64,000 nt of DNA from NCBI RefSeq assembly GCF_934307085.1, contig NZ_CAKRCF010000001.1:1-64000 (forward strand), written 5' to 3'. Source of the DNA: an uncultured Anaerobutyricum sp. (GTDB lineage: Bacteria; Bacillota; Clostridia; Lachnospirales; Lachnospiraceae). The translations under genes were made by a program, and so were the position numbers. Under the pieces are notes generated by a model. The model was given only the letters and a program-made list of their open reading frames with translations. It made no database searches and was not told the DNA's origin. The number at the start of each line of letters is the position of its first letter. Position 1 is the stretch's first letter. Positions 1 through 64,000 of this stretch are shown here, piece after piece.

Positions 1-110
1 TCCCAGATGCGGCTTCGGAGCGGGTTTAAGATGCGGATGAGCATCTTAAACACAGCGACTACAGAGCAGATGGGATATAGTGTTTTTTCTTTTTTCGTCT
101 ATACGAAATT
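1..110. repeat. Family-2 palindromic element, partial copy at window edge
   Basis: The segment holds a hairpin (GTTTAAGATGC pairing with GCATCTTAAAC, about 25-51) followed by ACAGCGACTACAGAGCAGATGGGATATAG and a T-rich end TTTTTTCGTCT. This order resembles the right half of the complete family-2 copy at 16461-16587, which ends TTTTTCGTCTG. The left half lies outside the window. It sits just past the stop of the ligase gene, where it could end transcription. Assignment to the family is an inference from partial alignment by eye. Confidence 0.45.
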
Positions 111-118
111 TACTAAGA

Positions 119-1423
119 TTATTTATTATAGAGATTTCTCTTATCGACTACTCGAACAGCTTTTCCTTCGCTTCTTGTAATAGTCTTTGGCTCTAAGATG
201 CTGACATCTACTTTGATTCCAAGCATATTCTTTAAGCCGTGTACAATTTTCTTTTCTCTAGTTGCGATAGCGACATCTTCCTGTTTCATTTCCGGTGTCA
301 TCTCTACCTGAACTTCGATTGTATCGTTATTACCAATACGATCTACTAAAATCTGATAGTTTGCCTGATAGCCCTGTTTTAATAAAACAGCTTCAATCTG
401 GGATGGCCATACGTTAACACCTTTTACTACCATCATATCATCGCTTCTGCCCATTGGTTTATGCATACGGATATGAGTACGTCCACAGGAGCATTTCTTT
501 CTTGTAAGGTAACATAAATCTCTTGTACGATAACGAAGTAATGGGAAAGCCTTCTTAGTGATACAGGTAAATACTAACTCGCCAATCTCTCCTTCTGGGA
601 GAACTTCTCCTGTATCTGGATTGATGATTTCAGGAATAAAGTGATCTTCCTGTACATGCATTCCCTGCTGTTCTTCACATTCAAAAGATACACCAGGACC
701 GGAGATTTCTGTTAATCCGTAAATATCATATGCTTTGATTCCAAGAGATTCCTCGATGTTGTGGCGCATTTCTTCTGTCCATGGCTCTGCACCAAAGATT
801 CCTGCTTTTAACTTAATATTGTCTTTATGTCCACCCTCGTTGATCGCCTCGCCAAGATTGGCGGCGTAAGAAGGAGTACAGCAAAGAATGGTGGAACCTA
901 AATCTTCCATAAACTGAATCTGTCTTTCGGTATTACCGGAGGACATTGGAAGTGTCATACAACCCACACGATGAGAACCTCCATGTAAACCTGCTCCACC
1001 AGTAAAGAGTCCATAACCGTAGGCTACATGGCATACATCATCTTTTGTTCCGCCTGCTGCCATGATAGCGCGGGCACAGCAGTCTTCCCACACATCAATA
1101 TCTTCCTGTGTGTAAAAGGCAACAACACGTCGGCCTGTTGTACCACTTGTGGACTGGATTCTGACACATTCTGACAGTGGTACACCAAGAAGTCCATATG
1201 GATACTGATCTCTTAAGTCGTCCTTTGTGATAAAAGGAAGCTTATGAAGGTCTTCGATTCCTCTGATATCTTCTGGTTTTACCCCTGCCTCATCCATTCT
1301 GTCATGATAGAACTGCACATGCTCATACACATACTGTACCTGCTCTACAAGCCTTTCGCTCTGTAAAGCCTGAAGCTGTTCTACCGGCATCGTTTCAATC
1401 TCTGGTTGATAATAATTTCCCAT
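119..1423 (-). CDS. Phenylacetate-CoA ligase family (aryl-CoA ligase)
   Basis: An AMP-forming acyl-CoA ligase of 434 residues, the usual size for the PaaK family. It shows the ATP-binding loop STSGTTGRR, the adenylate motif YGLTEISGPG, a YRTRDL motif and the C-terminal hinge GRSDDMMVVKGVN. The enzyme class joins phenylacetate or a related aryl acid to CoA in the cytoplasm. The chosen ATG (MGNYYQPE) has AGGAG ten bases upstream; the longer open frame has no better site and would overlap iorB. It follows iorA-iorB closely, an arrangement known from aromatic amino-acid fermentation, where the ligase can recover ATP from the acyl-CoA made by the oxidoreductase. The exact substrate cannot be read from the sequence. 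Confidence 0.9.
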   Translation of the reverse strand: MGNYYQPEIETMPVEQLQALQSERLVEQVQYVYEHVQFYHDRMDEAGVKPEDIRGIEDLHKLPFITKDDLRDQYPYGLLGVPLSECVRIQSTSGTTGRRVVAFYTQEDIDVWEDCCARAIMAAGGTKDDVCHVAYGYGLFTGGAGLHGGSHRVGCMTLPMSSGNTERQIQFMEDLGSTILCCTPSYAANLGEAINEGGHKDNIKLKAGIFGAEPWTEEMRHNIEESLGIKAYDIYGLTEISGPGVSFECEEQQGMHVQEDHFIPEIINPDTGEVLPEGEIGELVFTCITKKAFPLLRYRTRDLCYLTRKKCSCGRTHIRMHKPMGRSDDMMVVKGVNVWPSQIEAVLLKQGYQANYQILVDRIGNNDTIEVQVEMTPEMKQEDVAIATREKKIVHGLKNMLGIKVDVSILEPKTITRSEGKAVRVVDKRNLYNK

Positions 1424-1472
1424 TCTTCTCTTTCTCCTGTTGTCACTTAATTTATAATGATTTCTTTTTCTT

Positions 1473-2045
1473 CTATTCTTCGCCTCTTCCAAGTGCAAAT
1501 GCCTTGTGATTGAGTTCAACAAACTTTGCCGGAACACATTCCTCGATTGCTTTCTGCCACTTTTCTACTGGAATATCAAAGTATTTAGACAGTCTTCCCA
1601 TTAAAACAATATTTACCGCTTTTGATGAACCTGCTTCTTCTGCTAAAGACAGACAATCCATCGCATCTACTTTAATTCCTAAAGCTTCCATCTTTTCGAT
1701 AAGATTTTCAGGGTACTGTGCTGCACCTGTGATAACTGGCATTGGATCAATTTCCTGTGTATTTACTACGATTCTTCCATCTGGTCTTAAATATTCTACA
1801 TAACGGGCAGCTTCTAACTTTTCAAAAGAAACGATGAAATCTGCCTCTCCCTTATCGATAATCGGAGAATATACTTTATCTCCAAATCTTACATATGTAA
1901 CAACGCTTCCACCTCTCTGGCTCATTCCGTGAACTTCGGAAACCTTTACATCATAACCTTCCGATAAAAGCAAATGTCCTAATAACTTGCTGGCAAGAAG
2001 GGAACCCTGTCCTCCTACACCGACAATCATAATATTCTTTGTCAT
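1473..2045 (-). CDS. iorB: Indolepyruvate:ferredoxin oxidoreductase, beta subunit
   Basis: A 190-residue subunit of the 2-oxoacid:ferredoxin oxidoreductase gamma/beta type, starting MTKNIMIVGVGGQG. With IorA it oxidises aryl pyruvates (from Trp, Phe, Tyr) to aryl-acetyl-CoA, CO2 and reduced ferredoxin. The glycine-rich GVGGQG and the following SEVHGMSQRGGSV segment are typical of this subunit. The start at 2045 has AGGAGG nine bases upstream; the longer frame adds an implausible 19-residue leader that runs back into iorA. It lies 13 bp after the iorA stop and 49 bp before the ligase start, so the three genes probably form one operon. Confidence 0.92.
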   Translation of the reverse strand: MTKNIMIVGVGGQGSLLASKLLGHLLLSEGYDVKVSEVHGMSQRGGSVVTYVRFGDKVYSPIIDKGEADFIVSFEKLEAARYVEYLRPDGRIVVNTQEIDPMPVITGAAQYPENLIEKMEALGIKVDAMDCLSLAEEAGSSKAVNIVLMGRLSKYFDIPVEKWQKAIEECVPAKFVELNHKAFALGRGEE

Positions 2046-2058
2046 TCCGTCTGTCCTC

Positions 2059-3786
2059 CTATGCCTGTAATGCATCAAACTTACATAGCTGCTGGCATAC
2101 ACCGCAGCCTACACATAATGTTGTATCAATGACTGCCTTTTTGTCCTTTACACTGATAGCTGGACAACCAAGACGCATACATGATTTACATCCTACACAG
2201 TTCTCTTTTTCCACTTTTAATGGTGGGTTATGTTTTACATATTTTAAAAGAGCACAAGGACGACGGCTAATAATTACAGATGGTTCTTCTGCCGCTAATT
2301 CTTCTTTAATCACTGCATCACAAGCTGCAAGGTCATATGGGTCCACAACACGAACACGGTTGAATCCCATAGAACGACAAAGACTCTCTAAGTCAATCTT
2401 TCCTGCCGGATCACCTTTAATATTATAACCGGTTGTTGGATTCTGCTGGTGTCCAGTCATTCCTGTAATAGAGTTATCAAGAATAATTACCGTAGAATTA
2501 CTCTGGTTATAAGCAATATTCGCAAGTCCGGTCATTCCAGAATGCATAAAAGTGGAATCTCCGATAACAGCTACTGTCTTTCCTTCACTTTCCTTGCCAA
2601 GTGCTTTGTTAAATCCATGAATAGAACTAATAGAAGCACCCATACAAAGAGTCATTTCCATTGCACTAAGTGGAGCAACCGCTCCAAGTGTATAACATCC
2701 GATATCACCAAGAACAGTGCATTTATTCTTAGATAAAGTAAAGAATAATCCTCTATGTGGGCAGCCCGCACACATAACCGGAGGTCTTCCTGGAAGAGTT
2801 TCTCCAAGTTCTTTATGTTCCGGAACTTCTACACCTAACTTCTCTGCGATTAAATTCTGTGAAAATTCTCCTTCCATTGGAAGTGCATCTTTTCCTGTTA
2901 CAGTAAGTCCAAGTTCTTTACAGTGATTCTCTAAAATTGGATCTAACTCTTCAATAATTGCAAGTTTGTCTACCTTGGCTGCAAAATCAAGAATCAACTG
3001 GTCTGGCAACGGATTTACAAGACCAATCTTTAAGATGCTTGCCTTATCTCCAAATACCTCCTTCGCATACTGATAACAAGTAGAGGAAGTAATAATACCA
3101 AGCTTTGTATTCCCCATCTCTACACGGTTAAAATCACAGTGATTTCCATATTCGATAAGCTTTCTTGTTCTTTCTTCTACAATTGGATGACGACGAATCG
3201 CATTTCCTGGCATCATAACGTACTTCGCAATATTTTTTTCATATGGAATCGGATCTGGTACAACACGCTCACCTGGCTCTACAATGCTCTGAGAATGTGC
3301 CACACGAGTACACATTTTAATAATAACTGGTGTATCAAATTCTTCAGAAAGGTCAAATGCCTTCTTTGCAAATTCATAAGCTTCTGTAGAATCAGCTGGC
3401 TCTAACATTGGAATCTTTGATGCAATCGCATGATGTCTAGAATCCTGTTCATTCTGAGAAGAATGCATTCCAGGATCATCCGCTACACAGATAACCATAC
3501 CGCCATTCACTCCTGTATAAGAACAGGTAAATAACGGGTCAGCCGCTACGTTAAGTCCAACGTGCTTCATTCCACAAAAACTTCTCTTTCCAGCAAGAGA
3601 TGCACCAAAGGCAACTTCCATCGCCACCTTTTCATTCGGTGCCCATTCACAGTAAATCTCATCATATTTTGCAGCTTCCTCTGTAACTTCTGTACTAGGA
3701 GTTCCCGGATAGCTGGACACGACACTACAACCAGCTTCATATAAACCTCTCGCAAGTGCCTTATTACCTAACATCAATTGTTTCAT
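2059..3786 (-). CDS. iorA: Indolepyruvate:ferredoxin oxidoreductase, alpha subunit
   Basis: A 575-residue thiamine-diphosphate enzyme subunit. The N-terminal pyrimidine-binding domain begins MKQLMLGNKALARGLYEAG with the SSYPGTPSTE motif. The TPP-binding domain carries GDIGCYTLG and GDSTFMHSGMTGL followed by DNSITGMTGHQQNP. The C-terminus has two 4Fe-4S ferredoxin clusters, CVGCKSCMRLGCP and CVGCGVCQQLC. It makes reduced ferredoxin while decarboxylating indolepyruvate or related acids. The ATG is preceded by AAAGGA. It is the first gene of the iorA-iorB-ligase group, downstream of a TrpR-like regulator gene, which may be meaningful but is not proof of control. Confidence 0.95.
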   Translation of the reverse strand: MKQLMLGNKALARGLYEAGCSVVSSYPGTPSTEVTEEAAKYDEIYCEWAPNEKVAMEVAFGASLAGKRSFCGMKHVGLNVAADPLFTCSYTGVNGGMVICVADDPGMHSSQNEQDSRHHAIASKIPMLEPADSTEAYEFAKKAFDLSEEFDTPVIIKMCTRVAHSQSIVEPGERVVPDPIPYEKNIAKYVMMPGNAIRRHPIVEERTRKLIEYGNHCDFNRVEMGNTKLGIITSSTCYQYAKEVFGDKASILKIGLVNPLPDQLILDFAAKVDKLAIIEELDPILENHCKELGLTVTGKDALPMEGEFSQNLIAEKLGVEVPEHKELGETLPGRPPVMCAGCPHRGLFFTLSKNKCTVLGDIGCYTLGAVAPLSAMEMTLCMGASISSIHGFNKALGKESEGKTVAVIGDSTFMHSGMTGLANIAYNQSNSTVIILDNSITGMTGHQQNPTTGYNIKGDPAGKIDLESLCRSMGFNRVRVVDPYDLAACDAVIKEELAAEEPSVIISRRPCALLKYVKHNPPLKVEKENCVGCKSCMRLGCPAISVKDKKAVIDTTLCVGCGVCQQLCKFDALQA

Positions 3787-3828
3787 GGTAAATATCCTTT
3801 CTATTGTTTATTGTTCCTTTTTATAGAA

Positions 3829-3857
3829 AGATACGACCGTACTGTACAGCCGTATCT
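3829..3857 (-). terminator. Small hairpin between yerC-like gene and iorA
   Basis: AGATACG (3829-3835) and CGTATCT (3851-3857) form a 7-bp stem with a 15-base loop. On the minus strand it lies after the TrpR-like gene and before iorA and is followed by TTTCTATAAAAA, a weak T tract. It may be a weak terminator or part of the iorA leader. Confidence 0.35.
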
Positions 3858-3890
3858 AAGTATATCTAAGATTGTAACGCATTTAAAAAT

Positions 3891-4208
3891 CTAAGATTCT
3901 TTGGATTCTTCTTTTCCTTCTTTTTCATTCAGTCTGTCAATCACCTCTCCAAGACAGCCTGTTCCGTAATTAAGCATCCTGTTTACACGACTGATTGTTG
4001 CGGAACTGGCATTTGTCTCGCTCATAATCTCTGTATAAACTTTGTCCTGCTTTAACATACTGGCAACTTCAAATCTCTGTTCCATAGAGCGAAGTTCTGT
4101 CATAGCACAAATGTCCTCAAAAAAGTCAAAACACTCGTCTAAATTCTTTAACTCCAGAATGGCTTTATACATACCTTCCTTTCGTTCCTTTGGAATATTT
4201 TTTCCCAT
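3891..4208 (-). CDS. YerC/YecD-type TrpR-related DNA-binding protein
   Basis: A 105-residue protein with the TrpR-like helix-turn-helix fold: FFEDICAMTELRSMEQRFEV then a recognition region ETNASSATISRVNRMLNYG. Length and motifs match the YerC/YecD family of Firmicutes, whose ligand and targets are not well defined. The start has GGAAGGA eight bases upstream. It lies 104 bp upstream of iorA in the same direction. A link to tryptophan-derived metabolism is tempting because of its TrpR fold and its neighbour, but the family is widespread and this is inference. The C-terminus is a charged tail rich in Glu and Lys. Confidence 0.85.
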   Translation of the reverse strand: MGKNIPKERKEGMYKAILELKNLDECFDFFEDICAMTELRSMEQRFEVASMLKQDKVYTEIMSETNASSATISRVNRMLNYGTGCLGEVIDRLNEKEGKEESKES

Positions 4209-4389
4209 AAGATTAATCCTTCCTTTACGAAATATAGTTATATGATACCATCTTTTTGCGATTTCGTAAATAAAAAGTTTAATGCGCTAAAGAAAAGTGA
4301 TATATATAGTTGTGAAAACAAACGAACCTACAAATTGTTTAGGGAAAATAACGGCATGTCCACCTGCCATATCAGCTGCCTTTAGGTTA

Positions 4390-4475
4390 AAAAGATTTTT
4401 TTAATTCTGGGTTGACGCAGGCAAGACTGACGCCCCAAAGAGAGTCTATCCCCTATATTTGTAACTTTAGTCTCT
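4390..4475. repeat. Family-2 palindromic element, truncated copy
   Basis: Within the 379-bp gap between the TrpR-like gene and the PAP2 gene lies CCCCTATATTTGTAACTTTAG (about 4450-4470), matching the left arm of family 2 (compare CCCTATATTTGTAACTCTA at 20166). No matching right arm follows, so the copy is truncated. The rest of the gap is AT-rich and holds nothing else recognised apart from the promoter region of the PAP2 gene. Confidence 0.5.
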
Positions 4476-4523
4476 TCACAAGAATGTGATTTTCTAAAAA
4501 ATGAAATTTTGATAGGCTGACAC

Positions 4524-4555
4524 TTGAACTATTCTTCGGAATTTTATGATATAAT
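4524..4555 (+). promoter_or_regulatory. Possible promoter of the PAP2 gene
   Basis: TTGAAC (4524-4529) stands before TATGAT (4545-4550, 15-base spacer) and TATAAT (4550-4555, 20-base spacer). Neither spacing is ideal, so this is a tentative sigma-A promoter. Confidence 0.3.
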
Positions 4556-4587
4556 TAATTTATATTTTTGATAGAAAGGATTATTTT

Positions 4588-5094
4588 ATGAATTTAGAAC
4601 AATATACAAAAATTAACGACTTTTTTACCAGACATTCCACTGCTTTTTCATTATTACTTATGGCAAATCGACTATTGACCGCCTGTGGTTTTCTCCTTTA
4701 TCCATTATTATTGATATTCCTTTTAGCAAAAAAGAACATTACTATGCTTATTAGTTTTATTGCTATTCCAGCATTTTGCTTTTTAACAGTAACTATTTTC
4801 AGAAAAGTAGTGAATAAAAAACGACCATATGAAAAGCTTCCAATTCAGTCTTTAATTAAAAAAGATAAGAAAGGCCAGTCTTTCCCAAGCCGCCATGTGT
4901 TTTCTATCTTTCTGATTGCAACATTATGGTTTTACTTCTGGAAACCAGTCGGAATCTTTCTTTTTATCGCTGGTATTTTTCTTGCAATTATCAGAGTGAT
5001 TGGCGGAGTGCATTTCATAACCGATGTATGTGCCGGAGCACTCCTCGGAATACTGGCGGGATGGATTTCTAATTATGTCTTTTTGATTTGCTAA
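4588..5094 (+). CDS. PAP2-family membrane phosphatase
   Basis: A 168-residue integral membrane protein with about five hydrophobic segments. It carries the three parts of the type-2 phosphatidic acid phosphatase signature: RKVVNKKRP (68-76 region), FPSRH (a PSGH variant with Arg instead of Gly) and RVIGGVHFITD with the catalytic His and Asp. The family removes phosphate from lipid phosphates such as undecaprenyl diphosphate or phosphatidic acid; which one cannot be told. The start has AGAAAGG eight bases upstream. It is a single gene, convergent with ispH-S1 across a shared terminator hairpin. Confidence 0.85.
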   Translation: MNLEQYTKINDFFTRHSTAFSLLLMANRLLTACGFLLYPLLLIFLLAKKNITMLISFIAIPAFCFLTVTIFRKVVNKKRPYEKLPIQSLIKKDKKGQSFPSRHVFSIFLIATLWFYFWKPVGIFLFIAGIFLAIIRVIGGVHFITDVCAGALLGILAGWISNYVFLIC

Positions 5095-5103
5095 AAACGG
5101 ACG

Positions 5104-5165
5104 AAAAAAAGACTTATAATAGTATTATGACTAAAGCCACAAATACTATTATAAGCCTTTTTTAT
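5104..5165. terminator. Bidirectional terminator between PAP2 gene and ispH-S1
   Basis: ACTTATAATAGTATT and AATACTATTATAAG form a long stem, flanked by an A tract on the left and a T tract on the right. It lies between the stops of two convergent genes and would work in both directions. Confidence 0.8.
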
Positions 5166-5194
5166 TTTCGTCAACTTGGCTAAATTACACCAAA

Positions 5195-7078
5195 TTATTC
5201 ATTATCTAAAGCTTTGATGCTTAAGCTGATCTTACGATCCTCTTTCTTGAAGTCTACAACCTTAGCTGTAATTTCCTGACCTACTTTTAATACATCAGAT
5301 GGTTTCTCGATATGCTCTTTAGCGATCTGAGAAACGTGAAGTAATGCATCTACACCTGGCTCTAATTCAACGAATGCACCGAAATCTGTCATACGAGCAA
5401 CTTTACCAGTTACTTCGTTACCTACTGCATATTTTTCGTCAGCGTGAAGCCATGGGTTTGTTTCAGGGAATTTTAAGGATAATGCAATCTTTTCACCCTG
5501 AATATCTTTGATAAGAACGTTTAACTTCTCACCTACTGTGAAAACTTTCTTAGGGTTTTCAACACGTCCCCAGCTCATCTCGGAGATGTGAAGAAGTCCG
5601 TCTGCTCCACCTAAATCGATGAATGCACCGAAATCTGTTACATTCTTTACAGTTCCTTCTACAGTCATACCAGCTTCGATTTTTGCAAACAGAGCTTCCT
5701 GTTTTGCTTTCTTCTCTGCTACTAAAAGCTGCTTACGATCACCGATGATTCTTCTCTTGCGAGGGTTGAATTCTGTGATAACGAACTCGATTTCCTGTCC
5801 GTCATATTTCTTTAAGTTCTTCTCGTAAGTATCAGATACAAGGCTTGCAGGGATGAATACTCTTGTTTCTTCCACTACAACACTTAAACCACCATCAAGA
5901 ACTTTAGCTACAGGAGCTTTTAATACTTCATGATTGTTAAATGCTTCCTCTAATCTCTTATTACCTTTTTCTGCTTTAAGTCTCTTATATGTTAAGAGAA
6001 CCTGTCCTTCGCCATCATTCACTTTAAGAACTTTAGCTTCCATCTCGTCACCAACTTTAGCAACTGTTGTTAAGTCTAAATTCTGGTCGTTGGAATATTC
6101 GTTTCTTGAAATGATACCGTCGGCTTTATATCCAATATTTAAGATGATTTCATCCTCTTTTACATCGATAATAGTACCCTGAACTACCTCTCCATTTCTG
6201 ATTGTCTTAAAACTTTCTTCCAGCATCTGGTCAAAACTCATTTCTGCCATGCTTTCATGAACCTCCTTGATAATATTATTTGGGGTTGAAGCCCCTGCAG
6301 TAATACCGAGCATCCCGATATTAGAAAAATCCTCCATATTCAAATCATTTTTTGTTTGTATATAAAAAGTATTACTACATTCTTTTTTACTTATCTCAAA
6401 AAGCTTTTGAGTATTCGAACTGTGTCTGCCACCAATTACTATCATCGCATCGGACTTCTTCGCCAGTTCTCTGGCTTCCGTCTGACGCTCCTCAGTCGCA
6501 TTACAAATCGTGTTAAAAACATTTATATCATAACCCTTTTCTGAGATAATTTCAACTAAATCTTGAAACTTATTGTAGTTAAATGTCGTCTGAGACACGA
6601 TAGATATCTTCGCATCAACATCTAACTCAATTCCTTCTGCCTGCTCTCGATTCTCAATTACAATCGGATGCGTCTGGCACCAACCCATAATCCCTTCTAC
6701 TTCAGGATGATGGTTATTGCCTATAATAATGATTACTCTGCCATCCCCGCTCTCCCGCTCGACAATTCGGTGAATCTTTCTTACGAAAGGACAGGTCGCA
6801 TCCACTAAATCAAGACCCGCATTAAGGATCTCATCATAAATTGCTTTTGACACGCCGTGAGAACGAATAATAATCGTTCCCTCTGAAAGAGACTTGAAAT
6901 CTTCACTATCATTAATGACACGAACTCCCTGTCTTTCCAGATCTGCGACAACTTCATCATTGTGAATGATCGGCCCGAATGTATAAACATTCTTCTTAGA
7001 AGATTCTTTATACACGGTATCTACAGCTCTCTTTACTCCAAAACAAAAGCCAGCAGATTTTGCTATGTTAATTTTCAT
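5195..7078 (-). CDS. ispH: IspH (HMBPP reductase) fused to S1 RNA-binding domains
   Basis: A 627-residue fusion. Residues 1-285 are 4-hydroxy-3-methylbut-2-enyl diphosphate reductase, the last step of the MEP isoprenoid pathway, with the three iron-sulfur cysteines in SAGFCFGVKRA, VDATCPFVRKIH and NTICNATEER. The rest holds four S1 RNA-binding repeats, e.g. VVQGTIIDVKEDEIILNIGY and TVEGTVKNVTDFGAFIDLGG, as in ribosomal protein bS1. This fusion is known in Clostridia. Two ATG codons are adjacent; GGAG lies six bases before the second, so 7078 is chosen. It follows cmk by 17 bp, a neighbour also linked to the S1 gene in many bacteria. Confidence 0.93.
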   Translation of the reverse strand: MKINIAKSAGFCFGVKRAVDTVYKESSKKNVYTFGPIIHNDEVVADLERQGVRVINDSEDFKSLSEGTIIIRSHGVSKAIYDEILNAGLDLVDATCPFVRKIHRIVERESGDGRVIIIIGNNHHPEVEGIMGWCQTHPIVIENREQAEGIELDVDAKISIVSQTTFNYNKFQDLVEIISEKGYDINVFNTICNATEERQTEARELAKKSDAMIVIGGRHSSNTQKLFEISKKECSNTFYIQTKNDLNMEDFSNIGMLGITAGASTPNNIIKEVHESMAEMSFDQMLEESFKTIRNGEVVQGTIIDVKEDEIILNIGYKADGIISRNEYSNDQNLDLTTVAKVGDEMEAKVLKVNDGEGQVLLTYKRLKAEKGNKRLEEAFNNHEVLKAPVAKVLDGGLSVVVEETRVFIPASLVSDTYEKNLKKYDGQEIEFVITEFNPRKRRIIGDRKQLLVAEKKAKQEALFAKIEAGMTVEGTVKNVTDFGAFIDLGGADGLLHISEMSWGRVENPKKVFTVGEKLNVLIKDIQGEKIALSLKFPETNPWLHADEKYAVGNEVTGKVARMTDFGAFVELEPGVDALLHVSQIAKEHIEKPSDVLKVGQEITAKVVDFKKEDRKISLSIKALDNE

Positions 7079-7095
7079 CATTTACTCCGGCAATA

Positions 7096-7761
7096 TTATT
7101 TTATTTTTTTAAATTCGGAGATAATCGTATCAATCACCTGTGGAATGGACATATCAGAAGTATCTACCAGTATGGCATCTTCTGCCTGACATAACGGAGC
7201 AATCTCTCGCTCCATATCCTGCTTGTCTCTCGCTATGATATCCATCTTAATCTGCTCGATATCACAGTCTGCACCTTTCTCTTTCAACTCATCATAACGT
7301 CTCTTCGCTCTTACATCCGCAGAGGCCGTCAGATAAATCTTAAGAGATGCATCTGGCAGGACATTCGTTCCAATGTCTCTTCCATCCATGAGGATATCGG
7401 AAGTCTCCGCCATGTCACGCTGCAAATCAAGCAGAGCGGCTCTTACTTCTGGAACAGCGGATGTAACTGATGCCATCTTACCAACCTCTTCCTTACGGAT
7501 ATATCCGGTAACATTCTCACCATTTAAGATAACCTGCTGTTTCCCTTCCTCGTCATATTCTAAAGTTACATGAATGTTCGGACATTCCGCTGCAACGAGC
7601 TTCCTGTCATGTCCATCAATACCTTTACGCAAAAAATATAAAGCGATTGCCCGGTACATTGCTCCGGTATCTACATATATAAAACCTATATCTTCTGCGA
7701 TTGCCTTTGCAATCGTGCTCTTTCCAGCGCCTGCTGGCCCATCAATTGCTATACTGTACAT
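7096..7761 (-). CDS. cmk: Cytidylate kinase
   Basis: A 221-residue (d)CMP kinase, starting MYSIAIDGPAGAGKSTIAKAIA with the P-loop GPAGAGKST. Further signatures are VDTGAMYRA (CMP binding), MDGRDIGTNVLPDA and RAKRRYDEL. It phosphorylates CMP and dCMP for nucleotide recycling. The ATG at 7761 has GGAGG eight bases upstream, whereas the ATG two codons earlier is too close to that site. It lies between the BaiN-like gene and ispH-S1 in the same direction, with a 135-bp gap before it that contains only A and T tracts. Confidence 0.95.
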   Translation of the reverse strand: MYSIAIDGPAGAGKSTIAKAIAEDIGFIYVDTGAMYRAIALYFLRKGIDGHDRKLVAAECPNIHVTLEYDEEGKQQVILNGENVTGYIRKEEVGKMASVTSAVPEVRAALLDLQRDMAETSDILMDGRDIGTNVLPDASLKIYLTASADVRAKRRYDELKEKGADCDIEQIKMDIIARDKQDMEREIAPLCQAEDAILVDTSDMSIPQVIDTIISEFKKIK

Positions 7762-7896
7762 GGACATTTCCTCCCATTCTTTTGAAACCTGACTGCGTAT
7801 ACAGTGATTTCACTTTTACCTACACTTGACTAGTGTAACATATCTTGCCGAAAAAAAAAACTATTTTTTTATAATTTTTTAAATTTTACGTCTTCT

Positions 7897-9138
7897 TTAC
7901 GCATTTTTGCCCGCTACATAGCCTGTTGTCCATGCAATCTGCAAGTTATATCCACCTGTAACAGCATCCAAATCCATCATTTCTCCAGCAAAAAAAAGAT
8001 GGTGTATCTTTTTAGACTCCATTGTTGCAGGATTTATTTCCTTTACATTGACACCGCCTCTTGTAACAATTGCCTCATTAAACCCACGAACACCTGTAAT
8101 ATGCATCTCAAAATTCTTCATCAGCTCAATCATGTGTCGTCTTTCTTTCTTGCTAATATCCCGTATCTTTTTATCTTCCGGAATCTGCGCTTCCTCTAAA
8201 AAAACAGAAATCAGTTTCTTTGGAAGAAGACGTTCCATCACATTAGAAATATTTTTGTTGCGGTAAGTGTCAAACTCTCTTAGGAAACGTTTATCCAACT
8301 GTTCCAGAGTAAGAGAAGCTTTTAAATCAAGAATCAGTTTTAATTCTCCTGCCTCTAATTCTTTCTGATACTTTCCAAGACAGGTACTTGCCGTGAGAAC
8401 AAGCGGGCCGCTCACTCCAAAATGAGTAAACAGAAATTCTCCAAATCCCTCATAAACAGTCTTTTTCTTTGCTTTGATACGGACACCTATATTTTTTAAG
8501 GTGAGGCCCATCAAATCTTTACACCATGTCTCCTTCATCTCAAATGGAACTAACGATGGCTCTATAGACTTAATCTTATGTCCAGCTTGTTTTGCAAGCG
8601 TGTATCCCGCTCCATTTGACCCTGTAGAGGCATAAGAAAAACCACCACAGGCAAGAATAACGGAATCACCCTTCATTTTCTTTCCATCAGATAAAAGTAC
8701 ACCGACGCATTTTTCTTTTTCCTCATCAAAAAGCAGTTCTTTTACCTCTGTGTGATAGTAAATCTGCACTCCACCTTTTTTACATTGCTTCTTTAATGCC
8801 TCTATCACATCAGAAGACCTATCTGACTGCGGAAATACCCTCTGACCTCTTTCAGTCTTTATCGGAAGACCAATTTCTTCTAAATAATCCATCATGTCTT
8901 CATTATTAAACTGAGAAAATGTACTGTATAAAAATCTTGGGTTCGTTACCACATGAGTAAGAAATTCATCTGCCGGACAAGCATTTGTTATATTGCATCT
9001 GCCCTTTCCTGTAATAAAAAGCTTTTTGCCAAGTTTCTCGTTCTTTTCAAGAATACAGACCTTTTTTCCCTCTTTAGACGCAGAAATGGCAGCCATCATA
9101 CCGGCTGCCCCTCCGCCTACAATAATTACTTTGTTCAT
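7897..9138 (-). CDS. BaiN/HI0933-family FAD-dependent oxidoreductase
   Basis: A 413-residue flavoprotein. It begins with the dinucleotide fold VIIVGGGAAGMMAAI, then KLGKKLFITGKGRCNITN, the family signature, and has the C-terminal FAD motif FAGEMMDLDAVTGGYNLQIA. Members include BaiN, reported in bile-acid metabolism, and HI0933; most, including this one, have no established substrate. Its start codon overlaps the stop of the upstream RpiR gene (TAATG), so the two are probably translationally coupled. AGGAG lies upstream inside that gene. The gene is followed by cmk and ispH-S1. Confidence 0.88.
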   Translation of the reverse strand: MNKVIIVGGGAAGMMAAISASKEGKKVCILEKNEKLGKKLFITGKGRCNITNACPADEFLTHVVTNPRFLYSTFSQFNNEDMMDYLEEIGLPIKTERGQRVFPQSDRSSDVIEALKKQCKKGGVQIYYHTEVKELLFDEEKEKCVGVLLSDGKKMKGDSVILACGGFSYASTGSNGAGYTLAKQAGHKIKSIEPSLVPFEMKETWCKDLMGLTLKNIGVRIKAKKKTVYEGFGEFLFTHFGVSGPLVLTASTCLGKYQKELEAGELKLILDLKASLTLEQLDKRFLREFDTYRNKNISNVMERLLPKKLISVFLEEAQIPEDKKIRDISKKERRHMIELMKNFEMHITGVRGFNEAIVTRGGVNVKEINPATMESKKIHHLFFAGEMMDLDAVTGGYNLQIAWTTGYVAGKNA

Positions 9139-10007
9139 TATAGTAAACTCCTGTTATAAACGTCATACTCATTCCAGAGTTCTTCAAGTGCCATAAGACG
9201 CTTCTCTACATCATCCTTGCGGAGTAATGCAATCGCTGTAACCATTGCATTAACCACACTTAATGGACATACTAAAGAATCCACAATCGTCATCACATCA
9301 CTCTTTGCAATCAGCTTACAATCTGCATACTCTACGATAGGAGACTGCATGTTGTCCGTAAGTGCGATTGTCTTCGCCCCATGATTCTTTGCATACTGAA
9401 GTGCACAAATTGTTCTTTTTGAATATCTTGGGAAGGTAATTCCCATCATAACATCTTTATCACTGATATCATAAATCTGCTCTAATGTCTCGGAAGTGCT
9501 GTTGGCATCTACAATAATTACGTTATCAAACATCATCTTAAAATAATATCCCATCAAACCTGCAAGATAGGCTGCACTTCTCGCACCTAAAATGTATAAT
9601 CTTCTTGCATCGTTGATAAGCATAACCGACCGATTAAATTCTTCCTCATCTACACCGCTCTGAATCGTATCCCGAAGTCTCTCTGCATCTGTATACAAAA
9701 TGCTTTTTAATACACCTTTTTCCTGATATCTCTTTGAGGAAAGAGACATTCTCTGAATGGAGTTTGAATTCGTCTTTACGATAACCTGAATTGCTTTCTG
9801 CAGTTCCGGATATCCTTCGTAATCAAGCTGATAAGCAAAACGGACAACCGTTGACTCACTGACTCCCGCTTCCTTTCCAAGCTTAGAAGCAGTAAGATAT
9901 GCTGCAATATCATAGTTCTCTGTAATATACTGAGCCAGTCTTCTTTGTCCTTTACTAAACTCAGAAGACTTCTTCTCTATTCTCTGCAATAAATTTAAAT
10001 GTTCCAC
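9138..10007 (-). CDS. MurR/RpiR-family transcriptional regulator
   Basis: A 289-residue regulator with an N-terminal HTH_6 domain (KLGKEAGVSESTVVRFAYQLDYEGY) and a C-terminal SIS sugar-phosphate-binding domain (RRLYILGARSAAYLAGLMGYYFK). The start is read as GTG at 10007 with AGGTGG nine bases upstream; the longer frame from 10079 lacks a clear site. Members usually sense phosphosugars, but there is no sugar gene next to this one. Its stop overlaps the start of the BaiN-like gene, so its partner may be that flavoprotein. Confidence 0.85.
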   Translation of the reverse strand: MEHLNLLQRIEKKSSEFSKGQRRLAQYITENYDIAAYLTASKLGKEAGVSESTVVRFAYQLDYEGYPELQKAIQVIVKTNSNSIQRMSLSSKRYQEKGVLKSILYTDAERLRDTIQSGVDEEEFNRSVMLINDARRLYILGARSAAYLAGLMGYYFKMMFDNVIIVDANSTSETLEQIYDISDKDVMMGITFPRYSKRTICALQYAKNHGAKTIALTDNMQSPIVEYADCKLIAKSDVMTIVDSLVCPLSVVNAMVTAIALLRKDDVEKRLMALEELWNEYDVYNRSLL

Positions 10008-10204
10008 TCTATTCTTCCACCTATTCTGTAAAATTAAGTATATTTCATGATACTCCATTTTCTTCTTTTTGTAAAGCAAAATGAAGGATTTAAAGAAAGA
10101 AATTGCAAATAGAAATTAATTTTTATAACTACAGAGCAATTTTAGCACAAAGAAAAACTGTATTTCCGAAAAATTCCAGTCACGCGGTTTCTTTTCCTTC
10201 AAAA

Positions 10205-10729
10205 TTACTTTCCAGGATAAGTAATAACGGACTCTACATCATAGCCTTCTAATACATCACGTCCATGCAGACCCTCAAGTTCCATGACAAACAGAACCTT
10301 TACGACAACTCCGCCAAGTTCTTCAATCAGATCAATCGCAGCTTTCGCTGTTCCACCGGTTGCTAAAAGGTCATCCACAAATACAATTCTTTGTCCTGGA
10401 CGGATATCTTCTTTATGAATCTCAATCTCTGCTGTTCCATACTCTAAAGCATACTCTTTGCTTACGGTCTCTCTTGGCAGCTTACCCTTCTTACGGACAG
10501 GAACAAATCCCTTACTCTTATTGTAAGCAATAGGCATACCAAATAAAAATCCTCGAGATTCTGCTCCTACAACTACGTCAAACTCTGTTCCCTCTAAGCA
10601 ATGCATTAATTCATGTACGCTAAGCTTCAACCCTTCCGAATCACGTAAAATAGAGGTAATATCTCTGAATATAATTCCCGGCTTTGGGAAATCTGGAATA
10701 TTAATGACATAATCTTCAAGTTTTTTCAC
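10205..10729 (-). CDS. apt: Adenine phosphoribosyltransferase
   Basis: A 174-residue purine salvage enzyme turning adenine and PRPP into AMP. It begins MKKLEDYVINIPDFPKPG, with FRDITSIL and the PRPP-binding signature IVFVDDLLATGGTA. Start is read as GTG at 10729, with AAAGG nine bases upstream; a GTG three codons earlier overlaps that site. It stands alone between the RpiR gene and a HAD phosphatase gene. In many Firmicutes apt lies beside recJ, which is also nearby here (12-14 kb). Confidence 0.95.
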   Translation of the reverse strand: MKKLEDYVINIPDFPKPGIIFRDITSILRDSEGLKLSVHELMHCLEGTEFDVVVGAESRGFLFGMPIAYNKSKGFVPVRKKGKLPRETVSKEYALEYGTAEIEIHKEDIRPGQRIVFVDDLLATGGTAKAAIDLIEELGGVVVKVLFVMELEGLHGRDVLEGYDVESVITYPGK

Positions 10730-10915
10730 TTTGTCCACCCTTTCTGCCCAAAATCGGGCATAAAACTATTAAGCACAAATTCTTTATTCTCGCGCTTTCT
10801 CTTCTTACAATTGATTATAACAGATTTTTTATACAAAAAACAACAGAAAACGCGTATTTCTATTGTCTTCTTTAAAAATTATCATAACTCTTTAAAATAA
10901 TATTTTTATTTTCCC

Positions 10916-10931
10916 GTCAAAACACACTCTA
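10916..10931 (-). repeat. Short dispersed motif R3 (TAGAGTGTGTTTTGAC form)
   Basis: Read on the minus strand this is TAGAGTGTGTTTTGAC, a variant of the 16-bp motif TAGAGTGTGTTTGAAA found at 32822, 42788 and 57656. It lies about 75 bp past the stop of the HAD phosphatase gene. The rest of the gap 10730-11005 shows nothing else recognised. Confidence 0.4.
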
Positions 10932-11005
10932 ACAACTATAATATAAGAAATCAATAATACACGTATTATCTCCTAAGAACTGCAGATTGTTCTTTTATAC
11001 TTTTG

Positions 11006-11851
11006 TTATAAATCACAAAAATACTCAATTGCGTATGCCACGCCTTCTTCATCATTTGTTTTTGTCACAAAATCTGCCACTTCTTTCAAAGACTCTTCTC
11101 CATTCTTCATGGCAACGCCAACACCAGCCATCTTGACCATCTCAAAATCATTATTACCATCACCGCATGCCATAATACTCTCCACTGGAATATCAAGAAT
11201 TTTTCCAAGATTAAGCATCGCATCTCCCTTATTACAAGTTGCTCCATTAATCTCAAGATTATTACCAAGAGAACAGGTAACCGCCAGATCTTCTATCTTT
11301 CCAAGTTCACGGAACGCTCTCTGTCTGTCCTCTTCCCGTGCAAAGAACATATTCATCTTCTCTACCGGTGCCTTGTTCTTTTTCATCCACTCTCTTAAAT
11401 CGTCAATACGATTACGAGATGTTCGAACTAGCTTCTCAATATGTTTCTCAATCCCATAATTTTCAACATTATCATAAAAACGTGCTTCACACCAACCTGC
11501 TCCTAAAGCATAAATATCATAAAAAGTATTATACGTTTCAAGCACATCAAATAATTCTAACGCTCTTTCCCATGGAATACAATTCTGATAAAGTACCCTA
11601 TCTTCTTTTAAATCTAATACACTCGCACCATTTGATAAAATAACATATCTCATTCCTTCAATCTGTGTTAAATACTCTGGAATACCTGATTTTACTCTTC
11701 CTGTTGCCGGTAAAACCTGAATTCCCTCTGCAAGACATTTCTCAAGCACTTCCTTCGTATGTGGAGTTAACACCTTATCTGAAGTAAGTGTTGTTCCATC
11801 TAAATCTAATCCTATCAATCTGACTTCTGGCTGTTTTTTCTCCTGTTCCAT
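11006..11851 (-). CDS. Cof-type HAD-superfamily phosphatase
   Basis: A 281-residue hydrolase of the Cof/YidA type. Motif I is IGLDLDGTTLTSD, with the nucleophile Asp; the C-terminal motif is MACGDGNNDFEMVKMAG; the IIB cap lies between. Enzymes of this group remove phosphate from small sugar or cofactor phosphates; the substrate here is unknown. The ATG has AAGGAG six bases upstream. It is flanked by a family-1 palindrome on its upstream side and an AT-rich gap on the other. Confidence 0.88.
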   Translation of the reverse strand: MEQEKKQPEVRLIGLDLDGTTLTSDKVLTPHTKEVLEKCLAEGIQVLPATGRVKSGIPEYLTQIEGMRYVILSNGASVLDLKEDRVLYQNCIPWERALELFDVLETYNTFYDIYALGAGWCEARFYDNVENYGIEKHIEKLVRTSRNRIDDLREWMKKNKAPVEKMNMFFAREEDRQRAFRELGKIEDLAVTCSLGNNLEINGATCNKGDAMLNLGKILDIPVESIMACGDGNNDFEMVKMAGVGVAMKNGEESLKEVADFVTKTNDEEGVAYAIEYFCDL

Positions 11852-11879
11852 ATTTTTCTCCTTATCTATTTCTTATTTC

Positions 11880-12093
11880 ATCTGCCTAATATCTGATATG
11901 TCACTCCATCATCACAATTATAGAGAATTTGGACTGCTTTTTTCGAAGTTTCTGTTTTATTGGGCAAAATGGAGCGTTTAGCGCAACAGAACAAAATGAG
12001 ATAAATTTTTTAGTGCTTCTACTCAATAATTCTTTAGGCAATCCGTTCTCCACTTTCCTTATAGCGGCGTCTGCCTGTTCTACAATCTCACAA
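11880..12093. repeat. Family-1 palindromic element, copy B (left half decayed)
   Basis: The right half is clear: CGAAGTTTC, TTATTGGGCAAAATGGAGCG, TTTAGCGCAAC, then CAAAATGAGATA and TTTTTTAGTGC, GGCAATCCG, and the end TAGCGGCGTCTG with TCTACAATCTCACAA. The arm CAAAATGAGATA matches copy A at 24732, so A and B belong to one subtype. The left arm is missing. The end overlaps the last codons of recJ and provides its TGA stop at 12088-12090. Confidence 0.75.
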
Positions 12094-13863
12094 TTTTTTA
12101 AAACGATAATTCTGGATAACAATCTGGATACTCTTCTGGCCTCGCCATTCATTCACCTGTGGATAGTAAGTCACATCCATCCAGGTACGATGTGGCAGAC
12201 CTTTTTGAATCCGGCCGGCTTCTTCTTTTCCACAAAAAGAAGTAAGTTTCTCTAAGAATCCATCCGATTCTCCAAAATACATAGCATCTATACTTGTTCC
12301 ATTAGCATCTGCCAAAAAAAGTTTTAAACATCTGCCTGTTGTTCCAAGTACCCGCATTCCTTTTATATAAAGGTCTTTTTGTGCAAAGAGAGGTTTTGTG
12401 TTTTCATTGCCAAATGGCTCTAACAGTTCAAATTCATTGATGAGGCTTTCTGATAAATAAGATATCGGTAATGCCACATCAATATGAACTTTTTCTGCGA
12501 AATCGTCTTCAGTAAGAGTTGCATTTGCATTTAATCTTTCTCGAAATTCTTCCAGGCGATCTTCCTGCATGGAAAGTCCTGCCGCCATCGGATGCCCGCC
12601 AAATTTATCGAAACATTCTTTGATTTTATTCATTTCCTGATACATATGATAAGCTTCAATGGAACGACCGGAACCTTTTAAACCTTCCTTTGTCCTTGTG
12701 ATAACAAAAACTGGCTTGTGGTAATACTCTTTCATTCTTCCGGCAATGATTCCGGCAATGCTTTCATGGCAGTCTGGAAGATATACAACAAGTACCTTAT
12801 CATTTACATGACCAGTGCTTTCGAGATATTCTTTTGCGGCTTTTACCCCATCGGCAGTCATTTCTTTTCGCTCTGCATTCAGCTGTGTGAGTGCTTCTGC
12901 TTTTTGTCTGCAAAGTTCCTTATCCTCACAAAGAAGAAGTTCTAAAGCATCTTTTGCAGAAGTCAGACGACCGGAAGCATTGATACAAGGGCCAAGAATA
13001 AAACCAAAATGATAAGAAGAAATCTTTTTTTCTTCAAGGTGATTTGCCTCAATCAAAGCCTGAAGTCCGGTAATATTTGTATGCTGTACCCGACGCAGAC
13101 CTTCTTTTACGATAATACGGTTCTCATCACACAACGGCATAACGTCACAGACCGTTGCCATCGCCGCAATCTCAAGAAAGGCTTCCATTTCTCTTCGATT
13201 GATTCCAAACAAATCATAAAGCACCTGAATAAATTTATAGACGACAACCGCTCCACATATATTTTTAAATGGATACGAACAGTCTTTTTGCTTTGGATTA
13301 ATAACTGCGGCGGCTGGCGGCAAAATATAAGTAATACTTCCATCTTCTTCCCTCTGAAACGGAATATCATGATGGTCTGTCACAATTAATGTAAGACCTA
13401 AAGAATTTCCGTAAGCAATCTGCATTGCTGCCGCAATCCCGTTGTCACAAGTGATTATCGTATCTATCCCATCCTCTGCCGCCTTTTCTATCAAATGCTC
13501 ATTGATTCCATATCCATCTTCCACACGGTCTGGAATCTTATAATCGACATCCGCACCACAACGTTTTAATCCGCAATATAAAATATAGTTTGATGAAACA
13601 CCATCTACATCATAATCCGAAATAATCCGAATCTTTTTGCCCGTTTCTATCTTCTCTTTTATGATTTCCGCTCCCTTATCGGCATCTTTTAAAAGATGAG
13701 GATCGTATAAATCAGACAGAGAGCCATGAAGATAACATCGCATTTCCTCGACCGTTATTAAATCTCTATTTCGCATCAGACGTGCCGTCACCGGGCTGAT
13801 ATGAAACATCTCACCAATCTTATTAAAATCTGCTTTTTTTGAAGCGATAAACCACTTTTCCAT
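12088..13863 (-). CDS. recJ: Single-stranded-DNA exonuclease RecJ
   Basis: A 591-residue DHH-family 5'-3' exonuclease used in recombination and mismatch repair. It has the DHH motifs IISDYDVDGVSSNYILY and VTDHHD, and the DHHA1 motif KFGGHPMAAGLSM, followed by an OB-like C-terminal region. Its ATG at 13863 directly abuts the TAG stop (13864-13866) of the SCIFF maturase gene, so translation is likely coupled. Its own 3' end has been replaced by the terminal bases of palindrome copy B, which supply the last codon or so and the stop. Confidence 0.9.
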   Translation of the reverse strand: MEKWFIASKKADFNKIGEMFHISPVTARLMRNRDLITVEEMRCYLHGSLSDLYDPHLLKDADKGAEIIKEKIETGKKIRIISDYDVDGVSSNYILYCGLKRCGADVDYKIPDRVEDGYGINEHLIEKAAEDGIDTIITCDNGIAAAMQIAYGNSLGLTLIVTDHHDIPFQREEDGSITYILPPAAAVINPKQKDCSYPFKNICGAVVVYKFIQVLYDLFGINRREMEAFLEIAAMATVCDVMPLCDENRIIVKEGLRRVQHTNITGLQALIEANHLEEKKISSYHFGFILGPCINASGRLTSAKDALELLLCEDKELCRQKAEALTQLNAERKEMTADGVKAAKEYLESTGHVNDKVLVVYLPDCHESIAGIIAGRMKEYYHKPVFVITRTKEGLKGSGRSIEAYHMYQEMNKIKECFDKFGGHPMAAGLSMQEDRLEEFRERLNANATLTEDDFAEKVHIDVALPISYLSESLINEFELLEPFGNENTKPLFAQKDLYIKGMRVLGTTGRCLKLFLADANGTSIDAMYFGESDGFLEKLTSFCGKEEAGRIQKGLPHRTWMDVTYYPQVNEWRGQKSIQIVIQNYRFKKL

Positions 13864-15228
13864 CTATTCTTCTTCGCCTTCTGTATCTGCTAATGCCGCC
13901 TTAATCATGATTGCACACTCTACTCTCTTACGCTCCATATCACAGCTTAAATCGTAGGAATCATCAATTGTTCCGTGGAAGTTATAAGAATTTGCAGGGC
14001 AACCACCGCTACAGTAGAATCTTGCGAAGCAGTCTTTACATTTTTTCTTTGTATATACGTTGCAGGAACGGAATTCGTCACAAATATCCGTACGCTTAAT
14101 TCCATCAAAAACGTTACCAAGAAGGAATTTCTCTTCGCCTACAAACTGATGGCATGGATATAAATCTCCCCATGGTGTTACTGCTAAATATTCTGTTCCG
14201 CTTCCGCAACCGGAAAGTCTCTTTGCTACACATGGACCACCTGTAAGGTCAATCATAAAGTGGAAGAAGTTAAATCCTTTTCCTTCTTTTTCTCTTTTAA
14301 TCATTTCTTTTGCAAGTCTGTCATACTCGTCAAAAATCTGTGGAAGATCTTTTTCCTGAATTGCGTATGGTTCTTCTGGTTGTCCCACAACCGGTTCCAT
14401 AGAAATCTGTTCAAATCCTAAATCTGCAAGATGAAGAACATCTTTGGAAAAATCAAGATTTCTATTAGTAAATGTTCCTCTTACATAGTATTTCTGCTGA
14501 TGTCTTGACTCTGCAAAGCGGATAAACTTCGGCATAATAAGATCATAGCTTGGCTTACCATTTCTTGTAGGACGCATGTAATCATGAATTTCTTTACGTC
14601 CATCAACACTTAAAACAACATTATCCATCTCTTTGTTGGCAAATTCCATAATCTCATCATTTAACAGCACCCCGTTTGTTGTTAAAGTAAAGCGGAAATG
14701 TTTGTTGTGTTTTTCTTCAAGAGAACGTCCATACTCTACTACTTCTTTTACAACACCAAAGTTCATTGTTGGCTCTCCGCCAAAGAAATCGACCTCAAGA
14801 TTATGACGGTTTCCAGAATTCGCTACAAGGAAATCAAGGGCGGCCTTTCCAACCTTTGCACTCATAAGCTCACGGTGTCCCTTATATTCTCCCTCTTCTG
14901 CAAAACAATAGCGGCAGGCAAGGTTACAGTCATGAGCGATATGCAGACAAAGTGCCTTTACTACAGTCTTTCTGCTCTTTACTTCCTTAATGTAATCTTC
15001 ATAAATATCTTCGGTAAATAAAAATCCTTCTTCTTTTAATGAAGTTACCTCTTTATATGCTTCTTCGATATCTTCCTTGCTGTAGGAAAGTTCATTTTTT
15101 ATTTCTTCTAAGCTTTTTTCTTCATATAAAGCAATCACATCATAAGTTACATCATCAACAACATGAATGGCACCACTGCACACATCCATGACAATATTAT
15201 ATCCATTATTTTTATACTGGTGAATCAC
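13864..15228 (-). CDS. scfB: SCIFF peptide radical SAM maturase
   Basis: A 454-residue radical SAM/SPASM enzyme. The N-terminus (1-85) resembles the PqqD-like peptide-recognition element. The cluster motif CX3CX2C is DCNLACRYCF (Cys101, 105, 108). The C-terminal SPASM region holds auxiliary-cluster cysteines in LSGCGSGTEYLAV, GDLYPCHQF, CKDCFARFYCSGGCPANSYN. Such enzymes form thioether links from cysteines of the SCIFF peptide to threonine alpha-carbons. The peptide gene lies 297 bp upstream in the same direction, separated by a hairpin, and recJ follows without a gap. Both pairings fit the known SCIFF locus of Clostridia. Confidence 0.93.
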   Translation of the reverse strand: MIHQYKNNGYNIVMDVCSGAIHVVDDVTYDVIALYEEKSLEEIKNELSYSKEDIEEAYKEVTSLKEEGFLFTEDIYEDYIKEVKSRKTVVKALCLHIAHDCNLACRYCFAEEGEYKGHRELMSAKVGKAALDFLVANSGNRHNLEVDFFGGEPTMNFGVVKEVVEYGRSLEEKHNKHFRFTLTTNGVLLNDEIMEFANKEMDNVVLSVDGRKEIHDYMRPTRNGKPSYDLIMPKFIRFAESRHQQKYYVRGTFTNRNLDFSKDVLHLADLGFEQISMEPVVGQPEEPYAIQEKDLPQIFDEYDRLAKEMIKREKEGKGFNFFHFMIDLTGGPCVAKRLSGCGSGTEYLAVTPWGDLYPCHQFVGEEKFLLGNVFDGIKRTDICDEFRSCNVYTKKKCKDCFARFYCSGGCPANSYNFHGTIDDSYDLSCDMERKRVECAIMIKAALADTEGEEE

Positions 15229-15449
15229 GTTAAATATCCCTTTCTATTCTTTTATTTTATATTTAATTTTCTAAAATATATTTTTAAATTGAAAGATATG
15301 TCCTGCTAATTAAAAAAATATATACAATACAGAACATCCTTATATACGATTGTTGTAAACTACCCATTGTCTAAAGCCAGTGAGATTACGATAGCCTTAT
15401 TTTAACCTACAATAAAGCAATCTCTACAAATTTTCCATACAAGAGATAA

Positions 15450-15477
15450 GGTGAACTGACTAAAAAGACAGTTCACC
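15450..15477 (-). terminator. Hairpin between SCIFF peptide and its maturase
   Basis: GGTGAACTG (15450-15458) and CAGTTCACC (15469-15477) form a perfect 9-bp stem with a 10-base loop; on the minus strand TTAT follows. It lies 49 bp past the peptide stop. With a weak T tract it is more likely a partial terminator that keeps peptide mRNA above maturase mRNA than a full stop. The remainder of the gap 15229-15525 holds no recognised feature. Confidence 0.6.
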
Positions 15478-15525
15478 CTATTTCAAGCATATATCAGGAA
15501 TCTTCCTTCCTGTTGTGCTCTCTAA

Positions 15526-15672
15526 TTATTTATTACTCTCGCAAGTCTGGTTACCTACTGTACAAGATGTCTTGCAGGCAGACTGGCAGGATGTCTGGCA
15601 CTCGCCACATCCACCTTTACACATTGTAGTACCGTATGTTTTGTTTCCGGTCAGTGTCTTTACACGTTTCAT
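15526..15672 (-). CDS. scfA: SCIFF precursor peptide
   Basis: A 48-residue ribosomal peptide too short for usual gene calling. It begins MKRVKTLTGNKTYG and contains the near-invariant core CGECQTSCQSACKTSCTVGN. Cysteines are at 18, 22, 25, 29, 33, 37 and 44, seven in all, while the family name speaks of six in about forty-five residues. The ATG has AGGAGG about nine bases upstream. The adjacent radical SAM enzyme is its maturase, predicted to join Cys to Thr as thioethers. The function of the mature peptide in Clostridia is not established. Confidence 0.95.
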   Translation of the reverse strand: MKRVKTLTGNKTYGTTMCKGGCGECQTSCQSACKTSCTVGNQTCESNK

Positions 15673-15771
15673 TAATAACGCCTCCTCACTTCATAATCTA
15701 GTATGCAAAGCATCTAAGATGACACTTTGTAGGTTATTATAACACAAACCATTCCGTAAGAAAAGAACTTT

Positions 15772-16152
15772 TTAGCTTAACATTCCCCCAAGCATTCCTC
15801 CTGCGGCACAATAAAGCATCATTGTAAAAAATGCTGTCATATCTGTCACAAACATCTCCCCCATCCCAACACGTACTATTCCAAAAAATAAACAATACAA
15901 AATACCTACACCAAGCCCCCACAAATACCGTTTCTTTGTATTTTTTTTACCGCACAAAAACCCACCGACAAAACAGGCAATTGTACTCATGGCAATCAAA
16001 CCAATCTTTTCTACAAATACTGAAAGATTTCCCTTCAACATGGCAAATGCAAACACTGCCAGAAAAAGCATTGTGAGTAATACTGCAATTAACACAGAAA
16101 GTAACAAGCTTCCTGTTCGCTTCATCCATTTTTTATATGAAACTCCATCCAT
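15772..16152 (-). CDS. Small four-helix membrane protein, TIGR04086-like
   Basis: A 126-residue very hydrophobic protein with four predicted membrane segments and few charged residues, among them GFLCGKKNTKKRYLWGLGVG between helices. Size, layout and position between yajC and the SCIFF gene resemble the TIGR04086 family of Firmicutes, which has no known function. The start is uncertain: the ATG at 16152 has no strong ribosome site and lies inside an inverted repeat; an ATG at 16125 (MKRTGSLLLS) is possible. It is 99 bp upstream of the SCIFF gene in the same direction. Confidence 0.7.
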   Translation of the reverse strand: MDGVSYKKWMKRTGSLLLSVLIAVLLTMLFLAVFAFAMLKGNLSVFVEKIGLIAMSTIACFVGGFLCGKKNTKKRYLWGLGVGILYCLFFGIVRVGMGEMFVTDMTAFFTMMLYCAAGGMLGGMLS

Positions 16153-16183
16153 AGGCTACACCAAAGACTTTTTTATAGCCTAT
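16151..16183 (-). promoter_or_regulatory. Inverted repeat over the start of the small membrane protein gene
   Basis: ATAGGCTA (16151-16158) and TAGCCTAT (16176-16183) are perfect 8-bp arms 17 bases apart. One arm overlaps the presumed ATG (16150-16152). In the mRNA the stem could hide the start, or mark a leader structure if the true start is further in. Confidence 0.4.
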
Positions 16184-16439
16184 GAAAAGGGTTCTCTGTT
16201 TAGAACAGGGGAGAATGCAATTCGATGGGTATAATAAAAATCTTTGGGTTCCTCTGAATTTTGTTTATACTAAACTGATGGTTAAAATTTGGTGAGTATA
16301 ATAAATAAAAAATTATTACAATTTGCTTTTTAACTTAAACTATATAATATTCTCTGCCAATTTCCCTTATATTTTCATTCATAGAAACAAACAGCAAACC
16401 TCATCTTTTTCCTCCAAATCTTCCACACGGAAGAATACT

Positions 16440-16600
16440 TTCAATTCAGCAACAAGCAGAAAAACGAAAAAGCAGATATCCTATATTTGTGGCCTTAGAG
16501 CGAGGATTGAATGTGAGCCCGGAGGCGAACATTCAACCCGCAGTGATAGAATCACAAATATAGGATATCTGCTTTTTCGTTTTTCGTCTGTCCCGCTAAC
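16440..16600. repeat. Family-2 palindromic element, complete copy 2a
   Basis: Arms 16461-16493 and 16555-16587 are perfectly complementary over 33 bases, ending TATATTTGTG / CACAAATATA at the loop. The 61-base loop begins GCCTTAGAGCGAG and holds an inner stem TTGAATGT / ACATTCAA and ends GTGATAGAAT. It lies in the 453-bp gap after yajC. The rest of that gap (16184-16440) is AT-rich with nothing recognised. Confidence 0.85.
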
Positions 16601-16605
16601 CGAAA

Positions 16606-16926
16606 CTACTCTTCTTCTGTCTTTGTAAGATTTGGCTTCTCTACTGCTGCAATGGCATCTTTCTGCATTGGAATTCTGCAGTTACGGTTATTACCAAATT
16701 CTACGATTACCGTATCATCCATAATGTCAATAATTACACCATAGAATCCGCTTGTAGTCAGTACACTGTCTCCAGCCTGCATTCCTGCATGCATCTCGTC
16801 TGCCGCTTTCTGCTGCTTCTTCTGTGGACGAATTGTCATAAAGTAGATAATCGCTCCAAAAAGAATGACATATGCAACAATCATTGTAATAGATGAGCTT
16901 GCGCTCGCACTCTGTGCTAATAACAT
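16606..16926 (-). CDS. yajC: Preprotein translocase subunit YajC
   Basis: A 106-residue accessory protein of the Sec translocon. One membrane helix (about 13-31, ITMIVAYVILFGAIIYFMT) is followed by the family hallmark RPQKKQQKA and a cytoplasmic domain with GDSVLTTSGFYGVI. GGAGG lies seven bases before the ATG. It is 33 bp after tgt; the tgt-yajC pair is widely conserved in bacteria. Confidence 0.93.
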   Translation of the reverse strand: MLLAQSASASSSITMIVAYVILFGAIIYFMTIRPQKKQQKAADEMHAGMQAGDSVLTTSGFYGVIIDIMDDTVIVEFGNNRNCRIPMQKDAIAAVEKPNLTKTEEE

Positions 16927-16959
16927 GTCCTTACCTCCGTTATCCTTCTATATAATATA

Positions 16960-18102
16960 TTACCGGTATTCTTCTTCCGGTGTCAAAAAACCTTCTAATG
17001 TGGTTTTTTTGAACTCTTTATAGCGGTGTTCATCAATTGCCCCTCGTATCTCTTCCATTAAATGATTATAAAAATACAGGTTATGAAGAACACAAAGACG
17101 CATTCCAAGCATCTCTTTCGCCTTTAGCAGATGTCTGATATAGGCTCTGCTATATGTCCGACACGCCGGACACTGACATCCCTCTTCGATTGGACGAGGG
17201 TCTAATTCAAACTTCTTATTAAAAAGATTCAGCTTTCCATGATGTGTGTATACATGACCATGTCTTCCATTTCTAGAAGGATATACACAGTCAAAGAAAT
17301 CAATTCCTCTGTCAACTGCCTCAATAATATTTGCCGGTGTTCCTACACCCATAAGATAGGTTGGTTTATCCTCTGGCAGATATGGAACAACTTCATCAAG
17401 GATATGATACATCTCTTCATGTGTCTCTCCTACTGCAAGTCCTCCGACTGCATAGCCATCTAAATCAAGCTCTCGAATTCTTTTTGCATGCTCAACACGG
17501 ATATCTGCAAACACACCACCCTGATTAATACCAAATAACATCTGGTGTGGATTTACTGTATCTGGAAGACTGTTTAACTCCTGCATCTTCTTCTTACAGC
17601 GTTCTAGCCATCTTGTTGTTCTGTCAACAGAATTCTGAATGTAGGTTCTGTCTGCACGACTTGATGGACATTCATCAAATGCCATTGCAATCGTAGAACC
17701 AAGATTGGACTGAATCTGCATACTTTCTTCCGGTCCCATAAAAATGTGATGTCCATCAATATGTGACTGGAAATATACACCTTCTTCCTTTATCTTACGA
17801 AGGCCAGACAAGGAAAATACCTGAAATCCACCTGAATCGGTAAGAATCGGCTTATCCCATCCCATAAATTTATGAAGCCCGCCAAACTGTTTGATAAGCT
17901 TGTCACCTGTTCTTACATGAAGATGATATGTGTTGGACAATTCTACCTGTGTTCCAATTGTTCGAAGGTCATCCGTACTTACGGCTCCCTTGATTGCTCC
18001 TACTGTTCCTACATTCATAAAAACAGGAGTCTGTATCGTACCGTGGACTGTCTCAAACTCTCCTCGTTTGGCCATGCCATCTTTCGTTAATAACTTATAC
18101 AT
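16960..18102 (-). CDS. tgt: tRNA-guanine transglycosylase
   Basis: A 380-residue enzyme that swaps guanine-34 for preQ1 (or queuine) in GUN-anticodon tRNAs. Signatures are LTDSGGFQVFSL with the nucleophilic Asp, GGLAVGE, PTYLMGVG and the zinc ligands in GCQCPACRTYSRAYIRHL. The ATG has AAGGAG five bases upstream. It sits upstream of yajC and 68 bp after aroC. Confidence 0.96.
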   Translation of the reverse strand: MYKLLTKDGMAKRGEFETVHGTIQTPVFMNVGTVGAIKGAVSTDDLRTIGTQVELSNTYHLHVRTGDKLIKQFGGLHKFMGWDKPILTDSGGFQVFSLSGLRKIKEEGVYFQSHIDGHHIFMGPEESMQIQSNLGSTIAMAFDECPSSRADRTYIQNSVDRTTRWLERCKKKMQELNSLPDTVNPHQMLFGINQGGVFADIRVEHAKRIRELDLDGYAVGGLAVGETHEEMYHILDEVVPYLPEDKPTYLMGVGTPANIIEAVDRGIDFFDCVYPSRNGRHGHVYTHHGKLNLFNKKFELDPRPIEEGCQCPACRTYSRAYIRHLLKAKEMLGMRLCVLHNLYFYNHLMEEIRGAIDEHRYKEFKKTTLEGFLTPEEEYR

Positions 18103-18170
18103 ATACTCTCCTTAACTTTACACATAAATTTGATTTTATCATAAACAAAGCAAATGTACAACCTTTATCC

Positions 18171-19280
18171 CTATTTTTTCTCGCTTTCATAGAAGTTTTT
18201 TACTCTATCAAGACGGCTTCCCATATTCTGAAGCAACATATCAAGGACAGTTACTGCTGCCATTGTCTCCACAACAACAACTGCTCTTGGTACAATAATT
18301 GGGTCATGTCTTCCATGAATTACGATTTCTGTATCCGCCCCATCTTTATTTACGGTCTGCTGTGGCTGTGCAATTGATGGGGTCGGTTTGAATGCTGCAC
18401 GACACGTAATCGCAGAACCGTCACTCATTCCACCAAGTACACCACCCGCATGATTGGTTCTCTTCCCAATCACACCATTATTATTATAAAAATCATCATT
18501 ATTTTCAGAGCCTATGCTTTCTGCTACTGCAAATCCATCACCAATTTCAAAGCCTTTTACTGCTCCGATAGATAAAATTGCCTTTCCAAGATTGGCACTT
18601 AATTTATCAAATACTGGCTCTCCAACTCCAACTGGCATTCCCGTAATCACACATTCCACAATACCACCACAGGAATCTAACTCTTTCATTTTCTCCTGAA
18701 GATATTCTTCTGCTTGTGCTGCTGCCTGTGCATCTGGCATATACAATGTATTATTATCTCGTTCTTCTTTTGAAAATCTATTTTTGTCAATTTGAACTGG
18801 TCCAATCGCTTTTGTGTAAGCAAACACTTCAATACCAAGTTCTTTTAATACTTTTGCTGCTACGGCACCTGCTGCCACCCTCGCTGTTGTCTCTCTTCCT
18901 GAAGAACGTCCACCGCCACGATAATCACGGAAACCATACTTCTTATCAAATGTATAATCCGCATGTCCCGGACGGTAAATATCCTTAATGGCAGAATAAT
19001 CTTTTGAATGCTGGTCTTTATTAAATACCGCCATAGAAATCGGAGTTCCTGTTGTCTTTCCCTCAAAAACTCCAGATAAAATCTCTACCTCATCATCTTC
19101 TTTTCGCTTAGTTGTGTACTTTGACTGTCCTGGCTTTCTTCTATTCAAATACTTCTGTACATCCTCCTCACAAAGAGAAAGACCTGCCGGACAGCCGTCC
19201 ACTACAACACCAACACCTTTTCCATGTGTCTCTCCCCATGTTGTCATACGGAACAATGTTCCAAATGTTGAACCTGCCAT
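18171..19280 (-). CDS. aroC: Chorismate synthase
   Basis: A 369-residue FMN-dependent enzyme making chorismate from EPSP, the last common step to aromatic amino acids. Signatures are TWGETHGKGVGVVVDGCPAG at the N-terminus, RGGGRSSGRETTARVAAGA in the middle and RHDPIIVPRAVVV near the end. AGGAGG lies five bases before the ATG. It follows rsmE by 12 bp. Aromatic synthesis elsewhere in the window is represented only by trpD. Confidence 0.97.
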   Translation of the reverse strand: MAGSTFGTLFRMTTWGETHGKGVGVVVDGCPAGLSLCEEDVQKYLNRRKPGQSKYTTKRKEDDEVEILSGVFEGKTTGTPISMAVFNKDQHSKDYSAIKDIYRPGHADYTFDKKYGFRDYRGGGRSSGRETTARVAAGAVAAKVLKELGIEVFAYTKAIGPVQIDKNRFSKEERDNNTLYMPDAQAAAQAEEYLQEKMKELDSCGGIVECVITGMPVGVGEPVFDKLSANLGKAILSIGAVKGFEIGDGFAVAESIGSENNDDFYNNNGVIGKRTNHAGGVLGGMSDGSAITCRAAFKPTPSIAQPQQTVNKDGADTEIVIHGRHDPIIVPRAVVVVETMAAVTVLDMLLQNMGSRLDRVKNFYESEKK

Positions 19281-19292
19281 TTTGTCCTCCTG

Positions 19293-20039
19293 TTAATCTT
19301 CTTCTAACATAAACATTAATATAGAAAGTAATGTCATTCCCGCTGTTTCTGTCCGCAAAATACGGTGTCCAAGTGTAACTGGTTCTGCTCCTGCCTCCAT
19401 CGCAAGAGAAACCTCTTCCTCAGGAAAACCACCTTCCGGTCCAATATAAATTCCCAGACTCTTCTTGCCTTTTACTTCTTCTACTACTTCTCTTGAATGC
19501 ACAATTCCTTTGGCATCCTCATATGGAATGAGTAACATATCCATACTCTTTCCATATTCCACAGCTTCTTTAAAAGACATTACTGGCTTTACTTCTGGAA
19601 TCAAGCCTCTCTTCGACTGCTTCGCCGCACTTTTTGCAATCTCATTCCATCTCTGTACCTTCTTTGCTGCCTTCTTCGCATCAAGCTTTACAACCGCTCT
19701 CTTTGTTGCCATCGGCACAATCTCTACCGCCCCAAGTTCTACCGCTTTCTGAATGATAAGTTCCATCTTATCACTTTTTGGAAGTCCCTGAAAAAGGGTA
19801 ATCTTTACTGGCAGTTCTCTCGATTCTCCGTTAATATCAATAATCGCCGCCCTGACGATATCTAGCTCCATCTCTTCTACACTGCAAATGTATTCCTTTC
19901 CCTTCGCCTCACAACAAAGAGAAACTTTTTCTCCCTTTTTCATTCGAAGAACATTACGAATATGGTTTACATCCTGCGGGTCTGTGATCCAAACCTCGTC
20001 TTCTTTAATACTATCAGGCTGTATAAAAAACTGATACAT
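19293..20039 (-). CDS. rsmE: 16S rRNA (uracil-1498-N3)-methyltransferase
   Basis: A 248-residue SPOUT methyltransferase. It starts MYQFFIQPDSI; PUA-like N-terminal part with HIRNVLRMKKGEKV; knotted SAM-binding part with YIGPEGGFPEEEV and LGHRILRTETAGM. The ATG at 20039 has GGAGG five bases upstream; the frame from 20075 would put twelve atypical residues before it. In many Firmicutes this gene follows prmA; here the nag genes and trpS lie between them. Confidence 0.94.
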   Translation of the reverse strand: MYQFFIQPDSIKEDEVWITDPQDVNHIRNVLRMKKGEKVSLCCEAKGKEYICSVEEMELDIVRAAIIDINGESRELPVKITLFQGLPKSDKMELIIQKAVELGAVEIVPMATKRAVVKLDAKKAAKKVQRWNEIAKSAAKQSKRGLIPEVKPVMSFKEAVEYGKSMDMLLIPYEDAKGIVHSREVVEEVKGKKSLGIYIGPEGGFPEEEVSLAMEAGAEPVTLGHRILRTETAGMTLLSILMFMLEED

Positions 20040-20115
20040 AAACTCCTCCACTTCATTCTTTGCCCCGTAAGACATGCATAATATATCATAACCGCTTTCA
20101 AAAAATATGTCAATT

Positions 20116-20284
20116 TACTATTTAATTCATTAAGAACTAACAGACATTCCCAAAAGCAGGAAATACCCTATATTTGTAACTCTATCGCTTACGGGTTGAA
20201 CGCTCGTCTCCGCACTCGTATTCAATCCATACTCTAAGACCACAAATATAGGGCATCTTCTATCTTTGACTGTTTTTAGTTGGA
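20116..20284. repeat. Family-2 palindromic element, copy 2b
   Basis: Arms AAATACCCTATATTTGT and ACAAATATAGGGCATCTT are largely complementary. Read on the minus strand the loop runs GTCTTAGAGTATGGATTGAAT ... TTCAACCCGTAAGCGATAG, matching copy 2a base for base at the conserved places, with inner stem TTGAATAC / GCGTTCAA changed on both sides. It fills the gap between nagA and rsmE. Its left flank TACTATTTAATTCATTAAG is shared with copy 2c. Confidence 0.8.
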
Positions 20285-21637
20285 TCAGATAGCACTCCCA
20301 TCTTTGATAACAGTTTTTAAGACAAGGTCTTTATCTATCAAAACAATATCTGCTTTTTTCCCCACACTGATAGATCCTCTCTCATCATAGACTCCAAGGC
20401 TGATGGCCGGATTTTTTGTGGCACAGGCTATTGCTGTTTCTAACGGGATTCTCATTTTTGTTACAGCCGTACGCATACAGTCTGCAAGGTTAGTAACGGA
20501 ACCTGCCAATGCACCATCTGAAACTAAAGTAGCTCTGTTTCCTCTCACTTTTACATCCAAACCTCCTAATGTATACTGTCCATCAGGCATTCCTGTTGCT
20601 CTCATGCTGTCACTGATAAATATCATACGCTCTGCCCCCATCATTTTAAATACCGCCCGTACCATTGATGGATGAATGTGAATGCCATCGCAAATAATTT
20701 CTGCCATTACATGTTCACTATCAGATACTGCACCAACAACCCCTGTTTCTCTATGAGTAAATGCAGGCATTGCATTAAATAAATGTACCGCATGATTTGC
20801 TCCTGCATCAAATGCTGCTTTGGCTGACTCATAGTCCGCATTTGTATGTGCCAGAGAAATATTAACTTTATCTTTCATATTTTTAATAAAGGAAATTGTA
20901 TTATCACTTTCTTCCGGTGCAATTCCTATAAATTTAACTAGATTGTCAGAAGCATCTAAAAACTTTTCCGCAACTTCTTTATTACATGGAATGATATTTC
21001 TCTCATCCTGTGCACCTTTTTTTACTGGACTGATAAATGGTCCTTCCATATTAATACCGACAAAATCTGCTCTTTTTTTCCCTTTTTTCTTTTCACAAGT
21101 TTTTGGAGTTGTAGAATTTTCATCCATTATATTCCCCTGTTTTACCTTCGTGTTTTGTTCTTGTCCAGATTCATCTTCAAATTTTTCGTCGCTACAGGCT
21201 AACTCTTCTTCATACTCTTTTTTATAAATAACCGCTGTTTTTAAAATGTTTTCAAGTTCTTCTACTGGCAATGTCATTGTTGCTGGGGCAATTGCTGTTA
21301 CACCAACACTTGCTTCATATTCTGCAATACGACGGATCGCTTCTTTATCTCCATCACAGAAATCATCTCCCATGCATCCATGAAAATGCAAATCAATAAG
21401 TCCTGGAATCGCATAGGCACCATTTCCATCTAATATATTGTCTATACCATTTTGTACCGAATATTTTATTGTGGTATGCTGTGTTGTAAAATGTTGCATT
21501 TCTATGTTCATTTTTTTGAATATTTCTTCTTTCTCTGCTTCGGTATATATTTCTATAATCCTGTCTCCCTGTGTGACAATTCCACCCGAGACAAAGTTTC
21601 CTGCTTCCGTATAGACTTTTACATTATCAATTATCAT
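20285..21637 (-). CDS. nagA: N-acetylglucosamine-6-phosphate deacetylase
   Basis: A 450-residue amidohydrolase turning GlcNAc-6-P into GlcN-6-P and acetate. Signatures are IPGLIDLHFHGCMGDDF (metal-binding His pair), VGINMEGPFIS, LAHTNADYESA and ISDSMRATGMPDG. It is about 60-70 residues longer than usual: a polar stretch near residues 40-62 (FTTQHTTIKYSVQNG) and a Lys/Glu/Asn-rich insert near 145-190 (DESGQEQNTKV ... KTCEKKKGKKR) account for it. Both are probably surface loops. It is last of the nanE-RpiR-nagA group. The ribosome site is weak. Confidence 0.93.
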   Translation of the reverse strand: MIIDNVKVYTEAGNFVSGGIVTQGDRIIEIYTEAEKEEIFKKMNIEMQHFTTQHTTIKYSVQNGIDNILDGNGAYAIPGLIDLHFHGCMGDDFCDGDKEAIRRIAEYEASVGVTAIAPATMTLPVEELENILKTAVIYKKEYEEELACSDEKFEDESGQEQNTKVKQGNIMDENSTTPKTCEKKKGKKRADFVGINMEGPFISPVKKGAQDERNIIPCNKEVAEKFLDASDNLVKFIGIAPEESDNTISFIKNMKDKVNISLAHTNADYESAKAAFDAGANHAVHLFNAMPAFTHRETGVVGAVSDSEHVMAEIICDGIHIHPSMVRAVFKMMGAERMIFISDSMRATGMPDGQYTLGGLDVKVRGNRATLVSDGALAGSVTNLADCMRTAVTKMRIPLETAIACATKNPAISLGVYDERGSISVGKKADIVLIDKDLVLKTVIKDGSAI

Positions 21638-21740
21638 ATTATATTATCACTCTCTTTCTCTTTTATCTATCTTTCTCAAGACATACCCTTTTCTACTTAG
21701 TATCCAGAATGTATTTGAAAATACAAATATTTTCTGTTGT

Positions 21741-22574
21741 TTATTTTATCTTTTCCATGTATGTTTCTTCTAAAGCCTGTACTGTCCGGTCATGTAGTGT
21801 CTTTTTCTTTGTCTTATCCTGCTCTACATAATAAGAATAAATGATATCAATCATAATAAGAATCGGAAATTGCGGCGAGATTACATTTCCATGATTTAAA
21901 TGTCTCAGAGAAGGAATCAATACAACTTCCGTACAGAACTCTTTATAATCATCTCTGTTATTTGCTGTAAATAAAATGGTTTTTGCTCCCCGTTTTCTAG
22001 CTTCTTTTAACAGGAAAATAACTTCTTCTTTCTGTCCACCGATGCTGAATCCAAATATAAGGCTTTTTTCATTTTGAAATACCGCCTGCATCCGCATCAA
22101 ATCCGTATCAGTAATTGAATCTACATCCACACCAATACGCATAAAACGGATTTCCATCTCTCTTGCTGCAAGACCAGAGCTACCTTTTCCACAAACAAGT
22201 ACCTTTTTTGTCTCATTTAGATAACTTCCGATTCTTTCGATTTGTTTTTCGTCCACAAGACTATAAGAACGATTTAAAAGTTCCTGATAAGCATTCAAAA
22301 TCATCAATGTATTACCTGTCATAGATTCTTTTTGTTCTACAGAACTCTCTTCATACTGGTAAATAAACTCCCGATAACCCCGATAACCACATTTTTGAGC
22401 AAATCTTGATAAGGAAGCTTCAGAAACAAATAGCCTGGCCGCCACTGCTTTTGCAGAAAAATCACTTTTTTTCTTATTATTAATAAAAAAATCTGCAATT
22501 GTCTTTTCTACCATCGTAAACTTATTATAATTAGATTCTATGACTGGAATAACTGACTTAATATAATATTCCAT
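21741..22574 (-). CDS. MurR/RpiR-family regulator of amino-sugar genes
   Basis: A 277-residue regulator with an HTH_6 domain (AKAVAARLFVSEASLSRFAQ) and a SIS domain (KKVLVCGKGSSGLAAREMEI). It lies between nanE (20 bp upstream) and nagA (103 bp downstream), so it is very likely the local regulator of this pathway, sensing an amino-sugar phosphate. The palindromes upstream of nagB and nanE are candidate sites. That link is inferred from position only. Confidence 0.88.
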   Translation of the reverse strand: MEYYIKSVIPVIESNYNKFTMVEKTIADFFINNKKKSDFSAKAVAARLFVSEASLSRFAQKCGYRGYREFIYQYEESSVEQKESMTGNTLMILNAYQELLNRSYSLVDEKQIERIGSYLNETKKVLVCGKGSSGLAAREMEIRFMRIGVDVDSITDTDLMRMQAVFQNEKSLIFGFSIGGQKEEVIFLLKEARKRGAKTILFTANNRDDYKEFCTEVVLIPSLRHLNHGNVISPQFPILIMIDIIYSYYVEQDKTKKKTLHDRTVQALEETYMEKIK

Positions 22575-22593
22575 CTTTTACTTCTCTTGCGTT

Positions 22594-23292
22594 TTACTTT
22601 TCAATTGCTTCTACAAAAGACTTTGTAATAAGCTGCGGTCTTGTAATAATCGAACCAACAACAACACTGTATGCACCTAATTCAAGCACTCTTCTGGCTT
22701 TCTCTGGTGTATTAATATTACCCTCTGCGATTACTTTATTCTTTACTTTAGAAACAATTTCTCTTAAAATTTCAAAATCATTTTCTTCGATTTTATCACC
22801 TTCACTCTGTTTCGTATATCCAACCATCGTTGTTCCGATAAAATCAAATCCAAGTTCATCCGAATGAAGTGCTTCTTCTACTGTAGAACAATCTGCCATA
22901 AAAAGCTGCTCTGGATACTTTTCTTTTACTTCATGGAAAAATTCATCTAAACTCTTTCCTTCCGGTCTTGTGGAAATCGTTGCATCCATTGCTATAATTT
23001 CTGGTCTCACTTCCATTAATTCATCAATTTCTTTCATTGTAGGAGTAATATAAATCTCGCTATCTTCATAATCTCTTTTTACAATACCAATAATCGGAAG
23101 ATCTACCTGGGCCTGAATCTCTGCAATATCTTCCTTTGTATTCGCACGGATTCCACTAGCACCTCCAACCTTTGCAGCTAATGCCATTTTTCCCATAATA
23201 AAAGAAGAATGCAGTGGTTCATTTGGAAGTGCCTGACAGGACACAATTAGCTTTCCTTTTAAATTTTCAATTTTTTCATTTACGCCTATCAT
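22594..23292 (-). CDS. nanE: N-acylglucosamine-6-phosphate 2-epimerase
   Basis: A 232-residue TIM-barrel enzyme turning ManNAc-6-P into GlcNAc-6-P, a step in sialic acid or ManNAc use. Signatures are GKLIVSCQALPNEPLHSS at the N-terminus, IIGIVKRDY, and VIAEGNINTPEKA and VVVGSIITRP near the end. The start at 23292 (MIGVNEK) has GGAGG eight bases upstream, inside the longer frame that starts at 23352. No sialic acid lyase or kinase gene is in the window. Confidence 0.93.
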   Translation of the reverse strand: MIGVNEKIENLKGKLIVSCQALPNEPLHSSFIMGKMALAAKVGGASGIRANTKEDIAEIQAQVDLPIIGIVKRDYEDSEIYITPTMKEIDELMEVRPEIIAMDATISTRPEGKSLDEFFHEVKEKYPEQLFMADCSTVEEALHSDELGFDFIGTTMVGYTKQSEGDKIEENDFEILREIVSKVKNKVIAEGNINTPEKARRVLELGAYSVVVGSIITRPQLITKSFVEAIEK

Positions 23293-23454
23293 TTTATTTT
23301 CCTCCATTAATATTTTCGTATGATAGATATTAACTTTATCAATTTTCATCATTGCTGTATTATCTCTTAAAATTAATTTTTAAAATTTTCTCTATATCAT
23401 TAAATACTACGAATATATATTATTCTATTTTATTACAGATTATCCTTTTTTCAC

Positions 23455-23700
23455 AAAAAGTGAAATTTCCTTTTTAGAATTTCAGGATATCCTTTTTCTA
23501 TAGTATTTCATATTTAGATTTGAAAATCATTCTGATAATCTGATATTTCATCGTTTCGCAGAAAGAACTTTTCAAACATGTTTTAGTATAGTCCTTTTCG
23601 AAATTATTTTCAAATATTTTATTCTTTTTGAAAGTACTTTCAAATTAATAGCTCTTTTTGTCTCCCCTTTCAACAAAATTTGAAAGTAGCTCCCGTATCC
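23455..23700. promoter_or_regulatory. Cluster of TTTGAAA/TTTCAAA palindromes, candidate operators
   Basis: The 523-bp divergent gap between nanE and nagB holds a perfect 18-bp palindrome TTTGAAAGTACTTTCAAA (23627-23644), an inverted repeat CTTTCAA-6-TTGAAAG (23667-23686), an imperfect TTTCGAAATTATTTTCAAA (about 23597-23615) and GTGAAATTTC (about 23460). RpiR-family operators are often GAAA/TTTC palindromes, so these may bind the regulator encoded at 21741. The last one lies 25 bp before the nagB -35 box. The rest of the gap is AT-rich. Confidence 0.65.
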
Positions 23701-23710
23701 TTTTATTCTA

Positions 23711-23738
23711 TTGATTTTTGTTTTTTTCCAGGTATACT
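23711..23738 (+). promoter_or_regulatory. Promoter of nagB
   Basis: TTGATT (23711-23716), 16-base spacer, TATACT (23733-23738), 77 bp before the nagB ATG. It lies just after the palindrome at 23667-23686. Confidence 0.65.
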
Positions 23739-23815
23739 AAAGGCACAAAGATATGTACTTTAAAATGATTACCTTCTGACAGGCAGAATAAAAATATAAA
23801 AGTGAGGTATACATT

Positions 23816-24541
23816 ATGAGAATCTACAAAGCAACCGATTATAACGATATGAGCAGAAAAGCAGCAAATATTATTTCTGCACAAATCATTATGAAACCTG
23901 ATTGTGTTCTTGGTTTAGCTACTGGCTCTTCCCCAGTAGGAACTTATAAACAGTTAATCGAATGGTACAACAAAAACGACCTTGATTTTTCTGAAGTAAC
24001 AAGTATTAACTTAGATGAATACAAAGGATTAAGTCCAGAAGATCCACAGAGTTACCGTTATTTCATGAACACACATTTATTTGACCATGTAAATATTGAT
24101 AAAAATCGTACTTTCGTTCCAGACGGACTTGCAATCGATCCAGAAAAAGCCTGTGCAGAGTACAATGCAAATATTATCAAACAGGGTGGTATTGATTTGC
24201 AGCTTCTTGGAATCGGAAGAAATGGACATATCGGATTTAATGAGCCAGGTGCTGCATTTGAAAAAGAAACACACTGTGTAGATCTTACAGAAAGCACTAT
24301 CGAAGCAAACAAACGTTTCTTTGCTTCTGAAGCAGATGTTCCACGTCAGGCATACTCTCTTGGAATCAAGAATATTATGCAGGCTAGAAAAATTCTGGTT
24401 ATCGTAAGCGGAGAGGATAAGGCAGATGCTTTATATAATGCTGTTCATGGAAAAATCACTCCTGCTGTTCCAGCTTCTATTCTGCAGCTTCATAACGATG
24501 TCACAATCGTTGCGGATGCCGATGCGTTAAAAAGATTCTAA
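23816..24541 (+). CDS. nagB: Glucosamine-6-phosphate deaminase
   Basis: A 241-residue enzyme turning GlcN-6-P into fructose-6-P and ammonia, delivering amino sugars to glycolysis. Signatures are LGLATGSSPVGTYKQL, NLDEYKGL, and LGIGRNGHIGFNEPG with the catalytic acid and His. GAGG lies eight bases before the ATG. It is transcribed away from nanE-RpiR-nagA but completes their pathway. The stop TAA is immediately followed by the left end of palindrome copy A. Confidence 0.97.
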   Translation: MRIYKATDYNDMSRKAANIISAQIIMKPDCVLGLATGSSPVGTYKQLIEWYNKNDLDFSEVTSINLDEYKGLSPEDPQSYRYFMNTHLFDHVNIDKNRTFVPDGLAIDPEKACAEYNANIIKQGGIDLQLLGIGRNGHIGFNEPGAAFEKETHCVDLTESTIEANKRFFASEADVPRQAYSLGIKNIMQARKILVIVSGEDKADALYNAVHGKITPAVPASILQLHNDVTIVADADALKRF

Positions 24542-24908
24542 TTTGTCGTGTTAAACAGACGCCGCTAAGAAAGAATAAGCAGCCAGAGTGCCAGAAAATC
24601 TTGGAAAGGCACTAAAAAAAGTATCTCATTTTGTTCCGTTGTGCTAAACGTTCCATTTTGCCCAGTAAAGCAGAAACTTCGGAAAAATCAGTCCGAAGTT
24701 TCTATGGTCAAAATTCCACAGCACAAAGTCTCAAAATGAGATACTTTTTTTAGTGCCTACTTCATTTGCTTTGTGCACTCTGGCAGAAATTCTTCTAATA
24801 CGGAACAAAATGCAATCTTAGAATAATCCCTCTCTTAGAAGTCATCGATACAATCCGACCCTAAATATCTCCGCAGCAGCGTTTGTCATCAAATCGACAA
24901 ATCAGAAA
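24542..24908. repeat. Family-1 palindromic element, complete copy A
   Basis: A 367-bp element filling the space between the stops of nagB and trpS. Outer ends ATTTGTCGTGTTAAACAG and the diverged right end ACAAATCAGAAATTA; next stem GCCAGAGTGC / GCACTCTGGC; then a perfect 26-bp stem, 24608-24633 with 24732-24757; inner stem GAAACTTCGGA / TCCGAAGTTTC. Conserved bases around the inner stem (TTAGCACAACGGAACAAAAT on the minus strand) match the other copies. Both ends touch a stop codon. Confidence 0.88.
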
Positions 24909-25970
24909 TTAATTTAAAGCAAAATCTCCGTCGAAATAATTGATTTTCATCGCCTCGCGGACATCATTCAATGTTTCTGCTGCTTTCTTTTCAGCAACTT
25001 TAGAACCTTCCTGTAAAATATCATACACATCTGGAATACGCTGTTCCCACATCTTTCTTCTCTCACGAATTGGTCCAATTTCTGCTTCTAATACTTTATT
25101 TAAGAACTTCTTCACCTTAACATCACCAAGTCCACCTCTCTGATAATGTTCTTTCAACTCATCAAGGTTCTGGTAATCTGGAAGAAATTCCGCAAAGTAT
25201 TCATCTTTGCAGAACGCATCTAAGTAGATGAATACAGGATTACCCTCTACCTTACCTGGATCCTGTACCCGAAGATGATTTGGATCTGTAAACATAGACA
25301 TAACCTTTTTCTTTACTACATCTGCTTCATCCGAAAGGTAAATACAGTTTCCAAGAGACTTACTCATCTTTGCCTTTCCATCAATACCAGGAAGACGAAG
25401 ACATGCTTTATTAGATGGAAGAACAATCTGTGGATCTGTTAAAGTCTCACCATAAACACTGTTAAACTTATGAACGATTTCCTTACACTGTTCAATCATA
25501 GGCATCTGGTCTTCTCCTACTGGAACTGTTGTCGCACGAAATGCAGTAATATCTGCAGCCTGGCTTATTGGATAACAGAAGAATCCAACAGGGATACTTG
25601 CCTCAAAGTTTCTCTGTTTAATCTCTGACTTAACAGTTGGGTTTCTCTGAACACGAGCAACTGTAACAAGATTCATATAATAAAATGTAAGCTCTGTAAG
25701 TTCTGGAACCATTGACTGAATGAAAATGGTTGACTTTGCCGGGTCAATTCCACATGCTAAGTAGTCTAATGCTACCTGAATAATGTTCTGACGTACTTTT
25801 TCCGGATGCTCTGCATTATCAGTAAGTGCCTGTGCATCTGCAATCATAATATAAATCTCATCATAGTCTCCAGAGTTCTGTAATCTGACTCTCTCTGATA
25901 ATGAGCCTACATAGTGTCCTACATGAAGACGTCCCGTTGGACGGTCACCAGTTAAAATTACTTTTTTCAT
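24909..25970 (-). CDS. trpS: Tryptophanyl-tRNA synthetase
   Basis: A 353-residue class I synthetase charging tRNA-Trp. It has the HIGH-like motif [11 protein letters not shown] at the N-terminus and KMSKS in [11 protein letters not shown], plus [11 protein letters not shown]. Length is normal. AAGGAG lies 13 bases before the ATG. The 188-bp upstream gap shows no T-box, unlike the trpD leader in the same window. It is convergent with nagB across palindrome copy A. Confidence 0.96.
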
Positions 25971-26158
25971 TCTTTATCTATTTCTCCTTAATATATTTTT
26001 CGCTTTTCCTACCAAGATATTATATAACCCAATTCAAAAAGCGTCAACCATTCCACTCCTTTTCTTTCATGTTTCTTTCATTGTAAATCCTTTTAAAATA
26101 CACTATAATACAATCATAATCATTTATGAATTCTATAACATAGAAAGGAAATTTCACT

Positions 26159-26341
26159 ATGAACATACAACAGGCAATCGGAGATAAAAAAGGCAGCACA
26201 GTCTGCGAAAAACAAAATGTACTGCATAGTATTTCCAAAATCAAAGTAAGTCCGTTTATTCAGAAGTTAATAGAAGAAAAACCTCTCTCTGTTGTTGGAG
26301 CCTATTATCATACTCGCTCTAGGAAAGTGGAATTATTGTAA
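26159..26341 (+). pseudogene. C-terminal fragment of a beta-carbonic anhydrase
   Basis: A 60-residue open frame (MNIQQAIGDKKGSTVCEKQN ... VVGAYYHTRSRKVELL). Its last 45 residues read like the C-terminal helix and strand of prokaryotic beta-carbonic anhydrases: NVLHSISKIK, then FIQKLIEE and VVGAYYxxxxxKVELL. The zinc-binding half is absent and an in-frame stop lies at 26141. A weak ribosome site AGAAAGGA is present, so a short peptide could still be made, but a gene relic is more likely. It is the only plus-strand frame between trpS and prmA. Confidence 0.6.
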
Positions 26342-26349
26342 GTTCTAAG

Positions 26350-27318
26350 TTATTTTTTTGGTTTTGCTGTGATACTTACCCAGTCTTTCATATGATTAAT
26401 TTCAAGAATTTCAAAATTATTCGCAAGCATTGCCTCTTTTACAGCTTCTTCCATCGTATTGATGATACCAGAAGTGATGAAGATCCCGTCTTCTTTTAAT
26501 AATGGAGTTACGATTCCAGAAAGTGGAATGATAACATCTGCGAGGATATTCGCTACTACTACATCGTAACGTTTTCCATTATTTTTCTCATAGAAATGAT
26601 CTGCCTCATCTTTATCAAGAATATTTACCTGCTGTACTTCTGCCTGTTCTGCAACACCGTTAATTGCAAAGTTTTCGTCTGTTGCACGAATAGCATTCGG
26701 ATCAATATCTGTTGCCATCGCATGATGTGCTCCTAATTTTAATCCAATGATAGAAAGAATTCCGCTTCCTGTTCCAACATCAAGAAGTTCTGTATCTTTT
26801 TTGATGTATTTTTTAAGCTGGGAAATACAAAGCTTTGTTGTCTCATGAGAACCGCTTCCAAATGCTGTTCCAGGATCAATCTCTACAACAATATCATCAT
26901 CTTTTTTATCCGTAAGTGTCTCCCAAGTTGGCTTGATTACGATATTATCATCAAGACGAAATGGTTTAAAGAATACTTTCCAGTTATTAATCCAATCTTC
27001 TTCTTCTGTTACCCCCAGAGTAATTTCGCCACTTCCCATCGGTAAAAATGCAGCCAACTCTTCAATCTTAGCCTTTACCTTTGCAATTACTGCCTGTAAG
27101 TCTTCCTTTTCATCTACATAACAGGAAATACGAGCCTTTCCATCGTCTGGTGCGATTTCATCTGGAAGAAGATCTACATACATAATCTTTCTATCTTCCT
27201 CAGATAAAGGCACATGATCCTCAATCTCTACCCCTTCCATTCCCATCTCTGAAAGCTCATAACTTAACATATCTTCTGCTGCTGTTGTTGTCTCAATAGT
27301 GAGTTTATTCCATTTCAT
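26350..27318 (-). CDS. prmA: Ribosomal protein L11 methyltransferase
   Basis: A 322-residue SAM-dependent methyltransferase that trimethylates ribosomal protein uL11. The N-terminus begins MKWNKLTIETTTAAEDMLS; the catalytic domain has PGTAFGSGSHETTKLC, the SAM motif LLDVGTGSGILSI and VVANILADVI. AAAGGA lies upstream of the ATG. It follows dnaJ, as in many Firmicutes, with a family-2 palindrome in the 247-bp gap between them. Confidence 0.95.
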   Translation of the reverse strand: MKWNKLTIETTTAAEDMLSYELSEMGMEGVEIEDHVPLSEEDRKIMYVDLLPDEIAPDDGKARISCYVDEKEDLQAVIAKVKAKIEELAAFLPMGSGEITLGVTEEEDWINNWKVFFKPFRLDDNIVIKPTWETLTDKKDDDIVVEIDPGTAFGSGSHETTKLCISQLKKYIKKDTELLDVGTGSGILSIIGLKLGAHHAMATDIDPNAIRATDENFAINGVAEQAEVQQVNILDKDEADHFYEKNNGKRYDVVVANILADVIIPLSGIVTPLLKEDGIFITSGIINTMEEAVKEAMLANNFEILEINHMKDWVSITAKPKK

Positions 27319-27394
27319 AAATTGGTTCCTTTCTTTATCCCATATATTTATTTAGATTCTACTATATATTATTTTTCTAATTATAGCACAAACT

Positions 27395-27545
27395 ACTATT
27401 TAATTCATCAAGAATAGATACTCCAAAAGAAAGAATCCATATTTGTGGTCTTAGAACAAGAGAAAATATTATATAAGATATTTTCCTCATAGCAATAAAA
27501 TCACAAATATGGATTCTTTCTTTTCTGGCTTCATCGGCTATATAT
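27395..27545. repeat. Family-2 palindromic element, copy 2c
   Basis: Arms AAAAGAAAGAATCCATATTTG and CAAATATGGATTCTTTCTTTT are perfectly complementary. The loop begins GTCTTAGAACAAG, holds inner stem GAGAAAATAT / ATATTTTCCTC and ends AATAAAATCAC. Compared with 2a both stems have other sequences, but the bases between them are kept. Left flank ACTATTTAATTCATCAAGAA matches copy 2b. It lies past the dnaJ stop. Confidence 0.82.
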
Positions 27546-27565
27546 TAACTAATCAAATCAGAAAC

Positions 27566-28729
27566 CTACTTCTTTTTTTTACCAAAAAAACCCTTCTTTT
27601 CATGTTTCTCATGAGATGCTTCTTCTTTACTTTCTGAAGGTACAACTTCTCCCATTGCCTCCTGGAATTTGCGGAGTGCTTCCTTCTGTGCTGCATTCAA
27701 TTTTTCTGGAACCTGAACGACAAACTTAACGATGTGTGTTCCACGGATATTTTTATTACGAAGAGTAGGCACGCCTTTTCCTTTCAGACGGATGGTTGTG
27801 TCTGTCTGCGTTCCTGGTTTTAAGATGTACTCATAAGGGCCGTCTACCGTATCAATCTTGATAGTTCCACCAAGTGCTGCCTGAGCAAATGTAATCGGTT
27901 CTGTGGAATAAATATCATATTCCTGTCTCTGGAACTTCGGATGACGGGATACAGTTACATTAACGAGTAAGTCTCCTCTTGGACCGCCGTTAATGCCTGG
28001 CTCACCTTTTTCACGAATTCTTACACTCTGGCCGTTGTCGATACCTGCTGGAATAGGTACTTTGATTCTCTTACGAACTTTGATGTAACCAGTACCGGAA
28101 CAATCGCTACACTTATTACGGATAATCTGACCACTTCCGTTACAGTCTGGACAAGCCTGGACGTTACGAACTGTTCCAAACATAGACTGCTGTGTGAATA
28201 CCACCTGACCAGTTCCTTTACATTTTGGACAGGTTTCTGGACTTGTTCCAGGTTTTGCTCCGCTTCCGTTACAAGTTTTACATTCTTCTTTTAAGGTAAT
28301 CTCTAATTCTTTTTCTACGCCGCGGATGGCATCATCAAATGTAATGCGGACACCAGCACGAAGATTTGCTCCCTGTCTTGGACCATTTCTTCTGGCATCG
28401 CCACCTCTTCTGCCACCACCGAAGAAATCTCCGAAAATATCTCCAAAGATATCTCCCATATCTCCGCCGAAATCAAATCCACCAAATCCGCCGCCGCCCT
28501 GTTCAAAGGCTGCGTGACCAAACTGGTCGTATTTACTTTTCTTTTCTGGGTCACTAAGTACTTCGTAAGCTTCGGCTGCTTCTTTAAACTTTTCCTCTGC
28601 CTCTTTATCTCCAGGATTCATATCTGGATGGTACTTCTTTGCAACCTTTCGATATGCACGCTTAATCTCCGCCTCTGACGCATTTTTATCTACGCCTAAG
28701 ACTTCATAATAATCTCTTTTTTCTGCCAT
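27566..28729 (-). CDS. dnaJ: Chaperone protein DnaJ
   Basis: A 387-residue type-I J protein, co-chaperone of DnaK. Order: J domain with HPD (KKYHPDMN), Gly/Phe-rich linker ([16 protein letters not shown]), four CxxCxGxG zinc repeats ([32 protein letters not shown]), C-terminal substrate-binding part. The ATG at 28729 has GGAGG five bases upstream; the frame from 28759 adds ten atypical residues. It is separated from dnaK by 387 bp, a wide gap for this cluster. Confidence 0.97.
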
Positions 28730-29028
28730 TTTCTCCTCCAACCTGATGTACTCTATCATTCATAAATAATCTGATATAACTTATAAAAAAATAAGTATCC
28801 AGTCCGACTATATTAGCAACTAATCCAACTACATTAATTATTAGATCCATGCTTAATTCGCACCGAAATAACTAAACGGTATATTTTTAAGTATGTTCAA
28901 AAAATTATTTCAGTACTTTACACACTATGATTCACCTTAATTCTCTATATAGTTGTAAGTAATACGCTATAAAGCAAAAAATAATACAAATGATACAGTA
29001 TACCAAGGATTTCCTAATAAACAAATTT

Positions 29029-29072
29029 CCCCTTTCTCTCCCACCTACCTGTAGGTGAGGGTAAGAAAGAGG
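29029..29072 (-). terminator. Long hairpin between dnaK and dnaJ
   Basis: CTTTCTCTCCCACCTAC and GTAGGTGAGGGTAAGAAAG pair with few mismatches around a CTGT turn. On the minus strand GGGGAAATTTGTTTATT follows, a weak T tract, so it may lower read-through from dnaK into dnaJ. The rest of the 28730-29116 gap is AT-rich with no recognised feature. Confidence 0.6.
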
Positions 29073-29116
29073 AATATTTAGATTTTAAACAGTGTCAATA
29101 AACACGCTTTATTCGT

Positions 29117-30991
<1,875 letters not shown>

Positions 30992-31036
30992 TCATATCCT
31001 CCTAATTATGTCAAATTCATATATTCAAAAATATAA

Positions 31037-31630
31037 CTAATTAACTACTTTTACCATGCTGTGACGAAGCACGCCATCTTTGTACATATATCCCTTCTGG
31101 AATTCCTCGGATACAAGGTTTTCACCCATCTCTTCATTCTCCTCATGCATTACTGCATTATGGAAATCTGGGTTAAATTCCTTTCCTACGGCATCCATTG
31201 GTTTTACACCGATTTCTTCAAGTGCGGTGATTAACTGCTGATATATTTTGATAAATCCCTGAGCAAAAGCTCCTTCCCTCTCCTCTTCTGAAAGAGAATC
31301 CAAACCTCTTTCAAAATTATCAACAACCGGAAGTAACTTTGCAAGAACCTCTTTCGCTCCCACATCATACATATGGCTCTGCTCTTTTGCATTTCTCTTT
31401 CTGGCATTCTCAAATTCTGCCATCAGACGCTGATATTTATCTGTCATCTCTGCTGCTTTTTCTTCACTCTTTTTTAATTCGATTTCAAGTGCTGCTGCAG
31501 ATTTCTTTTTCTTTTTTGATTTTGCCTCTTTGGCTTCTTCGGCTTTCTCTTCTGGCTGTGCCGCTTCCTGAGAATCCGCTTTGGCCTCTTCTACGATACT
31601 TTCGTCGGATACTTTCTTTTCTTCTTCCAC
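31037..31630 (-). CDS. grpE: Nucleotide exchange factor GrpE
   Basis: A 197-residue exchange factor for DnaK. The N-terminus is a long charged, Ala/Glu/Lys-rich segment, then a coiled coil (KSEEKAAEMTDKYQRLMAEFEN) and the four-helix/beta domain with VVDNFERGLDSL and FNPDFHNAVMH. Start is GTG with AGGTGG upstream. It lies 15 bp after hrcA and 48 bp before dnaK. Confidence 0.96.
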   Translation of the reverse strand: MEEEKKVSDESIVEEAKADSQEAAQPEEKAEEAKEAKSKKKKKSAAALEIELKKSEEKAAEMTDKYQRLMAEFENARKRNAKEQSHMYDVGAKEVLAKLLPVVDNFERGLDSLSEEEREGAFAQGFIKIYQQLITALEEIGVKPMDAVGKEFNPDFHNAVMHEENEEMGENLVSEEFQKGYMYKDGVLRHSMVKVVN

Positions 31631-31645
31631 TTAAGTACCACCTTT

Positions 31646-32695
31646 CTATGATTTATTATTAAAAATCTCATCCAAATCATCGGTTAGATTTCTGAGAGTA
31701 TTTACAACCTTTCGGTAATCCATTCGTTTGGGACCGATAATTCCGACCGTTCCTGTTCCGCCTTCCTTCAATTCGTAAGTGGCAGTTACGATACTGCAGT
31801 CCCTTAAAGACTGTACCTGCGTCTCATTACCAATGTAAACCTGTATACCATGTTTTTCTTCCTGATTGACCGTATCATCGACAAGCTTTACAAGCTGCTT
31901 CTTCTCAACTAAGGTATCAAGAAGTGCTGTCGTATGCTCTGGATTTGCAAGTTCAGGATACTTAAGCATATTGGTTGCTCCACTGGTATAAATCTCTAAA
32001 TTATCTGCTTCGTGAATCGCCTCTACAATCCCATTAAAAACTCCTTCTAAAATATCTGCATGCATCCCTGCCTGCACCTTCATCGTATGAACTAACTCAA
32101 TGTTAATATCATTAAGAGTTAATCCCTGAAGGAAAGAGTTCAACAAAATGTTAAGCTTTAGAATCTCATCATTGCCAAGAGGTTCATCCATATTCATGAG
32201 TACATTCTTAACCGTATCATTGCCAACCACAATAACGACCAGAAGCCTCCGTGAATCCACCATCGAAAGTTGGATAAACTTAAGCTTTGACTCCTTAATC
32301 TGTGGTGCGGAAATCATTGTGGCGTAGTTCGTATTCGCTGCAAGAACATCTGCGACATTCTTAAGAACCTCTTCCATGCGATCCATCTTATTAATTAAAT
32401 CCTGATGCTCCTTCTCCCTTTCAGTCTCCCGTGTTCGAATCTCATCATTCTCTGCCATAAGACAGTTCACATAGTAACGATAGCCTAAATCTGAAGGAAT
32501 CCTTCCGGCAGAAGTATGTGGCTGGAGGATATAACCAAGTTCTTCAAGATCCGCCATCTCGTTACGAATCGTTGCTGAACTTAAATGTAAATCAGAATCT
32601 TTGGCAATCGTTCTGCTTCCAACCGGATCTCCAGTCTCTAAGTAAGTAGATATAATTGCTTTTAAAATTTTCATCTTACGTTCATCCAGTTCCAT
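31646..32695 (-). CDS. hrcA: Heat-inducible transcription repressor HrcA
   Basis: A 349-residue repressor that binds CIRCE. N-terminal winged helix with SSATIRNEMADLEELGY and LQPHTSAGRIPSDLGYRYY; C-terminal part ends VGIIGPKRMDYRKVV. GGGAG lies six bases before the ATG. A perfect CIRCE operator stands 25 bp upstream, so it controls its own operon hrcA-grpE-dnaK-dnaJ. Confidence 0.97.
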   Translation of the reverse strand: MELDERKMKILKAIISTYLETGDPVGSRTIAKDSDLHLSSATIRNEMADLEELGYILQPHTSAGRIPSDLGYRYYVNCLMAENDEIRTRETEREKEHQDLINKMDRMEEVLKNVADVLAANTNYATMISAPQIKESKLKFIQLSMVDSRRLLVVIVVGNDTVKNVLMNMDEPLGNDEILKLNILLNSFLQGLTLNDINIELVHTMKVQAGMHADILEGVFNGIVEAIHEADNLEIYTSGATNMLKYPELANPEHTTALLDTLVEKKQLVKLVDDTVNQEEKHGIQVYIGNETQVQSLRDCSIVTATYELKEGGTGTVGIIGPKRMDYRKVVNTLRNLTDDLDEIFNNKS

Positions 32696-32720
32696 CTCTT
32701 ACTCCCTTCCTTCTTAGTTA

Positions 32721-32747
32721 TTAGCACTCATCAATACCGAGTGCTAA
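32721..32747 (-). promoter_or_regulatory. CIRCE operator of the hrcA operon
   Basis: TTAGCACTC-9-GAGTGCTAA, a perfect match to the CIRCE consensus, between the promoter and the hrcA ATG. HrcA binds it at low temperature and represses the operon. Confidence 0.97.
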
Positions 32748-32761
32748 TATCTACATTCATT

Positions 32762-32790
32762 AAGTTATCACTATCTGCAATCCTTGTCAA
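32762..32790 (-). promoter_or_regulatory. Sigma-A promoter of the hrcA operon
   Basis: On the minus strand TTGACA (32790-32785), 17-base spacer and TAACTT (32767-32762), just before CIRCE. The -35 is perfect and the spacing ideal. Confidence 0.8.
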
Positions 32791-32821
32791 GTATATTTTT
32801 AATTTTTTCCGAACTTTTTTC

Positions 32822-32837
32822 TAGAGTGTGTTTAAAA
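32822..32837 (+). repeat. Short dispersed motif R3
   Basis: TAGAGTGTGTTTAAAA, one of four near-identical copies (10916, 42788, 57656). It lies 18 bp past the hemW stop. ACACTC at 32846-32851 could pair with GAGTGT in the motif, giving a weak hairpin. Confidence 0.45.
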
Positions 32838-32854
32838 AATGCTTTACACTCCCC

Positions 32855-34012
32855 TTACAGCATAAAATCACAGAAAATATAATCACTCACATCAATCCCT
32901 GCATCCGTAAGACGAAGCATTTTCCCCTCATCCATCCATTCTAATAAATCCATTTCTTCATATTTAGCAATTACTTTTCCATATATATCTTTAAGACCCA
33001 CCTTAAAACGCTCTTTAAACTCTCTTTCTGAAATCCCTGCTCTTTTTCTTAACCCAAGAAACATAAATTCTTCCATTTCGTCTTTTTCGCTTAATACTGT
33101 ATAATCTTCCCGCATCATAAATGGAACATACGGACTTTCCTTATATTTTTCTAAATTTTTCTCGTTAGAAAAACGAGTTCCTTCAAAATAAGAAGACGCA
33201 CCTAATCCAAATCCAAGATACGGCGTTCCACTCCAATATCCAATATTATGAATACATTCTTTACCTTTTCTCGCATAGTTCGAAATCTCATATCGTTCAT
33301 ATCCATTCTCTGCAAGAATTTCTTTTGTAAGTTGATACATTTCCCTATCTGTCTCTTCGTCAGGAATCTTCTTCTGAATCTCTTTTGATTCTCCAAAAGG
33401 TGTTCCTTCCTCTAAAATAAGACTATAAGCAGAAATATGTTCCGGCTGCAGTGCCATTACTTTTTCTAACGTCCTTTTATAGATACTTACTGTTTGACCT
33501 GGCAGCCCACTCATCAAATCTACATTTATATTCTCAAATCCTACTTTTCTCGCTAATTCATAACTCTTCAAAAATTCTTCCCACGTATGAATCCTTCCCA
33601 ACAAATGAAGACACGCATTATCTGCACTCTGCAGCCCCATACTGAGACGATTTACTCCCGCTTCCTTATAAGAAAAAATATTTGATTCCTTAAGCGTTCC
33701 TGGATTTGCCTCCATTGTAATCTCGACTCCATCCTTTATAGTAAAACTTTCCTGAACCGCCAGCATAATTCTCTCTATCTGTTCTCCCAAAAGAAGGGAC
33801 GGTGTACCCCCTCCAATAAAAACACTTCGCACCGCATAAGTATCTTTGTCTAAAAGATTACCTGTCTGCTCTATCTCATTTACCAAACACTGTACATATT
33901 CTTCCCTTTCTTCCTCACTTGAAGGAAATGAAAGAAAATCACAATAATTGCACTTTTTTATGCAAAATGGAATATGGATATATAATTCCAAATCATTTCT
34001 GCTTGCACACAT
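32855..34012 (-). CDS. hemW: Heme chaperone HemW (radical SAM)
   Basis: A 385-residue radical SAM protein, formerly called oxygen-independent coproporphyrinogen oxidase-like. The cluster motif CX3CX2C is FCIKKCNYCDF; next come VFIGGGTPSLL and EANPGTL, and NRLSMGLQS. HemW inserts heme into respiratory proteins; its role in anaerobes without such proteins is unclear. AGGAAGG lies upstream, overlapping the kptA stop. In most Firmicutes it follows lepA directly; here kptA and a palindrome lie between. Confidence 0.92.
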   Translation of the reverse strand: MCASRNDLELYIHIPFCIKKCNYCDFLSFPSSEEEREEYVQCLVNEIEQTGNLLDKDTYAVRSVFIGGGTPSLLLGEQIERIMLAVQESFTIKDGVEITMEANPGTLKESNIFSYKEAGVNRLSMGLQSADNACLHLLGRIHTWEEFLKSYELARKVGFENINVDLMSGLPGQTVSIYKRTLEKVMALQPEHISAYSLILEEGTPFGESKEIQKKIPDEETDREMYQLTKEILAENGYERYEISNYARKGKECIHNIGYWSGTPYLGFGLGASSYFEGTRFSNEKNLEKYKESPYVPFMMREDYTVLSEKDEMEEFMFLGLRKRAGISEREFKERFKVGLKDIYGKVIAKYEEMDLLEWMDEGKMLRLTDAGIDVSDYIFCDFML

Positions 34013-34024
34013 AATTTTTCCTTC

Positions 34025-34606
34025 CTATTTTTTATAAATAAAAGAATTTAAATATTTGGGAGGAACTTCTCTCGTTAACCAGACCCCATTCACCGATTGA
34101 TAAAACTCATATCCATCCTTATACATTTGTCCAGCATCAACATGAAATACCACTGGTTTTCCATGTCTTTTCCCTACTTTCACTGCTGTTTCTGTATCTT
34201 TTGAAAGATGTACGTATAGTCTTTCCATTGGAAGTAACCCTTTTTCTTTAATAGAAGAAACCGATTTTTCTCCCGTTCCATGAAATAAAACTTCTGGTGG
34301 TTCCTTTTTCTCTAATTCTACATCCACGGGAATAGAATGTCCCTGATTGGCTCTGATTAAAGTTCTATCTGTACTAAAAGAATATCGCTGCTTCTCATCT
34401 GTTGCCACAATCTCTTTTAAAAGAGCCATATCAAACTCTTCTGTTTTCCCAATACCTGCAATTAATTCATCTACATTCGCCCATCCATGTTCATCTAAAG
34501 TAATTTCAATAACTTCTGGGCGGTGCCTTAAAATCAGACTGACGAATTTACTTAAACGCTCTAATCTTCGCTCTCTTGTTTCTGGTTTATATTTCTTTTT
34601 TCCCAT
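34025..34606 (-). CDS. kptA: RNA 2'-phosphotransferase, Tpt1/KptA family
   Basis: A 193-residue enzyme. The family moves the 2'-phosphate from a spliced RNA junction to NAD. Signatures are LSKFVSLILRHRPEV, DEHGWANVDELI, FHGTGEKSVSSIKEKGL and VHLSKDTETAVKVGKRHG, with the Arg and His residues known in catalysis. The start at 34606 has AAGGAAG upstream; eight extra residues of the longer frame include that site. Bacteria lack the tRNA splicing pathway that makes its usual substrate, so the natural role is open. It lies 12 bp before hemW. Confidence 0.9.
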   Translation of the reverse strand: MGKKKYKPETRERRLERLSKFVSLILRHRPEVIEITLDEHGWANVDELIAGIGKTEEFDMALLKEIVATDEKQRYSFSTDRTLIRANQGHSIPVDVELEKKEPPEVLFHGTGEKSVSSIKEKGLLPMERLYVHLSKDTETAVKVGKRHGKPVVFHVDAGQMYKDGYEFYQSVNGVWLTREVPPKYLNSFIYKK

Positions 34607-34635
34607 TTTTCTTCCTTCTTTACCAAACATTTTTC

Positions 34636-34845
34636 TTATAAAACGCTATACCATAGCACAGTATCCTTTAAAACCTGCATAATTCTACACAGCATATTGA
34701 GCATTTTTCTATAATAGCCATTCTCAGAAGCCTTTGCCAAAGATACATCATATTCATCTAATAGAAGAATGACTAGTTTATTATAATAACCAAATAATAA
34801 TTGGGAGTAAACAGTCGCTGTAAAAGTTTTCAGGTCGGATTGCAC
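34636..34845 (-). pseudogene. Fragment of an AAA-ATPase-like/PD-(D/E)XK protein
   Basis: A 69-residue frame containing KLVILLLDEYDVSLAKASEN and GYYRKMLNMLCRIMQVLKD. This matches the Walker-B region (LLDEYDxPLAKAxENGYY) of the large AAA-ATPase-like family with a C-terminal nuclease domain that is common in Lachnospiraceae and often present in many copies. The Walker A and nuclease parts are missing, so it is a relic. It lies between palindrome copy C and kptA. Confidence 0.65.
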
Positions 34846-35074
34846 AAAAACTACAAGAAAAAGAATCCCTAAAAATATTCCATTTTATGATTTTGTGCTG
34901 TGGAATTTTGACCATAGAAACTTCAGACTGCTTTCTCCGAAGTTTCTGCTTTATTGGGCAAAAGGAACGTTTAGCACAATGGAATATTTTTTAGGGATTC
35001 TTTTCTAAATTCTTCGGGCAATCCGCTACAGATTTTTTTGTAACGCGTCAACTTTGCCTGCGACAACTCAGAAG
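34836..35074. repeat. Family-1 palindromic element, copy C
   Basis: CGGATTGC / GCAATCCG outermost, then AGAATCCCTAAAAATATTCCA with its complement (one extra A), then TTTTGTGCTGTGGAATTTTG, inner stem GAAACTTC / GAAGTTTC, and TTATTGGGCAAAAGGAACG with TTTAGCAC. The right end ACAACTCAGAAGTCA runs into the TGA stop of lepA (35075-35077), at the same place as in the other copies. Confidence 0.85.
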
Positions 35075-36889
35075 TCAATCTTCATCTAATTTAAGGACAC
35101 TCATAAACGCCTTCTGTGGTATCTCTACATTACCAACCTGACGCATCCTCTTCTTTCCTTCCTTCTGTTTTTCAAGAAGCTTTTTCTTACGAGAAATATC
35201 ACCACCGTAACATTTCGCAAGTACGTCTTTTCGGACAGCCTTTACTGTTTCACGAGCAATAATCTTACTTCCGATAGCTGCCTGAATTGGAATCTCAAAT
35301 AAATGTCTTGGAATTTCCTCTTTTAATTTTTCACAAATCTTTCTTGCACGCTCATAAGCAGTGGAAGAATGCACGATGAAAGAAAGAGCATCGACTGTCT
35401 CACGGTTGATGAGAATATCTAATTTCACAAGGTCAGACTGCTGGTAACCTTTCATCTCATAATCAAAAGAAGCATAACCTCTAGAACGAGATTTTAAAGC
35501 ATCAAAGAAGTCGTAAATAATCTCATTCAACGGCAGTTCGTATTTAAGGAGTGCTCTCGTTTCTTCCATATACTCCATAGAAATATAGGTTCCACGGCGT
35601 TCCTGGCAAAGTGTCATGATTGCACCAACATATTCTTTGGTTACCATAATCTCGGCAGATACAATTGGTTCTTCCATATATTCAATAGTGGATGGATCTG
35701 GAAGGTTTGTTGGGTTTGTCAAGTCAAATACGGTTCCATCTGTCTGATGTACTTTGTAAATAACACTTGGTGCGGTAGTTACTAAGTCAAGATTATATTC
35801 TCTTTCTAATCGTTCCTGAATAATCTCTAAATGTAAAAGACCTAAGAAGCCACAACGGAAACCAAATCCTAACGCTACAGAAGTTTCCGGCTCGTACTGA
35901 AGTGCTGCATCATTAAGCTGTAATTTTTCTAAGGCATCTCTTAAATCCGGATATTTTGCTCCATCCGCTGGATAAATTCCACAGAACACCATAGAATTTA
36001 CCTTCTTGTAACCTGGCAGTGGTTCTTCACATGGATTATCAGCGTCTGTAACAGTATCACCAACACGGGTATCCTTTACATTTTTAAGACTGGCTGTAAT
36101 ATATCCAACCATGCCGGCTGAAAGCTCATCACAAGGGAAAAACTGACCCGCACCAAAAGTTCCTACTTCGACAACTTCTGCCTTTGCGCCTGTTGCCATC
36201 ATCAGCATATTGGTGCCCTTTTTAATGGTTCCTTCCATAATACGTGCAAAAATGATAACTCCTTTGTAGGAATCATATACGCTGTCAAAAATAAGTGCCT
36301 GTAATGGGTTCTCCGGACTTCCACCCGGTGCAGGAATCTTCTTTACAATCTGTTCTAATACTTGCTCAATATTAATTCCATTCTTCGCAGAAATTTTTGG
36401 TGCATCTTCTGCTTCAATTCCGATAACATCCTCAATTTCTTCTACAACACGATCCGGGTCTGCACTTGGAAGGTCAATCTTGTTGATAACTGGCATAATC
36501 TCAAGATCATGGTCTAATGCCAGATATACATTAGCAAGTGTCTGTGCCTCGATTCCCTGTGCTGCATCCACAACAAGAACTGCTCCTTCACAGGCAGCAA
36601 GACTTCGGCTTACTTCATAGTTAAAATCGACGTGTCCCGGTGTATCGATTAAGTTGAATATATATTCTTCTCCATCTTCGGCATGGTATACAATGCGCAC
36701 CGCCTGAGACTTAATTGTAATTCCACGTTCCCTCTCTAAATCCATGTTGTCAAGAACCTGGTTCTGCATCTCTCTATCTGTCAGCAGTCCTGTCTTTTCG
36801 ATAATACGGTCTGCTAAAGTTGATTTTCCATGATCAATATGTGCTATAATACAAAAGTTTCTTATTTTACTCTGGTCAATTCCAGCCAA
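35075..36889 (-). CDS. lepA: Elongation factor 4 (LepA)
   Basis: A 604-residue translational GTPase. G1 is [15 protein letters not shown]2 RERGITI, G3 DTPGHVDF, G4 [10 protein letters not shown]; the C-terminal family signature is [18 protein letters not shown]. Start is TTG with AGGAGG eight bases upstream. Its stop codon touches palindrome copy C. trpD and its T-box leader lie upstream where spoIIP would be expected. Confidence 0.97.
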
Positions 36890-37004
36890 GGCAGTTTCCT
36901 CCTATTTTACGTTTATAATCTAATTCTATCTGTCCTATTCTACCATGAGTTTCTTACCTTTGCAATTTTTTATTACAGCTCCTAATACAATTTAAGTCAT
37001 ATAA

Positions 37005-38015
37005 TTATTCCTGATTTGATAACTTAACAAACTCATCAAGTCTTGCTTTTGCTTTTCCACTGTCAATTATTTCGGCTGCAAGCTTCACGCCATCCTGTAA
37101 AGTGTCTGCCTTTCCTGAAACATAGAACGCTGCTCCAGCATTTATTAAAACTGCTTCTCTTCTTGGACCTTTTTCTCCATTTAAGATTGCCAGAGTAATC
37201 TTTGCATTTTCTTCTGGTGTTCCACCAACTAATTCTTCTTTATCACATTTCTTAAATCCAAACTGTTCTGGTTCAATCTCATAAGAACGGAATTTACCAT
37301 CTTTAATTTCACAGACGCTTGTCTTTGCACTCATGGAAATCTCATCAAGACAATCCTGACCATATACAACCATTGCATTTTTTACACCAAGATTGGAAAG
37401 TACTCTGGCGAGTGGTTCCACTAATTTTTCATCATATACACCCATAACCTGCATATTTGCTCCTGCTGGATTGGAAAGAGGTCCCAAAATATTAAATACT
37501 GTACGGATTCCTAATTCTTTTCGTACATTTGCTACATAACGCATTGCTGTGTGGTATTTTTGTGCAAAAAGGAAACAAATATTAATGTCTTTTAACATCT
37601 GTGCACTTTGTGCCGGAGAGACGGTAATATTTACGCCAAGCGCCTCTAACACATCGGCTGCACCACATTTACTAGAAGCCGCTCTGTTTCCATGCTTTGC
37701 AACCGGAACTCCTCCAGCAGAAATAACAAGTGCGGAAGTTGTAGAAATATTAAAGGAATTAGAACGATCCCCACCAGTACCAACGATTTCCAACACATCC
37801 ATATCATTGAGAAGTCTTGTACAATGTGCTCTCATTCCCGCTGCAGAAGCAGTGATTTCATCAATTGTCTCTCCTTTCATGGCAAGTGCTGTAAGATAAG
37901 CACTTTTTTGAATATCATTTGCCTCGCCACTCATAATCTCGTCCATGACAGTCTGTGCCATCTCATAACTTAAATCTTCTTTTTTACTTAATTTGATAAT
38001 TGCCTCTTTAATCAT
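37005..38015 (-). CDS. trpD: Anthranilate phosphoribosyltransferase
   Basis: A 336-residue enzyme joining anthranilate to PRPP in tryptophan synthesis. Signatures are [17 protein letters not shown] (PRPP loop), [20 protein letters not shown] and [14 protein letters not shown] lies eight bases before the ATG. It is alone: no other trp gene is near. Its T-box leader reads a Trp codon, so expression should rise when tRNA-Trp is uncharged. It has probably been moved into the spoIIP-lepA cluster. Confidence 0.94.
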
Positions 38016-38094
38016 AACTTATGCCTCCATCTTTGTACTTTTGTTGTTGCCATGCGAATTTTTCTTGATGGAATTATTGTAGGAAATGCGAAAA

Positions 38095-38505
38095 TGGTAT
38101 AAAAAATCCGCCCATGACAACGTATCACTACTTTGTCAAGGACGGGTGTATTATCAAAATCTTATTCTTTCACATCCGCGGTGCCACCTTGATTCACAAA
38201 ATGTGCGCTCTGAAGGATACCATCATATCCCCGGCAACTGACGTATGCCCTCACGTCGCAATATACTAAGTTTATAAAATCTTCCGAATCTAAGTTTTAC
38301 TCCAAATCTTATATTGCAAATATTACAACTCCGATACTTTGATTCTCTATTAATGAAAACTTTAATAAGACCTTTGACTGCGCCCTCCGCGGTCCATTTA
38401 ATAATCTGCGTTTAACCCGGCTCTCACCTGCCCGGACTCTCTGTGTATGCACAACTATTTTTATCTCCGCTTCAACGGTTTGATTTGAAAAATTAAATTT
38501 TCTGA
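38095..38505 (-). promoter_or_regulatory. T-box leader of trpD, tryptophan type
   Basis: On the minus strand: Stem I with AGAGAGTCCGGGCAGGTGAG (about 38422-38441), specifier region TTAAATGGACC with TGG at 38396-38394, then the T-box AAGGTGGCACCGCGGA (38190-38175). The leader fits the T-box class, in which uncharged tRNA pairs with the specifier and the T-box to favour the antiterminator. The TGG specifier agrees with trpD downstream. Confidence 0.92.
38099..38148 (-). terminator. Intrinsic terminator of the trpD T-box
   Basis: On the minus strand CCCGTCCTTGACAA pairs with TTGTCATGGGCGG, followed by TTTTTTAT. It is exclusive with the antiterminator that uses the T-box sequence just upstream. 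Confidence 0.88.
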
Positions 38506-38512
38506 TATTATT

Positions 38513-38538
38513 AAAACATAAACCTTATCGTTTGTCAA
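38513..38538 (-). promoter_or_regulatory. Promoter of the trpD leader
   Basis: TTGACA (38538-38533 on the minus strand) followed by an AT-rich -10 region (TTTAAT/TAATAA) 17-19 bases on. The -35 is perfect, the -10 is not fixed. Confidence 0.55.
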
Positions 38539-38604
38539 TTTATTTTTTTGTAATTGTGATATCCCTTAGATGTCGAAATCTTCTTGCTATAAGAGGATAA
38601 ATTT

Positions 38605-39828
38605 TTAATTTCCTTTCCTATAAGATTTTTCCCCCGATAACAACCGGTATAGCATCTCTGCTAATGGTTTCATTGAATTTTTTGCTTCCTCCACTGTATT
38701 ATTCTGTGCACCTACTTCCACAAGCATCGCTCTTTTTGTCAGATGAAGATTATACCTATAACCTTTTATATAGATTCTCCGTGTCAAATCCGGATAATAT
38801 TTTCCACATAAAAGCTGCATCTGCAGGCTAAATGCCAGATTCGCCTCCTTATTTGGATTATAAAGGTAACCTATATCTCCTTTTTCGGCAAGACGACTGA
38901 CACCATTAAAAAACATGATCTGCGCTGCGGACCTTCCATTAATTTTTGTACGAAGATGAATACTATTTTCTACAGAATCTCTGTGCAGATCAATCACCAC
39001 TTTTACCGAAGGATTTTTCCTAAGTGCTGACTCCACACTATCACCTGCAAAATTATAAGCGGCATTTCGGTCAAGCTGTCCGTCTACCATATCATAAACG
39101 GATTTATCATGTATCGTCTTTATTCCGTAGATATTTTCCAATTCTTTTGTTAAAGCCGTTCCCACTTCAATCACAGAACCTTCTTTTCCATTTACCTTCT
39201 TGTACGTTTCACTTCCGTGAGTATGATAAATAAGAACCAGCGGCTCCTCTTTTAATTTTGTGGACAAGTCCATTGTTACAAGTTTTGTTCCATTTAAATC
39301 CTGCTTCGTCATGGATGTCGTCTCATCTACAATGTAAAAATGTTCCAGCAAAAAAGAATAACTTGCCAGTTGTTTTATCGTATATGTTTTTCCTTTTCCT
39401 GCCTGCTTCATTTTTCCTGGATCTTTCTTCTTTTCTTCTACAGACTGGTCATCGGATTCTGTAAAATAATCCGGCACTGTATCGCTGTATTTTGCTTTAT
39501 AGTAACCCTTCCCTTTCCAGTAATCGAGCGCAAACCGCTGAATTGGAAAAAATTCTACCTGCATCCCGTTTCGAAAAAAAGGAAGGAGCATCCCCTTCCC
39601 TCCCTCATATGTATCGTATCCAAGAATTGGAGTAAGCTCATATTGTCCTTTTCTTATACCATTTTCAAAAAATTCGTTAAACACTTCCGTATGTATCGGA
39701 AGATATTGCCACAAAGAAAGTGCTCTTCTCTTTACCTTCCCACTTCCTCCTGATAAAAATAACCCCCACAACAAAATAAAAAGAACAAACAATAGGCCTT
39801 CTATCGTCTTTAAATTTCTCTCTTGCAT
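38605..39828 (-). CDS. spoIIP: Stage II sporulation protein P
   Basis: A 407-residue peptidoglycan hydrolase (amidase/endopeptidase) of the SpoIID-M-P engulfment machine. One N-terminal membrane helix (IEGLLFVLFILLWGLFLSGG); catalytic part with LVLIYHTHGSETYK, KVVIDLHRDSV and VEVGAQNNTVEEAKNS, with zinc-binding His and Glu. The start at 39828 has GGAGG upstream; a longer frame adds 33 residues without support. It follows gpr, as in other spore formers. Confidence 0.92.
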   Translation of the reverse strand: MQERNLKTIEGLLFVLFILLWGLFLSGGSGKVKRRALSLWQYLPIHTEVFNEFFENGIRKGQYELTPILGYDTYEGGKGMLLPFFRNGMQVEFFPIQRFALDYWKGKGYYKAKYSDTVPDYFTESDDQSVEEKKKDPGKMKQAGKGKTYTIKQLASYSFLLEHFYIVDETTSMTKQDLNGTKLVTMDLSTKLKEEPLVLIYHTHGSETYKKVNGKEGSVIEVGTALTKELENIYGIKTIHDKSVYDMVDGQLDRNAAYNFAGDSVESALRKNPSVKVVIDLHRDSVENSIHLRTKINGRSAAQIMFFNGVSRLAEKGDIGYLYNPNKEANLAFSLQMQLLCGKYYPDLTRRIYIKGYRYNLHLTKRAMLVEVGAQNNTVEEAKNSMKPLAEMLYRLLSGEKSYRKGN

Positions 39829-39987
39829 AATCCCTCCCAAGAAAAATAGCTTATAGTAATTCCCTAAATAACCTATTAGTAAAAACCATTTTTTCCTAAT
39901 TACATAATTGATCGCATGATTATACAAACACTCAAAATAATTCTTATAATATAAGCTTATGCCTGTCCTTTTTATTTATGATTTGAT

Positions 39988-40926
39988 TTAGGAAATCCTT
40001 CCCGCAACAAACTGGTTAATTCCCTCCGAAAGTGTATAACTAATTCGTTTTACTGCCTCATCAATTTCCTTCGGTGTCACAAAAAGCTCCCACAGTTTTT
40101 TATCTAAAATCTCTCCTAAGAAACGGTACTTCTCATTTTCTGACCACGAAGAAAACTTATCCTCCATCCCCTCACCCTGTGAAGCACAAAAAGACTCCAT
40201 AATATCACAGGCTAATGATGGAATAGAGATTACGGTAGGAACTCCTATCGCTATTACCGGAACTCCCATCGTTTTTTCTGTAATTTCGTTCCGATGATTT
40301 CCTACCCCGGAACCTGGTGCAATTCCTGTATTGCTAATCTGAATTGTCCGGTTAAGACGTTCCGAACTCTTTGCTGCTAATGCATCAATTACTATCAACG
40401 CATCTGGATGAATCTTTTTTACGATTCCCTCAACAATTTCCCCCGTTTCCATTCCCGTCTGTGCCATAACTCCCGGTGCAAGAGCCGCCACCGCCGGACA
40501 CCCTTCTATCTCTTTCCATCCAGTCAGATGCCTTGTTATAAAAAGATTTTTAATCACGAGTGGACCAAGGGCATCCGGGGTTACCTCCCCATTTCCAAGT
40601 CCGACAAATAAAAGTTTCCTTTTTCCAGAAAGTAAGGACTGAAGACGTTTTGCAAGGCATTCACTCATCTCCTCATGAAAGCTACCGTCATTCCCCGCCA
40701 TATTTTCTCCCTCAAGCGTCACATAGATTCCTTGTGGCTTTCCAAACCGTTTCTCTCCAGCCTCACTGTCAATCTCAATCACCGTTTCCTGCATCCCCCA
40801 CTCCCCAATACGCTCCTGATGAATCCTAATTCCATCAAAAGTCTGCTGTTCTTCCAGAGATTCTTCAAGTTCATCCTTTAGTTCTAACGCTAAATCTGTG
40901 TGAGAAAAAGAATGTTGTATGTTCAT
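39988..40926 (-). CDS. gpr: Spore germination protease GPR
   Basis: A 312-residue protease that degrades small acid-soluble spore proteins at germination. It starts MNIQHSFSHTDLALELKDEL, with the TDLA(V/L)E region near the autoprocessing site, and contains LLFVGLGNGEVTPDALGPLV, LAPGVMAQTGMETGEI and VIDALAAKSSERLN, all family signatures. AGGAGG lies seven bases before the ATG at 40926. It is divergent from rpsT. Confidence 0.94.
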   Translation of the reverse strand: MNIQHSFSHTDLALELKDELEESLEEQQTFDGIRIHQERIGEWGMQETVIEIDSEAGEKRFGKPQGIYVTLEGENMAGNDGSFHEEMSECLAKRLQSLLSGKRKLLFVGLGNGEVTPDALGPLVIKNLFITRHLTGWKEIEGCPAVAALAPGVMAQTGMETGEIVEGIVKKIHPDALIVIDALAAKSSERLNRTIQISNTGIAPGSGVGNHRNEITEKTMGVPVIAIGVPTVISIPSLACDIMESFCASQGEGMEDKFSSWSENEKYRFLGEILDKKLWELFVTPKEIDEAVKRISYTLSEGINQFVAGRIS

Positions 40927-41108
40927 AAAAGTGCCTCCTATCATTTTGTCCATATTACTACCAGGTATTATGTTCCAAAGATACACAGAATATACTTGAT
41001 GATTTAGTTTTATTATACTTCCCACAAACTTTTGTTAAACAAATACTACTTTTTGTTATTTTTAGCAATATATCCAAAAAATTTTTCTTAAATTTATTAA
41101 TTTTCTGC

Positions 41109-41137
41109 TTGACAAACAACACAAAAATTAATAGAAT
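41109..41137 (+). promoter_or_regulatory. Promoter of rpsT
   Basis: TTGACA (41109-41114), 17-base spacer, TAGAAT (41132-41137). This gives a leader of about 90 bases before the rpsT start. Confidence 0.8.
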
Positions 41138-41233
41138 ATAGAAGTATGTTTACATTAGATTGTCCGTGTCCGAAATAATGCAAAACAATATAAACATAAA
41201 AATTATAAGTAATAATATTTGGAGGTGTACAGA

Positions 41234-41497
41234 TTGGCTAACATCAAATCTGCAAAAAAAAGAATTTTAGTTATCGAAACAAAGACATTAAGGAACAAAT
41301 CTATTAAATCTAAAGTAAAAACTTGTATCAAGAACGTAGAAGTTGCTGTAGCAAAAGGTGATAAAGAAGCTGCACAGGCTGCTTTAACAGTTGCTATTTC
41401 TGAAATCAGCAAAGCTACTTCTAAAGGAATTTTCCATAAGAACACAGCAGCAAGAAAGGTTTCCCGTCTTACAAAAGCGGTTAACGGAATTGCTTAA
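41234..41497 (+). CDS. rpsT: 30S ribosomal protein S20
   Basis: An 87-residue ribosomal protein, starting (M)ANIKSAKKRILVIETKTLRN and ending HKNTAARKVSRLTKAVNGIA. Start is TTG at 41234 with GGAGG eight bases upstream, which excludes the TTG five codons earlier that lies before the ribosome site. A non-ATG start is common for this autoregulated gene. It has its own promoter and a strong terminator. Confidence 0.96.
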   Translation: MANIKSAKKRILVIETKTLRNKSIKSKVKTCIKNVEVAVAKGDKEAAQAALTVAISEISKATSKGIFHKNTAARKVSRLTKAVNGIA

Positions 41498-41514
41498 TTA
41501 GAATAAAACACTTA

Positions 41515-41552
41515 TCTCCGGAAAGAGCGGCTGCTTTCCGGAGATTTTTTTG
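41515..41552 (+). terminator. Terminator of rpsT
   Basis: CTCCGGAAA and TTTCCGGAG form a 9-bp stem with a 10-base loop, followed by ATTTTTTTG. Confidence 0.92.
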
Positions 41553-41639
41553 CTTCAAATAAAGCAGACAGGTAAATTTCTCATAATATATACGAACTAA
41601 ACAACTACTTTAAAAATTTTTGTTGAATTACTCAAAGAT

Positions 41640-41749
41640 TTTGAAAAAACGCTTGAAAAATCTTCCCTTTTTTGACTTTATGCTGTAAAATCCTGGCATA
41701 GGAACTTCGAACCCCTCCACAGCAACATCTGTCTACAACAACCCAGAAT
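41640..41749. repeat. Family-1 palindromic element, decayed copy G
   Basis: TTTTTTGACTTTATGCTGT, AAAATCCTGGCATAGGAACTTCG and the end ACAACCCAGAATTCA are recognisable, but the right arm of the main stem is lost. The end runs into the TGA stop of holA (41750-41752), the same alignment with a stop codon as in the intact copies. It lies between convergent rpsT and holA. Confidence 0.65.
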
Positions 41750-42733
41750 TCAAAGCATCAACTTACAAATCAAACTCTCTACCCCTATTTGATCTCCTAT
41801 TCTTCCAGTTTTGATTTCTTCTTCTATCTGGATACATTCCTCAATACATTTTTCCAAACTCTTTTCTCCATATCCCCTCAATTGCTGTTCATTTTTTCGG
41901 AGGGCAAATCGTGGGATTCCAGCACTTTTAGCAATAGCATCGTCCGGTTTACGAAGTCCACGCATATTTGCGATGATGTGCAAAATACGGTATTGACGAA
42001 CAATCAAGAATAAAATGTGCATTGGAGGTTCTTTCAAGAGAATCAGATCATTATAATAGCTAAGAGCGGCTGCTTTATTCTTCCGCGCGATGGCATCAAC
42101 AAGGTCAAAGATTTTATCCTGTACTTCTCCTGAAGCAATCGCATCAATGTCTGCTTGCGTGACTTCCTCTCGATCTCCAACGTAAGCAATAAGTTTGTCT
42201 ATCTCATTTTTTATTTGAAACATATCATCCCCTGCTTTTTGCAAAAAATATCGGGCATTGTTTTCCCGAATCTGTTTTTTCTCTTTGCCAAGTAAGGCTG
42301 CAATCCAGCGAAGAAGAACTTTTTCAGTCTGATTTTTCTTTAAAAATTCTCCGACATAGCCATTCTTCTTAATCCATTTATATACTTTGGAACGTTTATC
42401 TACTTCTTGCTCACAGATAACAATACAGGTTGTCTCTGGCATGTTTTCCATGATACTTACAAACTCATCCTTCCCTGTTTTTAGGATGCCCGTTCCATCT
42501 AAAAGAAGCAGTCTCTTTTCACTGAAAAACGGATACGTAAAAGCAAGTTCCTGTAATGTATTCATATCTATCTTTCCATCTGTAAAAGCGGCATAATTCA
42601 TTGTATCTCCTTCTTTTATCATCGCATTTTTCAGCATATGTTTTGCCTGAAGAACAAGATATGGTTCATCTCCTGTCAAAAGATAAACTTTATGAAATGC
42701 TTTTTCTTTTATTTGTCTCTTTATTTCTTTCAT
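41750..42733 (-). CDS. holA: DNA polymerase III subunit delta
   Basis: A 327-residue clamp-loader subunit. It starts with VYLLTGDEPYLVLQAKHML, has LLLLDGTGILKTGKDEF and the C-terminal ILFLIVRQYRIL and YGEKSLEKCIEECIQIEEEIKTGR regions typical of the family. GGAG lies eight bases before the ATG. It follows comEC, and the comEC-holA-rpsT neighbourhood is conserved in Firmicutes. Confidence 0.94.
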   Translation of the reverse strand: MKEIKRQIKEKAFHKVYLLTGDEPYLVLQAKHMLKNAMIKEGDTMNYAAFTDGKIDMNTLQELAFTYPFFSEKRLLLLDGTGILKTGKDEFVSIMENMPETTCIVICEQEVDKRSKVYKWIKKNGYVGEFLKKNQTEKVLLRWIAALLGKEKKQIRENNARYFLQKAGDDMFQIKNEIDKLIAYVGDREEVTQADIDAIASGEVQDKIFDLVDAIARKNKAAALSYYNDLILLKEPPMHILFLIVRQYRILHIIANMRGLRKPDDAIAKSAGIPRFALRKNEQQLRGYGEKSLEKCIEECIQIEEEIKTGRIGDQIGVESLICKLML

Positions 42734-42787
42734 TATATTTTCTCCAATTATATTTTGATATATAGCTATTTGAATATGTATATTTCC

Positions 42788-42803
42788 TAGAGTGTGTTTG
42801 AAA
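42788..42803 (+). repeat. Short dispersed motif R3
   Basis: TAGAGTGTGTTTGAAA, identical to the copy at 57656. It lies 7 bp past the comEC stop, between comEC and holA. Confidence 0.5.
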
Positions 42804-42809
42804 TAATAC

Positions 42810-45404
42810 TTATTTCTCTTTAAAATAATTTATACTGTATTGTTGCCCATCACTTTCAATAACAATTGCTCCGCCCCATAATGTACCATAGACATCTGTC
42901 CCTCTTTTTTTCAACCGCTTTAAAGTCTCTTTATGTGGATGTCCATATAAATTATTTTTTCCAGCAGACAAAATTGCCTTCTTAGGGTGAAATTTTTTCA
43001 AAAAAGAGGCCGTTGTAGAATTTTTTGAACCATGGTGTGCTGTTTTTAAAACTGTTAAAGAATCTCTTATCGAAATGGTAGAAACTTTCCCGTTTTTCAA
43101 TATTGCTTCTAGTTTCTGACCCGCTATATTACCTGTCATATTCAGCAATGGTTCCTGCTCCCCATTCAAGTCCCCGGTAAACAGCATCGTAAATTTCCCA
43201 TACATAAGATAGAAAACAAGCGATCCACTATTGACATCTTCTTCTGCCCATCCTTTTTGTGGATGCAGACAATACATACGAATTCTATCAAACTTAAATT
43301 GATCTCCTGTACTTGTTTTTAAAATAGAATACCCTTTTTCCCTTACATCGCTTACGAGATTGTAGCTAGTTTCTATTTGTTGATTTTGAAAATCTTGTTT
43401 ATTTGTCGTTTCCTCTGACTGCTTTCGTGACAATATGGCTTCTTTTTTCTCAACAGATAATTCTTCTTTTCTAATCGTCTTTGTGTCAGGTAAAACTATA
43501 TTCCTAATGGGATATTTCTGTTCTAAAAGTTCCCTGATACCAGAAATATGATCTTCATCCGTATGGGTTATTATAACATAATCCAGATGATCTGTTCCAT
43601 AGTATTTCAGTGCCGGAACAATAATAGAATCTGCAATATTTTTCTTTGATGTACTTCCCCCGTCAATCAAAATATTGTCTCCGAAAGGCATTTTTATGAA
43701 AATACACTCTCCCTGCCCTACATCAAACATAATCACTTTAAGAGAAGGCACTGGATGAAAAAAAGTTCCTGCCACTAGAAAAAGAGATAAGATAATACTT
43801 CCACTCCACAAACGATAATACCAGAAAAGGAAAAAGCAAAGTTCCAATAAGTATATAAGAAAAATCTTCCACCATGGCAAACAGCCTGTCACTATTACAG
43901 AACCTGGAATTTTAGAAACAAGATGAAATAGCAAAGTAAAACTTCGCAGTAAAACCATTGCAGGAATGCATCCTAAAAATCCAGCTATCCAGCTAAATAT
44001 TCCCAACACCCCTCCCGCTATAGCACTTAGTAACAAAGGACTCATTGCCGGAATAACAAACAAATTTAATAAAACACTATAAGGACTCCACTGATAATAA
44101 AATCGTAAAATCAAAGGGGTTATTGTCATAGAAAGAATCAGATTTGCAAAAAAGGCCTGCCGAACTCTTTTTTTCCACTTACTCTCTATTGAAAATTCTC
44201 CCGCACTAAGCTTCTTTTTTCCCCGTCTTTCTTCAAGTTCCCTAGCAAATGGTAAAAACATCCCAATCACAAAGACTGACACAAATGACAAAATACATCC
44301 GCTTTCCAAAAGTCTCCATGGACACTCTAGTAACATTAAAATTCCTGCTAAACTCATTGAAGAAACCAGATCATATTCTGCCCCGACATATTGTGAAAGC
44401 ATATAACATAAAAACATGATAGCCGCTCTAAAAACAGAATTCCCAGCCCCCGTCATAACCGCATAAAATAGCAAAACCATACTTCCAACAAGACAGGAAA
44501 AAGTATAGCTGTATCCTTTTTTTCTCAGCAACCGAAACAGTATTCCACCAACAATAGAAACGTGAAGTCCTGATACCGCCAGTAAATGAGCTGTTCCACT
44601 TTCCTGATATAAGGTCTTTTGTTCTTTTGACAAATCCATTTTATCCCCAAGAAACATTGCCTTTAATACACCATAATCTTCCTCAGAAAGGACCTGACGA
44701 TAAACCTCTTCTATTCTTTTTTTTACCAAATCTGCCATTCTTCCAAAAGATAACGGACTTTCTCTTTTTCTGACAATCTTTTCTCCAAAAAACTGATAAC
44801 GAATTCCTAAAGAATAATAATATATCCTTGAATTAAACTGTCCAGGATTTGTCGGTTTTTCTATCTCGCCCAACCTTCCTGTGCAAAGAATCCAATCTCC
44901 TGGATATATTTTTCCTTCTGATACTGGAATTTTTAAAATACGACATTTCTCTCTCATATGGTATTCTTTATTTAAACTTTTTTTAATTGTTATCTTTGTG
45001 TTTTTCTGGCTCTCCTGTTTTCCATTTTTTAAATATGCTTCATTGCCTTTTTTCAAAAAAGAAGCTTTTTTTAACGTAATCTGATACTCCTGCGTTGGGG
45101 TTTTCCTTATAAATTCTACCTGTCCAGTCAGTGTTCCCTCTAATTCTGTCTGAAGCAAACATCTGTCTAATTTATCCAAATATTTTGCCCGGTAAAAGGA
45201 AAGCTCCCCAACAAAAAACATACACAAAAATAAAAGAGAATAGATAAAGAAATGGCTTCGCTTCTTTTTTATGATTTTATATATGATAATAATAAAAATC
45301 AAAAGAAACAAAGCCATTACAAAAAAACCATTTCTGTTCGAAAAAATGGCTGCTGCCTCTCCAAGCACGAGTCCCATAAATAACAGAAATACTGGTCTTT
45401 TCAC
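42810..45404 (-). CDS. comEC: DNA uptake channel protein ComEC/Rec2
   Basis: An 864-residue membrane protein: N-terminal helices, OB-like part (LTGQVEFIRKTPTQEY), the competence domain with many helices (HLLAVSGLHVSIVGGILF) and a C-terminal metallo-beta-lactamase domain with THTDEDHISG, FTGDLNGEQE and LKTAHHGSKNST. It moves single-stranded DNA across the membrane. Start is GTG with AGGAG five bases upstream. It is followed by holA and preceded, after a two-component system, by comEA. Confidence 0.94.
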   Translation of the reverse strand: MKRPVFLLFMGLVLGEAAAIFSNRNGFFVMALFLLIFIIIIYKIIKKKRSHFFIYSLLFLCMFFVGELSFYRAKYLDKLDRCLLQTELEGTLTGQVEFIRKTPTQEYQITLKKASFLKKGNEAYLKNGKQESQKNTKITIKKSLNKEYHMREKCRILKIPVSEGKIYPGDWILCTGRLGEIEKPTNPGQFNSRIYYYSLGIRYQFFGEKIVRKRESPLSFGRMADLVKKRIEEVYRQVLSEEDYGVLKAMFLGDKMDLSKEQKTLYQESGTAHLLAVSGLHVSIVGGILFRLLRKKGYSYTFSCLVGSMVLLFYAVMTGAGNSVFRAAIMFLCYMLSQYVGAEYDLVSSMSLAGILMLLECPWRLLESGCILSFVSVFVIGMFLPFARELEERRGKKKLSAGEFSIESKWKKRVRQAFFANLILSMTITPLILRFYYQWSPYSVLLNLFVIPAMSPLLLSAIAGGVLGIFSWIAGFLGCIPAMVLLRSFTLLFHLVSKIPGSVIVTGCLPWWKIFLIYLLELCFFLFWYYRLWSGSIILSLFLVAGTFFHPVPSLKVIMFDVGQGECIFIKMPFGDNILIDGGSTSKKNIADSIIVPALKYYGTDHLDYVIITHTDEDHISGIRELLEQKYPIRNIVLPDTKTIRKEELSVEKKEAILSRKQSEETTNKQDFQNQQIETSYNLVSDVREKGYSILKTSTGDQFKFDRIRMYCLHPQKGWAEEDVNSGSLVFYLMYGKFTMLFTGDLNGEQEPLLNMTGNIAGQKLEAILKNGKVSTISIRDSLTVLKTAHHGSKNSTTASFLKKFHPKKAILSAGKNNLYGHPHKETLKRLKKRGTDVYGTLWGGAIVIESDGQQYSINYFKEK

Positions 45405-45470
45405 TGATTCTCCTCTTCATTGTCTAAAAGAATTGAACTACTTTCTTTATTTAATTATCTGTATAATTCA

Positions 45471-46472
45471 TTATTTGCACAAAGAAAAATCACTTGTCAA
45501 TAACGTATCAAACTGCTCAAACTCATTAATTTTACTGACAGTTTTCCCATCAACAGTAAATTGAACCTGATATGCCGTATCTAAGTCTGTAAGACTATTG
45601 ACCATTGCATATACCGTAACCTTTTCTTTTACATCAACTGCTGCATTTTCAATATTACTATTAAGATCTACATAACAAATATTATTCATAATCTGCGTCT
45701 GATTCACATTGAAATCTTTAGGAAGAGGACTCTTCAAATTCTTCTTAGAGGCCGGCGGAGTTTTTAATAAAAGAAGGACCTGTGTTTCTAACGGTACATT
45801 ATCTTTTACTTTCACTTCCATCAAATATGGAATTAACTTATCTCCAGTCTCATTGGTATAGTACAATTTCACCTTCTTTTGGGATGAATAGATATCTTCT
45901 TCCCCATTATCAGTCAATATTGTACTAGAATCCATAAGACCTACAGGAACCTTATCCGTATCTAAAAGGCTCGAACCATTTACAGAAAAGGTAATTCCCT
46001 CAACTCCTTTTATCTGAAGCAAAGATTTCACAACAGAAGTACGAAGTAATACTTCCTTTACATGGCTAAGCTGTCCATAACTGCCTCCAAAATCTATATT
46101 CTCCTTACCTCTTTCCAAAGTAATCTCATTTATCACAATCCCATCAAAAACAGAAGCCTTATATTCGTTTGTGTTATTCCCCTCTGTATCAGAAAGTTTA
46201 TATACCACCTCATAAGAAGCTTTCAAAGGACTGTCTGTATTCGTAAGACTATAGGAAACCTTTTTAAAACCATCTTCCTGTGCGTTCAAATAGTATAAAT
46301 CTATCTTCTCGTTCTTTTGCTTTTGTGCTTTCTTTTCTCCTGATGTCTGTTTCTCACTTTTTGTTTCAACCTGCGCCTTTTTTGCAGAATTTGCATTATT
46401 CCCACAGCTGCATAAAAAGGTAAGGACGAGCAGACTTATTAAAAAAGTCAGGAAATATCTTCTTTTTTTCAT
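45471..46472 (-). CDS. GerMN-domain lipoprotein
   Basis: A 333-residue exported protein. It has a signal peptide with lipobox (LVLTFLCSCGNN), then a Lys/Glu-rich linker and two GerMN-like repeats (about 58-190, with IDLYYLNAQEDGF, and 205-325, with VKLYYTNETGDKLIPYLMEV). GerM proteins act in sporulation and germination; the domain also appears beside two-component systems in Clostridia. AGGAGG lies eight bases before the ATG. It is 12 bp past the sensor kinase gene, so it is probably part of that signalling operon. Confidence 0.85.
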   Translation of the reverse strand: MKKRRYFLTFLISLLVLTFLCSCGNNANSAKKAQVETKSEKQTSGEKKAQKQKNEKIDLYYLNAQEDGFKKVSYSLTNTDSPLKASYEVVYKLSDTEGNNTNEYKASVFDGIVINEITLERGKENIDFGGSYGQLSHVKEVLLRTSVVKSLLQIKGVEGITFSVNGSSLLDTDKVPVGLMDSSTILTDNGEEDIYSSQKKVKLYYTNETGDKLIPYLMEVKVKDNVPLETQVLLLLKTPPASKKNLKSPLPKDFNVNQTQIMNNICYVDLNSNIENAAVDVKEKVTVYAMVNSLTDLDTAYQVQFTVDGKTVSKINEFEQFDTLLTSDFSLCK

Positions 46473-46484
46473 ACAATCTGCCTC

Positions 46485-47891
46485 CTAACCAATATAATTC
46501 AAAGGAATTCGAATAATAAATGTCGATCCCTCTCCTTCTTTACTGTGAACACGAATAGATCCCTTATGCATCAAAATAACATTTCTCGTAATTGCAAGAC
46601 CAAGCCCCGTTCCACCAGTTTCCCTTGAACGCGCCTTATCAACACGATAAAAACGTTCAAAAATCTGTTCCTGACAATCTTCCGGAATACCGCATCCTGT
46701 ATCCTTTACACGAATATAAAAGAACTTGTGATCTGCATTCAGCGATACATCTACTTTACCATCATCGTAGTTATACTTTACTGCATTCTCAATCAGATTG
46801 TTACAAGCTAAAGAAAGTTTTACTTCATCTACCTCTGCCACAACTTCTCGCATCGTTTCTAAACGAATCTTAATCCCTCTTTTCTCTGCAATTGGAGAAA
46901 TTCTCTTTAATAGTATTTCTAATAAATCATTAATCTTCACAGAAGAAATATTTAAATCTGCCTGCGTCTTATCCATCTTTACTAACGTAAGTAAATCTGT
47001 GATAATCTGATTCTCACGATCAATTTCATGAACAATATCATTCATAAATTCTTCATAAAGCTCTACAGGAACATCTGGCTGCATAAGCAGAGAATCCGCT
47101 AATATCTTCATGGATGTAATTGGTGTCTTTAACTCATGAGATACATTAGATACAAATTCCTGCCGTGTATTTTCAAGCTCTTTGTATCGATTAATAATCG
47201 TATTAAATGAAGATGATAAATTATAAAATTCCCTGAAGTTCTCCTGTACAAGTCCCTCTTCCTGATGTCCTGCAGCAATAATATCCAGTTCATTCTGCAT
47301 TCTGCGAAAACTGTTTCGAATGAGAAGGGATACAAGCACACTAAATAGCAGCGTAATAATAAAGAAAATACCAATAATATTAGCTCTTTGATCATACAGG
47401 TATTCTGACATCTCATTGCAATTATGCAGAGAAACCATCGCAATAATCAACCCCTGAATATCTGTTTTATCTGTATTCTTTGCCTGAATCGGAGTAATAA
47501 TCTGAAGGTATTTTTCACCTACATAGCGATAAGCTACTTCTTCGCCATCCATTGCATGAATCGTCTCTTTCGTTACCAGATACTGTCCGCAATTACGATT
47601 ATACGTATCTGCAAGTATTTTAAAACGGCTGTCCACCAGTATAATACGTCCCTCAAGATTGTTAGCAAGCTGTTCTACCTCAAAGACATTATCTCCTGCC
47701 TCACCAGAGAGGCTGCTCATATTATAATTTCGGAATCCATTCATTGAAATCTGATTAGAAAGCACTGTACATTGCTTTTGTGTGTACTGTACTCTCTGAT
47801 CAATTGCTTTTTTCTCATAATAATTAATCTGACTAGAAATTCCCACCACTAAAAAAAGATTAATCAGGAAAAATATAAAGATTCCGACCAC
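46485..47891 (-). CDS. Sensor histidine kinase
   Basis: A 468-residue kinase. A first membrane helix at the start (GIFIFFLINLFLVVGIS), an outer sensing domain, a second helix (IIGIFFIITLLFSVLVSLLI), HAMP, then HisKA with FVSNVSHELKTPITSMK, N box NNLIENAVKYNYDDG, G1 DTGCGIP and G2 GTGLGLAI. It resembles WalK-type kinases. The start is uncertain: GTG at 47891 has no ribosome site, while AAAAGGA lies about 30 bases upstream with no standard start codon at the right distance. Confidence 0.9.
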   Translation of the reverse strand: MVGIFIFFLINLFLVVGISSQINYYEKKAIDQRVQYTQKQCTVLSNQISMNGFRNYNMSSLSGEAGDNVFEVEQLANNLEGRIILVDSRFKILADTYNRNCGQYLVTKETIHAMDGEEVAYRYVGEKYLQIITPIQAKNTDKTDIQGLIIAMVSLHNCNEMSEYLYDQRANIIGIFFIITLLFSVLVSLLIRNSFRRMQNELDIIAAGHQEEGLVQENFREFYNLSSSFNTIINRYKELENTRQEFVSNVSHELKTPITSMKILADSLLMQPDVPVELYEEFMNDIVHEIDRENQIITDLLTLVKMDKTQADLNISSVKINDLLEILLKRISPIAEKRGIKIRLETMREVVAEVDEVKLSLACNNLIENAVKYNYDDGKVDVSLNADHKFFYIRVKDTGCGIPEDCQEQIFERFYRVDKARSRETGGTGLGLAITRNVILMHKGSIRVHSKEGEGSTFIIRIPLNYIG

Positions 47892-47928
47892 CTGATATAA
47901 TGAAATATAGCGGGAAATTCCTTTTATA

Positions 47929-48618
47929 CTAATCTTGGAAATAGTATCCTACCCCCCACTTTGTATGAATGTAGAGTGGTTCTCCCGGATTCTTTTCAAT
48001 CTTCTCACGAAGTCTTCGGATATGTACATCTACTGTACGAACATCCCCCGGGTAATCATACCCCCATACAATATTAAGCAGATTTTCTCTGCTGTACACC
48101 TTATTCGGATGAAAAGAAAGGAGTTCTAAAAGATCATACTCTTTTGCTGTCAGCTTCACTTCTTTGTCTTCTACAAATACTCTTCTACTGTCACAGTCTA
48201 TCTTAAGCCCATTCTTTTCAAATACTTTTTTCTTCTCATCTTCTGTCGCTTTTCTGGAGCTTCTGCGCATAATAGCCTTAATTCTGGCCTTTACCTCCAA
48301 AATATTAAATGGCTTTGTAATATAATCATCTGCCCCATACTCCAGACCGAGAATTTTATCCATGTCATCGCCTTTTGCTGTCAGCATTATAATCGGCATA
48401 TTGGAGAACTCTCTAATCCTCTGGCAAACTTCAAAACCATCCATCTTTGGAAGCATCACATCGAGCAGAACAATATCATATTCTGTCTTTTTCGCCATTT
48501 CAAGGGCTTCTTCCCCATCATAAGCACAGTCAACTTCCATATCATCCTGCACAAGAGAAAACTTAATTCCCTTCACAATCAGACGTTCATCATCGACAAC
48601 CAGCACTTTTTTTCCCAT
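47929..48618 (-). CDS. OmpR-family response regulator
   Basis: A 229-residue regulator. Receiver domain with DDE (VLVVDDERL), phosphate acceptor Asp53 in IVLLDVMLPKMDGF and Lys in YITKPFN; C-terminal winged helix with LTAKEYDLLELLSFHPNKVY and VDVHIRRLREKIE. It pairs with the kinase gene just downstream. Overall it is close to WalR/YycF-type regulators; this role is not proven. GAGG lies before the ATG. Confidence 0.94.
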   Translation of the reverse strand: MGKKVLVVDDERLIVKGIKFSLVQDDMEVDCAYDGEEALEMAKKTEYDIVLLDVMLPKMDGFEVCQRIREFSNMPIIMLTAKGDDMDKILGLEYGADDYITKPFNILEVKARIKAIMRRSSRKATEDEKKKVFEKNGLKIDCDSRRVFVEDKEVKLTAKEYDLLELLSFHPNKVYSRENLLNIVWGYDYPGDVRTVDVHIRRLREKIEKNPGEPLYIHTKWGVGYYFQD

Positions 48619-48626
48619 AACACACC

Positions 48627-49241
48627 TCAGTTAACTGTAATTAAATCTTTTAATCTATTAAAAATGCCATTACCTATCCCAGCGACATTTTTAATCTCCT
48701 CTATGGAAGTAAAGGAACCCTTTTCTTCCCGGCAGGCAATAATTGCAGCTGCTCTTGACTCCCCAATGCCCGGCAAGGTCATCAGTTCCTCCTGCGATGC
48801 TGTATTAATGTTTACCGTATTTTTCTTTTGGGAAGCTGACGAAACTTTTCCCAAAGATTGCTCTTCATTAAGCGCTTCCTTCGCTTCATCTTTGGACGGA
48901 ATATATATCTGCATCCCATCCTGAAGAACTTCTGCCAAATTCCATGCTGTCTGATTTGCTTTCTCCGAAAATCCTCCGGCGGCATCAATTGCCTCCTGAG
49001 TTCTTGCACCAGAACGTAACCGATATACCCCAGGCTTTTTCACACAGCCACAGACATGAACATAAACTTCTGCCTCTTCCATCTGCTCTGTACTTGATCG
49101 TTCCTCTTCTGCCCTTATAATCTCAGCAGATTCTATATCTGCTTTCTCTCTTACCGGAACAGAAAAAGAACATCCTGACAAAATAATCATTACTATTCCC
49201 AGTGTTGCACTAATCAACCTTCTCACTATACTCTGTCTCAA
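48627..49241 (-). CDS. comEA: ComEA-type DNA-binding competence protein
   Basis: A 204-residue exported protein. It has a signal peptide with lipobox (VMIILSGCSFS), an SLBB domain (VHVCGCVKKPGVYRLRSGAR) and two helix-hairpin-helix units (VNINTASQEELMTLPGIGES and IEEIKNVAGIGNGIF). It binds DNA outside the membrane for ComEC. Start is read as TTG at 49241, 13 bases after AGGAGG; an in-frame CTG lies nearer. The lipobox, if used, would anchor it as a lipoprotein rather than by a helix. Confidence 0.9.
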   Translation of the reverse strand: MRQSIVRRLISATLGIVMIILSGCSFSVPVREKADIESAEIIRAEEERSSTEQMEEAEVYVHVCGCVKKPGVYRLRSGARTQEAIDAAGGFSEKANQTAWNLAEVLQDGMQIYIPSKDEAKEALNEEQSLGKVSSASQKKNTVNINTASQEELMTLPGIGESRAAAIIACREEKGSFTSIEEIKNVAGIGNGIFNRLKDLITVN

Positions 49242-49385
49242 AACCAGGATCTCTCCTCCTTACTGAAACAGTTCCGGAATATTACTTTATATCCCTTAGA
49301 AAATGTTGCCTTTGCATATTGTCCATAGTCCTATTAATAATACCGAATATCTAAAAAAAACACAAGAGGTTACGATAATTTTCTT

Positions 49386-49826
49386 TTACCCTCTGACCTT
49401 AAAAATAAAAATACCAACCAGAAACAATCCCGTTCCAAGAAGTTTCATCCAGTCAAACCCACTTTTTTCTACACCAAAAATCCCAAAAACTTCAATAAGA
49501 TATGCCACAACAAGCTGTGCTGCTACAATAAGCATCACTGCTTTTGCCGGACCTAATGTTGACATTCCTGCTATTACAGTAAAAGTAATAAATGCCCCGA
49601 TAACTCCACCTAAAAGATAATATTTCGGTTCTACTGCCAAAAGCTCCATTGGTGGGTGCTTTTTTCTTTCTTTAAAAAACCAGATAATAAGGCAGACTAA
49701 AAGACCTGTAAATTGTACAAAAGAATTGGTAAGCCACGTCCCTGTCTGTTTTGTTACCTCAGTATTAAAAACACCCTGAATACTCATTAATGCTCCGGAA
49801 ACTAATGCCGCAATGAATCCAAACAT
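49386..49826 (-). CDS. DMT-superfamily transporter, DUF606/YdcZ type
   Basis: A 146-residue membrane protein with five hydrophobic segments, starting MFGFIAALVSGALMSIQGVFN and with NSFVQFTGLLVCLIIWF and STLGPAKAVMLIVAAQLVVAYL. This is the half-size drug/metabolite transporter family DUF606; substrates are not known. GGAGG lies six bases before the ATG. It is a single gene; the 277-bp gap after its start holds nothing recognised. Confidence 0.85.
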   Translation of the reverse strand: MFGFIAALVSGALMSIQGVFNTEVTKQTGTWLTNSFVQFTGLLVCLIIWFFKERKKHPPMELLAVEPKYYLLGGVIGAFITFTVIAGMSTLGPAKAVMLIVAAQLVVAYLIEVFGIFGVEKSGFDWMKLLGTGLFLVGIFIFKVRG

Positions 49827-50103
49827 AAAAAACCTCCATACTTTTTCTCTTTATTTCTAAATATGCTCTCAAAATCTTTTCACCAAATTAAGTATAGAAA
49901 GATTCTAAGACTACATTCTTTTTATATAGAAATTAGTATGGAGGTTCTTTTTATTTTTATACTGTATTCCAATTGTATAATAAGTTCGCCACTCTTAAAG
50001 CTGAAACATTCACTCTGAGTACAAAGTACCCCTTCTTAATAAAATTATCATTTTAAGTACTTCGTTCACCATCTTATACAAATTTTTCATATGTTAGTAT
50101 TGT

Positions 50104-51306
50104 CTACTGAAGTCCATTTTCTTTTATTGCTTCCGTAAGAATAGAAACCATTTCATCCACATCTTTTTTCTCAATAACAAGCGGTGGAACAAAACGGATG
50201 ATATTCGCTCCTGCTGAAATAATGACAAGACCTTTTTTCAATGCAGTCACAATCAAATCGCCAACTGGTCCTTCAAATTCGAGTCCCTGCATTAAGCCGA
50301 CACCACGATGGTCTTTTACCACCGTAAACTGGTTCTTTACTTCTTCAAGCTTTTCATATAAATATGCTCCTACCTCATTGACATGAGCTACAATATCTTT
50401 TTCTTCAAACTGACGGAACACTTCACATACAGCTGCTGTTGCAAATGGATTACCACCGTAAGTTGTTCCGTGGTCACCTGGAACTAATGCATAAGAAGCC
50501 TTTTCATTTGTTACAAATGCTCCAACTGGAACACCGCAGCCAAGCGCCTTTGCTAATGCCATTACGTCTGGCTTTACACCATAAAGATCATGTGCATATA
50601 AAGAGCCGCATCTTCCCATACCACACTGCACTTCATCAAAGATAAGCAGAATATCTTTCTCATCGCAAAGCTTTCTCAGCCCCTCTAAGAACTCTTTCTT
50701 TGCCGGATAGATCCCGCCTTCACCCTGTACAACCTCGCAGATAATACCACATGTCTTATCTGTGATTTTAGATTTTACATCTTCAAGATCATTAAAATCT
50801 GCAAATACAGCACGCATTTCTACTGGAACAAAACCGTCCTGATAATGTGCATTACCAGTTACAGATAACGCTCCCTGGCTTCTTCCGTGGAAAGAATGAT
50901 TCATCGCAATAAATTCATAATCTTTAGAAGAATCTTTTAAGTAAGCATATTTTCTGGCTACTTTTAATGCACCTTCGATTGCCTCTGTTCCACTGTTTGT
51001 AAAGAATACTTTCGACATTCCGGAAGTCTTTACAATTTTCTCTGCCGCATCAATCGCCGGCTTATTATAATATAGATTAGAAGTATGTAAAATCTTATCA
51101 ATCTGATTCTTTAACGCATCATTATACGCTTTATTATTATATCCTAACGCAAATACAGCGATTCCTGCTGCAAAATCAAGGTATCTGTTACCATTCATAT
51201 CATAAAGGCAGACTCCGTCACCTTTTTCAAATACAACAGGATACCGATTATATGTCTTTAAAATATAATCTTCTCCTTTTTGCATATATTCTTGCATCTT
51301 TGTCAT
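50104..51306 (-). CDS. argD: Acetylornithine aminotransferase
   Basis: A 400-residue class-III PLP aminotransferase, making N-acetylornithine. Signatures are YLDFAAGIAVFALGYNN, FFTNSGTEAIEGALKVARKY, FHGRSQGALS, LLIFDEVQCGMGR, and ALAKALGCGVPVGAF with the PLP Lys. Start at 51306 (MTKMQEYMQKG) has AAGGAG eight bases upstream; a GTG three codons earlier overlaps that site. It is last of the argCJBD group. Confidence 0.94.
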   Translation of the reverse strand: MTKMQEYMQKGEDYILKTYNRYPVVFEKGDGVCLYDMNGNRYLDFAAGIAVFALGYNNKAYNDALKNQIDKILHTSNLYYNKPAIDAAEKIVKTSGMSKVFFTNSGTEAIEGALKVARKYAYLKDSSKDYEFIAMNHSFHGRSQGALSVTGNAHYQDGFVPVEMRAVFADFNDLEDVKSKITDKTCGIICEVVQGEGGIYPAKKEFLEGLRKLCDEKDILLIFDEVQCGMGRCGSLYAHDLYGVKPDVMALAKALGCGVPVGAFVTNEKASYALVPGDHGTTYGGNPFATAAVCEVFRQFEEKDIVAHVNEVGAYLYEKLEEVKNQFTVVKDHRGVGLMQGLEFEGPVGDLIVTALKKGLVIISAGANIIRFVPPLVIEKKDVDEMVSILTEAIKENGLQ

Positions 51307-51529
51307 TTTCTTCACTCCTTGCTTAGTTAACTACAAACTTCAACTATATAAATCCTCTATTATATCTACTATCTGAATTTTTCAGTGCTTGATTTTGTGA
51401 GAAAATTTTTCGTTAGTTGTGCATAAATTTTTTGAGGCGTACGCGGAATGTATGTTGATGAAATTTAGGGGCAACTGGCGGAAAATTAGCCACAAAAGCG
51501 TGTGCTGAAAAGCTCATATAGTACATTTT

Positions 51530-52426
51530 CTAAAAAAGAGGCTCTTTTAAAATAGCTGTACCAATACCTTTTTCTGTAAAGAATTCCAGAAGCAGGCAGT
51601 GTGCTACACGCCCATCTAAGATATGTACTCTGGAAACGCCCTGTTCAATTGCGTCAATACAGTTATTCAGTTTCGGAAGCATACCGCCGCCAACAACGCC
51701 ATTCTCGATAAATTCTTTTGCTGTCTTAATATCCATCTCAGAAATTAATGTCTTCTTGTTTGTTGGGTCAATAAATACACCTTCAATATCTGTAAGAAAT
51801 ACAAGTTTTTCTGCATCCATTGCTTTTGCAACACCACAGGCAGCATCGTCTGCATTGATATTGTAAGCGTTGAATTCATCATCAAGACCGATTGGAGCGA
51901 TTACTGGAATAAAGTCATTGTCCATTAATGTATTTAACAAATCTGTATTTACAGAAGCAACTTCTCCTACAAATCCAATATCCTTGCCATCTGGCATTTT
52001 CTTGTTGACACGGATCATATTTCCGTCTTTACCACAAAGACCTACGGCATTAACACCCATCTTCTGCATCAGACCAACAAGCTCTTTATTTACTTTATTT
52101 AAAACCATTTCTGCAATGTTCATGGTCTCTTTATCTGTCACACGCAGACCATTATAAAATTCTGGTTCTTTTCCACTTAATTTTACCCATTTGCTGATTT
52201 CTTTTCCACCACCGTGAACGATAATCGGACGCATACCAACTAATTTCAGTAATGCTACATCTTTGATAACATTCATCTTTAACTGGTCATCAAGCATTGC
52301 ACTTCCGCCATATTTTACAATGATTGTTGCTCCATTAAAACGACGGATATAAGGTAATGCCTCAATCAGCGTATTGGCTTTCGTCATAATTTCATCTACG
52401 TTCTTGTTAATTTCCATCTCTGCCAT
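51530..52426 (-). CDS. argB: Acetylglutamate kinase
   Basis: A 298-residue kinase phosphorylating N-acetylglutamate, the usual control point of arginine synthesis. Signatures are [38 protein letters not shown] and [10 protein letters not shown]; the C-terminus [20 protein letters not shown] is followed by the usual G-G/T region. The N-terminal helix ([20 protein letters not shown]) is typical of arginine-inhibited forms. It follows argJ by 31 bp and argD follows after 223 bp with nothing recognised between. Confidence 0.95.
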
Positions 52427-52457
52427 ATTTATAATTATCTCCTTTATTATCTATGAA

Positions 52458-53684
52458 CTATGAACGGTAGTCCGCATTAATTGTTACATACTCGTAAGTA
52501 AGGTCACAGCCCCATGCGGTTGCCTTTTCCTCTCCTGCATGAATATCAAGAATTGCCTTTACTGGATTTGCAGAAAGAATCTGTGTTGCCTTTTCTTCAC
52601 TGTAATCTGTTGCAATACCATCTTTTACGATGTCGAGGCTTCCCTCTTCACTTTCTAATACAATATCTACTTTTTCAGGATCAAAGGTTACTCCGCTATA
52701 TCCCATCGCGCAGAGGATTCTTCCCCAATTCGCATCTTTTCCAAATACAGCTGCCTTTGTTAAAGTAGAACATACAACGGACTTACTAATAATCTTTGCA
52801 TCTTCCTTTGTAGCCGCTCCATTACAGGTTACTTCAAAAAGACGGGTGCATCCTTCGCCATCTCCTGCAATCTGCTTTGCCAGATATTCCATAACATAAG
52901 CAAGTGCTGCCTTAAATTCCTTACCGTCTTCATCTTCTCCTGTAATAACTGGGTTTTCTGCCAGACCATTACAAAGAACAAGACAGGTATCATTCGTAGA
53001 AGTATCTCCATCTACAGAAATCATGTTAAAAGTATCTTCTACAATTTCGCTTAAGAACCGCTGTAAAAGCTTCTGGTCGATTGCCGCGTCACTTGTAATA
53101 AATGAAAGCATTGTTCCCATATTGGGATGAATCATACCGGCACCTTTACACATACCACCAATTGTTACTGTTTTGCCACCTAATGTACACTCTACGGCAA
53201 TTTCTTTTTTATGAGTATCTGTTGTTAAAATAGCTGTTGCGGCATCTTCTGCAGCATCTTTTCCTGATGCTAATGCAGGAACTAACATCTCAATACCTTT
53301 TTCCACTACATCCATTACAAGCTGTGCACCGATAACTCCGGTAGAAGCAACAAGTACATGTTCTGGTGCAATGTTAAGAAGTTCTCCTGCTTTTTCTGCT
53401 TCTTTTTTGCAGTTAGAAAGACCTTCTTCGCCTGTACAGGCATTGGCGATTCCACTGTTTACAACAATTGCCTGTGCCTTTCCTTCTTTATATACGACAT
53501 CCTTATCCCAGAAAACCGGTGCTGCTTTTACAACGTTCTTTGTGAATGTTCCAGCACATACTGCCTCTTTTTCTGAATAAATCATTGCCATGTCTTTATT
53601 AGTTTTTCCTGCCTTGATTCCAGCACGCAGACCTGCTGCTTTATATCCTTTTGCGGCGGTAACGCCACCTTCGATTACTTTCAT
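52458..53684 (-). CDS. argJ: Glutamate N-acetyltransferase / ornithine acetyltransferase
   Basis: A 408-residue enzyme that recycles the acetyl group from acetylornithine to glutamate. It self-cleaves before the conserved Thr in HPNMGTMLSF, where the residue before Thr is Gly rather than the more common Ala. Other signatures are VNSGIANACTGEEG and SVDGDTSTNDTC, and NWGRILCAMGYSG. Start at 53684 (MKVIEGGVTAAKG) has AAAGGA eight bases upstream; the longer frame adds 24 residues. No argA is seen in the window. Confidence 0.95.
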   Translation of the reverse strand: MKVIEGGVTAAKGYKAAGLRAGIKAGKTNKDMAMIYSEKEAVCAGTFTKNVVKAAPVFWDKDVVYKEGKAQAIVVNSGIANACTGEEGLSNCKKEAEKAGELLNIAPEHVLVASTGVIGAQLVMDVVEKGIEMLVPALASGKDAAEDAATAILTTDTHKKEIAVECTLGGKTVTIGGMCKGAGMIHPNMGTMLSFITSDAAIDQKLLQRFLSEIVEDTFNMISVDGDTSTNDTCLVLCNGLAENPVITGEDEDGKEFKAALAYVMEYLAKQIAGDGEGCTRLFEVTCNGAATKEDAKIISKSVVCSTLTKAAVFGKDANWGRILCAMGYSGVTFDPEKVDIVLESEEGSLDIVKDGIATDYSEEKATQILSANPVKAILDIHAGEEKATAWGCDLTYEYVTINADYRS

Positions 53685-53804
53685 AAACAAAATCCTTTCA
53701 TAGTATTGTACTGCAAAACTATGCTGAGAAAAGCCATTTCTCTGCTGTGTTGCCATACATATAAACCCACTACTGAATTAAAATCGTATCTTTTAAATCA
53801 AATC

Positions 53805-54845
53805 TTATGGGAATACAGGAGGCATTAATAAACCTTCTGTCTCTGGTAAGCCAAATAATAAATTCATATTCTGTACAGCCTGTCCAGCCGCACCTTTTAC
53901 AAGATTATCCATTGCACCCATCATAATAACGCGGTGGGTTCTCTCGTCTACCTTTACATTAACATCAACATAGTTGCTGCCTTCTACCCAGCGGGTTTCC
54001 GGACATACACCTGCATTTAAGAAACGAACAAACTGCTCGTCTTTATAAGTATCCTCATAAATCTTACGAATTTCTTCTTCGGTAACATCCTTTACAAGAT
54101 TTGCGTAAGCAGTTACTAAAATACCTCTGTTCATAGGAACAAGATGTGGTGTAAAGTTAATAATCGCTTCCTGATTAGATGCATAAGATAATTGTTCCTC
54201 AATCTCTGGAGTATGACGGTGTGTTGCCACGCCATATGCCTTAATGCTTTCATTTACCTCACAGTAAAGGTTTGCGACCTTTGCTCCTCTTCCTGCTCCG
54301 GAAGTACCTGACTTCGCATCCACGATAACCGACTTCATATCAATAAGTCCTGCCCTTGCTAATGGATAAATAGAAAGGAAAGAACAAGTTGGATAACATC
54401 CAGGGTTTGCAATCAGGCGCGCCTTCTTAATCTTCTCTCTGTTCACTTCACAAAGTCCGTAAACGGCTTCCTCAATAAACTGTGGGCTCTGATGCTTAAT
54501 TCCGTACCACTTTTCATAAGTATCTACATCTTTAATACGGAAATCTGCACTTAAATCAATGACTTTTACTTTAGATAATACATTCTCGCTGACTAAAGAA
54601 GAACAAAGTCCTTGTGGAGTTGCTGTAAATACGACATCAACCTCCTCACAAAGCTGCTCTAAATCTTCTCCCTTGCAAATGTCTGGCACAAGCTGAAACA
54701 TATTCTGAAATACACTCGCATATGCCTGATCTATGTAACTTCTAGAACCATACCACTTAATCTCTACATTTTTATGTCCAAGTAAAATGCGGACAAGCTC
54801 CTGTCCTGCATATCCTGTAGAACCGATAATACCTGCTCTTATCAT
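53805..54845 (-). CDS. argC: N-acetyl-gamma-glutamyl-phosphate reductase
   Basis: A 346-residue NADPH-dependent reductase. It starts MIRAGIIGSTGYAGQELVRI; the catalytic Cys lies in ANPGCYPTCSFLS; later KSGTSGAGRGAK and TPHLVPMNRGIL. Start at 54845 has AAAGGA upstream; eight residues of the longer frame include that site. First gene of argC-argJ-argB-argD, transcribed away from argG. Confidence 0.95.
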   Translation of the reverse strand: MIRAGIIGSTGYAGQELVRILLGHKNVEIKWYGSRSYIDQAYASVFQNMFQLVPDICKGEDLEQLCEEVDVVFTATPQGLCSSLVSENVLSKVKVIDLSADFRIKDVDTYEKWYGIKHQSPQFIEEAVYGLCEVNREKIKKARLIANPGCYPTCSFLSIYPLARAGLIDMKSVIVDAKSGTSGAGRGAKVANLYCEVNESIKAYGVATHRHTPEIEEQLSYASNQEAIINFTPHLVPMNRGILVTAYANLVKDVTEEEIRKIYEDTYKDEQFVRFLNAGVCPETRWVEGSNYVDVNVKVDERTHRVIMMGAMDNLVKGAAGQAVQNMNLLFGLPETEGLLMPPVFP

Positions 54846-54890
54846 TTCTCTCATCCTTTCTGTGCTCATATCTTATTTTCTTATGATTTA

Positions 54891-54918
54891 AATATAGAAG
54901 TAACTTTCCAGAAATCAA
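54891..54918 (-). promoter_or_regulatory. Probable promoter of argCJBD
   Basis: On the minus strand TTGATT (54918-54913), 16-base spacer, TATATT (54896-54891), 46 bp before the argC start. Confidence 0.55.
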
Positions 54919-54950
54919 TTTGAAAAAATACATCTTCTATGTGTTTTTCC

Positions 54951-54987
54951 TTTGCAAATCGATTCCCTCGTCATATAGATTTGCAAA
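54951..54987. promoter_or_regulatory. Inverted repeat in the argC-argG divergent region
   Basis: TTTGCAAATC (54951-54960) and GATTTGCAAA (54978-54987) are perfect 10-bp arms 17 bases apart, upstream of the argC promoter. It may bind a regulator. Further on, AATTATTCATAATTATA (about 55136-55152) is a weak ARG-box candidate. The rest of the 440-bp gap is AT-rich without other features. Confidence 0.4.
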
Positions 54988-55216
54988 AATACGTCCATTA
55001 ATATAAATCTCTCTTACATATTTATGAAAATCTACATGAATCTAAATGTTACAAATAGAAACTTAATTTCAGTTTTCTATTATCCCACAAACCTTTCCAG
55101 AAAACAAGAGTTATAATTTCTTACATATTTATTCGAAATTATTCATAATTATACGACTAAAATGTATTTTATGCAAGTATTAATTAATATTTATTAATAA
55201 TATTCAAAAAAACCAC

Positions 55217-55245
55217 TTGCAATTCTCTGTAGAATGACGTATAGT
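55217..55245 (+). promoter_or_regulatory. Promoter of argG
   Basis: TTGCAA (55217-55222), 17-base spacer, TATAGT (55240-55245), 41 bp before the ATG. Confidence 0.75.
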
Positions 55246-55285
55246 ATATGAGATAAATGACGAAAAATTTAGGAGGATATATAGA

Positions 55286-56515
55286 ATGAGTAAAGAAAAA
55301 GTGGTTTTAGCCTATTCAGGTGGTCTTGACACTACCGCAATCATCCCTTGGTTAAAAGAAACATATGATTATGACGTAGTATGTTGCTGCGTTGACTGTG
55401 GACAGGGCGAGGAGCTTGATGGATTAGAAGAACGTGCCCTCTACTCCGGTGCTTCTAAGTTATACATTGAAGACATCACAGATGATTTCTGTGAGAACTA
55501 CATCATGCCATGTGTACAGGCAGATGCTGTATACGAGAATAAATACCTTCTTGGAACTTCTATGGCTCGTCCAGGAATTGCTGCTAAGTTAGTAGAAATT
55601 GCCCGTAAAGAGAACGCAGTTGCTATCTGTCACGGCGCTACAGGAAAAGGTAACGACCAGATTCGTTTTGAACTTGGTATTAAAGCTTTAGCTCCAGACT
55701 TAAAGATTATCGCTCCATGGCGTGACGACAAATGGCAGATGGACTCCCGTGAAGCTGAGATTGAATACTGTAGAGCACATGACATTCACCTTCCATTCTC
55801 TGTAGATAACAGCTACAGCCGTGACCGTAACTTATGGCACATCAGCCATGAAGGTCTTGAACTTGAAGACCCTGCATGTGAGCCAAACTATGACCACTTA
55901 TTAGTATTAGGTGTTTCTCCTGAAAAAGCTCCAGATGAACCAGAATATCTTACAATGACATTCGAAGCTGGTGTTCCTAAGACAATCAACGGCGAAGAGA
56001 TGAAGGTTGCTGACATCATCCGTAAATTAAACGAATTAGGCGGAAAGCATGGTATCGGTATCGTTGATATCGTTGAGAACCGTGTTGTAGGTATGAAGTC
56101 CCGTGGTGTTTATGAAACTCCAGGTGGAACAATCCTTATGGAAGCTCACAGACAGTTAGAGGAACTCGTACTTGACCGTGACACTATGGCAGTAAAGAAA
56201 GATATGGGTAATAAACTTGCTCAGGTTGTATACGAAGGAAAATGGTTCACACCACTTCGTGAGGCAATCCAGGCATTCGTAGAATCCACACAGAAATATG
56301 TAACTGGTGAAGTGAAGTTCAAACTTTACAAAGGTAACATCATCAAAGCTGGAACAACTTCTCCATACAGCCTTTACAGCGAAACACTTGCTTCCTTTAC
56401 AACTGGAGATCAGTATGATCACCATGATGCAGAAGGATTCATCACATTATTTGGACTTCCATTAAAGGTTCGTGCGATGAAAATGCAGGAGTTGGAGAAG
56501 AATCATAGTAAATAA
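55286..56515 (+). CDS. argG: Argininosuccinate synthase
   Basis: A 409-residue enzyme joining citrulline and aspartate with ATP. It starts with the PP-loop region KVVLAYSGGLDTTAIIPWLK; other signatures are GATGKGNDQIRFELG and SVDNSYSRDRNLWHISHEG. AGGAGG lies nine bases before the ATG. Its base use is richer in GC third positions than its neighbours, a sign of high expression. Its stop TAA is followed at once by palindrome copy D. argH, its pathway partner, lies 6.9 kb downstream. Confidence 0.97.
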   Translation: MSKEKVVLAYSGGLDTTAIIPWLKETYDYDVVCCCVDCGQGEELDGLEERALYSGASKLYIEDITDDFCENYIMPCVQADAVYENKYLLGTSMARPGIAAKLVEIARKENAVAICHGATGKGNDQIRFELGIKALAPDLKIIAPWRDDKWQMDSREAEIEYCRAHDIHLPFSVDNSYSRDRNLWHISHEGLELEDPACEPNYDHLLVLGVSPEKAPDEPEYLTMTFEAGVPKTINGEEMKVADIIRKLNELGGKHGIGIVDIVENRVVGMKSRGVYETPGGTILMEAHRQLEELVLDRDTMAVKKDMGNKLAQVVYEGKWFTPLREAIQAFVESTQKYVTGEVKFKLYKGNIIKAGTTSPYSLYSETLASFTTGDQYDHHDAEGFITLFGLPLKVRAMKMQELEKNHSK

Positions 56516-56813
56516 TTTTGATTTGTAAGACTGAATAGACGCTACTGTAGATGAGTTTGTGACCGGATTGCATCGTTAACTTCTAAAAGAGGGACTAAAA
56601 AATATCCCCTTTTGAGCCTTTGTGCTGTAGAATTTTGACCATAGAAACTTCGCATTCGTTTCTGCAAAGTTTCTGCTTTACTGGGCAAAATGGAATGTTT
56701 AGCACAGCAGCTCAAAAGGGGATATTTTTTGATCTCTCTGTTCAATATTACTTCGGGCAATCCGACTATAACTGCCTTTATAGCGGCGTCTGTTCAACTC
56801 TACAAATCAGGAG
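56516..56813. repeat. Family-1 palindromic element, complete copy D
   Basis: A 298-bp element between the stops of argG and the recombinase-like gene. Ends GATTTGTAAGACTGAATAG and CGTCTGTTCAACTCTACAA are inverted repeats; then CCGGATTGC / GCAATCCG; a perfect 20-bp stem, 56597-56616 with 56711-56730; inner stem GAAACTT / AAGTTTC; and the conserved TTTGTGCTGTAGAATTTTG and TGGGCAAAATGGAATG. Both ends abut stop codons. Confidence 0.9.
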
Positions 56814-57221
56814 TTACAGATTGTTTTTCTCAATATAGATGTCTATGTATTTCATCGCATCTCTTCCATGGTCTGCTGTTAGAAATTCCATGTCCTGAGA
56901 ACGAACATATTTATAGAATTTAATCAGAAGTTCTTCATTGATTGTAATGTTATTCAGTCCGTAACACATGACTACATCTAATTCTTTTTTCTTGATAGCT
57001 TCCATGATACGACGAAAGCTTGGTCTGTCTGTGTTCTCCGAATCATATTGTCCAAAATCTGTATAATGAAGAAACTCACAATTCTCTTTTCCATAAATTT
57101 CTTCTGCTACTTCATGACATTTTTCATAGGATTCTACCATCTCCTGAATAAAATGTCTGTAACATAACTTGCAGGCGCCTCTATAATATTGATAATGATA
57201 AATACCTATTCTCTTTTTCAT
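56814..57221 (-). CDS. Serine-recombinase-like protein lacking catalytic residues
   Basis: A 135-residue protein resembling only the resolvase catalytic fold. It shows IGIY at the start, FLHYTDFGQYDSENTDRPSF, RRIMEAIKKKELDVVMCYGL and FLTADHG, matching D.G.SG..DRP.F..ml..i..g..D.vv.y.l in serine recombinases. The nucleophile region (usually RVST) reads HYQYY, and the usual LDRLSRN reads LNNITIN, so the catalytic Ser and Arg residues are gone. The DNA-binding half is absent. It could be a domesticated or decaying protein. The gene's stop touches palindrome copy D. Confidence 0.6.
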   Translation of the reverse strand: MKKRIGIYHYQYYRGACKLCYRHFIQEMVESYEKCHEVAEEIYGKENCEFLHYTDFGQYDSENTDRPSFRRIMEAIKKKELDVVMCYGLNNITINEELLIKFYKYVRSQDMEFLTADHGRDAMKYIDIYIEKNNL

Positions 57222-57395
57222 TTTTCCACCCCGTTCATTTGTGTAAATACATACCTAATTACTGTTTATTATAAAGCAAGAGGCAATCTGATATAGATAC
57301 AGATTCACACAAAGTATGGGAAATTTAAGACTCAAAACAGCTCCTTTTTATAATTTTTTATGTAAATTCTTTTTTACTTCTATAGTTCACCTGTT

Positions 57396-57548
57396 TTATC
57401 TGGCACATCTATTTTCTGTAATCCAAACTTTTGTTGCAGTAGATTTAGCTCGTCCCTCAGAGATATGAACATGAATAGATTCTAATGGATTACCTTCATT
57501 AGACCAAAAATAAATACTGTACGGTCCAATTCTAAGAAGTTGCGGCAT
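57396..57548 (-). CDS. Truncated DUF4160 protein
   Basis: A 50-residue frame starting MPQLLRIGPYSIYFWSNEGN and continuing PLESIHVHISEGRAKSTATK. It matches the first half of DUF4160 proteins (usually 80-110 residues), which often pair with DUF2442 in toxin-antitoxin-like modules. The family's PPHIHV reads LESIHV here. A strong ribosome site GAGGGGG lies eight bases before the ATG. The second half and a partner gene are missing, so it is a remnant or a minimal version. The rest of the 57222-57702 gap shows no other gene. Confidence 0.65.
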   Translation of the reverse strand: MPQLLRIGPYSIYFWSNEGNPLESIHVHISEGRAKSTATKVWITENRCAR

Positions 57549-57655
57549 TTAAAACGCCCCCTCTTGCGAAAACTCTATAATAAGATGCGCATTTTTACGA
57601 ATCAAGCCGGCAAAAAATACACAACAACACTTTTGAAACTAGATGGACGGAACAT

Positions 57656-57671
57656 TAGAGTGTGTTTGAAA
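57656..57671 (+). repeat. Short dispersed motif R3
   Basis: TAGAGTGTGTTTGAAA, identical to the copy at 42788, 32 bp past the stop of the helix-turn-helix gene. Confidence 0.5.
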
Positions 57672-57702
57672 AAAACACAGTCATTCTATGAACTTCAACT
57701 TT

Positions 57703-58404
57703 TCAATCAGAATTTTTACTGTCATTTTCTTCTTCCCATTCTTCCTTCCTCGTTTTTGACTGTATGATTGCCACACCAACTACTATAATAAATCCAATAA
57801 TTATTTCCAGACCTATTGCCACACTTTCCCCCATGCTCATACCTTGAAATATATTCATCCTTTCCTTTGATGCTACTGGAAATATCACCCACAAGAATCC
57901 TACAGCTGCTTCTATTCCCTGTATCCATTTATTTGAATTACGCAATTTTCTTTCTGGCATTTTTTTATCAAGATAACACATACAGAAAAAAACTACTGCT
58001 GCCAAAATCCAGTAAATTATATTTATTCTATTAACAGACGGCCATTTTTCAGATAATTGAAATGGCAGCATGAGCAATTCTAAACTTACAAATTCAAGAA
58101 TATAAATTACCGCTTGTACTCCATAAAGCTGTTTTTCGTCAAGGGCAGTAAGTAACATTTTTTCTGTTTCTTTTTTATATTCTTTTTCCTGTATTTTTTC
58201 TCCCGCAAAGAATTCACCAATACTTATATTTAATTCTTTACAAAGAGATTCTATTATTCCAACATCCGGTATAGACCTTCCATTTTCCCATTTTGAAACC
58301 GCCCGGTCTGTTACGCCCAGTTTTTCTGCCAGCTCTTTTTGTGTCAAATTCAGATTCTTTCGATTTTGTGCTATGAATCTTCCGACTTTTATTGGCTCAA
58401 CCAT
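57703..58404 (-). CDS. XRE-family regulator with membrane domain
   Basis: A 233-residue protein. Residues 1-70 are a Cro/C1-type helix-turn-helix (RKNLNLTQKELAEKLGVTDR, AVSKWENGRSIPD). A linker is followed by four hydrophobic segments (AVIYILEFVSLELLMLPF, IIYWILAAVVFFCMCYL, AAVGFLWVIFPVA, IGLEIIIGFIIVVGVAI). Such membrane-bound XRE proteins are common in Lachnospiraceae, with unknown signals. AGGAG lies upstream of the ATG. It sits in the accessory islet. Confidence 0.82.
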   Translation of the reverse strand: MVEPIKVGRFIAQNRKNLNLTQKELAEKLGVTDRAVSKWENGRSIPDVGIIESLCKELNISIGEFFAGEKIQEKEYKKETEKMLLTALDEKQLYGVQAVIYILEFVSLELLMLPFQLSEKWPSVNRINIIYWILAAVVFFCMCYLDKKMPERKLRNSNKWIQGIEAAVGFLWVIFPVASKERMNIFQGMSMGESVAIGLEIIIGFIIVVGVAIIQSKTRKEEWEEENDSKNSD

Positions 58405-58518
58405 ATTTTCACGCTCCTATAAAATGATAGTCTTTATTTCCAAATTTATATTCAGAAATCTTGTTTTCGATATAAATATCCTAACATATTTATGGTAAAA
58501 TCGCACTCTACTATCAGT

Positions 58519-58822
58519 TGAATTCTGATTTACCGCATGCAAGGCTAACCATCCGCTATAGCTGTTTTTATCGGATTGCTCAAAAAATTAAAAAGAAGGC
58601 CTTATTATAAGCTTGAATTTTGTGACTTTGCGCTGTGGAATCCTGACTGTAACCTTGCGAGCTCGTTTTCGAGCAAGGTTCTCTTATCAGGCAGGATGGA
58701 ACGTTTAGCGCAACGGAACAAAATCAAGCTTATAATAAGGCCTTCTTTTTTATATTTTTTGAGCAATCCGCCTATAGATTCTTCTGTAGCGGCATCTGTT
58801 TTGCAATCTCACAAATCAGGAT
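58519..58822. repeat. Family-1 palindromic element, complete copy E
   Basis: Outermost perfect 17-bp stem 58572-58588 with 58754-58770, then a perfect 27-bp stem 58590-58616 with 58724-58750, then TTTGCGCTGTGGAATCCTG, inner stem AACCTTGCGAG / CTCGTTTTCGAGCAAGGTT region, and GGCAGGATGGAACG with TTTAGCGCAACGG. The inner stem differs from the other copies on both sides. The right end CACAAATCAGGATTTA supplies the TGA stop of the membrane protein gene at 58816. Confidence 0.9.
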
Positions 58823-59223
58823 TTAAAAAGCGTCTCCCTTATCACATCATCCATCCAAATACATAACGGAGTAGCCAAAAACCATATAATAAGAAACGGA
58901 ATACAAATCTGCCCTCGATAATTAAAAGGAACTTTCGAGTAATCCCACACATGAAGCTTTAAATAAATATTCACAATAACTCCAGTCAGATATTCATAAG
59001 AAATGATAATAAGGCTCCCCAATATCATTTGAAAAAGAAAGGAAGGATGCCACTTTTTCCCTTCATTTAATAAACCAATCGTATAGAAAGATAATCCCCC
59101 GCAAATAATCATAGATACATGAGAATATCCCCGATATAAAATCTCAAAATTAAAATATGCCATTCCCCCAAAGCTAATAAGAAATAATGGTTGCACTATT
59201 TTTGTTCTTACAAAATCTCTCAT
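58816..59223 (-). CDS. Putative ABC transporter permease, PF06541-like
   Basis: A 135-residue membrane protein with four hydrophobic segments and the signature LLNEGKKWHPSFLFQMILGS, followed by YEYLTGVIVNIYLKLHVWDY and PFNYRGQICIPFLIIWF. This matches the family described as putative ABC-transporter type IV membrane proteins, whose function is unknown; no ATPase gene is adjacent. Its last codons and TGA come from the end of palindrome copy E. About 88 bp separate its start from copy F. Confidence 0.75.
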   Translation of the reverse strand: MRDFVRTKIVQPLFLISFGGMAYFNFEILYRGYSHVSMIICGGLSFYTIGLLNEGKKWHPSFLFQMILGSLIIISYEYLTGVIVNIYLKLHVWDYSKVPFNYRGQICIPFLIIWFLATPLCIWMDDVIRETLFKS

Positions 59224-59310
59224 TCTCTGCCGCTCCTAAAACACAATTTTTATTGTGAATAGTATTGGCAGAGTGAAATTTTCTATACTAAAAAGTTCCA
59301 GTGCAAAAAC

Positions 59311-59607
59311 TTTTGATTTGTAGGATTTAGAGAAAACAGCCGTTACAAAAGTTTTTTGCCAGATTTTACAAAGAATTTCGGAAAAAGAAACATAAAAATA
59401 TCCTATTTTGCGACTTTGTGCTGTGGAATTTTGACCATAGGAACTTGGGACTCCTTTCTCCCAAGTTCCCGCTTTACTGAGCAAAATGGAGCGTTTAGCA
59501 CAACGGAACAAAATAGGATATTTTTTATGTTTCTTATCTAAATACTTCTGAAAATCCGGCTACAATATCTCAAATGGTGGCGTATGCTCACCCCTACAAA
59601 TCAGGAT
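59311..59607. repeat. Family-1 palindromic element, complete copy F
   Basis: A 297-bp element. Left end TTTTGATTTGTAGGATTTAG; arms AGAAACATAAAAATATCC with complement (one extra base) and CTATTTTG / CAAAATAG; then TTTGTGCTGTGGAATTTTG, inner stem GGAACTTGGGA / TCCCAAGTTCC (changed on both sides against copies A and C) and TTTAGCACAACGGAAC. The right end CTACAAATCAGGATTTA contains the TAA stop of the ABC ATPase gene (59608-59610). Confidence 0.9.
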
Positions 59608-60330
59608 TTACAATACTTTGGAAAGGAACTCCTTCGTTCTGGCTTCCTTCGGATGCTCAAAGATATCCTCCGGTGTTCCCTGTTCAAGAATTCTTCCTTC
59701 ATCCATAAACATAACACGAGTTCCAACTTCTTTAGCAAATCCCATCTCGTGGGTTACTACTGCCATAGTCATTCCCTGATCAGCAAGGTTCTTCATTACT
59801 TCTAATACCTCACCTACCATTTCTGGATCAAGTGCAGATGTTGGCTCGTCAAAGAGCATCATCTTCGGTTTCATGGCAAGGGAACGCACAATAGCAATTC
59901 TCTGCTTCTGTCCACCGGATAACTGTCCTGGATACGCATCTGCCTTTTCCTCTAAGTTAACTAACTTAAGGAGACGAAGTGCCTCTTCTTTCGCTTCTTC
60001 TGGTTTCATTAACTTAAGACGTACTGGTGCAAGTGTAATATTCTCCATAATCGTCTTATGTGGGAAAAGGTTAAAATGCTGAAATACCATTCCCATATGC
60101 TGACGTACTTTATTAATATCTGTTTTCGGGTCGGTAATGTCAATACCATCAAAGATTACCTGTCCAGATGTTGGACGCTCTAAAAGGTTCATACAGCGAA
60201 GGAATGTTGACTTACCGGAACCGGATGGTCCGATGATAACGATTTTCTCGCCGGGAGCGATATGTTCATTAATATCTTTTAATACCTGATGGTCTCCAAA
60301 AGATTTGCATAAATTCTTAACGTATATCAC
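59608..60330 (-). CDS. Polar amino-acid ABC transporter ATP-binding protein
   Basis: A 240-residue ATPase of the GlnQ/ArtP/HisP group. Walker [11 protein letters not shown] loop [13 protein letters not shown], signature LSGGQKQR, Walker [13 protein letters not shown], switch VTHEM. Start is GTG, overlapping the permease gene end by 14 bp, so the two are coupled. With the permease and binding protein upstream it forms an importer. The amino acid cannot be named; arginine-gene neighbours suggest but do not prove it. Confidence 0.93.
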
Positions 60331-61048
60331 TTTCTCTTAATCTCCTTTCCAGTTTGCCCATAAGCCATGTAAAGAACATGACGATCACAAGATAGATGAC
60401 TGCTACAATTAATAATGGCATCATCGCATCGTACGTTATACCACGAATAATATCTCCACCCCTGGTTAACTCGTTAAGACCGATGTAACCACAGATGGAT
60501 GTTTCTTTTAATAATGTAATCATTTCATTTACTAATGCTGGCAGACAATTTTTGATTGCCTGTGGCATAATAATCTGAAGCATTGTATCTGTATAGCCAA
60601 GTCCAAGAGAACGTCCCGCTTCCATCTGTCCTTTATCAACAGACATAATACCTGAACGGAAAATCTCTGCAACATATGCTCCGGAATTTACACCGAATGT
60701 AATAACCGCAACCATAACTTTGTTATTAGAAGAAGCTAAAACGATAAAGAACATAATAAGTAACTGTACCATTGTCGGTGTTCCACGGATAATTGTCAGA
60801 TATACACGGCAGATTAAATCTGCTACTTTGATAAGAAAACTTCCAAATCCTTTACTCTGATCTTCTTTTAACTGGTCGTGTGTTGTACGAATTACCGCAA
60901 TTAATGCTCCAAGAACCAAACCAAGAATCAACGCAAGAAACGTTACCTGTAATGTTACCTTAAGACCATCTGTAATGTACTTCCAACGCTGGTCCTGAAT
61001 AAAGTCCAATATAAACTTTGCTTTTATACCTGAAAACCACTCGCTCAA
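60317..61048 (-). CDS. Polar amino-acid ABC transporter permease
   Basis: A 243-residue HisM-type permease with about five helices and the EAA-type loop [20 protein letters not shown]. The N-terminal signature [19 protein letters not shown] and [15 protein letters not shown] are typical. Start is TTG with AAGGA upstream. It lies 156 bp after the binding-protein gene, across a GC-rich hairpin. Confidence 0.92.
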
Positions 61049-61113
61049 AATCTCATCCTTCTCTTTCTTAAATATTCATTCGTATTTACCTGTTACTTTA
61101 TAAAACAAAAGAG

Positions 61114-61137
61114 TACCCGGGACAACTGCCCCGGGTA
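61114..61137 (-). terminator. Hairpin between binding protein and permease genes
   Basis: TACCCGGG (61114-61121) and CCCGGGTA (61130-61137) are perfect arms with an 8-base loop; on the minus strand CTCTTTTGTTTTAT follows. A partial terminator here would give more binding protein than permease, as is usual for such importers. Confidence 0.75.
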
Positions 61138-61204
61138 TGGAAAACGGTATACACTGCTTCCCGCTTTTTCATATCATAGCTACAATCTCCGTAACTATAT
61201 ATAA

Positions 61205-62008
61205 TTATTTGATGTATTTGTCAAGAATCTTCTGGATAGTTCCATCTTCTTTCAGCTCTTTTAATGCTGTATTCACTGCATTCAGTAAATCTGTGTTGCC
61301 TTTCTTGATTGCTGCTGCATAATCTTCCTGCACATAATCAGTATCAAGAATCTGTAAACCATCTGTTGTCTCAGCAAAAGACTTCGCTGGCTGGTTATCA
61401 ATGATTACTGCATCAATCTTACCGCTTGTAAGAGCCATAACTGCGTCAGCACCTTTGTTGTACTCTTCTACGTTATCTTCGCCAAAGTCATCTTTTGCGT
61501 AGATGTCACCTGTTGTTGCTAACTGTACACCAATCTTCTTACCCTTTAAATCATCAATAGACTTAATAGAAGAACCTTTTTTAACGATAACGGACTGAAT
61601 ACCTGTTGCATAGCTGTCAGTAAAATCAACAGACTGTTTTCTCTCATCTGTTACTGTCATACCTGCAAGACCTAAATCTGCCTTACCAGACTGAACGGCT
61701 GTGATGATAGAGTTAAATTCCATATCCTGAATCTCTAACTTAAGTCCTAACTTATCTGCGATAGCCTGTGCAATCTCAGCATCAATACCAACAACATCAT
61801 TGCCTTCATAATATTCATATGGTGGGAATGTAGCATTGGTTGCCATTGTTAAAACACCGTCTTTGGCTGTTTTTACTGTAGCTGTTCCGTTTGCAGAAGT
61901 GCTGGCTTCTGCTGCCTTTTTGTCGCTGCTGCTGCTACCGCATCCAGCTAACATGGATACTGCCATAACAACTGTAAGAGCAACGGCTGCTAATTTTTTG
62001 ATTTTCAT
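61205..62008 (-). CDS. Amino-acid ABC transporter substrate-binding lipoprotein
   Basis: A 267-residue family-3 solute-binding protein. Signal peptide with lipobox VSMLAGCGSSSS, then GVLTMATNATFPPYEYYEGN, VGIDAEIAQAIADKLGLKLE and DLGLAGMTVTDERKQSVDFT, all typical of polar amino-acid binders. AAGGAG lies eight bases before the ATG. First gene of the importer operon; its 200-bp upstream region shows no clear regulatory site. Confidence 0.94.
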   Translation of the reverse strand: MKIKKLAAVALTVVMAVSMLAGCGSSSSDKKAAEASTSANGTATVKTAKDGVLTMATNATFPPYEYYEGNDVVGIDAEIAQAIADKLGLKLEIQDMEFNSIITAVQSGKADLGLAGMTVTDERKQSVDFTDSYATGIQSVIVKKGSSIKSIDDLKGKKIGVQLATTGDIYAKDDFGEDNVEEYNKGADAVMALTSGKIDAVIIDNQPAKSFAETTDGLQILDTDYVQEDYAAAIKKGNTDLLNAVNTALKELKEDGTIQKILDKYIK

Positions 62009-62208
62009 CGTTCTCTCTCCTTTGTTTCATTTCATTACAAGTTTTTCTAAAAAAATTTGCGTATTGCAAGAAAGCCGCACAAAGCTTTCTTCTAAATATA
62101 AAAAATACCACAAACCGAATAAAAACACAAGTGCTTCCTGCATATTTTTTGAATAAATATTCATCAAACTTACTTTAAGTTAATAAAGTGAACATATACT
62201 ATGCATTT

Positions 62209-63195
62209 TTATACTTTCCTTCGGATGTCTGGAAGCTGTGCTAATACAATCGCAATAAACATAAGTACACAGCCGATCAATTCTCTTGTTGTAAGAAGCT
62301 GATGAAGGAACAAATATCCTGAAAGGGCAGAGAACACAGATTCCAAACTCATAATCAATGCTGCCACAGTTGGATTTAATCCTTTTTGTCCCAGAATCTG
62401 CAATGTATATCCCACTCCTGTTGACATAATACCTGTATAAAGAATCGGGCCTGCCGCATTTAAAATCATTGCCATATTCGGACTTTCAAATAAAAACATA
62501 CAGATTGCGCCAAGCATTCCGCCGGTAAGAAACTGAATGCAAGACATTTTTACCCCATCTACGAATGGATTATAATGGTCTATCGCGAGAATCTGTCCTG
62601 TGTATAAAAAGGAACAGCATAAAATGAGAGCATCCCCTCTCTGAATTGTCATTTTTTCTGTAATACATAAAAAATACAGCCCGGCTAATGCGATAACTAC
62701 ACCAATCCAAGTGAGGATTCCGCAGTATTTTTTAAAGAAAAGGCCGACAACCGGTACAAGAATAATATAAAATGTTGTGATAAATCCTGCCTTTCCTACG
62801 GTTGTATACTGGATTCCTGTCTGCTGAAAACAGTTTGCCAAGAATAAAAATATTCCGCATACAATTCCGCTTTCTAAAAGCTTTTTATTTTTCCAGCTTA
62901 ACTTCTGATTCTCTGCCTGTACATTTTTAAAACTGCCAAGACTACCATTTGCATTAGCTGCATTCAGGCCTTCTTTTTGTCCCTTTTTTCGGATATTATC
63001 TATGACCATAATGACCGGAATCAGAAATAATCCTCCAATCACAGAGCGAAGACAAATAAATGTAAATGGTCCGATGTAATCCATACTTACACTCTGTGCT
63101 ACAAAAGCCGCACCCCAGATCATGGCTGTCAGGAACAGAAAAAATGTATTTCGCAATTTATGTGTCTTCACTTGCATCTTCGTTTGTGCTTTCAT
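62209..63195 (-). CDS. EamA/DMT-family transporter
   Basis: A 328-residue membrane protein with ten helices in two EamA repeats. The first begins NTFFLFLTAMIWGAAFVAQS; the second ILYTGIMSTGVGYTLQILGQ and LIMSLESVFSALSGYLFLHQ. A polar insert (RKKGQKEGLNAANANGSLGS) lies between helices 2 and 3. Substrate unknown; family members export metabolites. It is divergent from argH. Confidence 0.88.
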   Translation of the reverse strand: MKAQTKMQVKTHKLRNTFFLFLTAMIWGAAFVAQSVSMDYIGPFTFICLRSVIGGLFLIPVIMVIDNIRKKGQKEGLNAANANGSLGSFKNVQAENQKLSWKNKKLLESGIVCGIFLFLANCFQQTGIQYTTVGKAGFITTFYIILVPVVGLFFKKYCGILTWIGVVIALAGLYFLCITEKMTIQRGDALILCCSFLYTGQILAIDHYNPFVDGVKMSCIQFLTGGMLGAICMFLFESPNMAMILNAAGPILYTGIMSTGVGYTLQILGQKGLNPTVAALIMSLESVFSALSGYLFLHQLLTTRELIGCVLMFIAIVLAQLPDIRRKV

Positions 63196-63299
63196 TTTCC
63201 ATCAACCTCTTTTCCTCTCAAAATCACCTGCGAATATCACAGATAAAACCGATTATACTCCAATCTTATTTTGTGAACAAGATATTTTCCGCTTTTTCC

Positions 63300-63328
63300 T
63301 TGCCAGTTGCAGTATTTTCATGTAAAAT
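63300..63328 (+). promoter_or_regulatory. Promoter of argH
   Basis: TTGCCA (63300-63305), 17-base spacer, TAAAAT (63323-63328), 47 bp before the ATG. TGTAAAATATTCATTTAGA over the -10 shares TATTCAT with the argG upstream region, a weak ArgR-site candidate. Confidence 0.65.
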
Positions 63329-63375
63329 ATTCATTTAGAACACTTTTAAAAATTTACAATACAGGAGGAATTTTT

Positions 63376-64000
63376 ATGGCTCAGTTATGGGGCGGACGAT
63401 TCACAAAAGAAACCGACAAACTGGTTTACAATTTTAACGCGTCCATCAATTTTGATAAGAAGTTTTACAAACAGGATATGGAAGGAAGTATCGCTCATGT
63501 AAAGATGCTCGCTGCCGTTGGCATCCTCACAGAAGAGGAGAGAGACCAGATCATTGCCGGTATCGAAGGTATCCTTCGTGATGTAGAGAATGGTTCTCTT
63601 GAGATTACAGAAGAATATGAAGATATTCACAGTTTCGTAGAAGCTGTCCTCACGGACCGCATCGGTGATGTTGGTAAGAAGCTTCACACAGGAAGGAGCC
63701 GTAATGATCAGGTTGCCCTCGACATGAAGTTATACACAAGACAGGAACTGCTTGCTATCAGAGAACTTGTTCTTGAACTCATTAAGACATGCCAGACTTT
63801 AATGGAGAACAATATTCATACTGTTATGCCTGGATTTACCCATTTGCAGAAGGCACAGCCTCTTACACTTTCCCATCATGTCGGAGCTTACATGGAGATG
63901 TTTAAAAGGGATTATTCCCGCTTAAGTGATATTTACGACCGTATGAACTATTGTCCATTAGGTTCTGGTGCTTTAGCTGGAACAACTTATCCATTAGATA
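63376..64000 (+). CDS. argH: Argininosuccinate lyase (N-terminal part, cut by window end)
   Basis: The first 208 codons of the lyase that splits argininosuccinate into arginine and fumarate. It starts MAQLWGGRFTKETDKLVYNF, has EDIHSFVEAVLTDRIG, LHTGRSRNDQVALDMKLY and PGFTHLQKAQPLTLSHH, all family signatures, and runs open to the last base. AGGAGG lies seven bases before the ATG. It has its own promoter and is separated from argG by the islet and transporters. Confidence 0.95.
   Translation, partial: MAQLWGGRFTKETDKLVYNFNASINFDKKFYKQDMEGSIAHVKMLAAVGILTEEERDQIIAGIEGILRDVENGSLEITEEYEDIHSFVEAVLTDRIGDVGKKLHTGRSRNDQVALDMKLYTRQELLAIRELVLELIKTCQTLMENNIHTVMPGFTHLQKAQPLTLSHHVGAYMEMFKRDYSRLSDIYDRMNYCPLGSGALAGTTYPLD

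Follow-up and report, generated by a model that had tools for sequence, protein, structure and literature searches.

In a 64,000-nt stretch of DNA from an Anaerobutyricum sp. (the window), a glucosamine-6-phosphate isomerase family gene and a tRNA-synt_1b gene converge on a gap that is occupied in its entirety by one long palindrome, copy B, and the TAA stop codon at 24539-24541 runs into the palindrome end TTCTAATTTG (here and throughout, gene calls are simple open-frame calls). Copy B is one of a genuine family of long DNA repeats that fold, carried by Anaerobutyricum gut bacteria and here referred to as family 1 (Table 1). An earlier note on this DNA had described a family of seven such palindromes in the window. 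The family is real; however, in a profile search only six of the seven (A, B, C, E, F, and G) contained the shared core of ~105 nt, copy A without the 5' half and with a weaker score, and copy D is a fragment. The core motif TTTGTGCTGTGGAATTTTG occurs five times in the window at up to three mismatches, compared with 0.05 times expected in shuffles, and the core motif GGGCAAAATGGAACGTTTAGCACAACGGAA three times, compared with none expected.

Family-1 elements are 130-370 nt in size. In complete copies, a variable main stem with A/T-tracts surrounds the core, and on the gene strand the element reads CTRATTTG...ACAGACGCCGC; the terminal inverted repeats CTRATTTG and CAAATYAG pair with each other when B, E, F, and G are folded. 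Several unpaired bases of the core are conserved, namely GAC/CGGA, GGA/GGA, a GUUU bulge on the 3' side, and the apical AUA/UGUUUUA loop. The statement in the earlier note that no named family has this layout agrees with the absence of any Rfam match in the window at curated scores. For copy B, a low threshold brought up two plant microRNA precursor models, both scoring well under their cut-offs, which we rejected as hairpin resemblance.

Table 1 Family-1 copies and family-2 palindromes in the window
Feature	Position	Strand	Profile match to core	Longest perfect stem run (bp)	Description
Copy A	11910..12087	+	11920; profile positions 45-129 only	none of 12 or more	3' part only; 5' arm and 5' half of core missing; 3' end abuts stop of RecJ-type gene
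Copy B (element under study)	24542..24908	-	24618-24748, minus strand	27	Complete palindrome; core 24617-24749
Copy C	34824..35074	+	34871	17	Complete core; 5' end poorly defined; 3' end abuts stop of lepA-type gene
Copy D	41655..41733	+	41656; 60 nt, profile positions 2-62, E 1.3e-6	none of 12 or more	Fragment of 5' half of core
Copy E	56516..56813	+	56598	21	Complete palindrome; fills gap from argininosuccinate synthase gene to convergent gene
Copy F	58519..58826	+	58607	27	Complete palindrome; 3' end overlaps TGA stop of gene 58816-59223
Copy G	59310..59611	+	59394	17	Complete palindrome; 3' end adjoins TAA stop of ABC transporter gene 59608-60330
Family 2	4420-4475				Member or remnant
Family 2	16459..16585	.			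Member with 33-nt perfect arms; same end plan (ACAGACG)
Family 2	20142..20287	.			Diverged palindrome
Family-2-like	27425..27524	.			Palindrome with 29-nt arms and altered core

We compared the window with the draft genome of A. hallii DSM 3353 (G001) and with a one-contig genus mate (G004), in which longer matches around the window copies have 82-94% and 70-94% identity, respectively. Collecting copies in relatives with a covariance model, as the earlier note had proposed, brought further copies in both: at least 22 family-1 matches in G001, one being the weak reverse strand of another (that is, at least 21 copies), and at least 52 in G004 with weak ones included (~50 copies). The counts are lower bounds, as a ceiling of about 143-150 scored candidates applied to each genome and G001, whose contigs often end inside palindromes, is undercounted. 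Among the matches listed, the model gave none in 22 other Anaerobutyricum genomes and, under stricter filters with 11 candidates scored per genome, none in 298 sampled genomes of the bacterial family. In a collection of named genomes (84,980 species), the exact core pattern occurred only in A. hallii DSM 3353, in 15 stretches; viral contigs did not contain the exact pattern, and phage and plasmid collections gave no family-1 match with blastn. As far as searched, family 1 is confined to one branch of Anaerobutyricum, and we found no description of such repeats in this genus in the open-licence literature. Along the G004 chromosome, copies appear by eye to crowd at 0-0.9 and 2.2-3.5 Mb and to be sparse between 0.9 and 2.2 Mb; they lie on both strands in both halves, with no replication-strand bias as judged by eye. 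The intergenic stretch at window positions 51364-51536 is a different repeated element, for which both G001 and G004 have many matches at 77-83%.

Position behind stop codons and terminator features

Counting open frames of at least 100 codons, we found that 35 of 76 copies have an opposite-strand stop codon 80-109 nt beyond the 3' edge of the core and that 4 of 73 have one at this distance from the 5' edge, while 1498 random positions gave no peak; the copies are related, so that most such counts are not independent. The preference for one end argues for an orientation and a spacing beyond what gene avoidance gives. As judged by eye, 31 of the 35 have an element end (on the gene strand CTAATTTGC, TTCTGATTTG, or a sequence close to these) that starts 0-13 nt past the stop codon or overlaps it, the stop is inside the element end in L063 and L090, and L091 and L097 have no clear element end. 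All six window copies having a 3' end belong to the 35 and lie behind nagB-, recJ-, lepA-type and other genes. The preferred distance is absent from the other 41 copies, many of which are in longer islands.

Gaps between the simple gene calls hold 12 of 15 copies in G001 and 46 of 54 in G004 and the window together; as expected of MITEs, the elements are thus multiple, short, intergenic, and without coding capacity. Convergent gaps harbor 25 of the 40 placed G004 copies and 6 of the 12 placed G001 copies, with a background of 62 convergent gaps among 416 gaps in G001. The 3' arm contains a T-tract (7 of 8) in 50 of 67 copies (8.6 expected) and the 5' arm an A-tract in 41 of 67 (14.6 expected), with both tracts in 37 copies; the expectations come from base shuffles and the copies are related. 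With a T-tract in one arm and an A-tract in the other, either strand would present a hairpin followed by a run of U, and behind a gene this is the layout of an intrinsic terminator. A terminator scan, restricted to loops of 3-8, returned none in 56400-59700. Because the tracts coincide with a place behind stop codons and in convergent gaps, bidirectional termination is a likely effect of family 1. Neither this placement nor the T-tracts nor the sister families described below had appeared in the earlier note.

Sister families and probable turnover at gene ends

Family 1 belongs to a set of hairpins that have a common end sequence and docking place and different cores. The palindromes of family 2, with the core GTGACTTTAGTCGC...TTGCTCCGAGGCCAC, gave at least 150 matches in G001 and at least 123 in G004; among the matches listed, there were none in the genus outside these two (22 genomes), and there were none in the 298 other genomes of the bacterial family (stricter filters, 14 candidates scored per genome). 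On the gene strand, many copies of families 1 and 2 begin CTRATTTG...ACAGACG. In an alignment of 63 family-2 copies from fetched sequence, nearly all from G001 (A5), the arms pair at 79-100% for 29 positions, at 49% at position 30, and at 8% at position 31; 43 of 64 copies have arms 29 or 30 long. Arms of at least 20 nt (n = 54) fall into 34 clusters, and the cores are 85% alike on average. A same-strand stop lies 40-69 nt from the 5' side in 34 of 59 family-2 copies and from the 3' side in 4 of 57. In most family-2 copies, no such tract adjoins the stem (T in 10 of 63 copies, A in 9 of 63, at 6 of 8), so that termination does not follow for the whole group. The core of family 3, CTCTGTAGTCGCTGT, occurs 28 times with arms in all fetched sequence; in 340 kb of G004, 25 palindromes include 10 with this core, whereas in 195 kb of G001 none of 20 has it. 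At the G004 loci L059, L077, L083, and L085, family 3 stands beside family 1 in composite intergenic islands, with arms of ~30 nt behind TAGACG.

Individual copies of these families show further features. In most rows of A5, the family-2 core has a non-standard paired change, TTTAGTC occurring with CTCCGAGG and TTTCGTC with CTCCCAGG (L141 is an exception), which suggests a putative non-Watson-Crick contact. A family-2 copy in G001 (L148:1428-1531) has its 3' core half replaced by the inverted 5' half, with mismatched arms, and is likely a chimera of two copies. In G004 (L092, near 925, minus strand), two family-3 arms pair with 802 nt between them, where ~40 is usual, which could reflect an insert or two copies. 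In G001 (L116:751-1500), another repeat with the ends TAGAGCGTGTTTGAAAAA..TTTTTCAAACACGCTCTAG lies inside the apical loop of a family-1 copy.

Looking for empty sites in related strains, also proposed in the earlier note, revealed that sites differ between relatives but not a clean pre-insertion site with target duplication; nearest to one is site F in G001, which lacks the element and also ~25 flanking bases common to the other two genomes. Where the window has copy B, ~90 nt containing a plain terminator stand in G004, and a pair of different palindromes in G001. At sites C, D, and E, a relative carries family-2 palindromes, and at site G both the window and G004 carry family 1 with different stems and apical class. 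For the G004 copies L059, L077, and L083, family 2 occupies the matching place in G001 or lies near it. The copies L036 and L078 lie at orthologous places with the stem kept, so that some copies are old; L066 (G004) and L157 (G001) have a common stem, most of the core being lost in G001; and L061 and L030 have the same core with different arms and a duplicated flank in G004. A family-4 copy in G004 corresponds to a short core-less hairpin in G001, the stem differing by a paired change. In a 195-kb comparison, both flanks could be placed in G004 for 5 of 20 G001 palindromes: one is a shared family-2 copy with two single-sided, uncompensated changes in its arms, two, whose family is unclear, face a plain terminator, and two lie in gaps of other content. 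From these alignments, we favor a turnover at fixed places in which elements would be gained, replaced, or deprived of their core to leave a simple hairpin.

Many of the sites in G004 hold family-1 copies that hardly differ along the ~250 nt of arms and core; together with the differences between sites, this argues for mobility. Our main reading, to which we assign a probability of roughly 0.6, is that family-1 elements are non-autonomous, MITE-like mobile hairpins. Such a hairpin would move as a unit, its folded core would be recognised by an enzyme supplied in trans, and its 3' end would settle directly behind the stop codon of a gene on the opposite strand, where the element would replace a plain terminator and, with T-tracts flanking its hairpin on either strand, would probably stop transcription arriving from both sides. 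The position behind stop codons and the T-tracts also accord with immobile terminators formed in place, that is, ordinary hairpins that grew or were enlarged by recombination between copies and whose core is kept because a host protein binds it. This alternative is in line with the copies common to two species with the stem kept (L036/L078 as well as L066/L157), and the occurrence of different apical hairpin classes on otherwise similar elements indicates that modules are exchanged. Nonetheless, it is unlikely: it does not predict the near-identical copies at many G004 sites, the 22 other genomes of the genus in which none was found must also terminate transcription, and a stop codon that adjoins a copy in one species is followed in its sister species by a plain terminator or a member of another family.

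Folding and paired changes in the core and arms

Copies B, E, F, and G each fold end to end, with z values of -10.6 to -12.8 against dinucleotide shuffles and RNA folding energies of the core strand of -105 to -146 kcal/mol; because copy B is a palindrome, its opposite strand folds almost equally well (z -12.4). The earlier note had given perfect main stems of 26, 20, and 27 bp for copies lettered A, D, and E; these lengths are right within one base if the letters stand for our copies B, E, and F, but not for the copies labelled A and D here (Table 1). Its remark that these stems have nothing in common does not hold, because 25 of 33 aligned columns are the same in B and E (with a common CTAAAAAA..TAT block), 20 of 33 in B and F, and 18 of 33 in E and F. 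Its observation that inner stems change on both sides is borne out in the window copies.

The covariance model was built from 15 core copies and applied to 67 sources, giving 79 matches (alignment A4). In A4, 96.6% of cells are paired under the model structure compared with 87.6% after shuffling and 39-48% under slid structures, figures that lean towards the structure because the alignment was fitted to it. Leaving aside the apical hairpin, the core has 28 pairs, of which 22 show changes on both sides among 76 distinct rows (three weak ones included). To allow for kinship among copies, we used a tree of 73 rows based on unpaired columns only, without three duplicate rows and the weak rows L095 second strand, L083:3685, and window 11878; on this tree, the 28 pairs require 97 or more changes of one Watson-Crick pair into another, a count that recombination among copies would inflate. 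Such recombination does occur, as apical hairpin classes are shuffled across otherwise similar elements. On the core strand, G.U outnumbers A.C by 42 cells to 8 in the inner core helices (summed by hand) and by 49 to 22 in all 28 pairs; the excess in the inner helices points to one folded strand, either RNA or single-stranded DNA. In the family-2 core, the corresponding numbers are 101 and 19, mostly at two pairs.

The long outer stems have G.U and A.C in 20 and 18 cells in the window and in 30 and 43 in G001 (together 50 and 61), and in 50 and 141 in G004; these counts include 9 of 70 copies with a stem alignment that is empty or one base long, and four copies without anchors, among them the second strand of L095, were left out of the stem work. 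With G.U about equal to A.C or below it, copying of one DNA arm from the other explains the pairing there as well as selection does. The earlier note had read paired change as a sign of selection for folding, and for the core the two-sided changes, the switches, and the G.U excess uphold this, while for the outer stems arm-copying is an equally good explanation. We conclude that the core looks to be under selection as a folded single strand and that the long stems need not be.

If template switching in a quasi-palindrome were the main source of paired changes everywhere, the elements would be self-perfecting DNA repeats with no need for selection on folding. At L095:1195-1340 in G004, the asymmetric inner loop of a core copy has indeed given way to a sequence exactly complementary to the opposite strand, which makes an exact palindrome; template switching has therefore been active at least once and explains how long arms remain perfect. 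The outer stems and the family-2 arms (G.U 21, A.C 15) show no G.U preference, and homogenisation of inverted-repeat arms has been described in yeast and for RNA hairpins (PMC8604942, PMC8794818). As the main source, however, arm-copying is quite improbable: it would erase the GGA/GGA mismatches and the GUUU bulge, yet most copies retain both, and it accounts neither for the G.U excess of the inner core helices nor for the single-sided arm changes in the orthologous family-2 pair. The persistence of core mismatches despite template switching suggests that the mismatches matter. Last, the core strand lies antisense to the gene at whose stop the element ends. We give little credence to the idea that it is transcribed against this gene and folds into a functional RNA or antisense regulator, because, for all the covariation, conserved unpaired purines, and G.U preference of the core, the window has no Rfam match, promoter-like sites in 56400-59700 show no clear excess (17 compared with 12.7, sd 3.9, in shuffles), and the window copies adjoin unrelated, largely housekeeping genes.

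Proposed mobility and docking, and known systems

Returning to mobile hairpins as our main reading, we searched for a carrier enzyme. None of 13 matches to the Y1 transposase family (PF01797; six in G001, seven in G004) is flanked by two cores within the flanks covered (1.5 kb or less); one has a partial core nearby and the others only matches of 18-33 nt. The partial core belongs to a truncated copy, L113, which adjoins a presumed IS605-type pair of genes; we take this proximity as chance, and IS200/IS605 elements were rejected as carriers. A scan of ~1 Mb for cores with cargo gave none for family 1; it paired only 8 of 59 family-1 5' halves. Inside the loops, no cargo was recognised, the family-3 pair at L092 aside. 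By eye, no transposase was seen in a 3.9-kb insert at site F or in a 5.3-kb insert at site E, and the latter contains open frames that are putative PD-(D/E)XK nuclease genes. Some family-2 copies resemble GTTRRRY/RYYYAAC, the integron attC consensus; we rejected an attC-like site, the pattern being broken in the commonest version, GGTTTGAATG.

We also considered that cores insert into the loops of existing terminators. Family-2 arm sequences have 27 matches outside detected copies in ~1 Mb, and those inspected are diverged or truncated family-2 copies, except for one 17-nt match in L135. Because the inspected matches are, with that exception, family-2 copies and related copies share arms, the arms seem to travel with the core, and core insertion was rejected.

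A broader scheme, which we regard as speculative and rather unlikely, is that hairpin elements with at least three structured cores use one docking system. They would be inserted by position and strand behind stop codons, an enzyme would recognise the folded single strand, and the arms would be of controlled length (29-30 bp in family 2) and free in sequence because, at each move, one arm would be made anew as a copy of the other. If true, transposition would here be directed by stop codons and guided by structure, and it would place hairpins, some of them terminators, at the ends of genes. A bacterium with hundreds of gene-end hairpins that prefer the same side of the stop codon and the same strand provides a direct test case for how mobile DNA settles harmlessly and takes over transcription termination. 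Moreover, the free stems and constant core allow selection for folding to be separated from template-switch homogenisation, a standing question on long hairpins.

Among known systems, SPRITE, BOX, and RUP have another host, Streptococcus pneumoniae, and are not known to resemble our elements in sequence. In one review, they are described as MITE-like, short intergenic repeats, clustered and nested in one another, SPRITE being terminator-like (PMC10969869). The Anaerobutyricum family differs in its preferred orientation and distance behind stop codons, a term that does not occur in that text, and in its variable stems around a conserved core. According to the same source, MITEs are small, mainly intergenic, AT-rich, and folding, with inverted repeats (PMC10969869), whereas here the palindrome runs end to end. 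The REPs, related through RAYT to IS200/IS605, resemble our elements as extragenic palindromes, up to hundreds in number, in which pairing is kept by complementary changes and the hairpin is possibly recognised (PMC2817692). By the same account, REPs are short, have a GTAG/GTGG-type head, and flank a rayt gene (PMC2817692), whereas the Anaerobutyricum elements have the length given above, end in CTRATTTG..ACAGACG instead of such a head, and do not flank as a pair any of the Y1 genes matched in G001 and G004. Finally, inverted pairs of DNA uptake sequences behind genes are reported to act as terminators (PMC1852404, PMC2267715), and they share with the Anaerobutyricum elements the repeated inverted motif pair at this place, whereas the latter hold a structured core of 105 nt in the loop.
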